From positions 1 through 55,442 of the forward strand of contig SVSL01000007.1 in NCBI GenBank assembly GCA_015064315.1: 55,442 nt of DNA, in the 5' to 3' direction. Source of the stretch: Oscillospiraceae bacterium. Lineage in GTDB: Bacteria > Bacillota > Clostridia > Oscillospirales > CAG-272. The notes below the pieces were generated by a model. That model did not search any database and was not told the origin of the DNA. It saw only the letters and a list, made by a program, of their open reading frames with translations. How positions within the stretch are numbered: the stretch's first letter is position 1; each line of letters starts with the position of its first letter. Of this stretch, positions 1 to 55,442 are shown piece by piece. Both the position numbers and the translations under genes were made by a program.

Positions 1-204
1 ACGGTTAACGGCAAGGAAGATACTGTTCTTCTCAGTCATGAGGATTTCCAAGATCAGCAAAATTATATCGCAGAGCTTGAAGCAAAGCTCGCCGTATATG
101 CACACTTAGCACAAGCAATGGATGATGTTAAGCTCGGCAGAGTTCAAGATGATGACGAAGCGTATGACGATGTCATTGCGGAATTGGAGACCCTCGACTT
201 ATGA
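1..204 (+). CDS. Antitoxin, Phd/YefM-like (3' part only)
   Basis: The reading frame is open from the first base of the window and stops at 202-204, so the N-terminal part lies outside. The visible 67 residues begin with a strand-like VNGKEDTVLLSHEDF segment and continue into an acidic helix ending in VIAELETLDL. This resembles the end of the DNA-binding domain and the toxin-neutralising tail of Phd/YefM antitoxins. The next gene starts within its stop codon (ATGA overlap), the usual coupling of type II antitoxin and toxin genes. The full protein would bind the toxin and repress its own promoter. Family assignment rests mainly on the neighbour and on the short visible region; another antitoxin family such as RelB or ParD is possible. 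Confidence 0.6.
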   Translation, partial: TVNGKEDTVLLSHEDFQDQQNYIAELEAKLAVYAHLAQAMDDVKLGRVQDDDEAYDDVIAELETLDL

Positions 205-530
205 GTTTTAAGGTTAAGTTCGCCGATACCGCTAAAGAAGATCTTCGCAACATCGCCACTTATATCGCCGAGCAATCCAAGGACAAAAAAATTGCAATCA
301 ACTTCGTTAACGAGTTGAGAGAAAAAACAAAGATACTTGAGACCTTCCCCGAGTGTGGCGCAATTCCCGATGACAGAATTATGAAAAACTCGGACTACCG
401 TTTTTTAGTTCATAAGGAATACCTGATCTTTTATCACTATATCGCTAAAGATAACACATCTTATATTCTTTCAATTTTTAACGCAAAGCGCGATTATTCC
501 AGAGTTATGAGGAAGTTCATCAAAAAATAA
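201..530 (+). CDS. Type II toxin of the ParE/RelE superfamily
   Basis: This 109-residue protein has the typical length and layout of the ParE/RelE fold. An N-terminal strand (FKVKFADTAKEDL) is followed by two helices (IATYIAEQ, FVNELREKTKILETFPECG) and C-terminal strands with YRFLVHKEYLIFYHY and a final RDYSRVMRKF. The YRFL...YLIFY pattern and the R-D segment near the end are characteristic of the family. ParE members poison DNA gyrase, while RelE members cut mRNA on the ribosome; the sequence alone does not decide which. The gene overlaps the antitoxin stop by four bases and is translationally coupled to it. No terminator is obvious directly after the stop. Confidence 0.85.
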   Translation: MSFKVKFADTAKEDLRNIATYIAEQSKDKKIAINFVNELREKTKILETFPECGAIPDDRIMKNSDYRFLVHKEYLIFYHYIAKDNTSYILSIFNAKRDYSRVMRKFIKK

Positions 531-786
531 AACTCTCTCGTTTTTCAAAAAAGCACTTGACAAATGACCGCTTCAGAGTTAAGATAAAAGTACCGAAGCC
601 CCTGCCTTTTGTATAATGCATAGGAATTCAGTGCATAGTGTTGGTGCATAGTGGGTATCATGCTGCACCAAAGTACATTGAAGGGGTAACACGAAAATCG
701 CCAAAAAGGCGTCAAAAAGCGTAAATACGGCACGATATTCCGAGATAAGGAACGATAACGGCTAAAACCCTTGGTGCAAAGGCCCA

Positions 787-870
787 TTGGGGTGGTAGAG
801 GCTACAAGTTCGTGTATTGCAACCCAGATGCAAAAAGCATTGAAAACATTAAAGTTTTCAATGCTTTTTG
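787..870 (+). repeat. Terminator-linked element, family A copy 1
   Basis: TTGGGGTGGTAGAG (787-800) is followed about 30 bases later by a perfect hairpin. The same 14-mer, followed by CAAG and another perfect hairpin at a similar distance, occurs at 13560-13653. In the plus sense a short open frame encoding WGGRGYKFVYCN runs through it, but no start or ribosome binding site supports a gene. It may be the 3' end of a small RNA or a dispersed intergenic repeat. Confidence 0.5.
831..870. terminator. Bidirectional intrinsic terminator
   Basis: A perfect 17-bp stem (831-847 with 854-870) has a six-base loop and a T-run on either strand at the foot of the stem. On the minus strand it lies about 125 bases past the mal stop codon, so it probably ends the long citD-to-mal transcript. 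On the plus strand it ends the family A element. Confidence 0.8.
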
Positions 871-993
871 ATATTCAGCCGATTTTTATGGATTTCAGCT
901 TATTTTTTATTTAGAGTGTGTAGCACATTAATTTTTTGAGGGGGCAAAGCACTCACTTATGCTTTTGTCCGAGCCATCTGAAGTGGAATAAAA

Positions 994-2247
994 TTACACA
1001 CCCTTTTTTGCTGCACGCATTGCCATAATGCGATTCATTTCGTTATATACTATCATATAGCCCTCGTCAACACCCATGCCGGGTTTTGCGAGTATCTGAT
1101 CGGGCTTTGTAGCCATTGCGCAGTGGACACAAACCTGTGCAGAGCGGTCGGTTTCATTACACGTACCACCCTGGTATGCACCGATTCCTTTTTCCTTGCA
1201 ATAAAGAACCGCTTCAATAGTATTGTTGATTCCGCCAAGATCGGGAGTCTTGATCTGGATCATATGTCCTGCCTTGTTATCAGCGAATAGCTTAATATCC
1301 TCGAGTGTATTACACCATTCGTCTGCAACAAGCTCGACGTCGCAGCCACGACGGTCAAGCTCTGCGGTAAGACCTGCAAGTGCCTCGATCTGCTCTTCTC
1401 TTGTGCTGTCGCAGTCCATCGGACCTTCAATACGAATCTTAAAGGGCTTAGCAAGCTCGCCAAGTTTCTCAATGTAGTCTGCCATGGCGGTATAATTCTT
1501 GTTACCGAAAATTACACCGATAGTTCCATATACGTCCATATGCATAACAGGCGTGTATTCGGCGTAAGCACGGTTTTCCAAAATACGGTCACGGAGCCAT
1601 GCAACGTAGTCTGCAAGAAGTTCTCCATTGCGACCGAGCTTAGTGTCTACATGATTGATAAGCGCGTGAGGAAGAACCTGAGCGCCCTTGATGATCATCT
1701 TGTCGGAGTTAGTGTACCTATCGTCACCCGACTGTGTAAAGATCGGAATAGGAGATTCTGATACGGAGCAACCGTATTCATCAGCAACTACCTCGCACAT
1801 CATTCTGCCGGTAGCTCTTGCAACTGCGTCAAGGATAGCCTGAGATACGCCGTAACGTATAGCTGTGTGAAGACGCTTGCCTTCAACCTGAATAGCCTCC
1901 ATCATCTTGCAAAGGCCTCTGAAATCATCAGCTTCGCGACCAACAAGAGTAGGCTTGATATATTGCTCAATTACAGGAATAAACTCTTCGGCAAGGAAGA
2001 GGGGATCTCTGCCGCCTGCTCCGGAGTACTGAACTGCAGCACAGTCACCGTATGCGACCTGACCGTCTTCAAGAACGATCATAACGGAGATCGATTCACC
2101 TGCCTGACGAACGGCACGAAACTTTTCGGTAATAGGCTCACCAATATAAAACATACCGTCGTGACGCGCACCTGCCTTAATTGCCCTCTGGTCGTCGAAA
2201 TAGAAGCCGGTTCTCCCGGCGGAACAAACAACATTAACTATTTTCAT
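994..2247 (-). CDS. mal: Methylaspartate ammonia-lyase
   Basis: The 417-residue product matches the usual length of 3-methylaspartate ammonia-lyase (about 413), an enolase-superfamily enzyme that removes ammonia from (2S,3S)-3-methylaspartate to give mesaconate. Visible signatures are NHVDTKLG around residue 200 (the family's catalytic His region) and MIQIKTPDLGG around residue 333 with the catalytic Lys, followed by GAYQGGTCNETD. The ATG at 2247 has an AAGGAG site 8 bases upstream. It is the last gene of the nine-gene minus-strand operon, directly after glmE, the same order (mutase S, L, E, then lyase) known in Clostridium tetanomorphum. It acts in the cytoplasm as step two of the methylaspartate pathway. 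Confidence 0.96.
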   Translation of the reverse strand: MKIVNVVCSAGRTGFYFDDQRAIKAGARHDGMFYIGEPITEKFRAVRQAGESISVMIVLEDGQVAYGDCAAVQYSGAGGRDPLFLAEEFIPVIEQYIKPTLVGREADDFRGLCKMMEAIQVEGKRLHTAIRYGVSQAILDAVARATGRMMCEVVADEYGCSVSESPIPIFTQSGDDRYTNSDKMIIKGAQVLPHALINHVDTKLGRNGELLADYVAWLRDRILENRAYAEYTPVMHMDVYGTIGVIFGNKNYTAMADYIEKLGELAKPFKIRIEGPMDCDSTREEQIEALAGLTAELDRRGCDVELVADEWCNTLEDIKLFADNKAGHMIQIKTPDLGGINNTIEAVLYCKEKGIGAYQGGTCNETDRSAQVCVHCAMATKPDQILAKPGMGVDEGYMIVYNEMNRIMAMRAAKKGV

Positions 2248-2265
2248 TGCTATGTACTCCTTGAA

Positions 2266-3717
2266 TTAATATTTGGGGCGTCCAACAAGCTTGCCCTTTC
2301 CAATTGCGTAAACGTCATCAACTACCATCTGGAAGCTTGCTGATCGCTTTTCTGTCTTTGCTCTCTCTTCGATCTTTTCTCTGTGGAAGTCAAGAAGCTC
2401 CTTGGAGAATGGAAGATTACCGGGTTCAAGAATACGAACCGCTCCGTTGTTATCGCGACAAGGAAGCATAAGTCCCGCATTTGCACGGCAAGGAGCAAAA
2501 GGAACGTCAAGTACGCCTGCTTCGACACCGCGGCAGACACCAATTGCAATATCCCCGTTTCCAAGCTCAAAGCACTTATCAACGATAGCTCTTGTTTCCT
2601 GACGGATTATTTCCTTTTCCGCATCAAGAGCGGCGTCCTTAAGCTCCTGATCATAAAGCATATTAACGACCTGCTTTGTACAACGAAGACCCTCTGCGTT
2701 AGCCTCCATAGTAGGAATACCAACCGCCTCGTGAGGAGTCTTGACTATAACCTTAGTTGCCTTTGAGAGAGCCGCAATAACGCTACCAAAGGAGATTACT
2801 CCAAATGCCATAGCCTCGTCTGCGGGGAATCCACCCATCCACTGATGGAGAACGGTAGTTACCTGAACGTCGTCATATCCGTACTTGTGAAGATACTCCT
2901 CAGTAAGCTCCTCAAGGGTTCTGATTGCAGCAACGTCCTGAACAAGATTTCCGCACTGACCGTACCCTACGGTAATGTTTTTAACACCCTGCTCTGCCGC
3001 AAGGAGTGCTTCAATAACAGCCGCTGAGTGAGAAATACACGGAGGAACAAGGGTACCTGTAAGAGGTCCGAAGGGCTCACGGTTAATAGAAACGCCCATT
3101 TCCTCGTAGATACCAACAAGGCGGTCTGTGTACTGCCAGTCGCGGATAGTGCGCTCCATGGGAATGTTCTTGCAGTAAGGAAGATTGTAAGAAATTCCGC
3201 CACCCTCGTAGCTTGAGAATCCACCTGCGAGGGTTATCTCGGTGAGAAGTCTTGCATCTGGTGTTCCGTGACGCACCTGCATAGGAACGTTTACGCTCTC
3301 AATAACCTGACGGCACTTTGCTACACCGTGGTTAACTGCGGGGAACCCGTTAAGCATTGCTCTGCCAAGACGGATCGACTCGGAAATACCGTTTTCTGCC
3401 TCTTCATGTCTGTTCTGACGGGTGTAGCTGTCAATTGTAGACGGAAGAAGGTCAGCCTCACCATACTTTTCCAGGTACTGCATAAGCTTAATATGCTCCT
3501 CGATTACAGGAACACCCGCGCGAGGTTGGATCAGCGTGCGTCTTTCGCGCTTTGCGTCCAAAAGCTTCTTTGAGAATCTTCTGTTCTCGGGCATCGCCTT
3601 GTGATATGCAACTGCTTCCTCAAGGTCAACGTCCTTTCCGGTAGGCCATTGGGCAAGAACTTCCTTGCGCTGGCTGTAAAATTGATCGTTATCTAAACGC
3701 TTATTCTGTACGTCCAT
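2266..3717 (-). CDS. glmE: Methylaspartate (glutamate) mutase, subunit E
   Basis: About 483 residues, the family length. This is the catalytic, substrate-binding TIM-barrel subunit of B12-dependent glutamate mutase, which converts L-glutamate to threo-3-methylaspartate together with GlmS. Recognisable segments include [37 protein letters not shown], and the tail [18 protein letters not shown] place the start at the ATG at 3717, because GGAG lies 10 bases upstream; an in-frame TTG at 3726 sits directly on that site and is unlikely. The gene start overlaps the 3' end of glmL by 17 bases, indicating translational coupling. The downstream gene mal follows after 18 bases. Confidence 0.95.
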
Positions 3718-5092
3718 GATACTCAAGCTCCTTTTTCATTATTCTTAGCGCCACGTCGGGATAATACGATGAAAGCAATCCCATAGCGGCAAGTATGTAT
3801 GTTCTATCGACCCAAACGCTTGCCTGTTTTGGACAAAGCGATTCGGGATGTGTGGGTGAATAAAGTGCGTGAGCTGCAATCTCCTCCGTTTTTTCTGTGT
3901 GGATCAAGCTGCCACCTGTCACTACGATTTCCTTAACCTTCGTAAGATTCTTTCCCTCTTGAACAAAGGTTTGACCCATCATAGTGTACGTTTCATAAAT
4001 ACTTCCCGCGTGTCTCCTTACAGCTTCCTCAATGGCACTTGAAGCAAGTGCAAAATCAAGAGCGATAAGCTCCTCGTCGCCCTGGGGAGTTTTATCCTTG
4101 TTTTCTTTTAAATAACTGACTAACTCTTCTACTCGATCTTCCGAAAGTCCCGAAAGCTCTGCAATACGTCGGATTCCTGCTACGTCTACGATACCCTGTA
4201 TACTGTATCGCATTCCGATGTCTCCTTCTACCGTACGTTTAGCGTATGGCTCAGGCAGACCCTTGTAGACTGTATTCATATGCTCGGGCATTCCGTCAGC
4301 AATTGAATAAACGTCTGTCGTAGCTCCACCGACGTCAACAGCAACGAGGTCACCGATGCCGCGCTCGTTTTCGGTTCCTTGGGAAAGAAGCTCCATCGCC
4401 TGCAATACTGCGGCGGGGGTAGGCATCATAATATCCGATAAAAGCTCTGCGGCGCGACTGAGTCCCTTTGCCTGAATGATACGATTGAGGAATATTTCCC
4501 TTATCTTCTTTTGCGTAGGCTCGATCTCAAGCTTACCGAACTTAGGCATTACGTTGGGACAGACGTGAGTTTCGAATCCTGCAAGTATTCTCTCACATTC
4601 TCTTGCGGCATTACGGTTACCTGCAATAACGATGGGAAAATCCGGCTTCATTTCTGCGATCATTTTCGCATTATGAAGAATACATTCGGTATTGCCACCA
4701 TCCGTACCGCCAACAAGCAGAAAAATGTCGGGATTAAGCTTCTTTATGTCCTCAATATCATCCTCAGTGAGCTGAAAAGCATATATTCCAACAACTTTCG
4801 CGCCTGCGCCGAGACTTGCAAGCTTCGCAGCCTCTCCCGTAAGCTCAGGAACAAGACCGCTTGTAACCATCCGAAGCCCGCCCGCGGCTGAAGAACAAGC
4901 GTAACAAGCCTCGTATTCAAGCTTGCCTGTCTTGTGCTCCAGCATAGCCATGCCGTTTTTTAATCCATTGTTAATGTCAGTCTCGATCGTCGTAAATGAC
5001 GATGCAGTACCGAGTATTACCTCTGATTCAACGTCAACAGCTGTAAGCTTTGTATATGTGCTACCAAAATCTATCAGTAAAATATTTTTCAC
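3701..5092 (-). CDS. glmL: Glutamate mutase reactivating ATPase, MutL/GlmL family
   Basis: This 463-residue protein has an actin/Hsp70-type ATPase fold. The N-terminus [14 protein letters not shown] is a phosphate-1 loop, [10 protein letters not shown] follows in the middle, [14 protein letters not shown] is a second phosphate loop, and VVTGGSLI is an adenosine-type motif. Family members sit between the S and E subunits of B12-dependent glutamate mutase and are thought to exchange damaged cobalamin. The start is a GTG at 5092 with only a weak GGTAA upstream, so translation may depend on coupling to glmS. It overlaps the beginning of glmE by 17 bases. Length agrees with the C. tetanomorphum protein (about 462). 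Confidence 0.93.
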
Positions 5093-5104
5093 TGTCAGTT
5101 ACCG

Positions 5105-5524
5105 TCAGTCATCAAGTAGATCGTGAAGCGCTTCTATGGTTATCTCAGGCGACGTTCCGGGCGGGAATGCGCGATCAAAGCCCATTTCCTTGAAACGCAT
5201 TTCAACGTCCTCAAACTTCTGCTTTCCAATAACAATGTTACCGCCAACCAAAAGCGGTATTCCCTTAAGACCTGCCTCGTCGCACTTTTCTCTGAGACCG
5301 CGGCAATCAAGCTCGCCCTGTCCGTAGAGTGAAGAAACAACGATGGCATCTGCGTTGGATTCAATTGCTGCGGCAATGTACTCCTCTTGGGAAACCATAA
5401 CTCCGAGGTTAACCACCTCAAAACCTGCTTGTGTAAAGGCATGATAGAGGATCTTGTTGCCGACCGCGTGAACATCAGCGCCGATTACTCCAATGACCAA
5501 CACTTTTTTCTTTTTCTCGATCAT
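5105..5524 (-). CDS. glmS: Methylaspartate (glutamate) mutase, B12-binding subunit S
   Basis: This 139-residue protein is the small cobalamin-binding subunit of glutamate mutase. The base-off, His-on cobalamin motif DxHxxG is present as D17, H19 and G22 ([10 protein letters not shown]). The conserved [10 protein letters not shown] and [12 protein letters not shown] segments of the Rossmann-like fold follow, and the C-terminus has FPPGTSPE. It donates the adenosylcobalamin cofactor to GlmE. It precedes glmL by 12 bases and follows the mesaconase beta gene after 38 bases. No cobalamin riboswitch is apparent in front of this gene or at the head of the operon. The symbol glmS here is the mutase subunit, not glucosamine-6-phosphate synthase. 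Confidence 0.95.
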
Positions 5525-5562
5525 AATTTACCCCTTTATATTTTGCTAAAAATGGTTACTGT

Positions 5563-6132
5563 TTAAATTTTACCGTTCTTAAGTTTTTCAAGATAAGCGG
5601 CTCTTCCTGTTTCGTAAAGATTATTTCCGTATGAGTCAATGACAACTATTGCCGGAAAGTCAACTACCTCAAGTCTGCGTATTGCTTCAGCGCCGAGATC
5701 CTCGTATGCAACGATCTCTGCTTTTTTTATGCAGTTAGAAAGAAGAGCTCCGCAACCGCCTATTGCGCCAAAATATACAGCACCGTGTTCTTTCATCGCG
5801 CTGACTACCTCAGGACCTCTTTTTCCCTTTCCTATCATTCCGGTCAAGCCTTGCCGAATAAGAGTGGGACTGTATGCATCCATGCGGTATGAGGTTGTTG
5901 GACCGGAAGACCCGATAGCCTCACCCGGCTTCGCGGGAGTAGGCCCGACGAAATAAATAATGCTGTCATTTATGTCAAAGGGTAATTCCTCGCCCTTTTC
6001 TACAAGCTCACAAAGTCTTTTGTGTGCAGCATCTCGAGCGGTATATATTACTCCCGAGATAAGACAGCTATCGCCTGCCTTTAGTTCTCTTGCGTCAGTT
6101 ACTGTCAAAGGTGTCTGAATCTTTATTTCCAT
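5563..6132 (-). CDS. Fumarase-like hydro-lyase, beta subunit (probable mesaconase)
   Basis: The 189-residue protein matches the C-terminal domain of class I (iron-sulfur) fumarases, found as a separate beta subunit in many anaerobes. Typical segments are GDSCLISGVIYTARDAAHKRL, YFVGPTPAKPGEAIGSSGPTTS with R-M-D-A following, MIGKGKRG, and AVYFGAIGGCGALLS. The usual reaction of the family is fumarate to malate. In this operon, between methylaspartate lyase and citramalate lyase-type genes, the expected reaction is mesaconate to (S)-citramalate, as described for clostridial mesaconase. The beta gene lies one base after the alpha stop codon. Substrate choice is inferred from context and not readable from sequence. 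Confidence 0.88.
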   Translation of the reverse strand: MEIKIQTPLTVTDARELKAGDSCLISGVIYTARDAAHKRLCELVEKGEELPFDINDSIIYFVGPTPAKPGEAIGSSGPTTSYRMDAYSPTLIRQGLTGMIGKGKRGPEVVSAMKEHGAVYFGAIGGCGALLSNCIKKAEIVAYEDLGAEAIRRLEVVDFPAIVVIDSYGNNLYETGRAAYLEKLKNGKI

Positions 6133-6133
6133 A

Positions 6134-6979
6134 TCAGATCACCTCCGTCTTATGTCTTGTGACGTGGCAGTTAATATTCACCGCCACGGGAAGTCCGGCA
6201 ATGTGCGTCGGAAACCTCTCAATATTTACGGCAAGAGCAGTAGTTCTTCCGCCGAAGCCCTGAGGACCGATGCCGAGCGAGTTGATTTTTTCAAGAAGCC
6301 TTGACTCAAGATCAGCGTAAAACGGGTCGTCGTTGGAGACGTCAACAGGACGTAGTAACGCTTTTTTAGCAAGATACGCAGCCTTATCAAACGTTCCGCC
6401 TATACCAACTCCGACTACAATAGGTGGACAAGGATTGGGGCCTGCCTCCTCAACCGTTTTACAGACAAAATCAACCACTCCTTCAATGCCGTCAGAGGGA
6501 CGAAGCATGGCGATCTTGCTCATGTTCTCACTGCCGAACCCCTTGGGGGCAACAGTAATTTCAATCTTATCACCCGGAACAATATCATAATAGATCATCG
6601 CAGGGGTATTATCGCCCGTATTTACCCTGTTGAGCGGATCACGGACAACACTTTTACGGAGATATCCCTCACTGTATCCAAGACGTACACCCTCATTTAC
6701 CGCATCGGAAACGTTACCAACGATATGTACGTCCTGACCGATATTCAGGAAAACACATGCAACTCCCGTGTCCTGACACACAGGCTGATTGCGTCTGTCA
6801 GATATCTCATAGTTTTCAATTATTCTTTCGAGGATCTCTTTAGCCTGAGGCCAATCCTCTTTTTCATATGATGCCTTTATGCAGTCCTTAATATCACAGC
6901 TTAAGTGACAGTTAGCCTCAATACAAAGTTTTTTAACCGCTTCTGTGATAAGCGCCGAATTAATTTCTCTAACTGACAT
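6134..6979 (-). CDS. Fumarase-like hydro-lyase, alpha subunit (probable mesaconase)
   Basis: This 281-residue protein corresponds to the N-terminal iron-sulfur domain of class I fumarases and tartrate dehydratases. Cysteines expected to hold the 4Fe-4S cluster are in QPVCQDTGVACVF and in the PNPCPPIVVGVGIGGTFD region; a further Cys-rich stretch, CHLSCDIKDC, is near the N-terminus. KGFGSENMSK and GFGGRTTALAV are family signatures. With the adjacent beta subunit it would form an oxygen-sensitive hydratase acting on mesaconate. It is the fourth gene of the operon and follows citF by 15 bases. The alternative, a housekeeping fumarase, cannot be excluded, but the setting argues for mesaconase. Confidence 0.88.
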   Translation of the reverse strand: MSVREINSALITEAVKKLCIEANCHLSCDIKDCIKASYEKEDWPQAKEILERIIENYEISDRRNQPVCQDTGVACVFLNIGQDVHIVGNVSDAVNEGVRLGYSEGYLRKSVVRDPLNRVNTGDNTPAMIYYDIVPGDKIEITVAPKGFGSENMSKIAMLRPSDGIEGVVDFVCKTVEEAGPNPCPPIVVGVGIGGTFDKAAYLAKKALLRPVDVSNDDPFYADLESRLLEKINSLGIGPQGFGGRTTALAVNIERFPTHIAGLPVAVNINCHVTRHKTEVI

Positions 6980-6994
6980 TTCTCTTTTCCAAAT

Positions 6995-8401
6995 TCAATC
7001 TGTAACATTGTATATACGGTCAAGAAGGTCGCCCTCTCTGCCGATAATATTTGCAACAACCTTGTCACCCTTGACAAGCTTTGTGGGTGTTCCTGTAATC
7101 TTTTCGGTCTTTTCCTTCAAATCGTGAATATCGATAATAGGAAGTCCTGCCTCGGAAAGCTTCTTGCGTAGCTCTTCTCTTCTTGGATTGACCGCAATAC
7201 CGCCCTGAGTTACCAGAACGTCTATATCCTTGCCCGGAGTAGAAATACAATTAACGCGATCGGTAACGATCGGAAGTCTTGCACGGAACATAGGTGCAAT
7301 TATCATAGAGAGCTTTGCACCCGCCGCGGTGTCACTGTGACCTCCCGAGCCGCCCATAATATATCCGTTTGAATCTGTGTGTACGTTTACGTTGAAATCT
7401 GTATCGATCTCGGTAGCACCGAGAATAACAACATCAAGGCTGTCAACCGCCGCACTGCGTCCAAGCACTGAAGCATACTGCAGCGACGATATTTCCATGT
7501 GCCTTGGGTCATTTCTGAGCGATTCAACGGCACTAAGATCGAAGCACTGTACGTCAAGCAGGTTGCGGAAGCATCCAGCCTGAAGCATATCTACCATATA
7601 TCCCGTAATTCCGCCAAGCCCAAAGCTTCCTTCGATCTTTTCACGAAGCATAATGTCCTTTAAGAATTTTGCAACGGCAAGAGATGCACCGCCGGCACCG
7701 GTCTGGAATGAAAAACCGTCCTTTAAGAGCCCCGATGCTTCAATAACCTTTGCAGCGTGAGAAGCCATAACAAGACCGACAGGATCTCTGGTGATCTTGG
7801 TAGTACCTGAAACGATTCCCTTTGGATCGCCAATACTGTCAACTGATACAACGTAATCCACGAAATTTTCGGAGATCGACCAGTCCTGCATAGGATAAGA
7901 CACAAGATTATCGGTGATCACAACAACTTTTTTTGCATACATCGCATCAGCGAATGCATATCCAAGGCTTCCGCAAGCCGATTTGCCGTATTTTCCTGAG
8001 CAGTTGCCCATAGTATCAGCCGTAGGAGCAGCGATAAACGCAACGTCAATGGGTGTTCTTCCAAGAGCTATATCAGTCGGACGTCCTCCGTGGGTACGGA
8101 ATTCAATGGGTTTTTCCATAATTCCTTTTGAAAAATGTTTCCCAAGCCCTGAGGAAATGTAGTCGGTAGCAATTTCTGTAACCGTGCCGCTTTTTATATG
8201 TTCAATAAGCGGCATATGAACGTCAAATAGCGAGCTTGCATTAACGTTAATATCTCGAATTCCAAGCGCGGATATCTCATCCATCACCATATTCAAGACG
8301 TAATCACCGTTACGCAGATGATGGTGAAAGGAAACTGTCATTCCGCTTTTAAGTCCCGATAACTCTATCGCCTCGCGTATACTTTTAACAGTCTTATTCA
8401 T
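6995..8401 (-). CDS. citF: Citrate/citramalate lyase alpha subunit
   Basis: The 468-residue protein is a CitF-type acyl carrier protein transferase: it swaps the acetyl group on the carrier subunit for citrate or citramalate. Visible family segments are GMTVSFHHHLRNGDYV near the N-terminus, FIAAPTADTMGNCSGKYG, GAGGASLAVAKFL, GGITGYMVDMLQAG, GGSGGHSDTAAGAKL and TQGGIAVNPRREEL. It is somewhat shorter than typical citrate lyase alpha chains of about 505 residues. The start codon overlaps the end of citE closely, with GGAGG just upstream. In the methylaspartate pathway the corresponding enzyme splits (S)-citramalate into acetate and pyruvate; the operon context makes citramalate the more likely substrate. 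Confidence 0.93.
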   Translation of the reverse strand: MNKTVKSIREAIELSGLKSGMTVSFHHHLRNGDYVLNMVMDEISALGIRDINVNASSLFDVHMPLIEHIKSGTVTEIATDYISSGLGKHFSKGIMEKPIEFRTHGGRPTDIALGRTPIDVAFIAAPTADTMGNCSGKYGKSACGSLGYAFADAMYAKKVVVITDNLVSYPMQDWSISENFVDYVVSVDSIGDPKGIVSGTTKITRDPVGLVMASHAAKVIEASGLLKDGFSFQTGAGGASLAVAKFLKDIMLREKIEGSFGLGGITGYMVDMLQAGCFRNLLDVQCFDLSAVESLRNDPRHMEISSLQYASVLGRSAAVDSLDVVILGATEIDTDFNVNVHTDSNGYIMGGSGGHSDTAAGAKLSMIIAPMFRARLPIVTDRVNCISTPGKDIDVLVTQGGIAVNPRREELRKKLSEAGLPIIDIHDLKEKTEKITGTPTKLVKGDKVVANIIGREGDLLDRIYNVTD

Positions 8402-8403
8402 AA

Positions 8404-9276
8404 TTAGTCCTCCCTTGCCATACCCAGCGCCGCCGCCATAGCTATAGTTCGCTCCGCACGGGCAACGATAGGCGCGTCGATCATCTTGCCGCGTAAGGAT
8501 ATAGCACCCTTGCCCTGCGCCTTTGCAAGCTGAATGGCATCAATTACCTCGTAAGCGTAATCAATTTCCGAAGCGGTGGGACTGAATATCTCGTTAATGA
8601 CCTCAATATGTCTTGGAGAGATAGATGCCTTTCCGCTAAATCCAAGGCTTTTGGCAAATGCGGTGTCTGTTACGATTCCCTCATCGTCATTGACGTCCGT
8701 AAAGGGTGTGTCGTAAACGTCGACGCCTGCAGCCCTGGCGGCAACTACGAGTCTTGTTCGGGCATATTCGATCTCCTTGCCCTCCTTAGTGCGCTTACAT
8801 TGAAGATCGGCAGTAAGGTCCTCGCCTCCAAGGAAGAGTGCACGAACGCGTTCCTCGGATGCAATAGAGAAAGCATTCTCAACTCCAAGTGCAGTCTCAA
8901 TGAGGGGCATAATTCCAACCGTGCCTATCTCCATGCCCTCTCTCAGTTCAACTTCACTCATATAATCCGATACGATTCGGACGTCTCGCGCGGTAGCGGT
9001 CTTGGGAAGCAAAATAAGGCTGGGCTTTTGAGGAAGTATTACATTGATATCGTCCTTCCAGTAAGGAGTGTCAACCGAGTTGATGCGAACGATGACCTCA
9101 CACACTGAAAGATCGGTATATTTCATCGTGTTGCGAACTAATATTCTTGCGGCATCCTTTTCAGCAGGAGAAACTGCGTCTTCAAGATCGAAAATTACGG
9201 CATCAGCCATCAACGATGCAGCATTAATAAGCATATTGGGGTTATTACCCGGCAGAAATAACATACTTCTTCTCAT
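8404..9276 (-). CDS. citE: Citrate/citramalate lyase beta subunit
   Basis: CitE-type lyase of 290 residues with a TIM-barrel aldolase fold. The N-terminus RRSMLFLPGNNPNML and the metal-site region AVIFDLEDAVSPAEKDAAR are diagnostic. Further conserved parts are VIVRINSVDTPYW, MPLIETALGVENAFSIA, LFLGGEDLTADLQCKRT and GFSGKASISPRH. It carries out the carbon-carbon cleavage of the acyl-thioester bound to the carrier subunit, releasing oxaloacetate from citrate or pyruvate from citramalate. It lies between citD and citF with spacings of 3 and 2 bases, forming the usual DEF order. Confidence 0.95.
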   Translation of the reverse strand: MRRSMLFLPGNNPNMLINAASLMADAVIFDLEDAVSPAEKDAARILVRNTMKYTDLSVCEVIVRINSVDTPYWKDDINVILPQKPSLILLPKTATARDVRIVSDYMSEVELREGMEIGTVGIMPLIETALGVENAFSIASEERVRALFLGGEDLTADLQCKRTKEGKEIEYARTRLVVAARAAGVDVYDTPFTDVNDDEGIVTDTAFAKSLGFSGKASISPRHIEVINEIFSPTASEIDYAYEVIDAIQLAKAQGKGAISLRGKMIDAPIVARAERTIAMAAALGMARED

Positions 9277-9279
9277 TTC

Positions 9280-9546
9280 TTATTTCCCCTTTGCGCGTAA
9301 AATGGCTGTTTCAACTCTCGCACGGATCACACATTCAAGAGCACCGCGATCAATTACTCTGACGGACGCAGATTTGACGTTATATTCACAGAGAACGTCA
9401 TTAATAGCAGCCTTGATCTTATCGCCAAACTGCTTTTCAACGACAGATTCAAGAGAAACAGATACCTCGCCAGAAGCAGGCTCAATCTCAACATAAGCGT
9501 CGCTTGACTCAAGCGTCCCTGCTGATGCGCATTTTAAAATCTCCAT
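9280..9546 (-). CDS. citD: Citrate/citramalate lyase acyl carrier subunit (gamma)
   Basis: An 88-residue carrier protein and first gene of the nine-gene minus-strand operon. The segment SAGTLESSDAYVEIEP contains Ser14, the position where CitD of Klebsiella carries the phosphoribosyl-dephospho-CoA prosthetic group. CitX and CitG activities from the divergent arm would make and attach this group, and CitC would acetylate it. The rest of the chain (VEKQFGDKIKAAI, ALECVIRARVETAIL) fits the family. AAGGAG lies 10 bases before the ATG. A consensus promoter lies about 90 bases upstream. Confidence 0.94.
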   Translation of the reverse strand: MEILKCASAGTLESSDAYVEIEPASGEVSVSLESVVEKQFGDKIKAAINDVLCEYNVKSASVRVIDRGALECVIRARVETAILRAKGK

Positions 9547-9607
9547 TTTTAAAAGCTCCTTTGTAGAACTAAACCAAACTGGGATATATGTGGCATTTCT
9601 AATAATT

Positions 9608-9659
9608 TTGACATATTCCCCTGGTTTTTAATTATACACCTAATATGGAAATATGTCAA
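9608..9659. promoter_or_regulatory. Inverted repeat around the citD promoter
   Basis: TTGACATATTCC (9608-9619) on the plus strand is mirrored by GGAAATATGTCAA (9647-9659), an almost perfect inverted repeat with about 27 bases between the arms. The right arm covers the -35 box of the citD promoter and the left arm falls just past the predicted transcription start. This is a plausible operator pair for looping or cooperative repression; no regulator is encoded in the cluster. Confidence 0.45.
9631..9659 (-). promoter_or_regulatory. Consensus promoter of the citD-to-mal operon
   Basis: On the minus strand TTGACA (9659-9654) and TATAAT (9636-9631) are separated by exactly 17 bases, a perfect sigma-A promoter. 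Transcription should start near 9624, giving a leader of about 78 bases before citD. A perfect promoter for a catabolic operon suggests control mainly by a repressor or by transcript-level regulation. Confidence 0.85.
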
Positions 9660-9686
9660 GTGTTTAAAAAAATTTTTGCATTTTAC

Positions 9687-9715
9687 TTCCAATTTTACGA
9701 TAAATGATGTATAAT
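9687..9715 (+). promoter_or_regulatory. Probable promoter of the citC arm
   Basis: TATAAT at 9710-9715 has a weak -35 match, TTCCAA at 9687-9692, with 17-bp spacing. Start of transcription would be near 9722, leaving a short leader with the GGAGGGA site before citC. It is weaker than the divergent citD promoter. Confidence 0.6.
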
Positions 9716-9745
9716 AAAGCCAGAAACTTTTTTGGAGGGATTTTT

Positions 9746-10735
9746 ATGTATACCGAAATCACCTCAAAGCTTACAGGACAAAAGCTTGAGGAGTGGAAAT
9801 GCTTTATTACCGCGTCAGATCTTAAAGCCGATTTGCTCATAGAGAAAACAGTGATTTTATGGGACGGCGATAAAATTGCCGCGACAGGCTCAAGGTACAA
9901 CAACATATTAAAGCTTATCGCTGTTGATCCGTCGTATCGAGGAGAGGATCTTACCTCAACGGTCATAAGCGAGCTGCGTCGCGACGCATTTTGCGATGGC
10001 TATCGCAGCCTCTTTCTTTACACGAAGCCACAAAATGAGAGTATATTCACATCACTCTTTTTCCACACCATAGCTAAAACGCGAGACCTTGTGTTACTCG
10101 AGGACAGAAAAGACGGAATAAAGACCTTTATTGATCCCCTGCCGCTTGCAAACATATCTGGTAAAATCGCCTCAGTAGTGATGAATTGCAATCCGTTTAC
10201 ACTTGGACATCAGTATCTCATTGAGCTTGCCGCAAGAGAATGTGATTATCTGTACGTGTTCGTTCTCTCTGAGGACAAAAGTGAGTTTTCAGCAAAGGAT
10301 AGAATGGAAATGGTAAAGCTTGGAACGAGCCACCTCTCAAACGTATCGGTTGTTCCGACAGGTCCCTACCTTATTTCATCAGCGACCTTTCCAACTTATT
10401 TTCTAAAGGATCGCGATAACGTGACCGACGTCCAGTGCCGCCTTGATATCGAGGTCTTTACAGAATACTTTGTTCCAAAGTTTGGAATAACACACAGATA
10501 CGTAGGAAGCGAGCCCCTTTCTGCAATGACAAATGCATACAACGAGGCACTTAAACAAAATTTGCCCTCAAAAGGCATAGAGCTAATAGAAATCGATCGT
10601 AAAAAAATCGGAAACGATCCAATCAGCGCAAGCCATGTGAGAAAACTCGTAAAAGATAACAAAACAAACGAGCTTGCGTCTTGGCTACCCGATACAACAA
10701 TAAACTACCTGAAAGAAAAAGGATATTTAAATTAG
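9746..10735 (+). CDS. citC: [Citrate (pro-3S)-lyase] ligase
   Basis: CitC acetylates the thiol of the lyase carrier subunit using ATP and acetate. The N-terminal part (to about residue 120) resembles a GNAT acetyltransferase fold (LKLIAVDPSYRGEDLTSTVI). The C-terminal part is a nucleotidylyltransferase domain with the HxGH-like MNCNPFTLGHQYLIE and the late ISASHVRKLV motif. I place the start at ATG 9746, 7 bases after GGAGGGA, giving 329 residues; an in-frame ATG at 9704 overlaps the -10 region and is rejected. It is the first gene of the plus-strand maturation operon. For a citramalate lyase the same activation chemistry is expected. Confidence 0.93.
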   Translation: MYTEITSKLTGQKLEEWKCFITASDLKADLLIEKTVILWDGDKIAATGSRYNNILKLIAVDPSYRGEDLTSTVISELRRDAFCDGYRSLFLYTKPQNESIFTSLFFHTIAKTRDLVLLEDRKDGIKTFIDPLPLANISGKIASVVMNCNPFTLGHQYLIELAARECDYLYVFVLSEDKSEFSAKDRMEMVKLGTSHLSNVSVVPTGPYLISSATFPTYFLKDRDNVTDVQCRLDIEVFTEYFVPKFGITHRYVGSEPLSAMTNAYNEALKQNLPSKGIELIEIDRKKIGNDPISASHVRKLVKDNKTNELASWLPDTTINYLKEKGYLN

Positions 10736-10744
10736 GAGGAATCT

Positions 10745-11683
10745 ATGCAGGAACGTTTGGAATCCCATATATTAAGCAGCTATTTTGCTCCAAGAGGACA
10801 TAATAGAATGTACGCACTTGGAATGCATCTTGCACAAATTTATCTTTCCCCGTTCGACAAGTTGATTGGAATAATAGGAGACGCGGGCGCCGGAAAGAGC
10901 GCATTGATACGCGGAATGTTTCCGGGACTTGAGCTTACAAATGACGATAACGGAGTATACGTTCGCCCACTCCCGCTTCTCGACATAGATTCGGGCTCTC
11001 GTTTTTTCTCACATCATACCTACCATGTTGATATACGGTTTGAAAATGCTTTTACACAAATGAGCGTTTTAGCTGATGCGATAAATGATGCGCTCAGTAA
11101 AGGAAAACGCATTATAGTAGAGCATTTTGACCTTATTTACCCGTTGCTCGGATATAATGCAAATCTACTGATCGGCGCTGGAGAGCAGATACTGATTACA
11201 AGACCTAATCTATTTGGACCGGAGCCGGATGAAATCAAGAAGGTTGTGTACGATTCTCTGGCATACCGTTTGATGGCTCACACGGCAGAGGATCTGTGTG
11301 AATATTGCATGCCCGAGGAGGATCTTGCGCGTTGCGGACATGATGATATAAAGCACGGCTTTATTATTACCTTCCCCGACAAAAAGCCAAGCTTTAAAAT
11401 AAGTGAACTTGAAGCAAGGGTCAATGAGATGATAAGGAAGGATATTCCCATTACCTATCATGATCCCGATCATGTTTGCATAGGCGAAGACATTCACCCG
11501 TGTACAGGCCCAAGAATTCACGTTTCAAGCACGGGTCTTGTCAAAAACTTCCGTCTGCTCGATCAGTTCGTATATGATAGACTGACAAATTCATATCTTC
11601 TTGTCGGATACGTAGGAAAAGATCCCACGTTCCTCAAGGAACTACCTATACTCAAGAGAACACAATACGACAAAATGCTTTAA
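10745..11683 (+). CDS. P-loop ATPase with an alanyl-tRNA-synthetase-like C-terminal segment
   Basis: The 312-residue protein has a clear Walker A motif, GDAGAGKS, at residues 45-52, preceded by the conserved-looking YLSPFDKLIGIIG. From about residue 239 there is a His/Cys-rich stretch (HDPDHVCIGEDIHPC) ending in GPRIHVSSTG. That ending resembles the CGGTHVSSTG core of the second additional domain of alanyl-tRNA synthetases. I recall proteins named for such a domain in clostridial genomes, but cannot verify that here. It sits between citC and citXG with short spacings and its own AGGAGG site, so it is probably co-expressed with lyase maturation. A kinase, chaperone or cofactor-handling role is possible; no function is established from the sequence. 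Confidence 0.6.
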   Translation: MQERLESHILSSYFAPRGHNRMYALGMHLAQIYLSPFDKLIGIIGDAGAGKSALIRGMFPGLELTNDDNGVYVRPLPLLDIDSGSRFFSHHTYHVDIRFENAFTQMSVLADAINDALSKGKRIIVEHFDLIYPLLGYNANLLIGAGEQILITRPNLFGPEPDEIKKVVYDSLAYRLMAHTAEDLCEYCMPEEDLARCGHDDIKHGFIITFPDKKPSFKISELEARVNEMIRKDIPITYHDPDHVCIGEDIHPCTGPRIHVSSTGLVKNFRLLDQFVYDRLTNSYLLVGYVGKDPTFLKELPILKRTQYDKML

Positions 11684-11703
11684 ATCGTTAGGAGAACAAA
11701 ATT

Positions 11704-13047
11704 ATGGATGTTTCTCTGGCAGAAATTCTTCTGGCGCGAGAGGAACGCGTGAAGCTTCAGGCGGAAATATCAAAGCGCTTCCAATGCCCGATAATATCAT
11801 TTACAATGAATATTGCAGGGCCGCAAAAGAATTCTCCACTTATAAAGCGATCATTTAACATAGGGCTTAAGCACCTATGTGATACAATTGGTGACGACAG
11901 TATTATCTTCAAGTGCATCGAAAAAGACCTGCCGACAGGACCGCTGGCAATTTTTGCGGTGAAGAAAAGCGCTTCAGAATTAAAACGGTTTTGCGTTGAA
12001 ACAGAAGAAAAAACAGCCCTCGGCAGGCTGTTTGATATTGATGTTATAGACGAATCCTTTCAAAAGATCAGTAGGGATCGCGAGCGGAGTTGTATAGTTT
12101 GTAACGCTCCCGGCAGAGCATGTGCCGCAGGAAGACTTCACTCACTCCATGAAATTATTGATAAAATGAATTCAATTATGACGGCACATGTCTTTGAAGA
12201 TGATGCAAATAAAATTGCAGATCTTGCAAGACAATGCCTCATACAAGAGGTAAAAACCACCCCTAAACCGGGGCTTGTTGATCTCCGAAATAACGGTAGT
12301 CACACAGATATGACCGCCGAAATCTTTGAGCGAAGCGCTAATGTGCTTTTTGACTATTTTGTAGAATGTATTAGGGTCGGTAGGAATACAGTTCAACTAT
12401 CGTATAAGCAAGCTTTTCTTGCACTGCGCAAGGCTGGAATAAAAGCTGAGTCTTGTATGTATAGTGTAACAGGGGGCATTAATACGCACAAAGGCGCAAT
12501 TTTCTCATTCGGTCTTCTGTGTGGTGCCATAGGCCGTCTATGGACTCCTGAATCGCCTATTTCCAGTACTCATGAGCTCTTAATCGAAACCGCAAGAATA
12601 GCCCAAAATGCGATTGAAGCCGATCTAATGAATGTAAGCGGTAATACGGCAGGCGAGCGCATGTATATTGAGCTTGGATCAATGGGAATACGTGGAGAAG
12701 TAGCATCAGGCTTTCGATCTGTACAGAATGTTTCCCTGCCCGTATATCGTTCTTTTCTTGACAATCGGCAATCAAAAAATGATGCAGGAGTAATAACGCT
12801 CTTGCATCTGATAGCAAATGTGGATGATACCGCTATATATAATCGAGGAGGTATCGACGGACTGAAATTTGCAAAAGAATATGCAAAAAAGCTTTTAGAA
12901 AATAAAAAGATCCCCACAAAAGACCTGATAGAAGAAATGGACGAAATGTTTATCCAAAAAAATCTATCGGCTGGAGGATCTGCTGATTTGCTGGCTGTTA
13001 CATATTTTATTTATGAGATAGAAAAACTCTCAGTAGCGTTCAATTAA
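11704..13047 (+). CDS. Fused CitX-CitG, prosthetic group synthase and transferase
   Basis: The 447-residue protein joins two activities. Residues 1 to about 150 match CitX, the holo-citrate lyase synthase: GRLFDIDVIDES and RSCIVCNAPGRACAAGRLHS are its hallmarks. From about residue 165 the chain matches CitG, the triphosphoribosyl-dephospho-CoA synthase: QEVKTTPKPGLVDLRNNGSH, GGINTHKGAIFSFG, and DDTAIYNRGG. Together they make the CoA-derived cofactor and load it on CitD Ser14. Such XG fusions are known in enterobacteria and clostridia. The gene follows the P-loop ATPase with AGGAG ahead of its ATG. Its last four bases overlap the end of the convergent Cys-rich gene. Confidence 0.93.
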   Translation: MDVSLAEILLAREERVKLQAEISKRFQCPIISFTMNIAGPQKNSPLIKRSFNIGLKHLCDTIGDDSIIFKCIEKDLPTGPLAIFAVKKSASELKRFCVETEEKTALGRLFDIDVIDESFQKISRDRERSCIVCNAPGRACAAGRLHSLHEIIDKMNSIMTAHVFEDDANKIADLARQCLIQEVKTTPKPGLVDLRNNGSHTDMTAEIFERSANVLFDYFVECIRVGRNTVQLSYKQAFLALRKAGIKAESCMYSVTGGINTHKGAIFSFGLLCGAIGRLWTPESPISSTHELLIETARIAQNAIEADLMNVSGNTAGERMYIELGSMGIRGEVASGFRSVQNVSLPVYRSFLDNRQSKNDAGVITLLHLIANVDDTAIYNRGGIDGLKFAKEYAKKLLENKKIPTKDLIEEMDEMFIQKNLSAGGSADLLAVTYFIYEIEKLSVAFN

Positions 13048-13313
13048 TGTTCTCCGCGGTTTTTCTTAGCGAGCTCTGATACCTGACGCAGTCTTGCGCT
13101 TACGTGCTCTACTCCCCCCTCAGAGTGAGGAATTATACAGTTCGAGCAATCCTTAATTCCGCCCTCTATGTAAACGAAATTACCACCGCATTTGTCACCC
13201 AGAGCATAGAGTGGGCAATGACAAAACATACAGTTGAAAAATTCCCCATTTGTTTTGTGACAAGGAAAATACTCGCACTCGTCGTTTTTAAAGTAGCTTG
13301 AATTGTTTTTCAT
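13044..13313 (-). CDS. Small cysteine-rich metal-binding-type protein
   Basis: This 89-residue protein has eight cysteines, arranged as ECEYFPCHK, FNCMFCHCPLY, DKCGG and KDCSNCIIPH. This agrees with the cysteine-rich small domain family, thought to bind metal or a cluster and sometimes found near cobalamin genes. A GAGG site lies 6 bases before the ATG at 13313 and a good promoter lies just upstream, so it is an independent gene. Its 3' end overlaps citXG convergently by four bases. A link to the B12-dependent pathway next door is suggestive only; the biochemical role is unknown. Confidence 0.75.
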   Translation of the reverse strand: MKNNSSYFKNDECEYFPCHKTNGEFFNCMFCHCPLYALGDKCGGNFVYIEGGIKDCSNCIIPHSEGGVEHVSARLRQVSELAKKNRGEH

Positions 13314-13342
13314 ATCACACCTCTTAAAAATACTTTTACAAC

Positions 13343-13371
13343 ATTATATCACTTACTTTTAAAAAAAGCAA
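13343..13371 (-). promoter_or_regulatory. Promoter of the cysteine-rich gene
   Basis: On the minus strand TTGCTT (13371-13366) and TATAAT (13348-13343) are 17 bases apart. The start point would be near 13336, about 20 bases before the ATG at 13313, leaving a short leader that contains the ribosome binding site. Confidence 0.7.
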
Positions 13372-13471
13372 GAGTATTCTTTATTCTTTGCTACGCAATC
13401 CCACTCTATTTGCCACGCAGACTGCTACACAATAAACCTTTGAGGACTTTTCGGAGTCTAAAACAATCCGT

Positions 13472-13653
13472 AATTCATGCACGGATTACCGTGCATGAAT
13501 TGCACTTTCGGTCATAAATTATGTACGAAAAAGACCGCAAGTTCAATATGCGCGCTACCTTGGGGTGGTAGAGACCGCAAGGTCAAGTCTTGTCACTCGA
13601 ACGAAAGAAACACCGCAATCAGGATACGAAGCAGTATTGTAATTGCGGTGTTT
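13472..13653 (+). ncRNA. Structured intergenic element, family A copy 2; possible small RNA
   Basis: This gene-free stretch is rich in secondary structure. A perfect 13-bp hairpin (13472-13501) comes first. TTGGGGTGGTAGAG (13560-13573, also at 787-800) is preceded by CTACC, which can pair with GGTAG. GACC-GCAA-GGTC (13573-13584) forms a hairpin with a GNRA tetraloop. The element ends in a terminator-type hairpin (12-bp arms 13608-13619 and 13642-13653, then a T-rich tail). An 88-codon open frame crosses it but has no ribosome binding site. I propose a small RNA or a mobile structured repeat; no promoter was identified. Confidence 0.35.
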
Positions 13654-13741
13654 GTTTTAGGTTATGATACCATCGATGAGAATATCCGCATAATAGCATG
13701 CCACCTTTTGGAAATATTGTCAATAGGCTTTTCCGATCAAT

Positions 13742-13776
13742 AAAAGGAGTACGAGCGATCCACTCGTACTCCTTTT
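13742..13776 (-). terminator. Terminator of the TasA/SipW operon
   Basis: A perfect 14-bp stem (13742-13755 with 13763-13776) with A/T ends lies 20 bases past the stop codon of the last minus-strand gene of the surface-protein operon. It could also act for plus-strand transcripts. Confidence 0.85.
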
Positions 13777-13796
13777 GATATTGGCATATGCCGGGA

Positions 13797-15221
13797 TCAA
13801 TTCCCTTCAATCTTGTCAATTGCATCCTGTGCAACCTTCAAAACGTGGTCCAGCTCTTGCATAATGGGAACCAGCCATACGCGTCTGATGCCTTGATTTG
13901 CAATCGCCTTTCCGTTTGCATCCAAGGTATAGAAGGCGGCCGCCTTTGCGTAGGCGTCTTCCACAACGGTAATACCCGTTCCGGCATACTGTTGGTTTGC
14001 GATCATTGCCTCGGCATCTGTCAGAAGATTCTGGAATTCTGCAATTGCCGCTTGATCTACAACCGTCATCAAATCCTTGATTGAAACATCCGCATCTACA
14101 CTGTAAGAATAATCCTGGGTCACTTGATAGGTAGAAGCATAGGCTTTCCAGTTATCGGTTACAAACGAACCGGTTCCGCCGTTCTCACCGTGGTAACCAA
14201 CAATGTTGGCTTGACCGTAATAGGTGCTGCCTACCTGATACCAATCGCTAATGGTATTGCCGCTTGCATCCCGGTCACAGGTAAACACCGTAACGTATAC
14301 GGGAGCCCATTCGTATGCCTGGTCCAGAGGATCCACCGTCATATAGAGCGTCATTTCACAGCCCTTATGCGTCACGTTTCCGTATTGATTATAATACAAG
14401 GTATAATCATCACCCGTCAGCTCGTTTCCGTCAACGTCCTCGTGCTTGATCATAACCCACGCCTTTTGCGCCTTGCCGTTCACCATCATGGTCAGTTGAC
14501 CGGCAAAGAGGGTCTCAACGGTCATCATATCGTTATCAACCGCGTTTCCGACGTTACCAATGTAGTTGGACGTCCAGGTCTGACTACCGTCAAACTTATC
14601 ATCCAGAACCTCCACGAGCTCTTGATAAGTGCTCGACGTGTTCAGAATATCCAAAAACTTGGCATGAACGATATCATAAGCCTTTTCAATCGAATCCACG
14701 TTAATACCAAACTGATAGTTCAGCAAGGTATCCAAATTCATATTGGATCCAATGTTTCTTCCTGCAGTGTAGGTCACTTGGAACGTAAGCTTCTCCTTTG
14801 GTGCAACAATGTTTCCATCGGGGAAGGAAACCACAACACCAAGCTTATTGTAGGCATTTGTCGTGCTGACGTACGAGTTTTGACCGTAGGTATTCATGTA
14901 GTACAAGCCACGGTATGCGTATTCATAATCCGTATTGTTCAATACGGTGATTTCATAAGTAACGCTGCCGGCACTGTAGCCGCTCCTACGGCTGATAACG
15001 GAATTTACCGTGGTGGTATACTCTAAGTAGGATACGTTATTAACGTCAAGATTGCTGCTTCCAACGGTTTTGATTCCAACAATAAACAATCCGGAAGGAA
15101 TGTTTGTTTTTGCCGAACCGTTGATCGTTAAAAAGTCGGTAATAGAGGCATAGCCAACACAGGTAAACAAACACATCAAGGAGAGCGATATACAAAGCAA
15201 GACTTTCAATCCCGGTTTCAT
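13797..15221 (-). CDS. Secreted SipW-dependent TasA-like protein (large)
   Basis: The 474-residue product starts with KPGLKVLLCISLSLMCLFTC and then GYASITDFLTINGSA, the SipW-type signal peptide ending seen in TasA/CalY proteins: a hydrophobic core and a G-Y-A followed by a short strand. The same pattern, GYAALTDVLDINGSA, is present in the first gene of this operon. The mature part has strand-rich repeats, many Asn/Tyr/Gly residues and a helical C-terminus (LDHVLKVAQDAIDKIEG). I set the start at ATG 15221, since an in-frame GTG at 15230 overlaps the GGAGA site. It is the last gene of the operon and probably a fibre or surface protein released by the adjacent signal peptidase. Confidence 0.72.
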   Translation of the reverse strand: MKPGLKVLLCISLSLMCLFTCVGYASITDFLTINGSAKTNIPSGLFIVGIKTVGSSNLDVNNVSYLEYTTTVNSVISRRSGYSAGSVTYEITVLNNTDYEYAYRGLYYMNTYGQNSYVSTTNAYNKLGVVVSFPDGNIVAPKEKLTFQVTYTAGRNIGSNMNLDTLLNYQFGINVDSIEKAYDIVHAKFLDILNTSSTYQELVEVLDDKFDGSQTWTSNYIGNVGNAVDNDMMTVETLFAGQLTMMVNGKAQKAWVMIKHEDVDGNELTGDDYTLYYNQYGNVTHKGCEMTLYMTVDPLDQAYEWAPVYVTVFTCDRDASGNTISDWYQVGSTYYGQANIVGYHGENGGTGSFVTDNWKAYASTYQVTQDYSYSVDADVSIKDLMTVVDQAAIAEFQNLLTDAEAMIANQQYAGTGITVVEDAYAKAAAFYTLDANGKAIANQGIRRVWLVPIMQELDHVLKVAQDAIDKIEGN

Positions 15222-15257
15222 AAATATCACTCTCCTTTCTGTTGTTTTTGTTATCGT

Positions 15258-17228
15258 TTAATTTTGATCTTCATTTTCTTCGGTGGGGTTGATCATGGCG
15301 GCGAAGATCTGCTCCGCTTTGCGTCTGACAACGCCAATGATCTTCTTAAGGGGATGGTCAAGGGTATTGGGATCGATCTTGTAGTTTCCGCGCGAAACCG
15401 CAACCTCGCGAACGACCTCCCGATCATTGTGAACGTCTCTGGTAGGAACAAGTACGATGTCACCACTCTCCACGATATTGCCGTCGGGATCGTAACGATA
15501 GGTCTTATTGGGACGCTCCTTCCAAACAACGTCAATGGCATCCACGCCATTTTCCTCAGGCTCTTCCACCTCGGGAATGGTTGCAATCAACTCTTCTACC
15601 TCAAGATCGGTTTCTTCGATTACCTCGGGCTCTTCAATGACCTCGGGCTCTTCAATGACCTCAGGCTCTTCGATGACCTCGGGCTCTTCGATGACCTCAG
15701 GCTCTTCGATGACCTCGGGCTCTTCGATGACCTCGGGCTCCTCGATGACCTCGGGCTCTTCGATGACCTCGGGCTCTTCGATGACCTCAGGCTCTTCGAT
15801 GACCTCAGGCTCTTCGATGACCTCGGGCTCTTCGACCTCGGCTACCGTTGCAACTACTTCAACCTCTTCGGTCGATTCCACAACAGGCTCCTCGATCTCT
15901 TCCACTTCCTGTACGGGCTCTTCCGGTTCTTCAACGGGATCGGGCGCCTTGGCTTCCTCTGCGGTTGCGATTACTTCAACCGTCTTATCCGCTTCTACCA
16001 CAGGTGCTTCCAAAACCGTTTCGATCTTGGGCGCCGGTTCAGCCGGAGCGGGCGGGTTTTTAACAACCACCTTTACCACAGGACGAATCACGTTGGTAAT
16101 ATTGGGAGATACAATGGTAGCGGGAGGCGTTTCCTTGGGCGCTTCCTCGGGCTCATCATATCCATCGATTTTCACTTCATATACGTAAAGAAGCTTACTA
16201 TCGGTAGGAATCAGGAACTTGGTACAGGTCTTATCCTGGTTTTCATACATAAGAATCGGGGCTTGAATCGTATCTCTGATCTCAAGCATTTCATCAAACG
16301 TATCCACAAGGATCTTCTGATATCCGGAGGCATCAAACAGATTGTTGATCTTCTGGATATAGGACTTATACTGCGACAAAATCTTCTTAACACGTGCGGT
16401 ATAGGTAATGTCATCGGTTCTGGTCAGGCAAATGAATGCCACCATCAGGAGAACCAACAGAATTTCGATTACACCCAATACAATTGCAGTGGTCTTAAAG
16501 ACTTCAAATCCTGCGCCGCGTGTACAAGCGATCATCTTGGATTCCTCATCCGGAACCGAAGACGTCATTTGGATGTTGACCGTTTTGGTCGTTAGAGGTA
16601 TACGAAGCTCGGACGTATAAGTGTCTACGCTACTACCGGAAAATGCATTACAGTCACTCAGCACGTCAACGTACAGAGTCACTACAATGTTGCTGGTGGT
16701 GTTGGTAAGACCGTACGTCTCCAAAAACTCGTTTGCAAGATCATTGTATTCGTCGTAATTGATGATCACGATCTCGTTGATGCGCAGCTGCTTGGAGCTG
16801 CTTTGTGCTTTATTCTGAACACTGACCAATTCTCGTTCCGGATTGAAGATTGCAACCTTTGAGGTATCGTCAATAATTTCCAAACGGGAAGTAATCCTGT
16901 AAGAATATTTGTAATTCACGTCATCGGTATCCATATCAATCTCATAGCTGTAATCCGCAATGATCTTATCGATCAGGGATGCAACGTAGGATAGATCCTT
17001 ACCGAGATAGCTTTCCTCGAAAAATTCGTTATCCTTTAAGAAAACGTTGTAATCGATGGATCCGCTCTCGCGATATCCGATATAATACGTTTTGTTGAGC
17101 TGGTACGCTACAATAGAAGATATCAGAATCGCTACCGCGATCACGCTTGCAATTACGGCTTGCGCAAAGATCCATTTTTCACGGTTTTTTCGGTATAGCG
17201 CACGCCTTTTCTTTTCTTTTTCCGACAC
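15258..17228 (-). CDS. DUF5305-type membrane protein with EEPEVI repeats
   Basis: About 656 residues. A basic N-terminus (EKEKKRRALYRKNR) precedes membrane helix 1, and an exported domain of roughly 200 residues follows (YYIGYRESGSIDYNVFL, RELVSVQNKAQSSS, YTSELRIPLTTKTVNIQ). A second helix, IVLGVIEILLVLLMVAFICL, leads back inside. This layout fits the DUF5305 family found with SipW systems. The cytoplasmic tail is acidic and Pro-rich, with twelve near-identical EEPEVI units, and ends in a short conserved-looking segment. The start is a GTG at 17228 with GGAGG 9 bases upstream; an in-frame TTG at 17252 lies in the ribosome binding site. It lies between the signal peptidase and the large TasA-like gene, suggesting a scaffold or processing partner. 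Confidence 0.75.
   Translation of the reverse strand: MSEKEKKRRALYRKNREKWIFAQAVIASVIAVAILISSIVAYQLNKTYYIGYRESGSIDYNVFLKDNEFFEESYLGKDLSYVASLIDKIIADYSYEIDMDTDDVNYKYSYRITSRLEIIDDTSKVAIFNPERELVSVQNKAQSSSKQLRINEIVIINYDEYNDLANEFLETYGLTNTTSNIVVTLYVDVLSDCNAFSGSSVDTYTSELRIPLTTKTVNIQMTSSVPDEESKMIACTRGAGFEVFKTTAIVLGVIEILLVLLMVAFICLTRTDDITYTARVKKILSQYKSYIQKINNLFDASGYQKILVDTFDEMLEIRDTIQAPILMYENQDKTCTKFLIPTDSKLLYVYEVKIDGYDEPEEAPKETPPATIVSPNITNVIRPVVKVVVKNPPAPAEPAPKIETVLEAPVVEADKTVEVIATAEEAKAPDPVEEPEEPVQEVEEIEEPVVESTEEVEVVATVAEVEEPEVIEEPEVIEEPEVIEEPEVIEEPEVIEEPEVIEEPEVIEEPEVIEEPEVIEEPEVIEEPEVIEEPEVIEETDLEVEELIATIPEVEEPEENGVDAIDVVWKERPNKTYRYDPDGNIVESGDIVLVPTRDVHNDREVVREVAVSRGNYKIDPNTLDHPLKKIIGVVRRKAEQIFAAMINPTEENEDQN
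15623..15838 (-). repeat. Twelve tandem 18-bp units encoding EEPEVI
   Basis: Twelve units with an 18-bp period lie inside the DUF5305 gene. They differ only by synonymous changes at a few positions (for example CTCGGG or CTCAGG). The high identity suggests recent expansion and probable copy-number change by slippage. They encode a repetitive acidic, Pro-rich linker. Confidence 0.95.
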
Positions 17229-17254
17229 GTCAGTAAACCTCCTTTCTTTCAAAT

Positions 17255-18382
17255 TTAATCACTGCCTCTGAGCAGGTCTCTTAGCCACAGAGTGGGGTAT
17301 CCAACGTATGCCAGCTTAATATCGGTAAGTCCGACAATATCCTGATCGGTTCTGTAGCCTACGTCCCAATCATCATTGGCATCACCCTTTGTATAGTATC
17401 GGGTTTCGTTTCCGATTCGCTCGATAGCCACCACTCTGTGAATAATTCGGTTGTTGTTATCAAGAAAAACAATTACCTGTCCTTCTTGAATGTTTTGATC
17501 CTTGTACGTTTCGTAAATGATCATGTCTCCCTTGTTGATCTCACCCGTCATACTCTCGGTTGCAACAACCAGAGCGCCAAAGCGAAATTTGCAGGAGATC
17601 AGCATTGCTGATGCAATCAGAATCATAACGGTGATCACCGTTATAACGGCTCCGCCCTTCTTCCCTCTTTTCACTGCAAAATTCTGCTTCTTTGCATAAA
17701 GCGCGGAAACGAACGCGAGCAGAAGGATCGGAAAAATAATTTTGATACAAGCCAACAGCGCATCCGGCATTGCGGTTGCCGTAGGTACAAAATAGGTGTA
17801 CAGGCCGGTAATGATTCGGAATACGATGTTTGGCAACGGTCCAAAGTTTTTGGACACGTAATGATAAAAAAAGTTTGCGCTGAACGCGGGGAAAAGCGTC
17901 AATCCCACAAGATCCATAAACTGATTGAACGTGCGTATTCCGGGAATGTTGGAATACATCAGCGCCTCAAGCACAACACACGTAAGAAACACAATTACGG
18001 TTACAGCCTTGTTCTTTTGCGACAGTAAAACATATCGGATGATCTCACCGCCGATGATGATCACCGCCAGCGGTATCACGATTCTTGTGAATACTCCGGG
18101 AGTTACAAAATAGGGATTTCTGTAGTACCCGAAAAAGATACCCGACATATGCAACAGGATCGCATAAATTGACGCAATGGTGATCAGAAGGAACAAAACC
18201 TCTTTCTTATTGATGGAAAGAGCCACGCGCTTTTTGATCAACCAGCAAACCGTGGGGGCAATGGGGAGCAGTAACAGCGCCGTAACGATCTTACTGCTTC
18301 CCAAATCCACGAATAAAGAGGAAAAGAAGACCGCAAATATTATCAAAGACGTAGCGTACAATAGCTTTTTATCCTTTGTCAT
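17255..18382 (-). CDS. Signal peptidase I, ER/SipW type
   Basis: The 375-residue protein has about six N-terminal membrane segments, followed by a signal peptidase domain at roughly residues 265-360. The nucleophile region is VVATESMTGEINKGDMIIY with the catalytic Ser in ESM. The His of NNNRIIHRVVAIE replaces the Lys of ordinary bacterial enzymes, as in SipW and eukaryotic Sec11. YTKGDANDDWD is the third conserved box. The extra N-terminal membrane region makes it longer than classical SipW (about 190 residues). It follows the small TasA-like gene and most probably cleaves both TasA-like precursors. The ATG at 18382 has GGAG 7 bases ahead. Confidence 0.9.
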   Translation of the reverse strand: MTKDKKLLYATSLIIFAVFFSSLFVDLGSSKIVTALLLLPIAPTVCWLIKKRVALSINKKEVLFLLITIASIYAILLHMSGIFFGYYRNPYFVTPGVFTRIVIPLAVIIIGGEIIRYVLLSQKNKAVTVIVFLTCVVLEALMYSNIPGIRTFNQFMDLVGLTLFPAFSANFFYHYVSKNFGPLPNIVFRIITGLYTYFVPTATAMPDALLACIKIIFPILLLAFVSALYAKKQNFAVKRGKKGGAVITVITVMILIASAMLISCKFRFGALVVATESMTGEINKGDMIIYETYKDQNIQEGQVIVFLDNNNRIIHRVVAIERIGNETRYYTKGDANDDWDVGYRTDQDIVGLTDIKLAYVGYPTLWLRDLLRGSD

Positions 18383-18435
18383 ACGCGGTCTCCTTTCTTT
18401 AAAAATTAAAAATCTTTAACGAGCTTCTCGTTTGA

Positions 18436-18945
18436 TTAGCCTGCAACAGCAGTCATCTCAACGTGGAATGCACCGTGAATGGTCTCGGTGGGAGTCTTGA
18501 GCAGCTCAATGGTTATGGTGTAGGTCTCGGAACCGCCTGCAGGAATGGTCTTAGCCTGACCCGCCCAGTCACTGGAGATCGCGAAATACGTGGGGTTGGT
18601 GTTACCATCGGCAGCAGCAAAAACGGGAGTTACAACTGCGTCTACGTCACCGTCGTTCTTAATGGTGAAGGTGAAGGTTGCCTTGTCGCCCTTACCCTTG
18701 AGGGTGTTAACGGTAAAGGAAGCCTTGTCGTTATCATTCGTGTTTACGGAAGCCGTGTTTCCATCTTCGTTTGCTTCTGCCTTATCGAAGTAAACGTCCA
18801 TGTCGAATGCGTCTTCAGCAGCGGACTGGTTAATGGTAGCACTACCGTTGATGTCCAGCACGTCGGTCAGTGCTGCATAACCGATTCCAAGTACGAGAGC
18901 TGCAACGAGCAGCAGGGAGGTGATAAGTGTTCTTCTTCTTTTCAT
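18436..18945 (-). CDS. Secreted SipW-dependent TasA-like protein (small)
   Basis: This 169-residue protein starts with KRRRTLITSLLLVAALVLGIG and the SipW-type ending GYAALTDVLDINGSA. The mature chain of about 140 residues is predicted to be beta-rich (FTVNTLKGKGDKATFTFTIKNDGDVDAVV, GSETYTITIELLKTP). It resembles camelysin/TasA fibre subunits in size and style. The ATG at 18945 has AAAGGAG upstream; a longer open frame to 19047 has no ribosome binding site. It is the first gene of the operon and so likely the most abundant product, as expected for a major fibre subunit. A strong SARP-like promoter lies 90-125 bases ahead. Confidence 0.8.
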   Translation of the reverse strand: MKRRRTLITSLLLVAALVLGIGYAALTDVLDINGSATINQSAAEDAFDMDVYFDKAEANEDGNTASVNTNDNDKASFTVNTLKGKGDKATFTFTIKNDGDVDAVVTPVFAAADGNTNPTYFAISSDWAGQAKTIPAGGSETYTITIELLKTPTETIHGAFHVEMTAVAG

Positions 18946-18978
18946 GATTTTTCTCCTTTTCAGAAAAATAATTTTTTT

Positions 18979-18999
18979 AGAGCGTTCCCTAACCGCTCT
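18979..18999 (-). promoter_or_regulatory. Hairpin in the leader of the TasA-like operon
   Basis: AGAGCG and CGCTCT pair across a nine-base loop in the roughly 85-base leader, followed on the minus strand by seven A and then a T-rich stretch. On the plus strand the same hairpin is followed directly by five T. It may protect the transcript end or attenuate the operon; the evidence is only structural. Confidence 0.3.
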
Positions 19000-19037
19000 T
19001 TTTGCCCAAGCTCGACAGTACGGGCTAGGTGAGCACA

Positions 19038-19070
19038 ATTTTATCACCCGTTGACTACACTGTGACTACA
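19038..19070 (-). promoter_or_regulatory. SARP-type promoter with two TGTAGTCA direct repeats
   Basis: Read on the minus strand: TGTAGTCA (19070-19063), three bases, a second identical TGTAGTCA (19059-19052), eight bases, then the -10 box TAAAAT (19043-19038). The -35 position has only a poor match and lies inside the repeats. SARP activators are known to bind direct repeats with an 11-bp period, the promoter-proximal copy ending 8 bp from the -10. Both values are met exactly here. A SARP-type response regulator is encoded immediately upstream (19141-19944). Confidence 0.75.
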
Positions 19071-19090
19071 AATTTTGGTTTTTTTCAAAA

Positions 19091-19134
19091 AAAATCCCTT
19101 CTTTGGCAATTTTTTTTGCGAAAGAAGGGATTTT
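19091..19134 (-). terminator. Terminator after the response regulator gene
   Basis: A perfect 14-bp stem (19091-19104 with 19121-19134) is followed on the minus strand by eight T. It begins 7 bases past the response regulator stop codon, separating that operon from the TasA-like operon that starts only about 50 bases further on. Confidence 0.9.
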
Positions 19135-19140
19135 AGTGCT

Positions 19141-19944
19141 TTATCGAAGCTTTTGTATTTGATTTTCCAGGTATCCAACCGTAAATTCCGCCCAGGAATA
19201 AGCGCTCATGTACTGCCCTGTAAAGGAATTGATGGCGCGGGTATCGCCCTCCAGAAAGCGGTAATAGTCGCAATCCACAATGCCGGTATTCAAGAGGATT
19301 CCCTGACGGTTTTTCAAGAGCAGATCCTTGACGTCAACCGCAAGCAGAGATTTTACAAGGCTTGCAATATAGACCTGAAGATTTTTTTGCTTTGTGCGGT
19401 CGTATTCCTCATCCTCCCAAAGCATTGCCGCGAGCTCGGAGTAGGTTGCCGAGGTTCCTCGCTTGTCAATCAGATAGGCAAGGATCTCCTTGGACTGTTT
19501 TCTGTCAAATTTGAGAGGGGTTCCGTCCACCAGAACCTCAAAATTTCCAAAGGTGAGAATTTTAATGCGCTTTTCGTTGCTCCACTCAATGGGATTTCTG
19601 AGATTTTCAAGCTCCTCCTTCACCGCCTCGGGGGTTACGGGCTTGGTGATGTATCCGCTCATGCGGAGGTCGATTCCCTCCTTCATGTGCTCCGAGAAGC
19701 CTGTGGCAAATATGATGTTGATCTTGGGATTCAACAGCTTTAGCTCTCGCGCCAGCTCCACCCCGTTTTTTTCGGGCATATGAATATCGAGAAAAGCAAC
19801 GTCCATTCGGGTTTCGGTTGCAGTCTGCAGAGCGCTGCGAACGTCACGGCAAAGATAAACCGTTGCGCCGCCCGCAACCTCTTCCAGCGCACTTCTCATC
19901 AATTCAAGAGCATAATATTCGTCGTCTACCGCTAAAATGTTCAT
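19141..19944 (-). CDS. Response regulator with SARP-type DNA-binding output
   Basis: The 267-residue protein has a receiver domain (residues 1 to about 120): the acidic pair in NILAVDDEY, phosphoacceptor Asp in VAFLDIHMPEKNG, the Thr of FATGFSEH, and the Lys of ITKPVTPEA. Next is an OmpR-like winged helix typical of SARP proteins (ILTFGNFEVLVDGTPLKFDRKQS, then ATYSELAAMLWEDEEYDRTK and LQVYIASLVKSLL). The bacterial activator domain that follows (DCDYYRFLEGDTRAINSFTG) is short. This matches the SAPR class of response regulators. The start overlaps the histidine kinase gene by four bases. Its probable target is the TasA-like promoter at 19038-19070. Confidence 0.9.
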   Translation of the reverse strand: MNILAVDDEYYALELMRSALEEVAGGATVYLCRDVRSALQTATETRMDVAFLDIHMPEKNGVELARELKLLNPKINIIFATGFSEHMKEGIDLRMSGYITKPVTPEAVKEELENLRNPIEWSNEKRIKILTFGNFEVLVDGTPLKFDRKQSKEILAYLIDKRGTSATYSELAAMLWEDEEYDRTKQKNLQVYIASLVKSLLAVDVKDLLLKNRQGILLNTGIVDCDYYRFLEGDTRAINSFTGQYMSAYSWAEFTVGYLENQIQKLR

Positions 19945-21209
19945 TTCCGCTTGCCTCTCTTTCTCGGAATTTCTATGATCACGCGCGTGCCAATGCCCAT
20001 GGTGCTTTTTACCGTCAGATTTCCGTGGCAGGCTGCCGCAATTCTGTTCTTGACGTTTTGAAGCCCTACGTGAAGCTCCGCCGCCTCGGCATCAAAGCCT
20101 ACGCCGTCGTCAATGATCTCAATCACGTAGCAACGCTCCTCCTCATACGTGCAGATCTTGATCGTTCCTCCCTCTGCCTTTTTGGTAACGCCGTGCTTAA
20201 CGGCATTCTCCACAATCGGCTGAACCGCCAAGGGAGGCACCTGAAAGTCCTTGCATTGTATGGAGTAGATCACGTTCAGACGTTCACGGAAGCGTGACTT
20301 TTCAATTTTCAGATAACACGCAACGTGCTCCATTTCCTGTTCAAAGGGAATCAACGCCTCACTCGACAAGGAGTTGATATTTTGGCGCAGATATTTGGAA
20401 AAATCAATGGTCAGGTATTTTGCCTGCTTGGGTGAGGCATCACACATGGCGGCAATGGTGGAAAGGGTGTTGTATATGAAATGGGGATTGATCTGCGAGA
20501 GCATCAGCGCGTTCTTCTGCGCCTCCAGCTCCTTTTGTTGCTTGATATAAATGCTTGTATAGATGATTAAAATACTGATGGCAAAGCCGGAGCAGGTCAA
20601 AGAAATGCCATGGAAGTGAAAGTCTATGACAAAGCCCGCAACAGGAAACAGGATGTAAAGAAGAAACGCCAGCCGATTGGGTTTGGCGGAGCTCCTTGCA
20701 AACAGTGCCATCAGCAGGGTTACAAAGAACGCGAGGAGGGGATACAGAAGGTATACCGCTCCCGCGGCGGAATTTTCCGTATGTACGTAGTGTCCCGTCT
20801 CGGAGATGCAAAATGCATACGAACAAAACGCATTGCCAATGCAGAATACAATGGAAAGTCCGCACAGCAGGATAAAGATATCCAGTACGCCGGCCGCAGC
20901 ACGGCTGTGGGCATAGAGGCTTGCCACCAGATAACTCATCAAGCCGATGATCGCAATGCGGCAGGCACACGCCATAACGGTGTTGGCGCTTAAGGTCATA
21001 ACCGCTAAAGAGGGATTCCCTTCCCCGATCCACGCAATGATATCTGCGATCAACGCAACGGCAACGGAGATCTGATAGAACAAAAAGCGTCTTGCTCCAC
21101 TCTTTTTTTGGGAGACCTCGTGCAGACAGGAGGTAAGAAGGACCAACACCACAACCAATGCAAAGGTATCCAGTGCGATATTGACGTAAGGTAAATGAAG
21201 ACTTGGCAT
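19941..21209 (-). CDS. Sensor histidine kinase, LytS-like
   Basis: The protein has about 422 residues. The N-terminal half holds seven or eight membrane helices and no recognised extracellular sensor domain. The kinase part begins with the His box INPHFIYNTLSTIAAM, the mark of the LytS/YehU class. N-box PIVENAVKHGV, G1 box IDDGVGFD and the G2-like MGIGTRVIIEI follow. It should phosphorylate the regulator encoded just downstream. I place the start at ATG 21209 because AAAGGAG lies 7 bases upstream; an in-frame ATG at 21275 has no such site. The signal is unknown; the co-transcribed lipoprotein and the small membrane protein could take part in sensing. Confidence 0.9.
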   Translation of the reverse strand: MPSLHLPYVNIALDTFALVVVLVLLTSCLHEVSQKKSGARRFLFYQISVAVALIADIIAWIGEGNPSLAVMTLSANTVMACACRIAIIGLMSYLVASLYAHSRAAAGVLDIFILLCGLSIVFCIGNAFCSYAFCISETGHYVHTENSAAGAVYLLYPLLAFFVTLLMALFARSSAKPNRLAFLLYILFPVAGFVIDFHFHGISLTCSGFAISILIIYTSIYIKQQKELEAQKNALMLSQINPHFIYNTLSTIAAMCDASPKQAKYLTIDFSKYLRQNINSLSSEALIPFEQEMEHVACYLKIEKSRFRERLNVIYSIQCKDFQVPPLAVQPIVENAVKHGVTKKAEGGTIKICTYEEERCYVIEIIDDGVGFDAEAAELHVGLQNVKNRIAAACHGNLTVKSTMGIGTRVIIEIPRKRGKRK

Positions 21210-21231
21210 ATCTGCTCCTTTCCAATATGTC

Positions 21232-21486
21232 TTACAAGGGGTTTTCCGTATCCAAAGAAACGGGAGGACATCCATCCTCGCAGAAGGTCAGATTGATGTG
21301 ATCCGGGAAAAGAGCGATTCGGTATTCTCCCTCAAAATAAACGTCTCCAACCATAGCCGGCATGGCTTGCATACTGTTGCTGTTGTTAAGCCATAAAAGA
21401 AAAGCGGCAAGTAACAGCAGGAGCAAAACGCCCGCTACCTGAAAATACGTTTGATTGACCTTCTTACACTTTTTTAAATCTGTCAT
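21232..21486 (-). CDS. Small single-pass membrane protein, unknown function
   Basis: An 84-residue protein with a cytoplasmic basic start (TDLKKCKKVNQ), one membrane helix (VAGVLLLLLLAAFLLWL), and an exported tail of about 50 residues containing two Cys (FCEDGCPPV). It lies between the beta-helix lipoprotein and the histidine kinase with gaps of 15 and 22 bases, and its ATG is preceded by GAGG and GGGG. The position between a surface protein and a membrane kinase suggests an accessory of signal perception, but there is no homology that I recognise. Confidence 0.65.
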   Translation of the reverse strand: MTDLKKCKKVNQTYFQVAGVLLLLLLAAFLLWLNNSNSMQAMPAMVGDVYFEGEYRIALFPDHINLTFCEDGCPPVSLDTENPL

Positions 21487-21501
21487 CTTCCCCTACCTCT
21501 T

Positions 21502-23547
21502 TTACTTCGCAACGAATCTGACCTCGATCTCGGTGGAGGTCGAGAACTCAAATCTCGCGGTTTCCAGCTTCACGCCGTTCAGATAATAGCCGTCAAAAGC
21601 GTATCCGACCTTGGGCGTGGGCGAAAGAATAAGACTTCCGTCGGCGGAAGCATGACGCTCGAGTCTGCCGCCCTCGGTTGCCGAGAAGCTGAGCTTGTAA
21701 TACTCCGATGCATTTTCCGCCGTGCAAAACGCCTCAATATTCGTTCCCCCTCCGGTCATAACAACGGGCTTTGTACGATTCTTTGCAAAAGCGGAAACCA
21801 CAAAGGTTCGCTCATACTGATCCATGGAAATGCAATCCGAGAAGATGCCTCCGTAGATGCTCTCCCCCCCAAGCTTGCCGGCGAGAAGGCTGCGCGTGGA
21901 TTCGATCTCATTATTTTCAACGGTAAGACCTCTGACGCCACTCAAAAAGATGGCGCTGTTCACGGCATTGTTCTTCATAGTGATCCGATTGTTGCAAACA
22001 GACATATTTTCCACACGGTTCTGAACGAATTGATATCCCGTAAAGCGATAAACGGGAGAGGTGTAAAAATCGGTGAGCTTGATTCCGTCGTACGCTTTGG
22101 CATCAAACTCGAACTTTCTGCTCTTCAGTGTATGAACGGCGCCGCCCATTTTGGATTTTTCACCGATCTCAAAGACGTTGTCGTGAATATTGTAGTTCAG
22201 ACACGCCTGACGCGTATGAGAAAGGGCAAGATACGCCCCGTTGGTCTGTACGTCCGTATCCTTAAAGTTCAGCTCTATCATATAGCGTCCAACGCCGCCC
22301 AAGGCATTTCCCTCGTTGGAGAGGAATTTGTTGCTTGCGATCTCAACGTCAGAATAAGCAAAGCACCGAATGGCAACCACGCGGGGATTATGGAAGGTGC
22401 ACCCCAGAATTTTAAGCCCCGTTACCGCAGAGCGGTCGGTATGGTTGTGGTGTCCGATGGGGAAGGTATGGGAGCCGTATTTGTCGGACGGCCCAAAATA
22501 CACGTTCTCGATGACCACGTTCTCGCAATGATAATATTCGTTTTCCTCAAAGCGAGAGGGCGCCGTTGCCGCATCTCCTCCGATCGCAACGGGATCGGTG
22601 GATTCGATCTGAATGGTCTCGGCAGAGGTGACGTTACCGCCAGAAGCGGATACGTTATAGCCCGCGAACATACAGTCGCGTATGGTGACGTTATCCGAGC
22701 CGGTGATCTGGATCGCATGGTTGTTGGGGCAATCCTTCATCACCACGTTTTCCAAAAGAACGCCGTCGGCACAGCTCCAGATAAAGCAACGGTTTCTGCC
22801 GCCCATATCCAACACGCCGCCGATAAAGGCGATGTTATCGCTGCCCGTGCGTCCCCAATCGTTGTACTTGTGGTTGATGAACATATCGTTTCCGCTCGCG
22901 CGGATTACCGCAAACTTGCCGCTGTTGACACGGGAAGAAACGTCTGCCGAATATTCGGTATTGTACTCCTCCAGCACGCCCTCCAAGCGAATGGTGACGT
23001 TGGATTTTACCTCAACGGTCTTCTTGATCTCATAAAATCCGCGCGGAACGTAAACCGTTCCGCCGCCGTCAAGGGCATCGATCGCTGCCTGCAGCGCGGC
23101 GGAGTTCGCGTTCCCCGCATTGCTGCTTTTCAGTCCGTAATCGTCGGCGTATACGTATTTTTCGGGCATTTGGAAGGCGTCAAACTCGATCTTTTCAATC
23201 GAACGGTCCTCTCCTACGGTCACACGGAGCTCCAGCTTTTCCGCGTAGCTGTTCTTTACGGTGATCACAGACGTTCCGGGATTGTAGGAGGCAACCACCA
23301 CAGAGCCCTCCCCGTCCACGCTTGCGTCGGCAACCAAGGGCTCGGAAGCGTTCGAAACCACCGCCGCGCTGTAACCGAGCGCTTCCTTGGTCACGGTTCT
23401 TTCCTCAAAGGGCTCAAGCACGCCGATATCCTCCACGGCATCGCTCTCTGCCGATTCCTCGGCGGGTGCTTGTTGGTCGCCTTGGCAGGAAACCAAGGGC
23501 ATTGCGCAGATCCATAACGCCAGAAATATAAGCAACAGTTTTTTCAT
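21502..23547 (-). CDS. Lipoprotein with right-handed beta-helix domain
   Basis: About 681 residues. The signal peptide ends in the lipobox LVSC (KKLLLIFLALWICAMPLVSC), so the protein is anchored outside the cell. After an acidic linker and a small beta domain, the core has a pectate-lyase-like start (NSAALQAAIDALDGGGTVYVPRGFY) and many parallel beta-helix turns (NVTIRDCMFAGYNV, NVVIENVYFGP, LKILGCTFHNPRVVAIR, GLTVENNEIES). The last 70 residues look like an InlB-type repeat (GYAFDGYYLNGVKL). Such proteins bind or cut polysaccharide; no catalytic residues could be assigned. Start is ATG 23547 with GGAGA upstream. It is the first gene of the operon with the two-component system. Confidence 0.82.
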   Translation of the reverse strand: MKKLLLIFLALWICAMPLVSCQGDQQAPAEESAESDAVEDIGVLEPFEERTVTKEALGYSAAVVSNASEPLVADASVDGEGSVVVASYNPGTSVITVKNSYAEKLELRVTVGEDRSIEKIEFDAFQMPEKYVYADDYGLKSSNAGNANSAALQAAIDALDGGGTVYVPRGFYEIKKTVEVKSNVTIRLEGVLEEYNTEYSADVSSRVNSGKFAVIRASGNDMFINHKYNDWGRTGSDNIAFIGGVLDMGGRNRCFIWSCADGVLLENVVMKDCPNNHAIQITGSDNVTIRDCMFAGYNVSASGGNVTSAETIQIESTDPVAIGGDAATAPSRFEENEYYHCENVVIENVYFGPSDKYGSHTFPIGHHNHTDRSAVTGLKILGCTFHNPRVVAIRCFAYSDVEIASNKFLSNEGNALGGVGRYMIELNFKDTDVQTNGAYLALSHTRQACLNYNIHDNVFEIGEKSKMGGAVHTLKSRKFEFDAKAYDGIKLTDFYTSPVYRFTGYQFVQNRVENMSVCNNRITMKNNAVNSAIFLSGVRGLTVENNEIESTRSLLAGKLGGESIYGGIFSDCISMDQYERTFVVSAFAKNRTKPVVMTGGGTNIEAFCTAENASEYYKLSFSATEGGRLERHASADGSLILSPTPKVGYAFDGYYLNGVKLETARFEFSTSTEIEVRFVAK

Positions 23548-23578
23548 AATCTTCTCCAATCTGCGATTTTTCAGTCAT

Positions 23579-23607
23579 AGTATAGCACATTTTTACGGGA
23601 TATGCAA
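23579..23607 (-). promoter_or_regulatory. Promoter of the lipoprotein and two-component operon
   Basis: Minus strand TTGCAT (23607-23602) and TATACT (23584-23579) are separated by 17 bases. Transcription would begin about 25 bases before the lipoprotein start. No TGTAGTCA repeats are present here, so this promoter seems independent of the SARP-type regulator. Confidence 0.7.
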
Positions 23608-23700
23608 TACCGAAGCGTCGATCTGTCGTATTTTTTTTACAAAAAAAGATGGAGACGATGGCAAAAAAGGATTTTCTTTGGCAGATTGTAAGCGGTCATC

Positions 23701-23729
23701 TTGAAAAGCTGCCGAAAGTGTGATATAAT
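23701..23729 (+). promoter_or_regulatory. Promoter of the GTPase-NYN gene
   Basis: TTGAAA (23701-23706) and TATAAT (23724-23729) have 17-bp spacing. The leader is only about 25 bases long, so the leader-peptide attenuator known for tet(M) is absent. Confidence 0.8.
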
Positions 23730-23761
23730 GAGAAAAATACAAGCGGAAAGGAGGACGCACC

Positions 23762-26344
23762 TTGAAAAAGAAGATCACCATTGGCATTCTTGCCCACGTG
23801 GACGCGGGAAAGACCACTCTGAGCGAGGCTTTGCTCTACGTTTCGGGAAGAATCCGAACGCTGGGGCGGGTGGATCACAAAAACACCTATCTTGATACCA
23901 ACGCCATTGAGCGCGAGCGCGGAATCACCATTTTTTCCAAGCAGGCAAGGTTTTCAAGCGAGCATTGCGATTTTATCCTCCTTGATACCCCCGGACACGT
24001 GGATTTTTCCGCCGAAACCGAGCGCACCCTCTCTCTTCTCGACTACGCGATCCTTGTGATCAGCGCCTCGGACGGCGTGCAGAGTCACACACGCACCCTC
24101 TGGCAGCTTCTTGCGCATTACGGCGTTCCGACCTTTCTGTTCGTCAACAAGTGCGATCTCGCAATCAAAACGAAGGAAGAGCTGGAAAAGGAGCTTTCCA
24201 GCATTCTCTCCCCTCTGTGCGTCGGCTTTTTGGAGGCAGAGGAGCGGGAGGCACTGGAGGAAAGACTTGCCTACGTTCATGAGGATCTGATGGAAAGCGT
24301 TCTGTCGGGAGAGGGCATCGACAACGCCGATATTGCCGAGCTCATTGGCAGTCGCAAGCTCTTCCCCTGCCTGTTCGGCTCTGCCTTGCGGATGCAGGGA
24401 ATCGATTATTTGCTTGACGTCCTCGACGAATACACCCTTCCCCCGATCTATGACGGAGACAGCTTTGGCGCAAGGATCTACAAGATCGCGCGCATTGGAA
24501 GCACGCGTCTGACCTATATGAAGATCACCGGCGGCAGTCTCCGCGCCCGCGATGAGATCCTCTATCTCTCGGAAAGCGGCACCCCCGTGCGCGAAAAGGT
24601 GAGCCAGATACGGCTCTATTCGGGAGACAAATTTGAGCAGACCGACAGAGCGGAAGCCGGCGAGATCTGTGCCGTCATCGGGCTTTCCGCCACCTACGTC
24701 GGTCAAGGACTGGGAATGGAGCAGAACACGCAAAAGCCCCTTTTGGAGCCCGTGCTTTCCTATGCAATCGGTCTTCCCGAGGGATGCGACGCGCGGCTTC
24801 TCTTTCCCAAGCTGAAGGAGCTGGAGGAGGAAGAGCCCTCCCTGCATCTGATGTGGAACGAGGAGCTCTCGCAAATCGAGGCACGGCTGATGGGCGAGGT
24901 GCAGACCGAATTGATCCAAAGGCTGATCCGCGACCGCTTCTCCATGGATTGCACTCTTGGCGCGGGCAGGATCCTCTATAAGGAGAAGGTAGCACAAAAA
25001 ACGCTGGGTGTGGGGCATTTTGAGCCCCTGCGGCACTATGCGGAGGTGCAGCTTCTCATAGAGCCTCAGCCCAAGGGAGCAGGCTTGATTTTTGATACAC
25101 GTCTGCCCGAAAACGACCTGGAGCTGAACTGGCAGAGGTTGATTCTGACCCATCTTTACGAGAAGGATCACCGTGGCATTCTCACGGGCTCTCTGCTCAC
25201 CGACACCAAGATCACCCTTGTGGCGGGAAAGGCCCATCTGAAGCACACCGAGGGGGGCGATTTCCGCGAAGCGACCTATCGCGCGGTCAGACACGGACTC
25301 ATGAAGGCGGGGTGCATTCTGCTGGAGCCCTACTACAAATTCAGACTGGAGCTGCCCACTCCTTGCGTGGGCAGAGCCATGTCGGATCTGCAGGCGCGCT
25401 TTGCGGAATTTGAGCTCGAGATCTCCGATGAGGAGCGCACCACCATTTGCGGAAGAGGCCCCGTTTCCACCCTTTTTGACTATCCAAAAGAGGTGATTTC
25501 CTACACACGTGGTGCAGGAAAGCTCTTTTGCACCTCGGACGGATACGAGCCCTGCCACGATCAGGAGCGCGTGGTGGAGCAGATGGGATACAACCCCGAA
25601 TCCGACCTTGAAAACCCTCCCCACTCGGTATTTTGCGCACACGGGGCGGGCTTTACCGTCCATTGGAGCGAGGTGGATAACTACAAGCATCTGGAGGTCA
25701 ATATCAAAGAGACTTCGGCGGGAGAGGCGATCATTCCAAGACCCTCCACGCTGACGCGGAAATACAAGGTGAGCGACGAGGAGCTGGAGGCGATCATGCA
25801 AAGGCTGTTCGGTCCCATCAGGCGCAAGCAGTACCGAGAGCCAAGAGTGAACGCGGCAACGCAGGAAAAGCCACGGCGCAACGCCAAGCTTCGCCCACAG
25901 AGAAACATGGTGATCGTGGACGGATACAATCTCATCTACTCCGACGAGCGACTCAAGGAGACCGCTGATTTCAGCCTGGAGAAGGCGCGTGAGGAGCTGA
26001 TGGATCTCTTGAGCAACTACGTTTCCTATACCCATACCGAGCTGGTTCTGGTATTTGACGCCTATTTGGTAAAGGAGGGCGAGGGCTCGGACTTTATGCA
26101 CGACGGCTACAGGGTGGTCTACACCAAGGAGAATCAAACCGCCGACGCCTATATCGAGCGGATGATGCATGAGCTTGGACCCGATTACAGCATCCGCATG
26201 GTTACCAACGACAGACTCCTGCAGTTCTCGGCAGTGCATTCGGGAATCTCCCGTATGACGGCGAAGGAATTTTTGGAGGAGCTGACGGGAATCGGAAACG
26301 AGATCAGCGAATTTTTGCGCAAGCTCTCGGAGAGCAAGCGATGA
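23762..26344 (+). CDS. Tet(M)-like translational GTPase fused to a NYN nuclease domain
   Basis: This 860-residue protein has two parts. Residues 1 to about 690 form an EF-G/Tet(M)-type translation GTPase. AHVDAGKTT is G1, ERERGITIF the switch region, DTPGHVDF G3, NKCD G4; EF-G-like domains follow, ending with HGAGFTVHWSEVDNYKHLEV. Residues from about 716 form a NYN/PIN-like domain like YacP/Rae1: NMVIVDGYNLIYSDERL, LVLVFDAYLVK, ENQTADAYIERMM and IRMVTNDRLLQ supply the expected acidic residues. Rae1 of Bacillus subtilis cuts mRNA in the ribosomal A site, where Tet(M)-like GTPases also bind. The start is a TTG with GGAGG upstream. The gene is monocistronic. Whether it confers tetracycline resistance is doubtful. 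Confidence 0.88.
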   Translation: MKKKITIGILAHVDAGKTTLSEALLYVSGRIRTLGRVDHKNTYLDTNAIERERGITIFSKQARFSSEHCDFILLDTPGHVDFSAETERTLSLLDYAILVISASDGVQSHTRTLWQLLAHYGVPTFLFVNKCDLAIKTKEELEKELSSILSPLCVGFLEAEEREALEERLAYVHEDLMESVLSGEGIDNADIAELIGSRKLFPCLFGSALRMQGIDYLLDVLDEYTLPPIYDGDSFGARIYKIARIGSTRLTYMKITGGSLRARDEILYLSESGTPVREKVSQIRLYSGDKFEQTDRAEAGEICAVIGLSATYVGQGLGMEQNTQKPLLEPVLSYAIGLPEGCDARLLFPKLKELEEEEPSLHLMWNEELSQIEARLMGEVQTELIQRLIRDRFSMDCTLGAGRILYKEKVAQKTLGVGHFEPLRHYAEVQLLIEPQPKGAGLIFDTRLPENDLELNWQRLILTHLYEKDHRGILTGSLLTDTKITLVAGKAHLKHTEGGDFREATYRAVRHGLMKAGCILLEPYYKFRLELPTPCVGRAMSDLQARFAEFELEISDEERTTICGRGPVSTLFDYPKEVISYTRGAGKLFCTSDGYEPCHDQERVVEQMGYNPESDLENPPHSVFCAHGAGFTVHWSEVDNYKHLEVNIKETSAGEAIIPRPSTLTRKYKVSDEELEAIMQRLFGPIRRKQYREPRVNAATQEKPRRNAKLRPQRNMVIVDGYNLIYSDERLKETADFSLEKAREELMDLLSNYVSYTHTELVLVFDAYLVKEGEGSDFMHDGYRVVYTKENQTADAYIERMMHELGPDYSIRMVTNDRLLQFSAVHSGISRMTAKEFLEELTGIGNEISEFLRKLSESKR

Positions 26345-26370
26345 AAAAAATCATCATACGGATATCGAAA

Positions 26371-26403
26371 AAAGCCGAATGGACGGGGATCCATTCGGCT
26401 TTC
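26371..26403 (+). terminator. Terminator after the GTPase-NYN gene
   Basis: A 13-bp perfect stem (26371-26383 with 26391-26403) is followed by TTTCTTTG. It lies between convergent genes and has an A-rich 5' side, so it may serve both the GTPase gene and the MFS transporter gene. Confidence 0.8.
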
Positions 26404-26432
26404 TTTGATTCAAATATTCAAACACGTCTTCC

Positions 26433-27650
26433 TTACGGCTTACGGATAAAGAGATTCAGCACAAGCGCCACGAGGGTGAGGGAAAGGAGCATGAAAAACG
26501 CATCCGTATATCCGCCGGTTGCCTCCAGCACCTTATTTGCCGCCGTTGCCACAAAGGATCCCACCATGACCGTGAAGGTCATAAGCGCCATATTGCCCGA
26601 AAAATGCTTCATTCCAAAGAAGGTGGAGGTAAACGCCGAGGTAATGGTGGGACAAGCGCCGTAGGACATTCCCGTCAGGCAAACGCCGATGATACACAGC
26701 GTCAGCGAGCCCATTGACACCGAGATCAAGGTCACCACCGCCGCGCCGATGGTCAGCGCATTGGCGCACAGCATGGTTCTGCGACAGCCGATGACGTCAA
26801 ACACTGCCCCCGTAAGAATGCGTCCAAGACCGTTGCACACCGAAAGCACGCCGACAAGGGAAACCGCCAACGCTTCGGGGGCATTGACCGAGAGAGCAAG
26901 GTCCTTGGCAAAGCTGATCACCGAGCTTCCCACCGCCGCCAAAAAGGAGATGCAGAAAAACGCCATCCAAAAGGACGGGCGCGCAAGCATCTGCCCCGAC
27001 GTAAGCTCCGGTCTTTCCTCGGTGCTCGCCACTCCGGAAGTGCGTGGCTTGGAGAACACGACGTCGGCTCCGGGACGCTTCAAAAGGATTCCCGCTAAGG
27101 ACAGGACCGCAAGGATCGCGATCCCCAAAATCATGTAAGTAGTGCGCCATCCCATGGAGCTCTTGAACATGGCGTCTGCCGCGTTGCCCAAAATCAAGGC
27201 GGATGCGCCGAATCCCATCATCAGGCATCCCGAGCAAAGCCCCTTCTTATCGGGGAACCATGCGCTCACGGTGGCGATCACCACGTTGTAAGCGATTCCA
27301 ATGCCAACGCCCGCCAGCACACCGTAGGTAAGATACAGCAGGATCACGGAATCGGTCCTCAAAAGAGAGGTCAGAACAAATCCAAGTGCCGCCAAGACGC
27401 CCGCCAGGATCAATGCCACGCGATGCCCCAGCCGCTTGGAGATCTGTGCGCCCAAAAGCCCTCCGATGCAGAAAAAGGTCATTGCCAGCGTAAAGTTGAG
27501 CGCCAGCTCGGAGGGGCCCCAGCCAAACTCGGTGGAAAGGGGGGCTTTCAAAATGGACCACGCGTACAGTACACCTGCAAACAGCATGGCAATAATTCCG
27601 ATGATCATATACGTCCAACGGATCGATAATTTTCGATTGCTCTGATTCAC
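26433..27650 (-). CDS. MFS transporter, OFA (oxalate/formate antiporter) family
   Basis: About 405 residues with twelve predicted membrane helices. The first helix region RWTYMIIGIIAMLFAGVLYAWSILK, then LSTEFGWGPSELALNFT and GGLLGAQISKRLGHR, are characteristic of the OFA family, whose members exchange small carboxylates. YGVLAGVGIGIAYN and FPDKKGLCSGCLMMGFG are further typical segments. The start is the GTG at 27650 with AGGAG 7 bases ahead; the frame extends further upstream only through a promoter region. It is a single gene with its own promoter. Substrate is unknown. Confidence 0.87.
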   Translation of the reverse strand: MNQSNRKLSIRWTYMIIGIIAMLFAGVLYAWSILKAPLSTEFGWGPSELALNFTLAMTFFCIGGLLGAQISKRLGHRVALILAGVLAALGFVLTSLLRTDSVILLYLTYGVLAGVGIGIAYNVVIATVSAWFPDKKGLCSGCLMMGFGASALILGNAADAMFKSSMGWRTTYMILGIAILAVLSLAGILLKRPGADVVFSKPRTSGVASTEERPELTSGQMLARPSFWMAFFCISFLAAVGSSVISFAKDLALSVNAPEALAVSLVGVLSVCNGLGRILTGAVFDVIGCRRTMLCANALTIGAAVVTLISVSMGSLTLCIIGVCLTGMSYGACPTITSAFTSTFFGMKHFSGNMALMTFTVMVGSFVATAANKVLEATGGYTDAFFMLLSLTLVALVLNLFIRKP

Positions 27651-27687
27651 GGTAAAACTCCTGTTAAAAGATCGGTTCAATGTATTG

Positions 27688-27716
27688 ATTATACCACAAA
27701 AGCTTAGAATATGCAA
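27688..27716 (-). promoter_or_regulatory. Promoter of the OFA transporter gene
   Basis: Minus strand TTGCAT (27716-27711) and TATAAT (27693-27688) are 17 bases apart, about 38 bases before the GTG start. Confidence 0.75.
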
Positions 27717-27988
27717 TACGGTTTTCAAAAATTGTCGTTCTCAGGCGCAGCATCGGCTCGATGGGTGAAAAATTTCTAACATTTATATATATTCATAGGC
27801 ATTTTGAATGCGTTCTTTCGTCATTTTTCGATCATTTTTTCGAAAGTTCCATGAAATCGCTCCGCGGCGACTGGGCATATTCGACAAAAAGCAAGTCGCT
27901 TTGATGGTAAAAACAACGAAAAAACAGTAAGATATCACCAAAAAGATGGAATTTCCGTGAATTCCAAAGCAAATCGGCAATTCCGAGG
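27717..27988. other. Gene-free part of a divergent intergenic region
   Basis: The region between the OFA transporter and the next plus-strand gene is A/T-rich with no convincing gene; short minus-strand open frames lack ribosome binding sites. I see nothing structured apart from the two flanking promoters. Confidence 0.5.
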
Positions 27989-28017
27989 TTGACAAAATTC
28001 AAAAAACATGATATAAT
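27989..28017 (+). promoter_or_regulatory. Consensus promoter before the 183-residue membrane protein
   Basis: TTGACA (27989-27994), 17 bases, TATAAT (28012-28017): a perfect sigma-A promoter. The leader to the chosen start codon is about 120 bases and includes a small hairpin (GCATCG pairing with CGATGC). Confidence 0.85.
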
Positions 28018-28145
28018 GTATAGAACCAGAGGTGTATTCTGCGATTTTTGCAACCTATACCCGCAAAAATTGCATCCGCAGGACAAGCATCGTTGCTTCA
28101 AGAAACCGATGCGCCTCTCGGTCAATCGTTTTTCGGCAGGTATCA

Positions 28146-28697
28146 ATGGGTTACAAAAAATACGTTAACGATTACAGCAAGGAATATATCGTCAAGCCCA
28201 ACGGAAAGCCCGGTGTCATTGCGGTTTACAAGGGCAAGTATTTCCGCTTTACGGCTGACGAGGCGACGCTGAGGAAGGCAAGAATCTCCTTGGGAGGCTT
28301 ATCCCTCCTTTCGGTGGCGCTTACCGTCATTCCGCTTCTGTACAAATCGGTCGGCTCCGGCACGCTTTACGTGGCGTTGCCTCACGTGATCGCGCTCTTC
28401 CCTCTGATCCATCTTTTGCTCGGCGTTCACAGCTTCTGCTTTAGCAAAACGCCTATGATCAGAGAGCGTAGGGATAAAACCGAGGGGCGCACGGTCTCCT
28501 CGGCAATTGCCGCGGCGTGTATTCTCGGAATCACTTCCGTTTCTCAAACCGTCAACTGTATCCTCTCGGGCTTTCCCTTGCCCGACGTGATATATCTGAT
28601 CCTTCTTCTCGCCGCCACCGCGGCAGCGGGAGCGATCATCCTCTTGCGCGGCGTTCTCAAAACCGAGGAATGCACCAAAGAGGGAAAAAAGGTATAA
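28146..28697 (+). CDS. Membrane protein of unknown function
   Basis: With the start at ATG 28146 (AGG about 6 bases upstream) the product has 183 residues. A soluble N-terminus of about 45 residues (GYKKYVNDYSKEYIVKPNGK, then VIAVYKGKYFRF) precedes four predicted membrane helices: LGGLSLLSVALTVIPLLY, VALPHVIALFPLIHLLL, AIAAACILGITSVSQTVNCIL, and LPDVIYLILLLAATAAAG. The C-terminus is charged. The open frame continues upstream to 28032, but that part lacks hydrophobic or conserved features and a ribosome binding site. I do not recognise the family. It lies before the opp operon and is separated from it by two palindromes. Confidence 0.6.
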   Translation: MGYKKYVNDYSKEYIVKPNGKPGVIAVYKGKYFRFTADEATLRKARISLGGLSLLSVALTVIPLLYKSVGSGTLYVALPHVIALFPLIHLLLGVHSFCFSKTPMIRERRDKTEGRTVSSAIAAACILGITSVSQTVNCILSGFPLPDVIYLILLLAATAAAGAIILLRGVLKTEECTKEGKKV

Positions 28698-28751
28698 TAT
28701 CATAACAACAGGTGGTACCACCTGTTTGCAGGTTGCTTGCAACCTGCAAAC
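28693..28751 (+). promoter_or_regulatory. -10-like box and two overlapping palindromes before oppA
   Basis: TATAAT (28693-28698, at the end of the preceding gene) is followed by a perfect 20-bp palindrome, AACAGGTGGTACCACCTGTT (28707-28726). Directly overlapping it is a second hairpin with 13-bp arms (28724-28736 and 28739-28751) and a two-base loop. The -35 match for this -10 is poor. If transcription starts near 28705, the first palindrome would sit on the start point, a classic repressor site. Otherwise the pair may fold in RNA as a terminator or attenuator, although no T-run follows. oppA starts 71 bases downstream. Confidence 0.5.
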
Positions 28752-28821
28752 GCGCCCGTTCATTTACAATGATTTAATTGCGGTTAAACGCATTAAATAA
28801 ATATTTTAAGGAGGATTTGCT

Positions 28822-31122
28822 ATGAAACGCAATCTCAGACTTGTGGCATTACTGCTGGTTTTGGTAATGGCACTCGGAACCGTCGTTGCTTGTAAGAAGA
28901 CCGAAGCTCCTGCTGAAGAAGACAGCACGGACAAGGGCTACACCGGCGGCGACACTCTCGTTGTGGGATATGACCTTTTCTCTGAAAAGTTCAGCCCCTT
29001 CTTCGCAACCACCGCATACGACCAGGATGCGGCTGGCATCACTCAGGTAGGACTCCTCTCCTCTGACCGTGAGGGCAACATCGTTCTCAAGGGTATTGAG
29101 GGTGAGACCAGAGCCTACAACGGTACCGACTACACCTACACCGGTATCGCAGATTGCACCATCACCAAGAACGCTGATGGCACCATCACCTACGCGTTCA
29201 AGCTTCGCGAGGACGTTAAGTTCAGCGACGGCAAGAACCTCACTGCAGACGACGTCATCTTCTCGATGTACGTTCTGTCCGACCCCACCTACGATGGCTC
29301 CAGCACCTTCTATGCTCAGCCCATCGTTGGTATGGAAGAGTACAGAGCCGACAGAAGCGAGCTTTACAAGGTTCTGCTCAAGGATGGCCCCAACGCCACC
29401 AACTCCGCTTACACCGCTGAGCAGTCTGCATACTTCTTCGAAGCATTCGAGAAGGCAGGCCTTAAGTTTGCTAAGGGCATTCTTGATGACATCATCAAGG
29501 CCTACGGCGCAGCTTACAACGTTTCCGACTACGCAGGCGCAGCAGCTCTCTGGGGCTACAGCAACGTTACCACCGAGGCTGACTTCTGGGCAGCTATGAA
29601 GGCAGCTTACGGCTACGATATCAGCGACAGCGGTATCAACTACGAGGCATTCAACGAGTCCATCGTTGACCTCATCAACGCAGAGCTCGGCGCAAGAAAA
29701 GACGAGTTCTACGCAGTTGTTATTCTCGGCACTCCCGTTCTCTCCATCGCAGGTATCAAGAAGACCGGCGACTACTCTCTTGAGGTTAAAATGTCCAAGT
29801 ACGATGCAACCTCTATCTACCAGCTGGCTCTCACCGTAGCTCCCATGCACTACTACGGCAGCGAGGCTGACTACGACTACGCAGCAAACAAGTTCGGCTT
29901 CCCCAAGGGCGATCTTACTTGCGTAAGAGAAAAGACCACCAAGCCTCTGGGCGCAGGCCCCTACGCCTTCATCAACTACGAGAACGGCGTTATCCACTAC
30001 GAGCGCAACGAGTACTACTACAAGGGCGCTCCCAAGATCAAGTACCTCAACTTCCAGGAAACCGACGCAGGTAACAAGTTTGCAGGCGTTAAGGCAGGCA
30101 CCTTTGATATTACCGACCCCAACTTCGATACCGCAACCGTTGATGCTATTAAGGAAGCAAACGGCGGTTCTCTGACCGGTAGCGTAGTAAACACCTACAC
30201 CGTTGACAACCTCGGTTACGGTTACATCGGTATTTGCGCAAACACCGTTAAGGTTGGCGAATCCAAGGATTCCGACGCATCCAAGAACCTGAGAAAGGCA
30301 TTTGCAACCCTCTTCTCCGTTTACAGAGAGACCGTTGTTAAGTCCTACTACGGTGACAGAGCATCCGTTATCAACTATCCTATCTCCAACACCTCTTGGG
30401 CAGCTCCCAAGCCTGCTGACGAGGGTTACGAAATCGCTTACTCCACCGGCGTTGATGGCAAGCCCATCTACACCGCGAACATGACCGAGACTGAGAAGTA
30501 CGAGGCTGCTAAGAAGGCAACCGTTGAGTTCCTCAAGGCTGCAGGCTACACCTACGACAACGCTTCCGGCAAGTTCACCGCTGCTCCCACCGGAGCTTCC
30601 ATGACCTACGAGGTAATCATTCCCGCAGACGGTATCGGTGATCACCCTGTATTCGCAGTATTCACCGAGTCCAAGAAGGTTCTGGAATCCATCGGCATCG
30701 AGCTGATCATCACCGACCCCTCCGACTCCAACGTTCTTTGGGATAAGCTGGATGCAGGTCAGTGCCAGATCTGGGCTGCTGCATGGGACGCAACCGTTGA
30801 CCCTGATATGTACCAGGTATACCACAGCTCCAACATCGTAGGACTTGAGGGCTCCACCGGCTCCAACCACTACAGCATCACCTCCTCTGAGCTGGATAAG
30901 CTGATCATGGACGCTCGTGAGAGCGAGGATCAGGCGTTCAGAAAGAGCACCTACAAGGAATGCCTTGAGCTCATTCTTGACTGGGCAGTAGAAGTTCCTA
31001 CCTACCAGAGACAGAATGCGATCATCGCATCCGCCGAGAGAGTAAACGTTTCCACCCTGACCCCCGACATCACCACCTTCTGGGGCTGGATGAACGATAT
31101 CGAGCTTCTCGAGATGAACTGA
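28822..31122 (+). CDS. ABC transporter substrate-binding lipoprotein, peptide/nickel family 5
   Basis: The 766-residue protein has a lipoprotein signal (KRNLRLVALLLVLVMALG, lipobox VVAC) and an SBP_bac_5 fold. The motif YTFKLREDVKFSDGK-type appears as YAFKLREDVKFSDGKNLTADDV; GAGPYAFINYENG and the C-terminal CQIWAAAWDATVDPD are also typical. It is longer than most OppA proteins (about 540-600 residues), with an extra Ala- and Tyr-rich segment at about residues 180-320. It captures peptides or a related ligand and delivers them to the permease genes that follow. Codons end mostly in C with strong bias, suggesting high expression. AAGGAGG precedes the ATG. Confidence 0.9.
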   Translation: MKRNLRLVALLLVLVMALGTVVACKKTEAPAEEDSTDKGYTGGDTLVVGYDLFSEKFSPFFATTAYDQDAAGITQVGLLSSDREGNIVLKGIEGETRAYNGTDYTYTGIADCTITKNADGTITYAFKLREDVKFSDGKNLTADDVIFSMYVLSDPTYDGSSTFYAQPIVGMEEYRADRSELYKVLLKDGPNATNSAYTAEQSAYFFEAFEKAGLKFAKGILDDIIKAYGAAYNVSDYAGAAALWGYSNVTTEADFWAAMKAAYGYDISDSGINYEAFNESIVDLINAELGARKDEFYAVVILGTPVLSIAGIKKTGDYSLEVKMSKYDATSIYQLALTVAPMHYYGSEADYDYAANKFGFPKGDLTCVREKTTKPLGAGPYAFINYENGVIHYERNEYYYKGAPKIKYLNFQETDAGNKFAGVKAGTFDITDPNFDTATVDAIKEANGGSLTGSVVNTYTVDNLGYGYIGICANTVKVGESKDSDASKNLRKAFATLFSVYRETVVKSYYGDRASVINYPISNTSWAAPKPADEGYEIAYSTGVDGKPIYTANMTETEKYEAAKKATVEFLKAAGYTYDNASGKFTAAPTGASMTYEVIIPADGIGDHPVFAVFTESKKVLESIGIELIITDPSDSNVLWDKLDAGQCQIWAAAWDATVDPDMYQVYHSSNIVGLEGSTGSNHYSITSSELDKLIMDARESEDQAFRKSTYKECLELILDWAVEVPTYQRQNAIIASAERVNVSTLTPDITTFWGWMNDIELLEMN

Positions 31123-31173
31123 TTTGATTGGCATATCGCCTTTTAAAATCAAGGTTTAATCCAATAAACAAAG

Positions 31174-31202
31174 GTAAGAGCCTGCGCGTTGCAGGCTCTT
31201 AC
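31174..31202 (+). terminator. Hairpin between oppA and oppB, partial terminator or mRNA-stability element
   Basis: A perfect 12-bp stem (31174-31185 with 31191-31202) with a five-base loop lies 51 bases after the oppA stop. No T-run follows, so complete termination is unlikely. Hairpins at this place in ABC operons often protect the binding-protein mRNA, giving more binding protein than permease. Confidence 0.65.
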
Positions 31203-31247
31203 TGGGCTCTATAAGCAGTTATTTTTTGTACAGGACGGAGAAATTTT

Positions 31248-32237
31248 ATGTTAAAATTCACAATCAAGCGCTTGCTTTACTGCACGCTGATCCTGTTTGT
31301 CGTCATGTTTGTCATATATACCCTGATGGTAAATCTTCCCTCGGGATATATTGAGAAGCAGGCTCGTATGCTGTCCATGCAACCTGGTACGCAAAAGAGC
31401 TTCGACCAATGGGTAGCCGAGATGGAGGTCAATCTCGGTATGGACAAGGGCCTTTTTGAAGGCTACTTTACTTGGCTGAAAAACGCCGTATCCGGCGATT
31501 TCGGCGACAGCTGGAACTGGACAGTTCCCGTAACCGAAAAATTTCAGGATGTTATTTGGTATAGCTTTATTTTGAGTAGTATTGCCTTTGTACTGGAGGT
31601 GGCGATCGCAATTCCTTTGGGAATTCTTGCCGCTAAAAAGCAGTACAGTCTTACCGACTACACCATTTCCGTAGTCGCATTGGTGGGTATCTCCATGCCT
31701 ACCTTCTTCCTAGCCTCCCTTTTGAAGCTGGTGTTTGCCGCAGAGCTGAACTGGTTTGATATAGGCGGTATGGAAGGACGAAATTTTGCACAGCTGGACG
31801 CCTTTGGTCAATTCCTTGACATCTCAAAGCATATGGTTTTGCCCGTTATCACGTTGACGATCATCGGCATTGGCGGTCTGATGCGCTACACCCGTACCAA
31901 CACCCTTGAGGTTCTGAACGCTGACTATATCAGAACCGCAAGAGCAAAAGGACTTTCCGAAAAGCGCGTAATCGGCTACCATGCATTCAGAAATACACTT
32001 ATTCCCATCGTTACCATCGTTGGTGGCTCCCTGCCCGGACTTTTCTCGGGTGCGCTGATTACCGAAACCCTCTTTGATATCAGAGGTATTGGATTCGTTT
32101 CCTATCACTCCATGGTCAACGGTGACATTCCCTTTACCATGTTCTATCTGGCATTCTCGTCGATCCTGATCCTTTTGGGAACCCTGATGTCGGATATCCT
32201 CTACGCCGTGGTTGACCCCCGCGTAAGACTGAACTGA
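31248..32237 (+). CDS. ABC transporter permease, OppB/DppB type
   Basis: The 329-residue protein has six membrane helices. The N-terminal helix TIKRLLYCTLILFVVMFVIY, the segment ALVGISMPTFFLASLLKLVF, and the cytoplasmic coupling motif YTRTNTLEVLNADYIRTARAKGLSEKR (EAA loop, ends with RVIGYHAFRN) are typical. It forms the transmembrane channel together with the next gene. About 125 bases separate it from oppA, including the hairpin at 31174. The extracellular part around FDQWVAEMEVNLGMDKGLF is usual for the family. Confidence 0.92.
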   Translation: MLKFTIKRLLYCTLILFVVMFVIYTLMVNLPSGYIEKQARMLSMQPGTQKSFDQWVAEMEVNLGMDKGLFEGYFTWLKNAVSGDFGDSWNWTVPVTEKFQDVIWYSFILSSIAFVLEVAIAIPLGILAAKKQYSLTDYTISVVALVGISMPTFFLASLLKLVFAAELNWFDIGGMEGRNFAQLDAFGQFLDISKHMVLPVITLTIIGIGGLMRYTRTNTLEVLNADYIRTARAKGLSEKRVIGYHAFRNTLIPIVTIVGGSLPGLFSGALITETLFDIRGIGFVSYHSMVNGDIPFTMFYLAFSSILILLGTLMSDILYAVVDPRVRLN

Positions 32238-32250
32238 GGAGGTGGCGTAA

Positions 32251-34158
32251 ATGAGTGCTAAGAAAAAACTGCAGGGCGAGCAGGAAAAAGAAACCAAAAT
32301 GGCTTTGGACGACGCTGCCCGTGTAAAGGTTCTGAGCCCTGCGCGCTTGGTCTTCAAGCGTTTTATCCGAAACAAACTGGCAATCTTTGGAATCTGCGTG
32401 CTTGTAGCCCTCTTCCTCTTCTGCTTCCTGGGTCCCGTCTTCTATCCTTACGAGGAAACCGAGATCTTCTACGGCTGGCGCGAACAGAACGGCGAATACG
32501 CTTATTCTCAGATCCGCTCCGAATTCGTATCCTACTGGAATCCCGCGCATGACGATGCCTTTAAGAAGGAATTGAGCTACGTTGAGCGTAACGTCAACAG
32601 CACCATCAAAAAGATGAATGCTTCGACCAATCCCGACGAGCAGTCCCGTTATCGGATCCAATCCACCGACGGCACGTATTACGATCTGGTCAAGCTCGAC
32701 GATCAGGTTTATGCTCTGACCGATACCCTTTTCATCCGCATTGCAGATTATACCGGAAACGCTCTTTCGGGCTCGGTAGAGTTCCTTGAGGGTCAGACCG
32801 ACCTTGGTGCCGAGTTTACCGCGGCAGCTACCGCCGGCTTTAAGAGCGGCAGCTTTGAGTTTGGCGGCAAGACCTATACCTTCGTTAAGGATCCCGCCGG
32901 CGCTAAGCTGGATTATGATATTTACTGCAACATGGACGCTCCCGCAGAGCCCCATTACTACTTTGTATCCACCGTCCTTGCTCCCACCTTCGGAGACGAA
33001 GAGGACTTCTTCAAGTACGGCAAGGACAGTGCATTTAAGTTCAACGCTTATATCGCACTTTACACCGGTGCTTCCGAGTTTACTTATGACGGCGTGACCT
33101 ATGCAACCGCGTTTGAGGAAGGTGCGCCTCTGCTTCGCAAAAACGGCGAGGATTGCATGTACTTCTCCAACTTTGTTGCAACCCGAAAGGGTGGCGAGGA
33201 TTCCATTGACCTTGGATTCGTTCGCGAGCTGGAAAAGGTTGTCAGAAACATGAACGAGAACGCCTCCGCAGTTGGTACTGAGGTGGTATTCACCGCTATC
33301 AGCCCCAAAATTGTGGAAGGCAAGGAAGCTCGTGACGAAAACGGCAACAAGATTCTGGAAGAAACCGAATTTACGGTAAAAAGAGAACAGAACGACTACA
33401 CCGTATGGTCTGTTAACAGCACCTATCTGATGCTGATCTATGAGGCTCCCAGCGCAGATCATCTTCTGGGAACCGATGCCAACGGTATGGACGTTTTGGC
33501 AAGAGTGATGTACGGCGGAAGAATCTCTCTTCTCGTTGGCTTCATCGTTGTATTTATTGAAATGTTCATCGGCGTTATCATGGGTGGTATCGCAGGCTAC
33601 TTTGGCGGCTGGGTCGATAACCTCATCATGCGTTTGGTTGACGTATTCTACTGTATTCCTTCCATGCCGATCCTGATCATCACCGGTGCGTTGTTTGATG
33701 CACAGGGTATGGATTATATCACACGATTGATCTGGATGATGGCGATCTTAGGCCTCCTTGGCTGGGCAGGCGTTGCAAGAATGGTAAGAGGTCAAATCCT
33801 CTCCCTGCGTGAGCAGGAGTTCATGGTTGCCGCAGAGGCATCGGGTCTGAGCACACGTCGCCGTATCTTCAGCCACCTGGTTCCCAACGTAATGCCTCAG
33901 CTGATCGTACAGGCTACCATGGGACTTGGAAGCGTTATTATTACCGAATCTACCCTGTCCTTCCTGGGACTTGGTGTAAAGCATCCCCTGGCAACCTGGG
34001 GTAACATGATGAACAACATTACGCAGAAGGTAGAATACCTCTCCGCGTATGCCTACATCTGGGTTCCCATCGGCTGTCTGATCTGCCTGGCGGTTATTGC
34101 GTTCAATTTCGTCGGCGACGGACTCAGAGATGCTTTTGACCCCAAAATGAAGCGTTAA
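32251..34158 (+). CDS. ABC transporter permease, OppC/DppC type, with large exported insert
   Basis: At 635 residues it is about twice the family length. The N-terminal OppC region (RFIRNKLAIFGICVLVALFL with the first helix, then FLGPVFYPYEETE) is normal. The usual continuation HLLGTDANGMDVLARVMYG appears only at about residue 403. It is followed by the normal helices and the EAA loop (RGQILSLREQEFMVAAEASG). The roughly 330 inserted residues between helix 1 and helix 2 should lie outside the membrane. They include repeated short patterns such as GGKTYTFVKDP and DGTYYDLVKLDD, beta-rich in style. The insert may contact the binding protein, the cell wall or the substrate. GGAGG precedes the ATG. 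Confidence 0.9.
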   Translation: MSAKKKLQGEQEKETKMALDDAARVKVLSPARLVFKRFIRNKLAIFGICVLVALFLFCFLGPVFYPYEETEIFYGWREQNGEYAYSQIRSEFVSYWNPAHDDAFKKELSYVERNVNSTIKKMNASTNPDEQSRYRIQSTDGTYYDLVKLDDQVYALTDTLFIRIADYTGNALSGSVEFLEGQTDLGAEFTAAATAGFKSGSFEFGGKTYTFVKDPAGAKLDYDIYCNMDAPAEPHYYFVSTVLAPTFGDEEDFFKYGKDSAFKFNAYIALYTGASEFTYDGVTYATAFEEGAPLLRKNGEDCMYFSNFVATRKGGEDSIDLGFVRELEKVVRNMNENASAVGTEVVFTAISPKIVEGKEARDENGNKILEETEFTVKREQNDYTVWSVNSTYLMLIYEAPSADHLLGTDANGMDVLARVMYGGRISLLVGFIVVFIEMFIGVIMGGIAGYFGGWVDNLIMRLVDVFYCIPSMPILIITGALFDAQGMDYITRLIWMMAILGLLGWAGVARMVRGQILSLREQEFMVAAEASGLSTRRRIFSHLVPNVMPQLIVQATMGLGSVIITESTLSFLGLGVKHPLATWGNMMNNITQKVEYLSAYAYIWVPIGCLICLAVIAFNFVGDGLRDAFDPKMKR

Positions 34159-34172
34159 GGGGGGACGAAAAA

Positions 34173-35372
34173 ATGAGTAAAAACACAAAAAAGAAAAATT
34201 CCTACATCAGCGGTAAAGAATCTCACAAGATTTCCGCTTTTAACAGAAAAATCACCAAAAAGCTGGAAAAGCGCAGACTTTCCAGCCAGGTAAATCCCGA
34301 GACCTACAAGACCAAGATGCGTGACAGCAACAACGTTCTTGAGATCGACAATCTTTGCACCTACTTCTTTACCGACATTGGTACTGTAAAGGCGGTAGAC
34401 GGCATCAGCTTTGATATTCCCAAGAACAGCACCGTTGGTGTGGTTGGTGAGTCGGGCTGCGGTAAGAGCGTTACCTCGCTCTCGGTGATGCAGCTTCTTC
34501 CCCGCCCCGTAGGTCAGGTAGTTGGCGGCGAGATCCGCTTTAACAATAACGGCGAGGCGTATAACATCGCAAACGTTCCCAATGCCGAAATGATGCACAT
34601 CCGCGGCAACAAGATCTCCATGATCTTCCAGGAGCCCATGACCTCTCTCAACCCCGTGTTCCGTATTGGCGCGCAGGTAGACGAGGTGATCGCGCTCCAC
34701 TCCCCCGAGCTCTCCAAGGAGCAGGTAAAGGCAAAGACCATTGATATTCTCAAGCAGGTTGGTATCGCAAACGCAGAGGGCGTTTACAAAATGTTCCCCC
34801 ACGAGCTTTCGGGCGGTATGCGTCAGAGAGTTATGATCGCAATGGCTCTGGTATGCAACCCCGAGCTGATCATTGCCGACGAGCCTACCACCGCGCTTGA
34901 CGTAACCATTCAGGCGCAGATCCTGGATCTTTTGCAGGAGCTGAAGGATAAGATCAACAGCTCTATTATGCTGATCACCCATGACCTTGGCGTTATCGCG
35001 CACATGGCAGATTACGTGGTGGTTATGTACGCGGGCAGAATTGTGGAAAAGGGCACCAACGAGGATATTTTCCATCATCCTCTGCATCCCTACACCATCG
35101 GTCTGATGAAGAGTAAGCCCTCCATCAACAAGACGGTGGATGCGCTCTACAACATCCGCGGCAGCGTTCCCAACCCCGTAAATATGCCCAACTACTGCTA
35201 TTTCAAGGACCGTTGCGACCATTGCATTGCAGAATGCGAGGGCAAGTATCCTCCCATGATCAAGGTGAGCGATACCCATTACGTTTCCTGCTACTGCCAT
35301 GCTAAGGATGGCGAGTTTGTTGAATATCCCAAGACTGTAGATACGGAGGTACTGCTGAATGAGCTCAAATAA
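34173..35372 (+). CDS. ABC transporter ATP-binding protein, OppD/DppD type
   Basis: 399 residues. After a basic N-terminal extension of about 50 residues (KNTKKKNSYISGKESHK), the ATPase shows Walker A GESGCGKS, the Q-loop MIFQEPMTSLNPVF, signature LSGGMRQR, and Walker B LIIADEPTTALD, then ITHDLGVIAHMAD. The C-terminal oligopeptide-transporter domain has CYFKDRCDHCIAEC, a Cys pattern typical of OppD/DppD proteins. It powers the importer with the OppF subunit. Its end overlaps the start of oppF by 14 bases, indicating coupled translation. The N-terminal extension is longer than usual. Confidence 0.93.
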   Translation: MSKNTKKKNSYISGKESHKISAFNRKITKKLEKRRLSSQVNPETYKTKMRDSNNVLEIDNLCTYFFTDIGTVKAVDGISFDIPKNSTVGVVGESGCGKSVTSLSVMQLLPRPVGQVVGGEIRFNNNGEAYNIANVPNAEMMHIRGNKISMIFQEPMTSLNPVFRIGAQVDEVIALHSPELSKEQVKAKTIDILKQVGIANAEGVYKMFPHELSGGMRQRVMIAMALVCNPELIIADEPTTALDVTIQAQILDLLQELKDKINSSIMLITHDLGVIAHMADYVVVMYAGRIVEKGTNEDIFHHPLHPYTIGLMKSKPSINKTVDALYNIRGSVPNPVNMPNYCYFKDRCDHCIAECEGKYPPMIKVSDTHYVSCYCHAKDGEFVEYPKTVDTEVLLNELK

Positions 35373-36504
35373 TACGAATGAAAAAGCCATCGTAGTTGTG
35401 CGTGGGCTGAAAAAGTACTTCCCCATCAAGTCCAGCTTCTTCAAGAAGACCATTGGAAACGTAAAGGCTGTTGACAACGTTTCCTTTGAGATCAAGCCCG
35501 GAACCACCTTTGGTGTGGTTGGTGAATCGGGTTGCGGTAAGACCACCATGGGAAGAACCATGCTCCGTCTCTACCCCATTACCGAGGGCGAGGTCCTCTA
35601 TCGCGGACTTCATTTTGAAAAGCTCACCGCCGCACAGCTCCGCAGAGCACTTCCCAGTGAGGAAAAAGCCAAGGGCAGCTGGGATAAGAAGGCGTTGGTC
35701 GCTTATTTTGAAGAGAACGGCATCAATATCAACCTTTTGAGCACCGCGGCGCTGAACAAGCTCCGCCCCGACATTCAGATCATCTTCCAGGACCCCTATT
35801 CGAGCCTGAGCCCCAGACTTCCCATTGGTGATATCATCGGTGAGGCAGTCAAGGAGCACAAGATCGTTCCCAAGGATCAGTATGAGGACTATATCAGCGA
35901 CATTATGAAATCGTGCGGCTTGCAGGAATATCACAAGGACAGATATCCTCATGAGTTCTCGGGTGGTCAGCGCCAGAGAATCTGCATTGCGCGAGCCCTG
36001 GCTATGAACCCCAAGCTGGTTGTTTGCGACGAGCCCGTATCGGCGCTTGACGTATCGATCCAGGCGCAGATCATCAATCTGCTCAAGGATCTGCAAAAGG
36101 AGCGCGGACTCACTTATATCTTCATTTCCCACGACCTTTCGGTGGTACAGCACATTTCGGATCAGATCGCAGTTATGTATCTGGGCAGTATGGTAGAGCT
36201 TGCATCCAAGGAAGACCTCTTCGCAAGCCCCATGCATCCTTACACGCAGGCGTTGCTTTCGGCTATTCCCGTCCCCGATCCCGACGTCAAGATGAACCGC
36301 ATTGTGCTGGAGGGTGATCTTCCCAGCCCCGCAAATCCTCCCAAGGGTTGTAAGTTCCATACCCGTTGCGCCAAGTGCACAGAGCGTTGTAAGAACGAGG
36401 CTCCCGCCTTCCGTGAATACGCTCCCGGTCACTTTGTTGCCTGCCACCTCTACGATACTGAGGATGCAGCTCCCGAGGCTTCTGCCGAGAGTGAGACGGT
36501 ATGA
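35359..36504 (+). CDS. ABC transporter ATP-binding protein, OppF/DppF type
   Basis: 381 residues with Walker A GESGCGKTT, Q-loop IIFQDPYSSLSPRLPIG, signature FSGGQRQR, Walker B LVVCDEPVSALD, and FISHDLSVVQHISD. A segment of about 45 residues between Walker A and the Q-loop (around LPSEEKAKGSWDKKALVAYF) lengthens the helical region compared with standard OppF. The Cys-containing CKFHTRCAKCTERC near the C-terminus is typical. It is the second nucleotide-binding subunit of the importer. Its stop overlaps the start of a small membrane protein gene in an ATGA arrangement. Confidence 0.93.
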   Translation: MSSNNTNEKAIVVVRGLKKYFPIKSSFFKKTIGNVKAVDNVSFEIKPGTTFGVVGESGCGKTTMGRTMLRLYPITEGEVLYRGLHFEKLTAAQLRRALPSEEKAKGSWDKKALVAYFEENGININLLSTAALNKLRPDIQIIFQDPYSSLSPRLPIGDIIGEAVKEHKIVPKDQYEDYISDIMKSCGLQEYHKDRYPHEFSGGQRQRICIARALAMNPKLVVCDEPVSALDVSIQAQIINLLKDLQKERGLTYIFISHDLSVVQHISDQIAVMYLGSMVELASKEDLFASPMHPYTQALLSAIPVPDPDVKMNRIVLEGDLPSPANPPKGCKFHTRCAKCTERCKNEAPAFREYAPGHFVACHLYDTEDAAPEASAESETV

Positions 36505-36785
36505 AAAAGCGTAGCAAAAAGGTTTACGATGACGACGATGGAAGAGTGATCTCTTCCATGAACGTTGACGGAATGCCCTGGAGCCGAGGCGGTATGACCG
36601 ACCGCGAGCCACAGGAAGGAAATCGCAACATGAGCCCGAAGGACGAAAATGAGATCGAGCTTACCCCCAAGGAAAAGCGCGCGATGATGGGTGGTGTCTT
36701 CGCCGCAGCGTTTTTGGTTGCAGGTGCCTTTCTTCTGGCAGGCTTCCTCTTCATTCTGTTCTGTATTCACGTTTGGTTCAGGTAA
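36501..36785 (+). CDS. Small membrane protein at the end of the opp operon
   Basis: A 94-residue protein whose start overlaps the oppF stop (ATGA). The N-terminal 60 residues are charged and hydrophilic (KKRSKKVYDDDDGR, SPKDENEIELTPKEKRAMM). The C-terminal end is a hydrophobic segment long enough for one or two helices (GGVFAAAFLVAGAFLLAGFL, then FILFCIHVWFR). Codon use matches the upstream transporter genes. A strong terminator follows 4 bases after the stop. I do not recognise the family. The close coupling suggests an accessory or stabilising subunit of the importer. Confidence 0.7.
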   Translation: MKKRSKKVYDDDDGRVISSMNVDGMPWSRGGMTDREPQEGNRNMSPKDENEIELTPKEKRAMMGGVFAAAFLVAGAFLLAGFLFILFCIHVWFR

Positions 36786-36789
36786 ACAA

Positions 36790-36834
36790 AAACAATGATC
36801 CCCCAAGATCCTTGATCTTGGGGGATCATTGTTT
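36790..36834. terminator. Strong bidirectional terminator, opp operon and TauE gene
   Basis: A perfect 21-bp stem (36790-36810 with 36814-36834) has a three-base loop. It separates the plus-strand opp operon from the convergent minus-strand exporter gene and has A/T-rich feet on both sides. Confidence 0.92.
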
Positions 36835-36838
36835 GAAA

Positions 36839-37615
36839 TCAAAGATAATGAACGGCTAAGATCACCGCACCGGTTACGATCATTACCGTGCCAACCACGC
36901 GATTCAGCACCTTGGCGTTGGACTTGTTTGCGATCTTGGAGGCGATCCTTGCCCAAATCAAGGTAAACAATACGCAGGACACCAGGCAAAGCAGATTGGG
37001 AAGTCCTCCAATGGCAAAGTGGCTGATGCCGCCCGTAAGTGCCGTAAACGCCATAATGAATACGCTGGTTCCCACCGCCATATGCATGGGATAGCCAAGG
37101 AAGGCGGTCAGCACGAGCAACAGCATCATGCCGCCTCCCGCGCCCACAAAGCCGCAGATAAAGCCGATGAATACACCGCCGACAATCGCCTTGATCAACC
37201 TGTTTTTGGGCGTTGATGCCTCCAGCTGCTCCCGTGTGGTGTTGACAGGCTTTAAGAGAAAGCGCAAACCGATGATGATCATTGCGATCTGCATCGTCCC
37301 GCTCATTGCCTGCTCGGGAAGCAGACTTGCCACAAGGCTACCGATCACGGTGACCGTAAGCACACTGATCATCAGAGGCAAGCTGTTTTTGATATCTAAG
37401 TTTCCGCTTTTTCGATAGGTATAGGCACTGACCGCGCTTGCCAAAACGTCGCTGATCAATCCGATTCCCACCGCCTCATAGGCAGGAATCCCCAAAAAAG
37501 TAATCAGCATAGGACCGATCACGGCGGCGGCACTCATACCCGCAAAGCCGGTTCCAATGCCGGCACCGGCGCTTGCCAAAAAGCAGACCAATATAGTAAT
37601 TAAAATTTCACGCAT
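36839..37615 (-). CDS. TauE/SafE family membrane exporter
   Basis: 258 residues with about eight membrane helices arranged as two repeats. The first repeat has GTGFAGMSAAAVIGPML and GLISDVLASAVSAYTYRKSGN. The second has GFICGFVGAGGGMMLLLVLTAFLGYPMHMAVGTS-type residues and FTALTGGISHFA. Family members export sulfite, sulfoacetate or related organosulfur anions; the substrate here cannot be read. The ATG at 37615 has GGAG about 8 bases upstream. It lies 12 bases after the GNAT gene on the same strand and may be co-transcribed with it. Confidence 0.88.
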   Translation of the reverse strand: MREILITILVCFLASAGAGIGTGFAGMSAAAVIGPMLITFLGIPAYEAVGIGLISDVLASAVSAYTYRKSGNLDIKNSLPLMISVLTVTVIGSLVASLLPEQAMSGTMQIAMIIIGLRFLLKPVNTTREQLEASTPKNRLIKAIVGGVFIGFICGFVGAGGGMMLLLVLTAFLGYPMHMAVGTSVFIMAFTALTGGISHFAIGGLPNLLCLVSCVLFTLIWARIASKIANKSNAKVLNRVVGTVMIVTGAVILAVHYL

Positions 37616-37627
37616 TGTATTTCTCCG

Positions 37628-38410
37628 TTATTTTTCATTGGTGAAACCGTTCATCCCATCCACCGTCTCGATGGATTTTGCCGTCATTTCCACCCACGCG
37701 GGGCGGAATCCACTGCGGATGGCGTTGCGAACCGACTTGATATTGCTCCACGCGGCGCAGTAGAAGGGGACCTTCCCACGCTTCAAGATCTCGATGGCAA
37801 GGAGGCTTGTGAGCGCCGCGGCAATGCCCTGTCTGCGGTATTCGGGCAGCACGTCAATGCCGATCTGCCACATCTGCTCGCAGTCGGCAGAACAGCCCGC
37901 AAGACCGATCAGCCTGTCACCGTCGTATGCGCCAACACCGAGGACATCCAGTTCCTTTCGCGCCTCGCACAGGGCGTTCGACCATTCGGAGCGGTAGAGA
38001 TCGACAAAGTCGGGAGGCGTTAAGATGCGAAGCTCATAGGAACAGTCAAGCGGTTGAAGAAGGTTGATATCCGGCAAAAAATACTCCGCCATAAAGCAGA
38101 TCTTTTGCCCCTTTTTCAACAGCATATCGTTCAGAACGTGCAGATGCGGCGTTTCAAACAGATGCTCCACGGGATATTTGTTGATATAATTCTCCGCGAT
38201 CTCACGGAATTCCGGCGATACAGATGCCACCACGTTGTTTCCGTAGGACACCAGCTGACAGGAAAACGGAAGCTTCAAATACCGCCTTGCGCCCTCGCTT
38301 TCGCGCGATGTGACGATCACGTTCTCGTTTTTCTCAAAATCCGCAGGCTCGGCACAAAGGTCAATAGCAGATTGCGCCATGGCAATCTTCAAAATTTCTT
38401 GGTTGGTCAT
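37628..38410 (-). CDS. GNAT family N-acetyltransferase
   Basis: 260 residues. The C-terminal half carries the GNAT fold: LGVGAYDGDRLIGLAGCS (strands 2-3), MWQIGIDVLPEYRRQGIAAALTS with the acetyl-CoA binding motif A, then YCAAWSNIKSVRNAIRSGFRPAW. The N-terminal 120 residues (EPADFEKNENVIVTSRE, LKLPFSCQLVSYG) are less conserved and may bind substrate. The start overlaps the stop of the radical SAM gene by four bases, so both are probably made together. The acceptor is unknown. Confidence 0.88.
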   Translation of the reverse strand: MTNQEILKIAMAQSAIDLCAEPADFEKNENVIVTSRESEGARRYLKLPFSCQLVSYGNNVVASVSPEFREIAENYINKYPVEHLFETPHLHVLNDMLLKKGQKICFMAEYFLPDINLLQPLDCSYELRILTPPDFVDLYRSEWSNALCEARKELDVLGVGAYDGDRLIGLAGCSADCEQMWQIGIDVLPEYRRQGIAAALTSLLAIEILKRGKVPFYCAAWSNIKSVRNAIRSGFRPAWVEMTAKSIETVDGMNGFTNEK

Positions 38411-39174
38411 GGTGTCTCCTTTCCGAGCGCATAGTCATTGAGAATCTCCATAATATCCCGCTCATACACGTTCCCGCCGAGAACGTCGCCGTTCGGCGAA
38501 AAGGAAAGACAGCGCACGTCGCGAGGGTCCTCCACGTAGGGATTTTCGGGGAACACGTCCGTGAAATACTCTGCGAGATATTTCAGCGCATTCCCTTCGG
38601 GAAAAATGACATTTCCATCGCCCACGGGGATGCCCATATCGGTAAAAGCGGAGAGAATTTTTCTCGTTTCCAGATTATAAGAATTGTCATCGGTGACACG
38701 CACCAGCCACGCAGGGGAAAGCCGCATGGGGATGCCGCACCGCAAAGCCTCGGCGGCAAACTGCTTCACCACGTCAAGGGGAATCGTTTCCTGATGGAAG
38801 GCATCCACCGACAGAAGCAGATCATTCACGCCGCAGGCGGAAAGCCGCTCTGCCACCTGGCGAATTTTCACCACGTCCCTTGAAAAATAGCCGTTGGTAA
38901 TGACCTGCCGCTTGGGAACGTTCCGTTCTTTCGCAGCCTCCATGATCGTATAGACCGCGTCGGGATATAAAAGCGGCTCGCCACCAAAGGTCATCACGGT
39001 TTGAATCGGATACGCCGCCGCGATCCTTTTCACCGCCTCTGCGGCAAGGATAGGATCAATCGACTCCCCGCAGGACGAATGATCTCCCTCGGAGCAATGC
39101 TTGCACCTCCCCGTACAGGCGTAGGTGATGACGAATTCAATTTTGTTCAGGTGTTTGAGGTGTTTATTTTTCAT
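38407..39174 (-). CDS. Radical SAM protein
   Basis: About 255 residues. ITYACTGRCKHCSEG holds the CxxxCxxC cluster motif, TFGGEPLLYPD matches the SAM-contacting GGE motif, and VITNGYF and LLLSVDAFHQE are typical barrel strands. A last Cys in RDVRCLSFSPNGDVLGGNVY resembles the short C-terminal extension of peptide-modifying or synthase-activating members, but no full SPASM domain is present. The start at ATG 39174 is chosen over an in-frame TTG at 39186; neither has a strong ribosome binding site. Coupled to a GNAT gene downstream and possibly to a Cys-rich hypothetical gene upstream. Substrate is unknown. Confidence 0.87.
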   Translation of the reverse strand: MKNKHLKHLNKIEFVITYACTGRCKHCSEGDHSSCGESIDPILAAEAVKRIAAAYPIQTVMTFGGEPLLYPDAVYTIMEAAKERNVPKRQVITNGYFSRDVVKIRQVAERLSACGVNDLLLSVDAFHQETIPLDVVKQFAAEALRCGIPMRLSPAWLVRVTDDNSYNLETRKILSAFTDMGIPVGDGNVIFPEGNALKYLAEYFTDVFPENPYVEDPRDVRCLSFSPNGDVLGGNVYERDIMEILNDYALGKETP

Positions 39175-39192
39175 TATACGATTCAATTCTTC

Positions 39193-39594
39193 TTACCGTT
39201 TGCGGCTTTTTCTTCTAAACAATGTAGCGTCTCCATACTTTGGCCAATATGTTTTTTCCACTTCTGACACTGTATATGCAGGCTGATAATCATCGCAGAG
39301 CTCCCATGAACTGCACTCTCCAGAGCATTGAAATTTGCAATTAAAGCAATGTTTTTCTTTCACTGTCTGATCGTATTGATCCTTGCCCTGCTCTTTTTCA
39401 TGCTCATCAACTGTCAACTTCTTTTCACATGGATTTTCAAAGAAAAGCTTTTCATTGATAATTGTAATAGGCCTCTCATAAAGTTTTCCATTATACTTAA
39501 CCCATATATGAGTATCCGTATACCTCTCCACAACTACTATTTGTCCATTTCTACAGAACAAAACAACACCTTTTCTTAGAACATAATCACCCAT
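39193..39594 (-). CDS. Hypothetical protein with a C-terminal cysteine cluster
   Basis: The product has 133 residues when started at ATG 39594, which has GGAG 5 bases upstream (an in-frame TTG at 39618 is less likely). The first half is strand-rich (YVLRKGVVLFCRNGQIVVVERY, then IWVKYNGKLYERP). The second half has a hydrophilic linker and KHCFNCKFQCSGECSSWELCDDY, five cysteines spaced like a zinc- or cluster-binding knot. The end is basic (FRRKSRKR). Lower GC than the surrounding genes suggests a separate origin. It lies 18 bases upstream of the radical SAM gene on the same strand, so a link is possible. Confidence 0.6.
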   Translation of the reverse strand: MGDYVLRKGVVLFCRNGQIVVVERYTDTHIWVKYNGKLYERPITIINEKLFFENPCEKKLTVDEHEKEQGKDQYDQTVKEKHCFNCKFQCSGECSSWELCDDYQPAYTVSEVEKTYWPKYGDATLFRRKSRKR

Positions 39595-39639
39595 AAGCAC
39601 TCCATTTTCTAAATACAACTATTATTTTCTCCAAGACAA

Positions 39640-40056
39640 TTACATCATCCCGTTAAATTTTTGAGATATGGATTCATATTCTTGAATGATCTTTTCTAAA
39701 ATGACTTTGTCCGCGGGGCAGAAATTGTAGTTTGGAATTTCGTTTGGCGTGATCCATTGAATGTCATTGTGCTCTAATTTCTGCGGAACGCCCTCCTTGA
39801 CAGAGGCGTGAAAGAGGGTGAGATGTACCGTGATATCGGGATATTCGTGTACCACATCCATAAATTCGTCACCAACCGAGACTGTGATGGCAAGCTCCTC
39901 GCGGCACTCGCGAATCAGAGCTTGCTCCTTGGTCTCTCCCTTTTCTACCTTGCCGCCAACAAACTCCCACAAAAGAGCGTTCCCCTTGTGGGCGGGGCGC
40001 TGACAGATCATAAATTGTTCGCCCTGCCAAATCAGAGCGGCTACTACCTCGGTCAT
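39640..40056 (-). CDS. NUDIX hydrolase, MutT type
   Basis: 138 residues with a full Nudix box, GGKVEKGETKEQALIRECREELAI, which gives the G-x5-E-x7-R-E-x2-E-E pattern (positions about 35-57). The N-terminus VVAALIWQGEQFMICQRPAHKG and the PNEIPNYNFCPAD ending resemble 8-oxo-dGTP diphosphatases, which clean the nucleotide pool. It has a perfect promoter and AAAGGAG before the ATG and is probably a single gene. Confidence 0.9.
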   Translation of the reverse strand: MTEVVAALIWQGEQFMICQRPAHKGNALLWEFVGGKVEKGETKEQALIRECREELAITVSVGDEFMDVVHEYPDITVHLTLFHASVKEGVPQKLEHNDIQWITPNEIPNYNFCPADKVILEKIIQEYESISQKFNGMM

Positions 40057-40091
40057 TGAAAAAATCTCCTTTTTGTCGGTTTACTGCTCTC

Positions 40092-40120
40092 ATTATAGCA
40101 AAATCAGCCTCCAATGTCAA
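40092..40120 (-). promoter_or_regulatory. Consensus promoter of the NUDIX gene
   Basis: Minus strand TTGACA (40120-40115), 17 bases, TATAAT (40097-40092), a perfect match to sigma-A sites; start near 40085, leaving a leader of about 30 bases. Confidence 0.85.
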
Positions 40121-40188
40121 CCTTTTTTAGCATGGTTTCTCTTTTTGTGGCATATACTAAGCTACAAATGATTGCTATGGGGGATGTT

Positions 40189-40712
40189 ATGAAGCGTTCG
40201 ATGGGACTTTGGCAGCTCATGGGCTTTGCCGTGACCTCGCTGGGCGGCACGTTGTTGCATTTTTATACGAATGGCTGGGCGAGGCGGTATGGATCGCCCC
40301 GTTTTCGGGGGTGAACGAATCAACCTGGGAGCACATGAAGCTCCTCTTCTTTCCCATGCTCCTGTTTGCCATTGTGCAAAGCCGTTTCTTCCGTGACAGG
40401 AAAGATTTTTGGTGTGTCAAGCTCCGCGGAATCCTTTTGGGGCAAATTCTGATCCCCGTCATCTTCTACACCTACAACGGCGTCATTGGAAGATCTCCCG
40501 ATTGGATCAACATTGCCATTTTCTTCATCGCGGCGGCGATCACCTATCTTTATGAGACCAAGCACTTTCAAAAAGAAAAGACACGTTGCCGTAATCCCAA
40601 AATCGCCATCGGCATTTTGTGCGCCGTTGCGCTTTTGTTCGTGATCTTCACCTTTCTGACCCCCGAGATCGGTATTTTTGAGGACCCCCTGACGGGAGGA
40701 TACGGGAGATGA
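40189..40712 (+). pseudogene. Frameshifted small membrane protein (DUF6512-like)
   Basis: From ATG 40189 (GGGGGA upstream) the frame encodes MKRSMGLWQLMGFAVTS, continues to LLHF, and then runs into a stop near 40314. The following frame, open from before this point to 40712, continues the protein sensibly: LYEWLGEAVWIAPFSGVNES, then TWEHMKLLFFPMLLF and several membrane helices. The switch happens at a run of five T (40260-40264); a sixth T would restore one frame of about 174 residues. This is a one-base deletion, a sequencing or assembly error, or less likely programmed slippage. The intact protein would have five or six helices. The family name is from memory. Confidence 0.7.
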
Positions 40713-40734
40713 GAATGTGAAATAGCGAAAAAAC

Positions 40735-40795
40735 AGCGTAGTCATGAAAATGCAATTTTCACGGCTACGCTATTTCTTTAGAATATAGATAAAAC
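40735..40795 (-). repeat. Terminator-linked element, family B copy 1
   Basis: A hairpin with AGCGTAG (40735-40741) pairing with CTACGCT (40765-40771), plus an inner stem of TGAAAAT with ATTTTCA. On the plus-strand right side it continues as ATTTCTTTAGAATATAGAT. The same right flank, GGCTACGCTATTT and then GAAATATAGA, recurs at 52886-52918. In both places the element lies downstream of minus-strand genes (here the GH36 gene, about 70 bases past its stop). It probably terminates transcription; the conserved flank suggests a dispersed module. Confidence 0.6.
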
Positions 40796-40867
40796 CTGTC
40801 CACAAAATATATAGCGGAATTTTTCAAGAGGTTATATACTTCTCCACCTCGCGGTCTCCGCTGCAGC

Positions 40868-42430
40868 TTACCCCTTAAAATCCATCTCAAGAAGTGCGTA
40901 GGCGCGGGGCTTGGAGAGGGTTACACTTGCGCGACCGTTGCAGACGCTCGCACTCACCTCGGCGTTGGAGATGACGGTGCGCAGGAGCTCCACGTCATTC
41001 CCGAGATCAAGCTCCAAGGTGTCTCTTTCGGTCACCTCGCGGAAGAGGAGCAGGTAGGAGTGTTCCCTTCCCTTTACCGCAAAGCCCGTCAGGCTTCTTC
41101 CGTTGGGGCGCTCGCCTACGGGGAAAACGTCCGCCTCTGCGATCTCCTCGCGGATCTCCTTCCAGATCCTCATCAAGGGAGCGAGCTGTGCTCTGCGCTC
41201 CTCGGAGAGGAATTGCAGCTCCATCCAGAACAAGGGATTGGAGAGCATGACCGAAGCAAAGAGATAGTCCATGTCAAAGAGGGCGGGCGCAAAGGGGTCG
41301 GTTTCGGCGTAGCTGTCCCCGTGAAGGTCGGGATTGACCACCTCAAATTGGAAGCGCGTGGTGGGAAGATACTTGGAAAACTCCCAAAAGCTTCTCAGCG
41401 TGCGGTAGGGATAAAAGGTTGCGCCCTTGGTATAGCGGTTTTCCATAAAGATACTGCCGTATTCCTTGCCCAAAAGGTAATTGATCCTCATATCGCGGGT
41501 CACATCCAGCTGAACCGCCACGTCCTCTCCAAAGGAGTAGATCGTTTTGAGAAGCTTTAAAAACTGCTCCTGATTCTTCTTGGATTCAATAAAATACATA
41601 TCCAGCTTGAAAAAGCGAACGCCCCACTCAAAATACGCCTTTTTCAGGACCGCAATATCACGCTCCAGCAGGGCGTAATTGTCCTCGCTGTCGGGCGCGA
41701 ACCAAATGCCAAGCTTTAGCCCTGCGGCGTTTACGGCGTCGGTGATCTCGGTCATACCGCCGGGGAATTTTTTCTTTCCATACTCCCAAAAATCACCGCG
41801 AAAGCGCTTTCTGCCCTGCTCGTTGAGAATGATGGGATCATAGGTCTCGCCCGTCTGCCAGCCGTCGTCGATCTGCACGATATCCACGCCGATCTCCTTT
41901 GCCGCCTCGATCTCTCCAAGCACAAAATCGCGGCAGATGCGGGAATTGCCGTTGCGGTCTCCCCACGTGTTGGACATGGCGCGGGGAAGCTTGTTGATCA
42001 TGGCGTTTTTGTAATAGGCACGGCAGATCGACTCGATCTCCTCGGTCTTTCCCCTGCCAATGACAATGGCGTTGTCCTCGTTCTCGATCCAAAGCTCATC
42101 CTTTGTAATATGCAAAAGCGTGGTTACGTAATCGGGCGCCTCGGAGGAGATCAAAATTGATTCTCCGCTCTCAATATTATCCAGGAAAAAGAGGTTGCCC
42201 GATGCGGGATGTCGGAGTCCGCCTCTGAAATAGGTCAGCTCGCGCTCCTCCACCAGCGTGTCGGTGCGGTCACTGAAAGAGCCAAACGAAATCGCGCGCA
42301 CGATCCAATGCTTGCTTGAAAAGCGCATCAGCTTATCCGCGCATCCCTTGGGCAGGTAGATGATATTTTCGCTTTCCTCCATCACATCGGCAATATCAAG
42401 CAGCGTTACGCCGCAAATCAAATCCTTCAT
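40868..42430 (-). CDS. GH36-type alpha-galactosidase-like glycoside hydrolase
   Basis: 520 residues forming a GH36/GH31-like barrel. NTWGDRNGNSRICRDF and IVQIDDGWQTG are substrate-pocket signatures. GVRFFKLDMYFIE contains the nucleophile Asp in LD, and VAVQLDVTRDMR is the likely acid/base region. LGIWFAPDSEDNY is also typical. There is no signal peptide, so it acts inside the cell. It is shorter than classical 700-residue alpha-galactosidases and lacks most of the N-terminal beta domain. The ATG has AGGAG 12 bases upstream. It lies 41 bases after the EamA transporter gene and may be co-transcribed. The sugar specificity is inferred from the family only. Confidence 0.83.
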   Translation of the reverse strand: MKDLICGVTLLDIADVMEESENIIYLPKGCADKLMRFSSKHWIVRAISFGSFSDRTDTLVEERELTYFRGGLRHPASGNLFFLDNIESGESILISSEAPDYVTTLLHITKDELWIENEDNAIVIGRGKTEEIESICRAYYKNAMINKLPRAMSNTWGDRNGNSRICRDFVLGEIEAAKEIGVDIVQIDDGWQTGETYDPIILNEQGRKRFRGDFWEYGKKKFPGGMTEITDAVNAAGLKLGIWFAPDSEDNYALLERDIAVLKKAYFEWGVRFFKLDMYFIESKKNQEQFLKLLKTIYSFGEDVAVQLDVTRDMRINYLLGKEYGSIFMENRYTKGATFYPYRTLRSFWEFSKYLPTTRFQFEVVNPDLHGDSYAETDPFAPALFDMDYLFASVMLSNPLFWMELQFLSEERRAQLAPLMRIWKEIREEIAEADVFPVGERPNGRSLTGFAVKGREHSYLLLFREVTERDTLELDLGNDVELLRTVISNAEVSASVCNGRASVTLSKPRAYALLEMDFKG

Positions 42431-42471
42431 TGCTTTAAAACTCCTGTTATTGGTATTGTTTTGTCAGATCA

Positions 42472-43341
42472 TTATTTAAAAAACGCCATGAGAAGCGTGC
42501 CGATCACCATAAGCAAAAGCCCAAGCGTTGCCTTGCGGGAAAGCTTTTCCTTGAACACGATAAAGGAAAACGCTACGGTAACAAGAATGCTGAGCTTATC
42601 AATGGGTACCACTACGCTGACAAGACCGTGACCTATGGCATAGTAATAAAACAGCCAGGATGCGCCTGTGGCAAGTCCCGAGAGTGAAATGAAGAGAAGC
42701 TCCCTTTTGTCGGGCTTCCGCAGTCCCTTTTGCTTTCCGCGAAGCAAAACGATCGCCCATGCCATCAAAAGCACCACGGCGGTGCGGATCGCGGTTCCCA
42801 AATTCGATTCCACGCCCTCAATTCCCATTTTGGCAAGGATCGAGGTCAGCGCCGCGAATACCGCCGACAGAACGGCATAGAGCATCCACCCTCGCCCGTT
42901 GGCGCGCGCCGCAACCTGCTTTTTCTCCACCATCAAAAAAATACCAACGGCAAGAATGACGGTAGCGATCAGCTTGATCACAAGATTGGAGGTTTCGCCA
43001 AAGCAGATAATGGCGAGAAAAACCGTGAGAATGGTGCTGGATTTGTCAATGGGCACTACCTTGTTGATATCCCCTATGGAAAGCGCTTTGAAATAGCAGA
43101 TCCATGAGGCTCCGGTAGCCAGTCCCGAGAGGATCAAAAACACCAGCGACCCGGGTTGAATCTCTGCAATCGTCGCCTGAGATCCTACCACAAAGACCAT
43201 GATCCAGGAAAAAATCAGCACCACAACGGTACGAAGCGCGGTTGCCAGATCGGAATCGGTCTTTTTGATACCGCATTTAGCAAGAATGGAGGTAATTCCC
43301 GCAAAGAACGCCGAGAGAACGGCGGCAATGATCCAAAGCAT
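42472..43341 (-). CDS. EamA/DMT family transporter
   Basis: About 289 residues and ten membrane helices in two homologous halves. The first half has GLATGASWICYFKALSIGDINKV-type residues and PIDKSSTILTVFLAII. The second has GLATGASWLFYYYAIGHG and VPIDKLSILVTVAFSFIVFKEKLS. The internal duplication is unusually clear. Members of this superfamily export metabolites such as amino acids or nucleotide sugars. I choose ATG 43341 because AAGGA lies about 10 bases ahead; the ATG at 43362 has no site. It precedes the GH36 gene on the same strand. Confidence 0.87.
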   Translation of the reverse strand: MLWIIAAVLSAFFAGITSILAKCGIKKTDSDLATALRTVVVLIFSWIMVFVVGSQATIAEIQPGSLVFLILSGLATGASWICYFKALSIGDINKVVPIDKSSTILTVFLAIICFGETSNLVIKLIATVILAVGIFLMVEKKQVAARANGRGWMLYAVLSAVFAALTSILAKMGIEGVESNLGTAIRTAVVLLMAWAIVLLRGKQKGLRKPDKRELLFISLSGLATGASWLFYYYAIGHGLVSVVVPIDKLSILVTVAFSFIVFKEKLSRKATLGLLLMVIGTLLMAFFK

Positions 43342-43467
43342 AAATTGAACATCCTTTATCATTCATAAAAATACAATATGATTATATCAAACATCTCCCC
43401 GTGTGTCAATAGCTTTTCCCGAATACCGGGTGTTGTTTGAAGAGAAATATCAGTTTTAAGCGAACAG

Positions 43468-43509
43468 AGAGCGCGTCTCGATCCATGCATCAAAACGCGC
43501 TCTTTTTTT
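43468..43509 (+). terminator. Hairpin followed by a T-run between the metallo-hydrolase and EamA genes
   Basis: AGAGCGCGT (43468-43476) pairs with ACGCGCTCT (43495-43503), followed by seven T on the plus strand. No plus-strand gene lies upstream, so as a minus-strand terminator for the metallo-hydrolase gene it would have the A-tract on the wrong side. It may still act as a boundary between the genes. Confidence 0.5.
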
Positions 43510-43533
43510 CTGTTGGCAAATATGCTTTTTTCC

Positions 43534-44361
43534 TTATCCCTCTTGCTCCGCAGGATCGTTGATGACCGCCATAATATTTTTCATGCATCGGTCAATGAAG
43601 TTGCCCCATGCGGTGGGGTCGATAAAGGGATTGGGCAATTCGGGATGCTCCAGGATCTGCTTGCCCTTGATATCGGTATCGTTGTTCCAAACGTGGTTGC
43701 CAATGAAGATATCCACCTTCTCGTTGCGCATTCTTTCAAGGCTCTTAACATAGTCCTCGCGCAAGGAATAAGGCAGTCCGTAGCGATCCAAAAAGTCCTT
43801 TTTGACCGAATTGACGCCGGCACCGCCGTGGGTTCCCACGGTGTAGGTCTTTCCGTCCTTTTCTACGATATCAAAGAAGAAGGACATGGTGCCGGGGGTA
43901 TGTCCGGGAGCTGCGACGCAACGGATGGAAATTCTTCCAAGGGAAAGAACATCTCCATCGTGAAGCAGAATATCCGGCTCGAACATCTCGTAATACTCGC
44001 GGTCCAGCTCCTTTGCCCAAGTCAGCGGCAGCTTGCCGTTGGCATAATCGCGGTCGGGCTCGCCAATCAGCGTCTTAGCGCCCGTCAGCTCCACCAGTGC
44101 GCGAGTACCGCCTACGTGATCGTAATGCCCGTGAGAATGGAGGATGTACTTGATATTTCGGAAATCAAAGCCCAGCTTTTGAATATTGGCAATGATCTGG
44201 TACAAATACTGAGGATAGCTGGAGTCCAGCAGGATCAAGCCGTCTCCCGTGTCAATGAGGTGGGCGGATCCCGTGTAGGATCCAACAAAATAAACGCCCT
44301 CGCAAATGCGAAAGGGCTCCATATAGTACGTCCAGGGTGTGTCACATCTCTCAGGTATCAT
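43534..44361 (-). CDS. Metallo-beta-lactamase-fold hydrolase
   Basis: About 275 residues. The metal-binding motif HSHGHYDHVGG (HxHxDH type) is present around residue 78, with further ligands in APGHTPGTMS and FIGNHVWNND. GLILLDSSYPQYLY precedes the motif. The layout is closest to subclass B3-like enzymes (SHGHYDHVGGTRALVELTGAK). There is no signal peptide, and intracellular metallo-hydrolases of this kind often act on thioesters or lactones, so antibiotic cleavage is not implied. The start ATG 44361 has GGGAGG 5 bases upstream; the open frame extends further but without a site. Confidence 0.86.
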   Translation of the reverse strand: MIPERCDTPWTYYMEPFRICEGVYFVGSYTGSAHLIDTGDGLILLDSSYPQYLYQIIANIQKLGFDFRNIKYILHSHGHYDHVGGTRALVELTGAKTLIGEPDRDYANGKLPLTWAKELDREYYEMFEPDILLHDGDVLSLGRISIRCVAAPGHTPGTMSFFFDIVEKDGKTYTVGTHGGAGVNSVKKDFLDRYGLPYSLREDYVKSLERMRNEKVDIFIGNHVWNNDTDIKGKQILEHPELPNPFIDPTAWGNFIDRCMKNIMAVINDPAEQEG

Positions 44362-44432
44362 AAGAACCTCCCATAAGTCTTTTTTCAGCACCTCTATTCT
44401 ACCACATTTTTGTAAAAATGTCTACTGAAAAA

Positions 44433-44461
44433 TTGACTTTTTTTCATTTTTGTGGTAAAAT
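44433..44461 (+). promoter_or_regulatory. Promoter of the phosphatase gene
   Basis: TTGACT (44433-44438) and TAAAAT (44456-44461) have 17-bp spacing. Transcription would start near 44468, 30 bases before the ATG with AAGGAGG in between. Confidence 0.8.
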
Positions 44462-44497
44462 ATAGAATCATATCACACAAAATAAGGAGGCAGCTCC

Positions 44498-44989
44498 ATG
44501 AAAAGAATCCTATTCGTCTGTCACGGCAACATCTGCCGCTCCCCCATGGCAGAGTTTATTTTCAAGAATATGCTCGCAGAACGGGGCTTGGAAAAGGAAT
44601 TTTATATCGCCTCCTGCGCCACCAGCACCGAGGAAATATGGAACGGCGTGGGCAATCCCGTCTATCCCCCCGCGCGAGCCGAGTTGGCGCGTCACGGCAT
44701 TTCCTGTGAAGGCAAGCGGGCGGTTCAGCTGCAGAAGAGCGACTATGAAAAGTACGATCTTCTCATCGGCATGGACAACGCCAATCTCCGCAATATGCAC
44801 CGCATTCTGGGCGGCGATCCCGAGGGGAAGATTCATCGCCTCATGGATTTTACCTCCCGTGGCGGCGAGGTTGCCGATCCTTGGTACTCGGATCGCTTTG
44901 ACGTTGCCTTTTGCGACATTTCCGAGGGCTGCAGTGGGCTTCTGCAAGCACTTTTGCAAACAGAAAACACCTCTGATTCCATTGTGTGA
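44498..44989 (+). CDS. Low molecular weight protein tyrosine phosphatase
   Basis: 163 residues. The N-terminal ILFVCHGNICRSPMAE contains the CX5RS phosphatase loop (Cys9). DPWYSDRFDVAFCDI near the C-terminus supplies the general acid Asp. LIGMDNANLRNM is also typical. It removes phosphate from tyrosine residues of cytoplasmic proteins; in Firmicutes related enzymes act on exopolysaccharide or stress regulators. The following 2-hydroxyacid dehydrogenase gene starts 48 bases downstream and may be co-transcribed. Confidence 0.93.
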   Translation: MKRILFVCHGNICRSPMAEFIFKNMLAERGLEKEFYIASCATSTEEIWNGVGNPVYPPARAELARHGISCEGKRAVQLQKSDYEKYDLLIGMDNANLRNMHRILGGDPEGKIHRLMDFTSRGGEVADPWYSDRFDVAFCDISEGCSGLLQALLQTENTSDSIV

Positions 44990-45037
44990 TCATAGAAAAT
45001 ACACCGATATTTCAAAGCATGAAAGGAAAATCCCATC

Positions 45038-46075
45038 TTGAAAATTGCATTTTTTGATACCAAACCATATGACAAACCGTCCTTTGACGCTTTTTCTGCC
45101 GAGGCGGGAATGGAAATAAAATATTTTGAAACCAAGCTGACCCCCGACACGGTTTCCCTTGCCGAGGGCTTTGACGCCGTTTGCGTATTCGTAAACGACA
45201 ACGTCAACGCCGAGGTCATTGATCGCCTTTGTGAAATGGGGGTTCGCGCCGTGGCGCTTCGTTGCGCGGGATACAACAACGTGGACGTCAAGCACGCCTT
45301 TGGAAAGGTTCACGTCTTCCGCGTTCCCGCCTACTCTCCCTACGCGGTGGCGGAGCACGCCATGGCAATGCTGCTCACCTCCATCCGCCGCATTCACAAG
45401 GCGTATATCCGTACCAGGGATTTCAATTTCAGCCTTTCGGGAATGACGGGCTTTGATCTTTTTGGTAAAACCGTTGGTGTCATCGGCACCGGTAAGATCG
45501 GACGCGTCTTCATTGACATCTGCCGCGGCTTTGGCATGAAGGTACTGGCGTATGACAAATACCCCGCCCAAGATCTCGACAACGGGGACACGGTGCGGTA
45601 CGTCTCCTTGGACGAGCTGTTTGAAAGCAGTGACATCATCTCCCTCCACTGCCCTCTTACCGAGGACACCTACCACCTCATTGACGCCGAGAGCCTTGCC
45701 AAATGCAAGCGCGGCGTGGTGATCATCAACACCTCCCGCGGCGCTTTGGTGGATGCCGAGGCACTTCTGTCGGGGATCAAGGCGAGAAGCGTGGGGGCGG
45801 CGTGTCTCGACGTGTACGAGGAGGAATCGGATTTCTTCTTTGAGGACTTCTCGGGACACATTCTGGACGACGATATTCTGGCGCGTCTGATCTCCATGCC
45901 CAACGTGATCGTCACCTCCCATCAGGCGTTTCTCACCGAGGAGGCACTCTCCAACATTGCCGAAACCACGGTGAAAAATCTGTTGGATTTCATGCGTGAC
46001 GGCGGCTCTCCCAACGAGGTCTGCTACCGTTGCGGAAAGGAAGCCGATTGCGGTACGCGCGGAAAATGCTTCTAA
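45038..46075 (+). CDS. D-2-hydroxyacid dehydrogenase, D-lactate dehydrogenase type
   Basis: 345 residues. The NAD site is GKTVGVIGTGKIGRVF. Catalytic residues are expected in the Arg of VIINTSRGALVD, in LDVYEEESDF (Glu), and in the His of VIVTSHQAFLTEEA. IALRCAGYNNVD-like substrate residues occur as VALRCAGYNNVDV. The family reduces pyruvate to D-lactate, regenerating NAD+ in fermentation. The C-terminus ends with an extra Cys-rich tail (CYRCGKEADCGTRGKC) not common in the family. The start codon is TTG, with AAAGGA upstream. Confidence 0.9.
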   Translation: MKIAFFDTKPYDKPSFDAFSAEAGMEIKYFETKLTPDTVSLAEGFDAVCVFVNDNVNAEVIDRLCEMGVRAVALRCAGYNNVDVKHAFGKVHVFRVPAYSPYAVAEHAMAMLLTSIRRIHKAYIRTRDFNFSLSGMTGFDLFGKTVGVIGTGKIGRVFIDICRGFGMKVLAYDKYPAQDLDNGDTVRYVSLDELFESSDIISLHCPLTEDTYHLIDAESLAKCKRGVVIINTSRGALVDAEALLSGIKARSVGAACLDVYEEESDFFFEDFSGHILDDDILARLISMPNVIVTSHQAFLTEEALSNIAETTVKNLLDFMRDGGSPNEVCYRCGKEADCGTRGKCF

Positions 46076-46101
46076 AAAGCGGCATTTGAAAAATTTTTCT
46101 A

Positions 46102-46130
46102 TTGATTTTTCACGCGCGGTATGGTAAAAT
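46102..46130 (+). promoter_or_regulatory. Promoter of the flavodiiron operon
   Basis: TTGATT (46102-46107) and TAAAAT (46125-46130) are 17 bases apart, about 36 bases before the flavodiiron protein start. Confidence 0.75.
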
Positions 46131-46166
46131 AAAATAGAATCGTTTGTAAAATGAAGGAGAAAAAGC

Positions 46167-47321
46167 ATGATTGCAAAAGATATTTATTACGTTGGCGTAA
46201 ACGACCATGCGATCGACCTTTTTGAAGGGCAGTACACGGTCCCCAACGGAATGTCCTATAATTCCTACGTGATCGTTGATGAAAAGATCGCGGTTATGGA
46301 CAGCGTGGATGCCCGCTTTGGCGAGGAATGGCTGAACAACATCCGCACGGTTCTTGGGGAGAGAACCCCCGACTATCTGATCATTCAGCACATGGAGCCC
46401 GACCACTCTGCCAACATCGTTACCTTTACCAACGCCTTCCCCGAGGCGACCGTGGTTTCCTCCGCCAAGGCGTTTGCCATGATGAAGAGCTTCTACGGCA
46501 ACGACTACGCCGACCGCCGCTTGGTGGTAGCCGAGGGTAACACCCTTGTACTGGGAACACATACCCTTTCCTTTATCGCCGCGCCCATGGTGCATTGGCC
46601 TGAGGTGATCATGACCTATGACACCACCGAAAAGGTGGTCTTCTCTGCCGACGGCTTTGGAAAGTTCGGCGCCCTTGACACAGAGGAGGACTGGGCTTGC
46701 GAGGCAAGACGCTACTACATTGGCATCGTTGGAAAATACGGCGTTCAGGTTCAGGCGGTGCTCAAAAAGGCTGCCGGCTTGGAGATTCAAGCCATCTGCC
46801 CCCTCCACGGCCCTGTTCTGAAGGAAAATCTTTCCTACTACATCAATCTTTACGACATCTGGTCGAGCTACCGTCCCGAGGATGAGGGCGTTGTCATTGC
46901 CTACACCTCGGTTTACGGAAACACCAAAAAAGCGGTCCTTCAGCTTGCCGAAACGCTCAAGGCAAACGGTTGCCCCAAGGTAGCGGTCAACGATCTTGCC
47001 AGATGCGATATGGCTGAGGCGGTGGAGGATGCCTTCCGTTACAGCAAGCTGGTGCTTGCCACCACCACCTACAACGGCGATATCTTCCCCTTTATGAGAA
47101 GCTTTATCGAGCATCTCACCGAGCGCGGCTACAGCAACCGCACCGTTGCCTTTATCGAAAACGGAAGCTGGGCGCCCCGCGCCGCCAAGATCATGGGGGA
47201 GATGCTGGAAAAGAGCAAAAATATCACCTACGTCAATCCCTCCGTTAAGATTCTCTCTGCCTTGAACGCCGAGAGCGAGGCGCAACTGAACGCGCTTGCG
47301 GCCGAGCTTTGCAAGGCTTGA
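46167..47321 (+). CDS. Flavodiiron protein, FprA type
   Basis: 384 residues with two domains. The first 250 residues are a metallo-beta-lactamase-like di-iron domain with HMEPDHSAN (HxExDH), the further ligand region APMVHWPEVIMTYD, and CPLHGPVL. From about residue 255 comes a flavodoxin domain with the FMN loop AYTSVYGNTKKA and LATTTYNGDIFPFM. These enzymes reduce oxygen to water or nitric oxide to nitrous oxide, protecting anaerobes. It heads a short operon with a nitroreductase and a peroxiredoxin. AAGGAG precedes the ATG. Confidence 0.93.
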   Translation: MIAKDIYYVGVNDHAIDLFEGQYTVPNGMSYNSYVIVDEKIAVMDSVDARFGEEWLNNIRTVLGERTPDYLIIQHMEPDHSANIVTFTNAFPEATVVSSAKAFAMMKSFYGNDYADRRLVVAEGNTLVLGTHTLSFIAAPMVHWPEVIMTYDTTEKVVFSADGFGKFGALDTEEDWACEARRYYIGIVGKYGVQVQAVLKKAAGLEIQAICPLHGPVLKENLSYYINLYDIWSSYRPEDEGVVIAYTSVYGNTKKAVLQLAETLKANGCPKVAVNDLARCDMAEAVEDAFRYSKLVLATTTYNGDIFPFMRSFIEHLTERGYSNRTVAFIENGSWAPRAAKIMGEMLEKSKNITYVNPSVKILSALNAESEAQLNALAAELCKA

Positions 47322-47335
47322 TAAAAGGAGCTTCT

Positions 47336-47872
47336 ATGAATTTTACCGAAATTGCCAAGATCCGCCAATCCTGCCGCAAATACGATCCCACACGGCCGGT
47401 GGAGGAAGAAAAGCTTGCCGCCGTTCTGGAGGCAACACGCCTCGCTCCCTCGGCTTGCAACGGTCAGCCCTATCATCTCACGGTCTGCAAGGGAGAAGCG
47501 GCACAGGCGGTCTCAGGGTGCGTCATGGGCATGGGCATGAACAAATTTGCCGCCGACGCCCCCGTCCTCATTGTGCTTTCGGAGGAGCCCTACGTCAAGA
47601 CCGCCGCGCTGGGGGCAAAGGTCAAGGGCAACGATTACCGCTCCATGGACATTGGCATTGCCGCCGCCTATCTGACGGCAGAGGCAGCCACACAGGGGCT
47701 TGGAACCTGCATTCTCGGCTGGTTCGATGATGAAAAGATCCGCTCCATCTGCGCATTGGAGCGACCCGTTCGTCTGGTCATCACCCTTGGGTATGCCGCA
47801 CAGGGCGATCCCCTGCGCCCCAAAAAAAGAAAGGCACAAGAGGAGCTTGTGACCTTCAAGGATAAAATTTGA
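47336..47872 (+). CDS. Nitroreductase family protein
   Basis: 178 residues. The N-terminus FTEIAKIRQSCRKYDPTRPV carries the RxSxRxY phosphate-binding signature for FMN, and LAPSACNGQPYHL is the second FMN segment. MDIGIAAAYLTAEAATQGLGTC follows, with the last conserved part GYAAQGDPLRPKKRK. These proteins are NAD(P)H-dependent oxidoreductases of nitro compounds, quinones or flavins. I start at ATG 47336, preceded by AAAAGGAG; the frame continues upstream into the end of the flavodiiron gene. It is the second gene of the redox operon. Confidence 0.9.
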   Translation: MNFTEIAKIRQSCRKYDPTRPVEEEKLAAVLEATRLAPSACNGQPYHLTVCKGEAAQAVSGCVMGMGMNKFAADAPVLIVLSEEPYVKTAALGAKVKGNDYRSMDIGIAAAYLTAEAATQGLGTCILGWFDDEKIRSICALERPVRLVITLGYAAQGDPLRPKKRKAQEELVTFKDKI

Positions 47873-47888
47873 AACAGGAAAGGAATAT

Positions 47889-48347
47889 TTGAAAATGCTT
47901 GAAACCGGAATGAAAGCCCCTGATTTTACCCTTGCCGATAAAGACGGAAAGCAGATCTCTCTGTCGGATTTCCTCGGCAAGAAGGTGGTTCTGTATTTCT
48001 ACCCCAAGGATAATACCCCCGGATGCACCCGTCAGGCGTGTGCCTTTGCGGGCGCTTACGCGGAATTTCAAAAGAGAGGCGTGGAGGTCATTGGCATCAG
48101 CAAGGATAGCGTAGCCTCCCACCAGAAATTTGCCGATAAATTTTCGCTTCCCTTCGTTCTGCTTTCCGATCCCGAGCGAAAGGCTATTGAGGCATACGGC
48201 GTATGGCAGGAAAAGAAGATGTGCGGCAAGGTGAGCATGGGTGTGGTTCGCACCACCTTCCTCATCGACGAGAACGGAATGATCGAAGAGATCATGCCCA
48301 AGGTCAAGCCCGACACCAACGCCGAAGAAATTTTGGCAAAGCTGTAA
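47889..48347 (+). CDS. bcp: Thioredoxin-dependent peroxiredoxin, BCP/PrxQ type
   Basis: 152 residues. KVVLYFYPKDNTPGCTRQACAF-type residues include the peroxidatic Cys in PGCTRQAC and the second Cys five residues on, as in BCP/PrxQ proteins. APDFTLADKDGKQISL opens the thioredoxin fold, and RTTFLIDENG and FVLLSDPERK follow. It reduces hydrogen peroxide and organic peroxides. Start is uncertain: TTG 47889 has AGGA 4-5 bases upstream and ATG 47895 has it at about 11. Last gene of the presumed redox operon; a terminator follows after the family C element. Confidence 0.92.
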   Translation: MKMLETGMKAPDFTLADKDGKQISLSDFLGKKVVLYFYPKDNTPGCTRQACAFAGAYAEFQKRGVEVIGISKDSVASHQKFADKFSLPFVLLSDPERKAIEAYGVWQEKKMCGKVSMGVVRTTFLIDENGMIEEIMPKVKPDTNAEEILAKL

Positions 48348-48383
48348 GCTTCCCCGCTCGGCTTTGGAAATCACGAATTCCGC

Positions 48384-48469
48384 ATCAAAAAGCACTGCGC
48401 CTCAGCTCTGCATTCTTAGCGGAGAAAAACACGAACACCACCAAGGATTTTTCTTTGGTGGTGTTTTTT
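48384..48469 (+). repeat. Terminator-linked element, family C copy 1
   Basis: ATCAAAAAGCACTGCGCC (48384-48401) is followed by AG, CTCTGCA and TTAGCGG (to 48422), then by a hairpin with arms AACACCACCAA and TTGGTGGTGTT (48434-48465) and a T-run. The same motif series, in the same order, occurs on the minus strand at 50083-50045 before another CCACC hairpin. Here it lies in the 3' untranslated region of the peroxiredoxin gene. The hairpin is a good intrinsic terminator; the upstream motif is unexplained. Confidence 0.7.
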
Positions 48470-48489
48470 CTGCCGGCAATAGCTTACCC

Positions 48490-48610
48490 AAGCCTCCCTT
48501 GTGTAAAGGGAGGTGGCTTGCGGAGCAAGACGGAGGGATTGTAAATTTACAGAACCAAAACAATCCCTCAGTCACCTACGGTGACAGCTCCCTTTGCACA
48601 AGGGAGCCTT
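48490..48610. repeat. Palindromic MITE-like intergenic element
   Basis: A 121-bp element with imperfect 23-bp terminal inverted repeats, beginning AAGCCTCCCTTGTGTAAAGG (48490-48512) and matched by the complement of 48588-48610. Inside are CTTGC-GGA-GCAAG and GTCACC-TAC-GGTGAC hairpins, and GGAGGGATTGT pairing with ACAATCCCTC. Elements like this are common between genes of gut Firmicutes as I recall. No transposase is encoded; it could be a non-autonomous mobile element. Confidence 0.75.
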
Positions 48611-48612
48611 AT

Positions 48613-48791
48613 ATGCACCATTCCTTTGCGTATAGTGGGTTCGGGCTTCTGCCCGATCGTGCGTGGACTGCCACGCGCTATTCTTGCCCCAGACGCGAGC
48701 GTCGGGAAAATGTGGAAAACAGCTTGAGTAAACCGCAACCTACCTTTTGGAAATTCAACTGAATAGTGAAAAAAACTCTCTAAACGTGATA
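48613..48791. other. Gene-free region before the XRE regulator
   Basis: No gene is apparent. Small inverted repeats (CGGGCTTCTGCCCG at about 48646 and GCGTGG-ACTG-CCACGC at about 48661) suggest remnants of another repeat unit. The promoter of the regulator follows. Confidence 0.4.
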
Positions 48792-48820
48792 TTGAATTTG
48801 TTTGTACTTTATGTTACAAT
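48792..48820 (+). promoter_or_regulatory. Promoter of the XRE-TPR regulator
   Basis: TTGAAT (48792-48797) and TACAAT (48815-48820) are separated by 17 bases. Transcription would start near 48827, about 44 bases before the ATG. Confidence 0.7.
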
Positions 48821-48870
48821 ATAGTCAGAAAGAGGCGCTACTTTCAATTTTTTAATAAGAGGTATTCATT

Positions 48871-49956
48871 ATGAAACTGAATATTGGTGAAACAATAAAG
48901 AAATTGAGAAAAGAAAGAGAAATCACGCAAGAAGAATTTGCGAAAGTTCTCGGATTATCTTGCCAATCCGTTTCGCGTTGGGAGAATAATTCTTGCTATC
49001 CCGATATCGAGCTGATTCCGACAATTGCAGCATTTTTTGATATATCCACCGATAAGCTCATGGGTATTGACCAAGCCGCAGAAACGAAAGCTGTGGATCA
49101 ATATTTAAAGGATTTTCAGGCGGCGATCAGCATTGGCAATATCGATGAATGTATTCGCATTGCTCGTGCGGGAGTTGCGGAATTTCCGAACAATTATACT
49201 CTTTTGAACAAGCTTATGTATGCGCTATTTGTTGCTACGAGTGATGATGCTGATATAGTTGATTGGAAAGAAAACCGGCAGAAATACGATGCCGAAATTG
49301 TGGCTCTTGGTGAGCGTATTGTTAAATATTGTTCAGATGCGAAAATCAAGTTAGAAGCAACCAATCGTCTTGCTTTTCATCATAGCGAAATGGGAAGAAA
49401 GGATATTGCGCTTTCAATTTATGAAACATTACCTTCAATATCCGACGGTAAAGAATGGGACATTTGGTGGAGCTTGACAGATGAAGAGAAATTACCTCAT
49501 ACGAGGAAATTTATACTTGATTCTTATTATGCTTTGGATGAAAGTCTTTGGCGTTTGAAGGATCTGATTCCTGCCGAAGAGGCCCTTAAAGTGTTTGAAA
49601 AAATATCCGTTTTAGATAGTTTGATATATGATGACTCTTTGCATAATCAAACTTGGAGCAATGCCAGATATTATTGCTTTTATGCGAAGTGCTTGGTTCA
49701 ATTGAATCGCTTCGACGAGGCAATCAAGCAACTTGAACTTTCCGTAGAATCTGCGATTGCATTTGATAACCGCCCCGAAGAAATAAAGACAAACTCCTTG
49801 TTATTGGGAGAGCGAGTTTGCAAAAGAACAGACTTTGAAACTACTGACTCACGTCCGTTCCGTCAAAGAGTTCGCGAGGTATGGCTTGCCGAAAAGGAAT
49901 TCGATGCTATCAGGAATACCAAAGAATTTAAAGCGATTTTGGAACAATTGAAATAA
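48871..49956 (+). CDS. XRE-family regulator with TPR-like C-terminus
   Basis: 361 residues. The first 65 form an XRE/Cro helix-turn-helix: IGETIKKLRKEREITQEEFAK, then GLSCQSVSRWENNSCYPDIELI. The rest is helical, with TPR-like repeats (SIGNIDECIRIARAGVAEFP, YYCFYAKCLVQLNRFDEAIKQ). Such proteins often respond to peptides or to cell state. The gene has lower GC and a different codon style from its neighbours and is flanked by repeats, which suggests acquisition. No partner gene is adjacent. Its targets are unknown. Confidence 0.9.
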   Translation: MKLNIGETIKKLRKEREITQEEFAKVLGLSCQSVSRWENNSCYPDIELIPTIAAFFDISTDKLMGIDQAAETKAVDQYLKDFQAAISIGNIDECIRIARAGVAEFPNNYTLLNKLMYALFVATSDDADIVDWKENRQKYDAEIVALGERIVKYCSDAKIKLEATNRLAFHHSEMGRKDIALSIYETLPSISDGKEWDIWWSLTDEEKLPHTRKFILDSYYALDESLWRLKDLIPAEEALKVFEKISVLDSLIYDDSLHNQTWSNARYYCFYAKCLVQLNRFDEAIKQLELSVESAIAFDNRPEEIKTNSLLLGERVCKRTDFETTDSRPFRQRVREVWLAEKEFDAIRNTKEFKAILEQLK

Positions 49957-49961
49957 TCCTC

Positions 49962-49984
49962 GCCCCGCCTCGCGCGGGGCTTTT
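49962..49984 (+). terminator. Terminator after the XRE regulator
   Basis: GCCCCGC and GCGGGGC form a 7-bp GC stem with a five-base loop, followed by TTTT. It lies just past the stop codon. Confidence 0.85.
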
Positions 49985-50001
49985 CTTTGTTTTCTGCATA
50001 T

Positions 50002-50083
50002 CAAAAAGCCACCACGAAAAAACGTGGTGGCTAATTTCATTTTACCGCTAATTTTGCAGAGTCTCGGCGCAGTGCTTTTTGAT
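50002..50083 (-). repeat. Terminator-linked element, family C copy 2
   Basis: Minus strand: ATCAAAAAGCACTGCGCC (50083-50066), CTCTGCA and TTAGCGG (to 50045) precede a perfect hairpin with arms AGCCACCACG and CGTGGTGGCT (50007-50032) and a T-run. It follows the stop codon of the ROK-like kinase gene by a few bases. The match to 48384-48469 covers the whole upstream motif and the CCACC character of the stem. Confidence 0.7.
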
Positions 50084-50088
50084 TTCAA

Positions 50089-51477
50089 TTACTTATTGAT
50101 GCTGGGAAGGCTTGCGGCGGCGATGGACTGACCAACGCGGCGGCTGCTCTCATCGGGAAGATGAATGGTGATCTTCTTTGCCAGCGCGGGGAATTCCTCT
50201 GCAAGAACCTTCTGGGCGTTCTTGTGGAGGATGCTTCCGCCCTCACCCGAGGACACGCGACCCATGAGGAGAACGTGCTTGATATCGTAGAAAATTGCAT
50301 AGTAAGCAACGGCGTAGCCAAAGTATGCACCAATGGTCTCGTAGATCTTTGCGGCACGCTCGTCACCCTGTGCCATCAGCCCCTGAACCACCTTGAGCTT
50401 CTCTGCGGGAGATGCGCTCTCGTCCAGCTCGATGCCTGCGGCGGGAGCCAGCTTAATGACGGCATCCTGAGAGAAATACTTCACGCCACAGCCGTAGTCG
50501 CCCGACCACTCGTCCACCATGGCATCCTTGTTAAAGTCTGCGGGAACGAATGCAAGCTCGTTGAGCCAGCCGGTGATGTTGCCGTTTCCGTCAACGTAGC
50601 CACCTGCCTCGCTGGTACCCATGGCAACGCCAAGCACGTTGGTGTCACCCAGATCCATAGCGCCTGCCAGAGCGGTCACGTCACCGTCGTTTGCAACCTC
50701 AATGGGAACGTTTCCAAGCTCCTTGGCAATATCGGTGTAGATGTTCTTTACAACCTTCTCAAACGCCTCGGGATTCTCGTTCTTTACCTTGAGGAAGAGA
50801 GAGGAGGTCATAATGCGGTTTCCAATGACAACGCCTGCGGTGGATACGCCAATGGCGTCAACGCGGGGCATCTTGGAAGCGGCGGTCTTCATGGCGTCCA
50901 TGATGCCGTCGTAGTGATACTGAGGATCGTTTTGCAGCTTGGGGAACCAAACCACCTCCTCGGAGTAGGTAGCCTCACCTTCAACCACGGCGCTGACCTT
51001 GCGGTCACTTCCGCCTGCGTCAAAGCCGATGCGGCAGCCGTCCAGATGTCTGCCTACGGGAGCGGCGGTCTCCTTGGCTACGGGAGCCTGTTCGAAAGGA
51101 ACGTGGATCACCTCAAAGGGAGCCTCGTAAACGCCCGACATAAAGTCGCTGTCGAATGCGCGGATGCCGCCCTCGGCATAGTCTGCCTTAATTCTGTCGG
51201 CAATCACCTTGGAGCCTGCAATAATGACCTTGTAACCGCCGCGAACCCAAAGAAGGGTCTTTACAATTCTTTCAACAAAGGCGTGGTTTTCCTCGTCGTG
51301 TCCCGTGCCGTCCTTGAATACATCAATGGTAAACACCGAGGTCAGTCCGTCGTTTCTTTCCAAGCCAATGGTCATCTTTTCGCCGCCCTCTGCCGCAACG
51401 GCAGCTTCAAAATCGCGGTATACCACCGCCATGGGCATAAAGCCGGGATCGAGAGGTGCATTTACTTTAAGCTTCAT
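50089..51477 (-). CDS. ROK-like sugar kinase, probably for an amino sugar
   Basis: 462 residues. An N-terminal region of about 145 residues without recognised function precedes an ASKHA kinase fold. CRIGFDAGGSDRKVSAVV is the phosphate-1 loop, DAIGVSTAGVV and IEVANDGDVTALAGAMDLG match the ROK catalytic Asp region, and GVAMGTSEAGGYV is a phosphate-2 loop. The Cys-rich zinc motif of standard ROK kinases is missing, and the length is well above the usual 300. Its start lies 11 bases inside the end of nagA, so the two are translationally coupled. A role in phosphorylating N-acetylglucosamine or a related sugar is inferred from nagA. Confidence 0.68.
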   Translation of the reverse strand: MKLKVNAPLDPGFMPMAVVYRDFEAAVAAEGGEKMTIGLERNDGLTSVFTIDVFKDGTGHDEENHAFVERIVKTLLWVRGGYKVIIAGSKVIADRIKADYAEGGIRAFDSDFMSGVYEAPFEVIHVPFEQAPVAKETAAPVGRHLDGCRIGFDAGGSDRKVSAVVEGEATYSEEVVWFPKLQNDPQYHYDGIMDAMKTAASKMPRVDAIGVSTAGVVIGNRIMTSSLFLKVKNENPEAFEKVVKNIYTDIAKELGNVPIEVANDGDVTALAGAMDLGDTNVLGVAMGTSEAGGYVDGNGNITGWLNELAFVPADFNKDAMVDEWSGDYGCGVKYFSQDAVIKLAPAAGIELDESASPAEKLKVVQGLMAQGDERAAKIYETIGAYFGYAVAYYAIFYDIKHVLLMGRVSSGEGGSILHKNAQKVLAEEFPALAKKITIHLPDESSRRVGQSIAAASLPSINK

Positions 51478-52618
51478 AAATGGTTCTTCCTTTCTTGATG
51501 GTTCTTATGATATTGATATTTTCGTCGGTGATGATGATGTCGGCATCCTTGCCTGCCTCCAGAGAACCGATGCGATCGGCGCAACGGATGGCTCTTGCGG
51601 CATTGAGAGATGCCATTTTGAAGACCTCGTTGACGGGAAGGTCGGTGTGGTCCAGAACGTTCTTGACCGCGTTGTTGAGCTTGAGAACGCTACCCGCAAT
51701 GGTACCGTCGGCAAGACGGCACTCAATGCCCTTGAGGAAGATGGGCTGTCCGCCAAGATCGTACTCGCCGTCGGGCATTCCTCCCGCACGGGTACAGTCG
51801 GTGATCAGAACCATCTTGTCGCCCTTGACCTTGGCAACGATGGAGTAGAGTCCAGAATTGATATGGAAGGTATCGGCAATCACCTCAACAGATACGTTGT
51901 TTGCGGAGAGCGCCGCGCCAACCACGCCGGGATTGCGGTGTGCCAGTGCCGACATGGCGTTGAAGAGGTGGGTTGCGTGGTTCACGCCGTCCTTGGTCGC
52001 GCTCATGGCCTCGTCAAAGGTGGCGTCGGTGTGTCCCATGGAAACCAGCACCTTGGACTCTGCCGCCAGCTTCTTGATGCAGGCGTGATCCTTGTCCATT
52101 TCGGGAGCCAGCGTCACGGAGGTGATGATATCGGAATTTTCAATGATGAAATCAGCGTCGGGAGCCAGGATGTTCTCCTCTGCCTGCGCGCCCTTCTTGG
52201 AGGGATTGATGAAAGGTCCCTCGGCGTGAACACCAATAATCTCGGCGCCATCCCAGGTCTTGCTTTCCTCCTTGAGGGAACGAACCGCGTTCAGCGCCGC
52301 TACGATCTCAGCCTTGGAGACCGTCATGGTGGTGGGAAGAAATGCGGTAACGCCGTTCTGCGCTACGCCGTATGCCATCTTTTTGATGCCCTCGGGCTTT
52401 GCGTCGCTGGTGTCCTCATTGAGATATCCGTGAATATGGATGTCAATCAGACCGGGGGCAACGTAGTTCCCTGCCGCATCAATCGTCTTTGCATTTGCAG
52501 GAAGATTGTCCACAACACCGAAGATCTTGCCGCTGTCAGCGTCAAATGCAAGTGCCTTGCCGCATACGACCGACTCGGGAAGAACGATCTTACCGTTGAT
52601 GATGTATGTCAGTGCCAT
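51467..52618 (-). CDS. nagA: N-acetylglucosamine-6-phosphate deacetylase
   Basis: 383 residues, the usual length. The metal site GLIDIHIHGYLNEDTSD (HxH), GVHAEGPFINPSKKGAQ (Glu ligand), and VSMGHTDATFDEAM and ATHLFNAMSAL (His ligands) are all present, with VLITDCTRAGGMPDGEY carrying the catalytic Asp. It removes acetate from GlcNAc-6-phosphate in the use of amino sugars from cell wall or mucin. AAGGAG precedes the ATG. It is the first gene of a two-gene operon with the ROK-like kinase; the deaminase nagB is not in this window. Confidence 0.95.
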   Translation of the reverse strand: MALTYIINGKIVLPESVVCGKALAFDADSGKIFGVVDNLPANAKTIDAAGNYVAPGLIDIHIHGYLNEDTSDAKPEGIKKMAYGVAQNGVTAFLPTTMTVSKAEIVAALNAVRSLKEESKTWDGAEIIGVHAEGPFINPSKKGAQAEENILAPDADFIIENSDIITSVTLAPEMDKDHACIKKLAAESKVLVSMGHTDATFDEAMSATKDGVNHATHLFNAMSALAHRNPGVVGAALSANNVSVEVIADTFHINSGLYSIVAKVKGDKMVLITDCTRAGGMPDGEYDLGGQPIFLKGIECRLADGTIAGSVLKLNNAVKNVLDHTDLPVNEVFKMASLNAARAIRCADRIGSLEAGKDADIIITDENINIIRTIKKGRTIYEA

Positions 52619-52854
52619 CGTATAAAACTCCTTATTTTATAAATTTCTTTACCATTTTATAGTATAACAGAATACATCACTTTTTTTATGAACTTTTTAT
52701 GAATTTTGGTTGCATTATTATATCATTTTTTGATCTTTGCAAAACAAAAGTACACCTTTTTGACATTTGCCTCCGTGCAATGTCTCCCTCGTGCGTCTTT
52801 TTGAGAAAAAAGATACTGCGCCAACAAAAAATCGGCCGTCCTCTTAAAACAAAA
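52619..52854. other. Upstream region of nagA
   Basis: A/T-rich with no gene. On the minus strand TATAAT (52722-52717) is a candidate -10 box without a good -35 match, and TATACT occurs nearer to nagA. I see no operator palindrome typical of NagR or NagC. Confidence 0.4.
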
Positions 52855-52918
52855 GAATAGCGCAACCTTGAAGCAGAAATCTCAAGGCTACGCTATTTTT
52901 GTTGAAATATAGACAAAC
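52855..52918 (-). repeat. Terminator-linked element, family B copy 2
   Basis: A hairpin with AATAGCG (52856-52862) pairing with CGCTATT (52891-52897) and an inner CCTTGA with TCAAGG. The right flank GGCTACGCTATTT, then GAAATATAGA, matches 40763-40790. On the minus strand it lies 10-70 bases past the stop of the lipoprotein gene and ends in a T-rich stretch, so it most likely terminates that operon. Confidence 0.65.
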
Positions 52919-52927
52919 TCAATGCTT

Positions 52928-53872
52928 TTACGGCTCCCTAACCTCTCCCGTAAGCGCGTCTACGATCAGCTCTTCGTACACGCGAACGTAGCTCGGCGGT
53001 TGAGCGTAGACACTATCGAACACGTGGGTATGATATTGTTCCCACCGACAGCCGATGCGATAGCTTGGAGTATCTCCGCTCGGCATTTCCAATACCACGA
53101 TATTGAGCAGATAGACATGGCCGGCAGCCCCATCAGTTGCTCCGCTTTCCCAGCCCCAATGATCAGAGGCGAGCTCGCAGGCTCTTTCCGAGGATATGGG
53201 ATAGGCACACGAAATATCAATGGGCGAGAAGATCGCCATTTTTTGATTTCTGCAATCAGAGTCGTAATAATCGCGGAACGCTTTACGCGTGATCTGCTTT
53301 CCGTCCACAAAATACGTATGAGTGCCGTCCCCTTCATCATAGGTACTGGTTTGCTTGATCCGGTATAGCTCTTGGATGTGTAAGGATGCCCCGTCAAGCA
53401 CAATGCGACTGTATCCGCGCGTGCAGTTGCTAAGGTCGTAGGAATCGACCCAATAGAAAGAGCCATCGGTATTCAGATTAAAAAGGCTCTTGGCGTCAAA
53501 GCAATAGCTGTATACCCTGCCCTGATAGCAACGAAGCAGAATGTGATCCTTGTTTGGCGATTGGATCACGTATTCGTTGACGCCGTCGCCGTCCACGTCA
53601 AGGATCACCTTGTAGAGGATATCACACTCCCCAAGCCTTACGTTGTCGCTTGGAAATCGGTAATCCGTCAGCTTTATCACCCCCAAGTCTTCATCAAAAA
53701 CGGGGGTATCGCCCTTGATCGCAGATTCGTAGGTCTGCATCAAGGCGTCATTGCCTGATAAGGCGGAAGCATCCAAGTTGGCGGTAGCTTCCCCCTCCTG
53801 CTCGTTTGTGCGACAGGAAAACAGCGATAGCAGCAGCATCAGGCAGGTCAAAAGGGCAAGTGTTTTTTTCAT
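52928..53872 (-). CDS. Lipoprotein with an FG-GAP-like segment
   Basis: 314 residues from ATG 53872 (GGAGG 6 bases upstream; an ATG at 53875 is too close). The signal KKTLALLTCLMLLLSLFSC ends in a lipobox (LFSC). VILDVDGDGVNEYVIQSPN is an acidic, calcium-binding-like FG-GAP repeat. The last part, SSERACELASDHWGWES and YEELIVDALTGEVREP, resembles the PepSY-like ending of the gene upstream, so the two are probable paralogues. It lies 19 bases after that gene and is probably co-transcribed. Exact function is unknown; a surface-located binding protein is likely. Confidence 0.75.
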   Translation of the reverse strand: MKKTLALLTCLMLLLSLFSCRTNEQEGEATANLDASALSGNDALMQTYESAIKGDTPVFDEDLGVIKLTDYRFPSDNVRLGECDILYKVILDVDGDGVNEYVIQSPNKDHILLRCYQGRVYSYCFDAKSLFNLNTDGSFYWVDSYDLSNCTRGYSRIVLDGASLHIQELYRIKQTSTYDEGDGTHTYFVDGKQITRKAFRDYYDSDCRNQKMAIFSPIDISCAYPISSERACELASDHWGWESGATDGAAGHVYLLNIVVLEMPSGDTPSYRIGCRWEQYHTHVFDSVYAQPPSYVRVYEELIVDALTGEVREP

Positions 53873-53891
53873 CATTTTCCTCCAAAAATTA

Positions 53892-55442
53892 TCATTTCCC
53901 CATGGGAGTATATACTTCTCCCGTGGTTTTGTCGATCCAAAGTGTATCAATAATTGAATAAGTGTCAGCGACAAAATGCTTTAACCGAACAACGTAATGC
54001 CCCTCCCATGAAGGCTTCTCAATGTGGATTGTATATGCGTTTTCCTCAATGTCAAAGTCTTTCCAATAAATTTCCGCAATTGTGACCGCCTCAGAGCGAG
54101 AGATCATATCAATCGACTCCATGCATCTGTCATCCCACATATCAACAAACACCTCTTTCAGTGTTTCTACCTGATAGGGTGTCTCATCCACAGAACCATC
54201 CTCGTGACAAACGTAATATTCACGCTCCAGAACGACACGATAGTATGGATTTTCACAATGCGCAAAATCCGCGATTCGGACACGTGAAACAGTCTTGATT
54301 CCTGCGTTGATCTCCGAGTCCCATTCCTTGATTCCCCAATATTTCGCGGCACTGTCAGTGGCTTCACAAAGAATATATCCATCTGTTCCAAAGCACTCTC
54401 CGGTGGTGGCGTTGACGAGAACCTCACCTTTCACGTAGATTACGTATGGCGGACGGGTTTCCCACCCCTCTTCCCAATGATCATAGTATTCCGAATAATG
54501 AATCACATGGTAATATACGCTTATTTCGTCCGGAACCGCCACTACGACCGTATTGTCATAAATGGTTGAGCCACACGCCCCTGTGGATTCACCGTAGATA
54601 CTGATCCCCAGATAGTTGCACGCGATCTTATGGGCTTCCTCTTTTGAGAGTCTGTCGTTCCATGATTCGTTCATAGGTGAATATTCTATATTGACTTGGG
54701 GATTTCCCCAATCGGGCGTAGAAGTGTAAAGGTACACCCTTCTGTTATTGTACTGTAGGATAAACCGATCCCCATAGTCAATTACGAGCTCATCAATGCC
54801 GTCTCCGTCAAAATCGGCAAAGCCGTATCGAAGGTCGGTCACGTCAGCCAAAAGCGTTTGCTCGTAAGGTGTTCTGACATCCTTGAGGAATTTAAATTCT
54901 CCGGTTGCAACCTCGTACACCTTGGTTTTGGTGTTTAATACCGACTCGTATATGCTTTGAAGCAGCTCGGCTTCACTGAATAACGGAATAAACGTAAGCC
55001 CCGCATACTCTGCCGTCACTTCCTTCCCCGCATATTGACCGAGATACTTTCCGTGTTGGTCATCCAACGCTTTGTATTCGCTTTCGGTGATCTCGATCTC
55101 CTCGTCACCCATAAGCATATAATATTTGGTAACAACGTGATATTCGGGCTCATATTCCGCATACTTTACCTGCCAATAGTCAGCAACGGTCTCAAGCGAA
55201 GCACCGCCCTGTGCAACTCGATACTTGCGTTTATGCTCAAAGGCTCGCGGTCCGGTTGTATATATATACCCGTCACCGTCGATCCAAGCATCCTCAAGTG
55301 ATGGACGTTCAGGCGGAAAACCATAGTCGAGACCGCCAATGATGGTAGGTTTTCCATCGATATATGAGAAAATCGCAATGATCGTATCATCCTCATTCAA
55401 GAGAATCAGCTCGTCCGCGCCATCGCCGTTGAGATCCTTTTT
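53892..55442 (-). CDS. Large FG-GAP/PepSY-like protein, cut at the window edge
   Basis: The frame is open through the right edge of the window, so the N-terminus is missing; 516 residues are visible. Two calcium-binding-like repeats, DLNGDGADELILLNEDD at the start and FADFDGDGIDELVIDYGD in the middle, match FG-GAP motifs. Segments such as RLSKEEAHKIACNYLGI, and the end TLWIDKTTGEVYTPMG, are shaped like PepSY domains and recur in the next gene. Probably an exported lipoprotein like its neighbour, but the signal sequence lies outside. An ATG-like start within the window is not supported, because the repeat continues upstream of any candidate. Confidence 0.75.
   Translation of the reverse strand, partial: KKDLNGDGADELILLNEDDTIIAIFSYIDGKPTIIGGLDYGFPPERPSLEDAWIDGDGYIYTTGPRAFEHKRKYRVAQGGASLETVADYWQVKYAEYEPEYHVVTKYYMLMGDEEIEITESEYKALDDQHGKYLGQYAGKEVTAEYAGLTFIPLFSEAELLQSIYESVLNTKTKVYEVATGEFKFLKDVRTPYEQTLLADVTDLRYGFADFDGDGIDELVIDYGDRFILQYNNRRVYLYTSTPDWGNPQVNIEYSPMNESWNDRLSKEEAHKIACNYLGISIYGESTGACGSTIYDNTVVVAVPDEISVYYHVIHYSEYYDHWEEGWETRPPYVIYVKGEVLVNATTGECFGTDGYILCEATDSAAKYWGIKEWDSEINAGIKTVSRVRIADFAHCENPYYRVVLEREYYVCHEDGSVDETPYQVETLKEVFVDMWDDRCMESIDMISRSEAVTIAEIYWKDFDIEENAYTIHIEKPSWEGHYVVRLKHFVADTYSIIDTLWIDKTTGEVYTPMGK

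Follow-up and report, generated by a model that had tools for sequence, protein, structure and literature searches.

Fusions of a translation GTPase with a Rae1-type NYN nuclease are common in Clostridia and seem to replace the standalone nuclease

The window analysed here, a stretch of DNA of 55,442 nucleotides from a gut member of the Clostridia, encodes a protein of 860 residues in which an EF-G/Tet-type GTPase (domains I–V) is followed by an extension containing two cysteines, a variable linker and a YacP/Rae1-type NYN domain. Such proteins are common in Clostridia, where they seem to stand in for the standalone enzyme, and we think it somewhat probable that the window protein acts as a ribosome-dependent mRNA endonuclease of the Rae1 type, carried by its own EF-G-like GTPase, and does the job of standalone Rae1. 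The fusion type has been known since 2015, and the comparative evidence on replacement and neighbours is new: the mutual exclusion of the fusion and standalone Rae1, the state of the rlmB-sigH site, the placement of the GTPase apart from Tet/Otr proteins, and the ylmH neighbour.

Gene structure and domain organization

The features of the gene and of the protein are compiled in Table 1. The first-pass annotation had described a single chain joining a translation GTPase with recognizable G motifs to a Rae1/YacP-like NYN domain that keeps its acidic residues, and this description is borne out at each point. Pfam domains of both parts were found in the one chain, and the same frame is present in 40 homologues from other genomes that are 45–50% identical to the window protein. 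The N-terminal part matches GTP_EFTU (E 1.3e-51), with its G motifs confirmed by a census of 41 rows, and the C-terminal part matches NYN_YacP (E 1.8e-36) with a score of 126.1 bits, above the curated cut-off of 24.6. A comparison of the C-terminal 161 residues with the PDB, with hits listed up to E 10, gave only the B. subtilis YacP/Rae1 entries 5mq8 (E 2.6e-20) and 5mq9 (E 2.5e-20). An artefact or a chance read-through joining two genes was set aside, since the same single frame recurs in many genomes; by a length filter, a fused frame of more than 820 residues is present in 71 of the 80 named loci.

Table 1. Position of the fusion gene, its flanking signals and the domains of its product in the window.
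Feature	Position	Strand	Basis
Promoter-like site TTGAAA-17-TATAAT, end 32 nt upstream of the start codon	23701..23729	+	11/12 consensus matches
Ribosome-binding site AAAGGAGG, 7 nt upstream of the TTG start	23747..23754	+	read from sequence
GTPase-NYN fusion gene, 860 aa	23762..26344	+	single open frame, TTG start
GTPase domain, residues 3-225; AHVDAGKTT, RGITI, DTPGHVDF, NKCD, GSAL	23768..24436	+	PF00009 (GTP_EFTU) E 1.3e-51; motif census in 41 rows
EF-G domain II, residues 248-313	24503..24700	+	PF22042 E 2.7e-5, 24.6 against a cut-off of 27 bits (just below)
EF-G domain III, residues 329-400	24746..24961	+	PF14492 E 6e-6, 26.7 against a cut-off of 27 bits (just below)
EF-G domain IV, residues 420-516	25019..25309	+	PF03764 E 4.6e-12
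Domain IV tip loop GKAHLKHTEGGDF, residues 489-501	25226..25264	+	alignment; differs from Tet(M) GLYYSPVSTPADF
EF-G domain V, residues 520-601	25319..25564	+	PF00679 E 3.4e-17
Conserved post-domain-V extension, residues 596-645, C598 and C625	25547..25696	+	alignment
Variable, basic linker, residues 646-716	25697..25909	+	alignment of fused proteins
YacP/Rae1-type NYN nuclease domain, residues 717-857, D720 D766 D795 D817	25910..26332	+	PF05991 (NYN_YacP) E 1.8e-36
Terminator-like hairpin, 13 pairs	26371..26402	+	computed site scan

The region contains two promoter-like sites, compared with a mean of 1.6 in shuffled sequence, and four terminator-like sites, compared with a mean of 3.4, so that the hairpin alone is weak evidence; the gene looks monocistronic because of where the promoter-like site and the hairpin lie and not because of their number. 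Raw counts over 59 named fusion loci gave a promoter matching 10 of 12 consensus positions within 300 nt upstream in 14, of which 13 lie 15–53 nt before the start, and no promoter at this level within 300 nt in the other 45. An antisense open frame of 761 residues (23954-26239, minus strand) lies under most of the fusion gene and is probably an effect of composition. A reading of the fusion as part of a defence system was set aside, as none of the PADLOC families matched the protein at E 0.001.

Conservation of functional residues

Conservation was examined in two sets of fused proteins, one containing the window protein and 40 homologues from class genomes (41 rows) and the other the window protein and 69 named loci (70 rows). 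The second set was retrieved with the patterns GH[FY]EPLRH and KHT[EQ]GGDF, and the conservation of these two stretches is biased in it for that reason. In the 41 rows, residues D14, K17, T18, T56, D75, H79, N129, K130 and D132 of the GTPase and D720, N723, D766, E790, D795, E799, T815 and D817 of the NYN domain are invariant. In the 70-row set D720, D766 and D795 remain invariant, with D817 present in 69, E799 in 67, T815 in 65 and E790 in 56 of the rows. The acidic residues D720, D766, D795 and D817 are also retained by all 49 of the 50 standalone Rae1 rows that have residues at these positions, and E790 by 30 of the 49; the 50 rows leave 47 distinct standalone proteins, as L030 and L189 are truncated fused genes and L185 and L190 are one gene. 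A lack of conservation of the NYN acidic residues in homologues, which the first-pass annotation would have taken as a refutation, is thus not what the rows show. Both cysteines of the extension following domain V are found in 41/41 fused rows (C598 in 68/70 and C625 in 70/70 of the named set), and the aligned rows of Tet proteins and EF-G lack this extension. Residues H492, K494, H495 and T496 at the tip of domain IV are kept in 41/41 rows.

The asparagine of the G4 motif (N129) is kept in 42 rows of the 70-row set and is replaced by Thr in 26 and by Ser in 2, which is unusual for a GTPase. The substitutions possibly reflect an altered nucleotide preference.

Distribution of the fusion and of standalone Rae1

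Of 291 class genomes, 188 have NYN_YacP above its cut-off, fused in 105 and standalone in 83, the two states being told apart by frame length. G224, in which the gene is split over contigs, was put on the fused side, here and in the counts of the extension given below, because its NYN adjoins the fused rows of its genus in the tree. The fusion and standalone Rae1 occur together in none of the 291 genomes, compared with approximately 30 expected if the two were independent (P ~1e-20, ignoring shared ancestry). Candidates for a second Rae1 in G136, G201 and G242 were rejected, the matches being below the cut-off; G133 carries two fused copies. The sampled loci fall in 38 families, four of which (f26, f27, f31 and f32) hold both states, in different genomes. 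In the source genome of the window, the single NYN_YacP match of the profile search is the fusion itself, and the absence of standalone Rae1 from it is not firm because the genome is about 82% complete.

The two forms also differ in their surroundings. Among 50 rows of standalone rae1, with flanks of approximately 1.5 kb at most, an RlmB-type gene (called with a motif of our own) lies directly upstream in 42, a SigH-type gene downstream in 29, and both are present in 24. Twelve fusion genomes were searched for rlmB; in three of them (G136, G222 and G025) sigH follows rlmB after 0.1–0.6 kb with no NYN match between the two genes, and in the other nine no sigH lies within the flank of rlmB. Standalone Rae1 is found without this GTPase in 73 of the 291 class genomes, so mRNA cutting need not require the GTPase, a point against the function proposed below.

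Proposed function

Rae1 of B. subtilis is described as an endonuclease that cuts mRNA in the ribosomal A site (PMC12320835 and PMC6613710, in the parts available). If the fusion is a nuclease of this type, its GTPase half, with GTP bound, would occupy the factor site of a ribosome that has an empty, blocked or slow A site, and the NYN domain on its basic linker would reach and cut the mRNA, either within the A site or a little past it. Hydrolysis of GTP would then release the factor, leaving the truncated message to tmRNA or to ribosome quality control, and the fusion would in this way do the job of standalone Rae1 in these bacteria. GTP-dependent binding to the ribosome would be carried over from the EF-G and Tet families and A-site cutting from Rae1; the order of events, what stalls the ribosome and the fate of the cut mRNA are inferred. 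In favour of the proposal speak the Rae1-type domain with its acidic residues, the absence of standalone Rae1 from fusion genomes, the three rlmB-sigH sites that lack rae1, the A-site cutting described for Rae1 and the ylmH neighbour. Against the proposal, an EF-G-like body that inserts domain IV into the A site and a nuclease would be rivals for the same space. Because of this competition the NYN domain may act beside domain IV by means of its long linker, or before or after the step catalysed by the GTPase. It also counts against the proposal that the ylmH link described below belongs to one clade and is absent from the window.

Should the proposal be true, 105 of 291 class genomes, or roughly a third, carry an mRNA-cutting translation factor instead of Rae1, which would give no-go decay a bacterial counterpart open to testing and show by what means NYN nucleases can be directed to ribosomes.

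The ylmH neighbour

The 80 named loci include 77 fusion loci with at least 800 nt of downstream sequence, and in 20 of these ylmH is the next gene on the same strand (L094, L095, L098, L100, L103, L104, L108, L111, L112, L114, L115, L118, L119, L123, L126, L129, L137, L138, L149 and L156). Its likely start lies between 28 nt before and 243 nt after the end of the fusion gene, three of these ends having been taken from match ends, and its identity was confirmed at one locus by the Pfam model YlmH_RBD (E 1.3e-8). The fusion proteins of the 17 ylmH loci that belong to the 70-row set are 51–99% identical to one another (median 58%), and the arrangement is essentially that of one clade, because only two changes are needed on a quick tree. 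In L159 ylmH lies divergently upstream of the fusion gene, as it does, judged by position, at the unfused GTPase gene of G034. In the class sample, where 200 genomes match ylmH, no further case was seen when the ylmH positions among the matches listed were compared by eye with those of NYN_YacP and of the extension. The window, which is a whole contig, contains no ylmH, and the source genome does have the gene.

YlmH is an S4-domain protein described as a ribosome quality-control factor acting on 50S-peptidyl-tRNA (PMC11317155, in the part available), and a search of that paper for GTPase, Rae1 and Clostridia gave no hit. The neighbourhood suggests a more specific reading, which we regard as tentative and rather unlikely, that the fusion is a single-protein no-go-decay factor of bacteria. 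The GTPase would sense ribosomes stalled with an unfilled A site, the nuclease would cut the mRNA and the products would enter the YlmH/RqcH pathway; the clade in which ylmH follows the fusion gene is rich in Oscillospiraceae. The suggestion of the first-pass annotation that the protein serves ribosome rescue or an antibiotic response gains from ylmH one hint of context on the side of rescue; antibiotic response is considered below.

Unfused relatives and history of the family

A profile of the extension matches 122 of the 291 class genomes, and these comprise the 105 with a fusion and 17 others whose GTPase, of about 650 residues, is unfused. Standalone Rae1 is present in 10 of the 17, and the remaining seven (G207, G078, G237, G029, G062, G183 and G034) lack any NYN_YacP match. 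Since these seven genomes keep the unfused protein, the GTPase is of some use by itself, which counts against the proposed function. The first-pass annotation would have counted separate domains in close relatives against its proposal; separation does occur, in the 10 of 291 genomes that have both proteins, and we read it as an unfused arrangement and not as a refutation. Among 398 genomes of the phylum, the extension profile hits 29, including eight that belong to the class of the window, and the frames measure 857–937 residues in 23 and 651–674 residues in 6, fused and unfused being told apart here by length only.

In the tree of the GTPase part, the 42 fused rows form a group with a support of 91 that also takes in a single unfused row, from Ligilactobacillus salivarius; of the 17 remaining unfused rows, 16 form a group with a support of 94. 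The simplest reading of this tree would be one fusion and one later loss. In the NYN tree, where support is weak throughout, a group with a support of 86 contains all but one of the 48 standalone rows, fused rows (L060, L068 and L069) are placed around it on several sides, and the standalone row L022 joins fused rows at 90; a single origin of the fusion is not confirmed by this tree. The L. salivarius copy, which has the tip ASNVHTVGGDF, probably lost its NYN domain, given its place among the fused rows, which suggests transfer together with loss of the nuclease. It is located on plasmid p612A (L085, 2983-4917) and adjoins rpsN, the gene of 30S protein S14.

The existence of both parts as separate genes in 10 class genomes bears on another explanation, which we consider unlikely, that the GTPase acts after the cut: the NYN domain would cut the A-site mRNA and the EF-G-like half would move or split the cut complex for recycling. 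The adjoining ylmH in one clade is also in line with this explanation, since YlmH acts on 50S-peptidyl-tRNA, as is the tip of domain IV, where H492 lies in the alignment column of the EF-G tip histidine, which we take to be H583. An H583K substitution in EF-G is reported to stall translocation (PMC4490557, in the part available). Against action after the cut, the unfused GTPase and standalone Rae1 do not occur together above chance (10 of 17 genomes compared with 7.6 expected, P 0.16), and a linked occurrence of the two was rejected. The fusion family has, to our knowledge, no known translocation or splitting activity.

Relationship to tetracycline resistance proteins

The description of the GTPase as Tet(M)-like in the first-pass annotation agrees with its domain layout and fails on family membership. 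The best NCBIfam match of the window protein is tet_protect, with a score of 384 bits compared with a cut-off of 775; three relatives score 414–450 bits and a Tet(M) control 878. In a tree of the GTPase part rooted with EF-G, the 60 rows of the fused and unfused family form a clade with a support of 99, and Tet(M), Tet(O), Tet(S) and an OtrA-like row form a separate clade with a support of 98; the tree holds only these four Tet/Otr rows, and its EF-G and OtrA-like branches are long. Identity to Tet(M), Tet(O) and Tet(S) is approximately 29–30% over residues 3–595. Tet B(P), a possible near relative, was not seen among the matches listed.

The aligned tips of domain IV read GKAHLKHTEGGDF in the window protein, GSYHDVDSNEMAF in EF-G and GLYYSPVSTPADF in Tet(M), the first having the same length as the last. 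K494 lies in the alignment column of the Tet(M) drug-site proline, and this proline of the domain IV loop is said to sit in the drug site (PMC8161019, in the part available). A Tet(M) mutant with the substitutions S508A, P509A and V510A has been reported to be active (PMC4750697, in the part available), so a different tip is compatible with drug displacement. A true Tet protein was set aside on the cut-off, the tree and the tip, though not conclusively, the triple mutant weakening the argument from the tip.

Another explanation, suggested in Atkinson 2015, is that the fusion is a ribosomal protection protein against tetracycline or another drug which gained an RNase domain. It draws on the tet_protect match, the Tet(M)-like length of the tip, the active triple mutant and the annotation of relatives as members of the TetM/TetW/TetO/TetS family. 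We consider it very unlikely, given the low score, the separate clade and the other residues of the tip, and its presence as one copy in 105 of the 291 class genomes is more like that of a housekeeping gene. With 32 nt between the promoter-like site and the start codon there is also little room for an attenuator, and attenuated, drug-induced expression was set aside on the position of such sites close to the start in the window and in 13 named loci; an antibiotic response has accordingly found no support.

Fused and unfused relatives alike are labelled 'TetM/TetW/TetO/TetS family tetracycline resistance', and the 384–450 bits of the window protein and three relatives stand against the cut-off of 775. 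A fused copy with its NYN domain on an Agathobacter rectalis plasmid record (L230, 3971-6772) is annotated as a tetracycline resistance ribosomal protection protein, as is the unfused plasmid copy of L. salivarius (L085). The label 'tetracycline resistance' is probably misleading for the fusion family, and its use for such proteins may inflate counts of resistance genes in gut genomes.

Plasmid or phage cargo was set aside as a reading of the fusion. Only 2 of the 1249 plasmid records that match cover at least 80% of the window protein. The two best phage records, L231 (5001-7544, MT835563.1) and MT835514.1, are unannotated scaffolds of human-fecal origin and cover 97–98% of the protein; one of them is marked UNVERIFIED, and the matches may be bacterial DNA.

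Least probable of all, in our estimation, is that the NYN domain processes or inactivates rRNA or tRNA with the GTPase as its ribosome anchor, for although a proposal that NYN domains mature rRNA and tRNA is cited in Atkinson 2015 (PMC4342817, in the part available), the characterised YacP/Rae1 cuts A-site mRNA.

Comparison with known systems

The first-pass annotation has to be supplemented by an earlier description: the available part of Atkinson 2015 (PMC4342817) reports 'Tet' proteins of Clostridia that carry a YacP-like NYN RNase domain and suggests RNase-based antibiotic resistance. Matched by description, those proteins share with the window protein a Tet/EF-G-type GTPase followed by a YacP-like NYN domain, and their occurrence in Clostridiales; they were noted in ten species, and the role proposed there is drug resistance by an RNase, whereas the role proposed here is the cutting of mRNA on stalled ribosomes. 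No experimental study of the fusion was found in the open-access literature searched, a body of text outside which the main Rae1 papers lie. A 2018 paper on the distribution of Rae1 may mention the fusion already.

Tet(M), Tet(O) and Tet(S) have the layout of domains I–V in common with the fusion, which differs from them in falling below the curated cut-off, in its own clade and tip, and in the added extension and NYN domain. The unfused GTPases of about 650 residues in Clostridia and L. salivarius share with the fusion the clade supported at 99 and the two-cysteine extension, and those of Clostridia also the KHTxGGDF tip in the 16 rows whose tip was listed, whereas their chain stops at the extension and has no NYN domain. 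Rae1/YacP of Bacillus subtilis has the NYN_YacP domain in common with the window protein, with 144 residues aligned and the DGYN and FDA motifs shared, but Rae1 stands alone, whereas the NYN domain of the window protein is the C-terminus of a GTPase and is encoded at a different locus.
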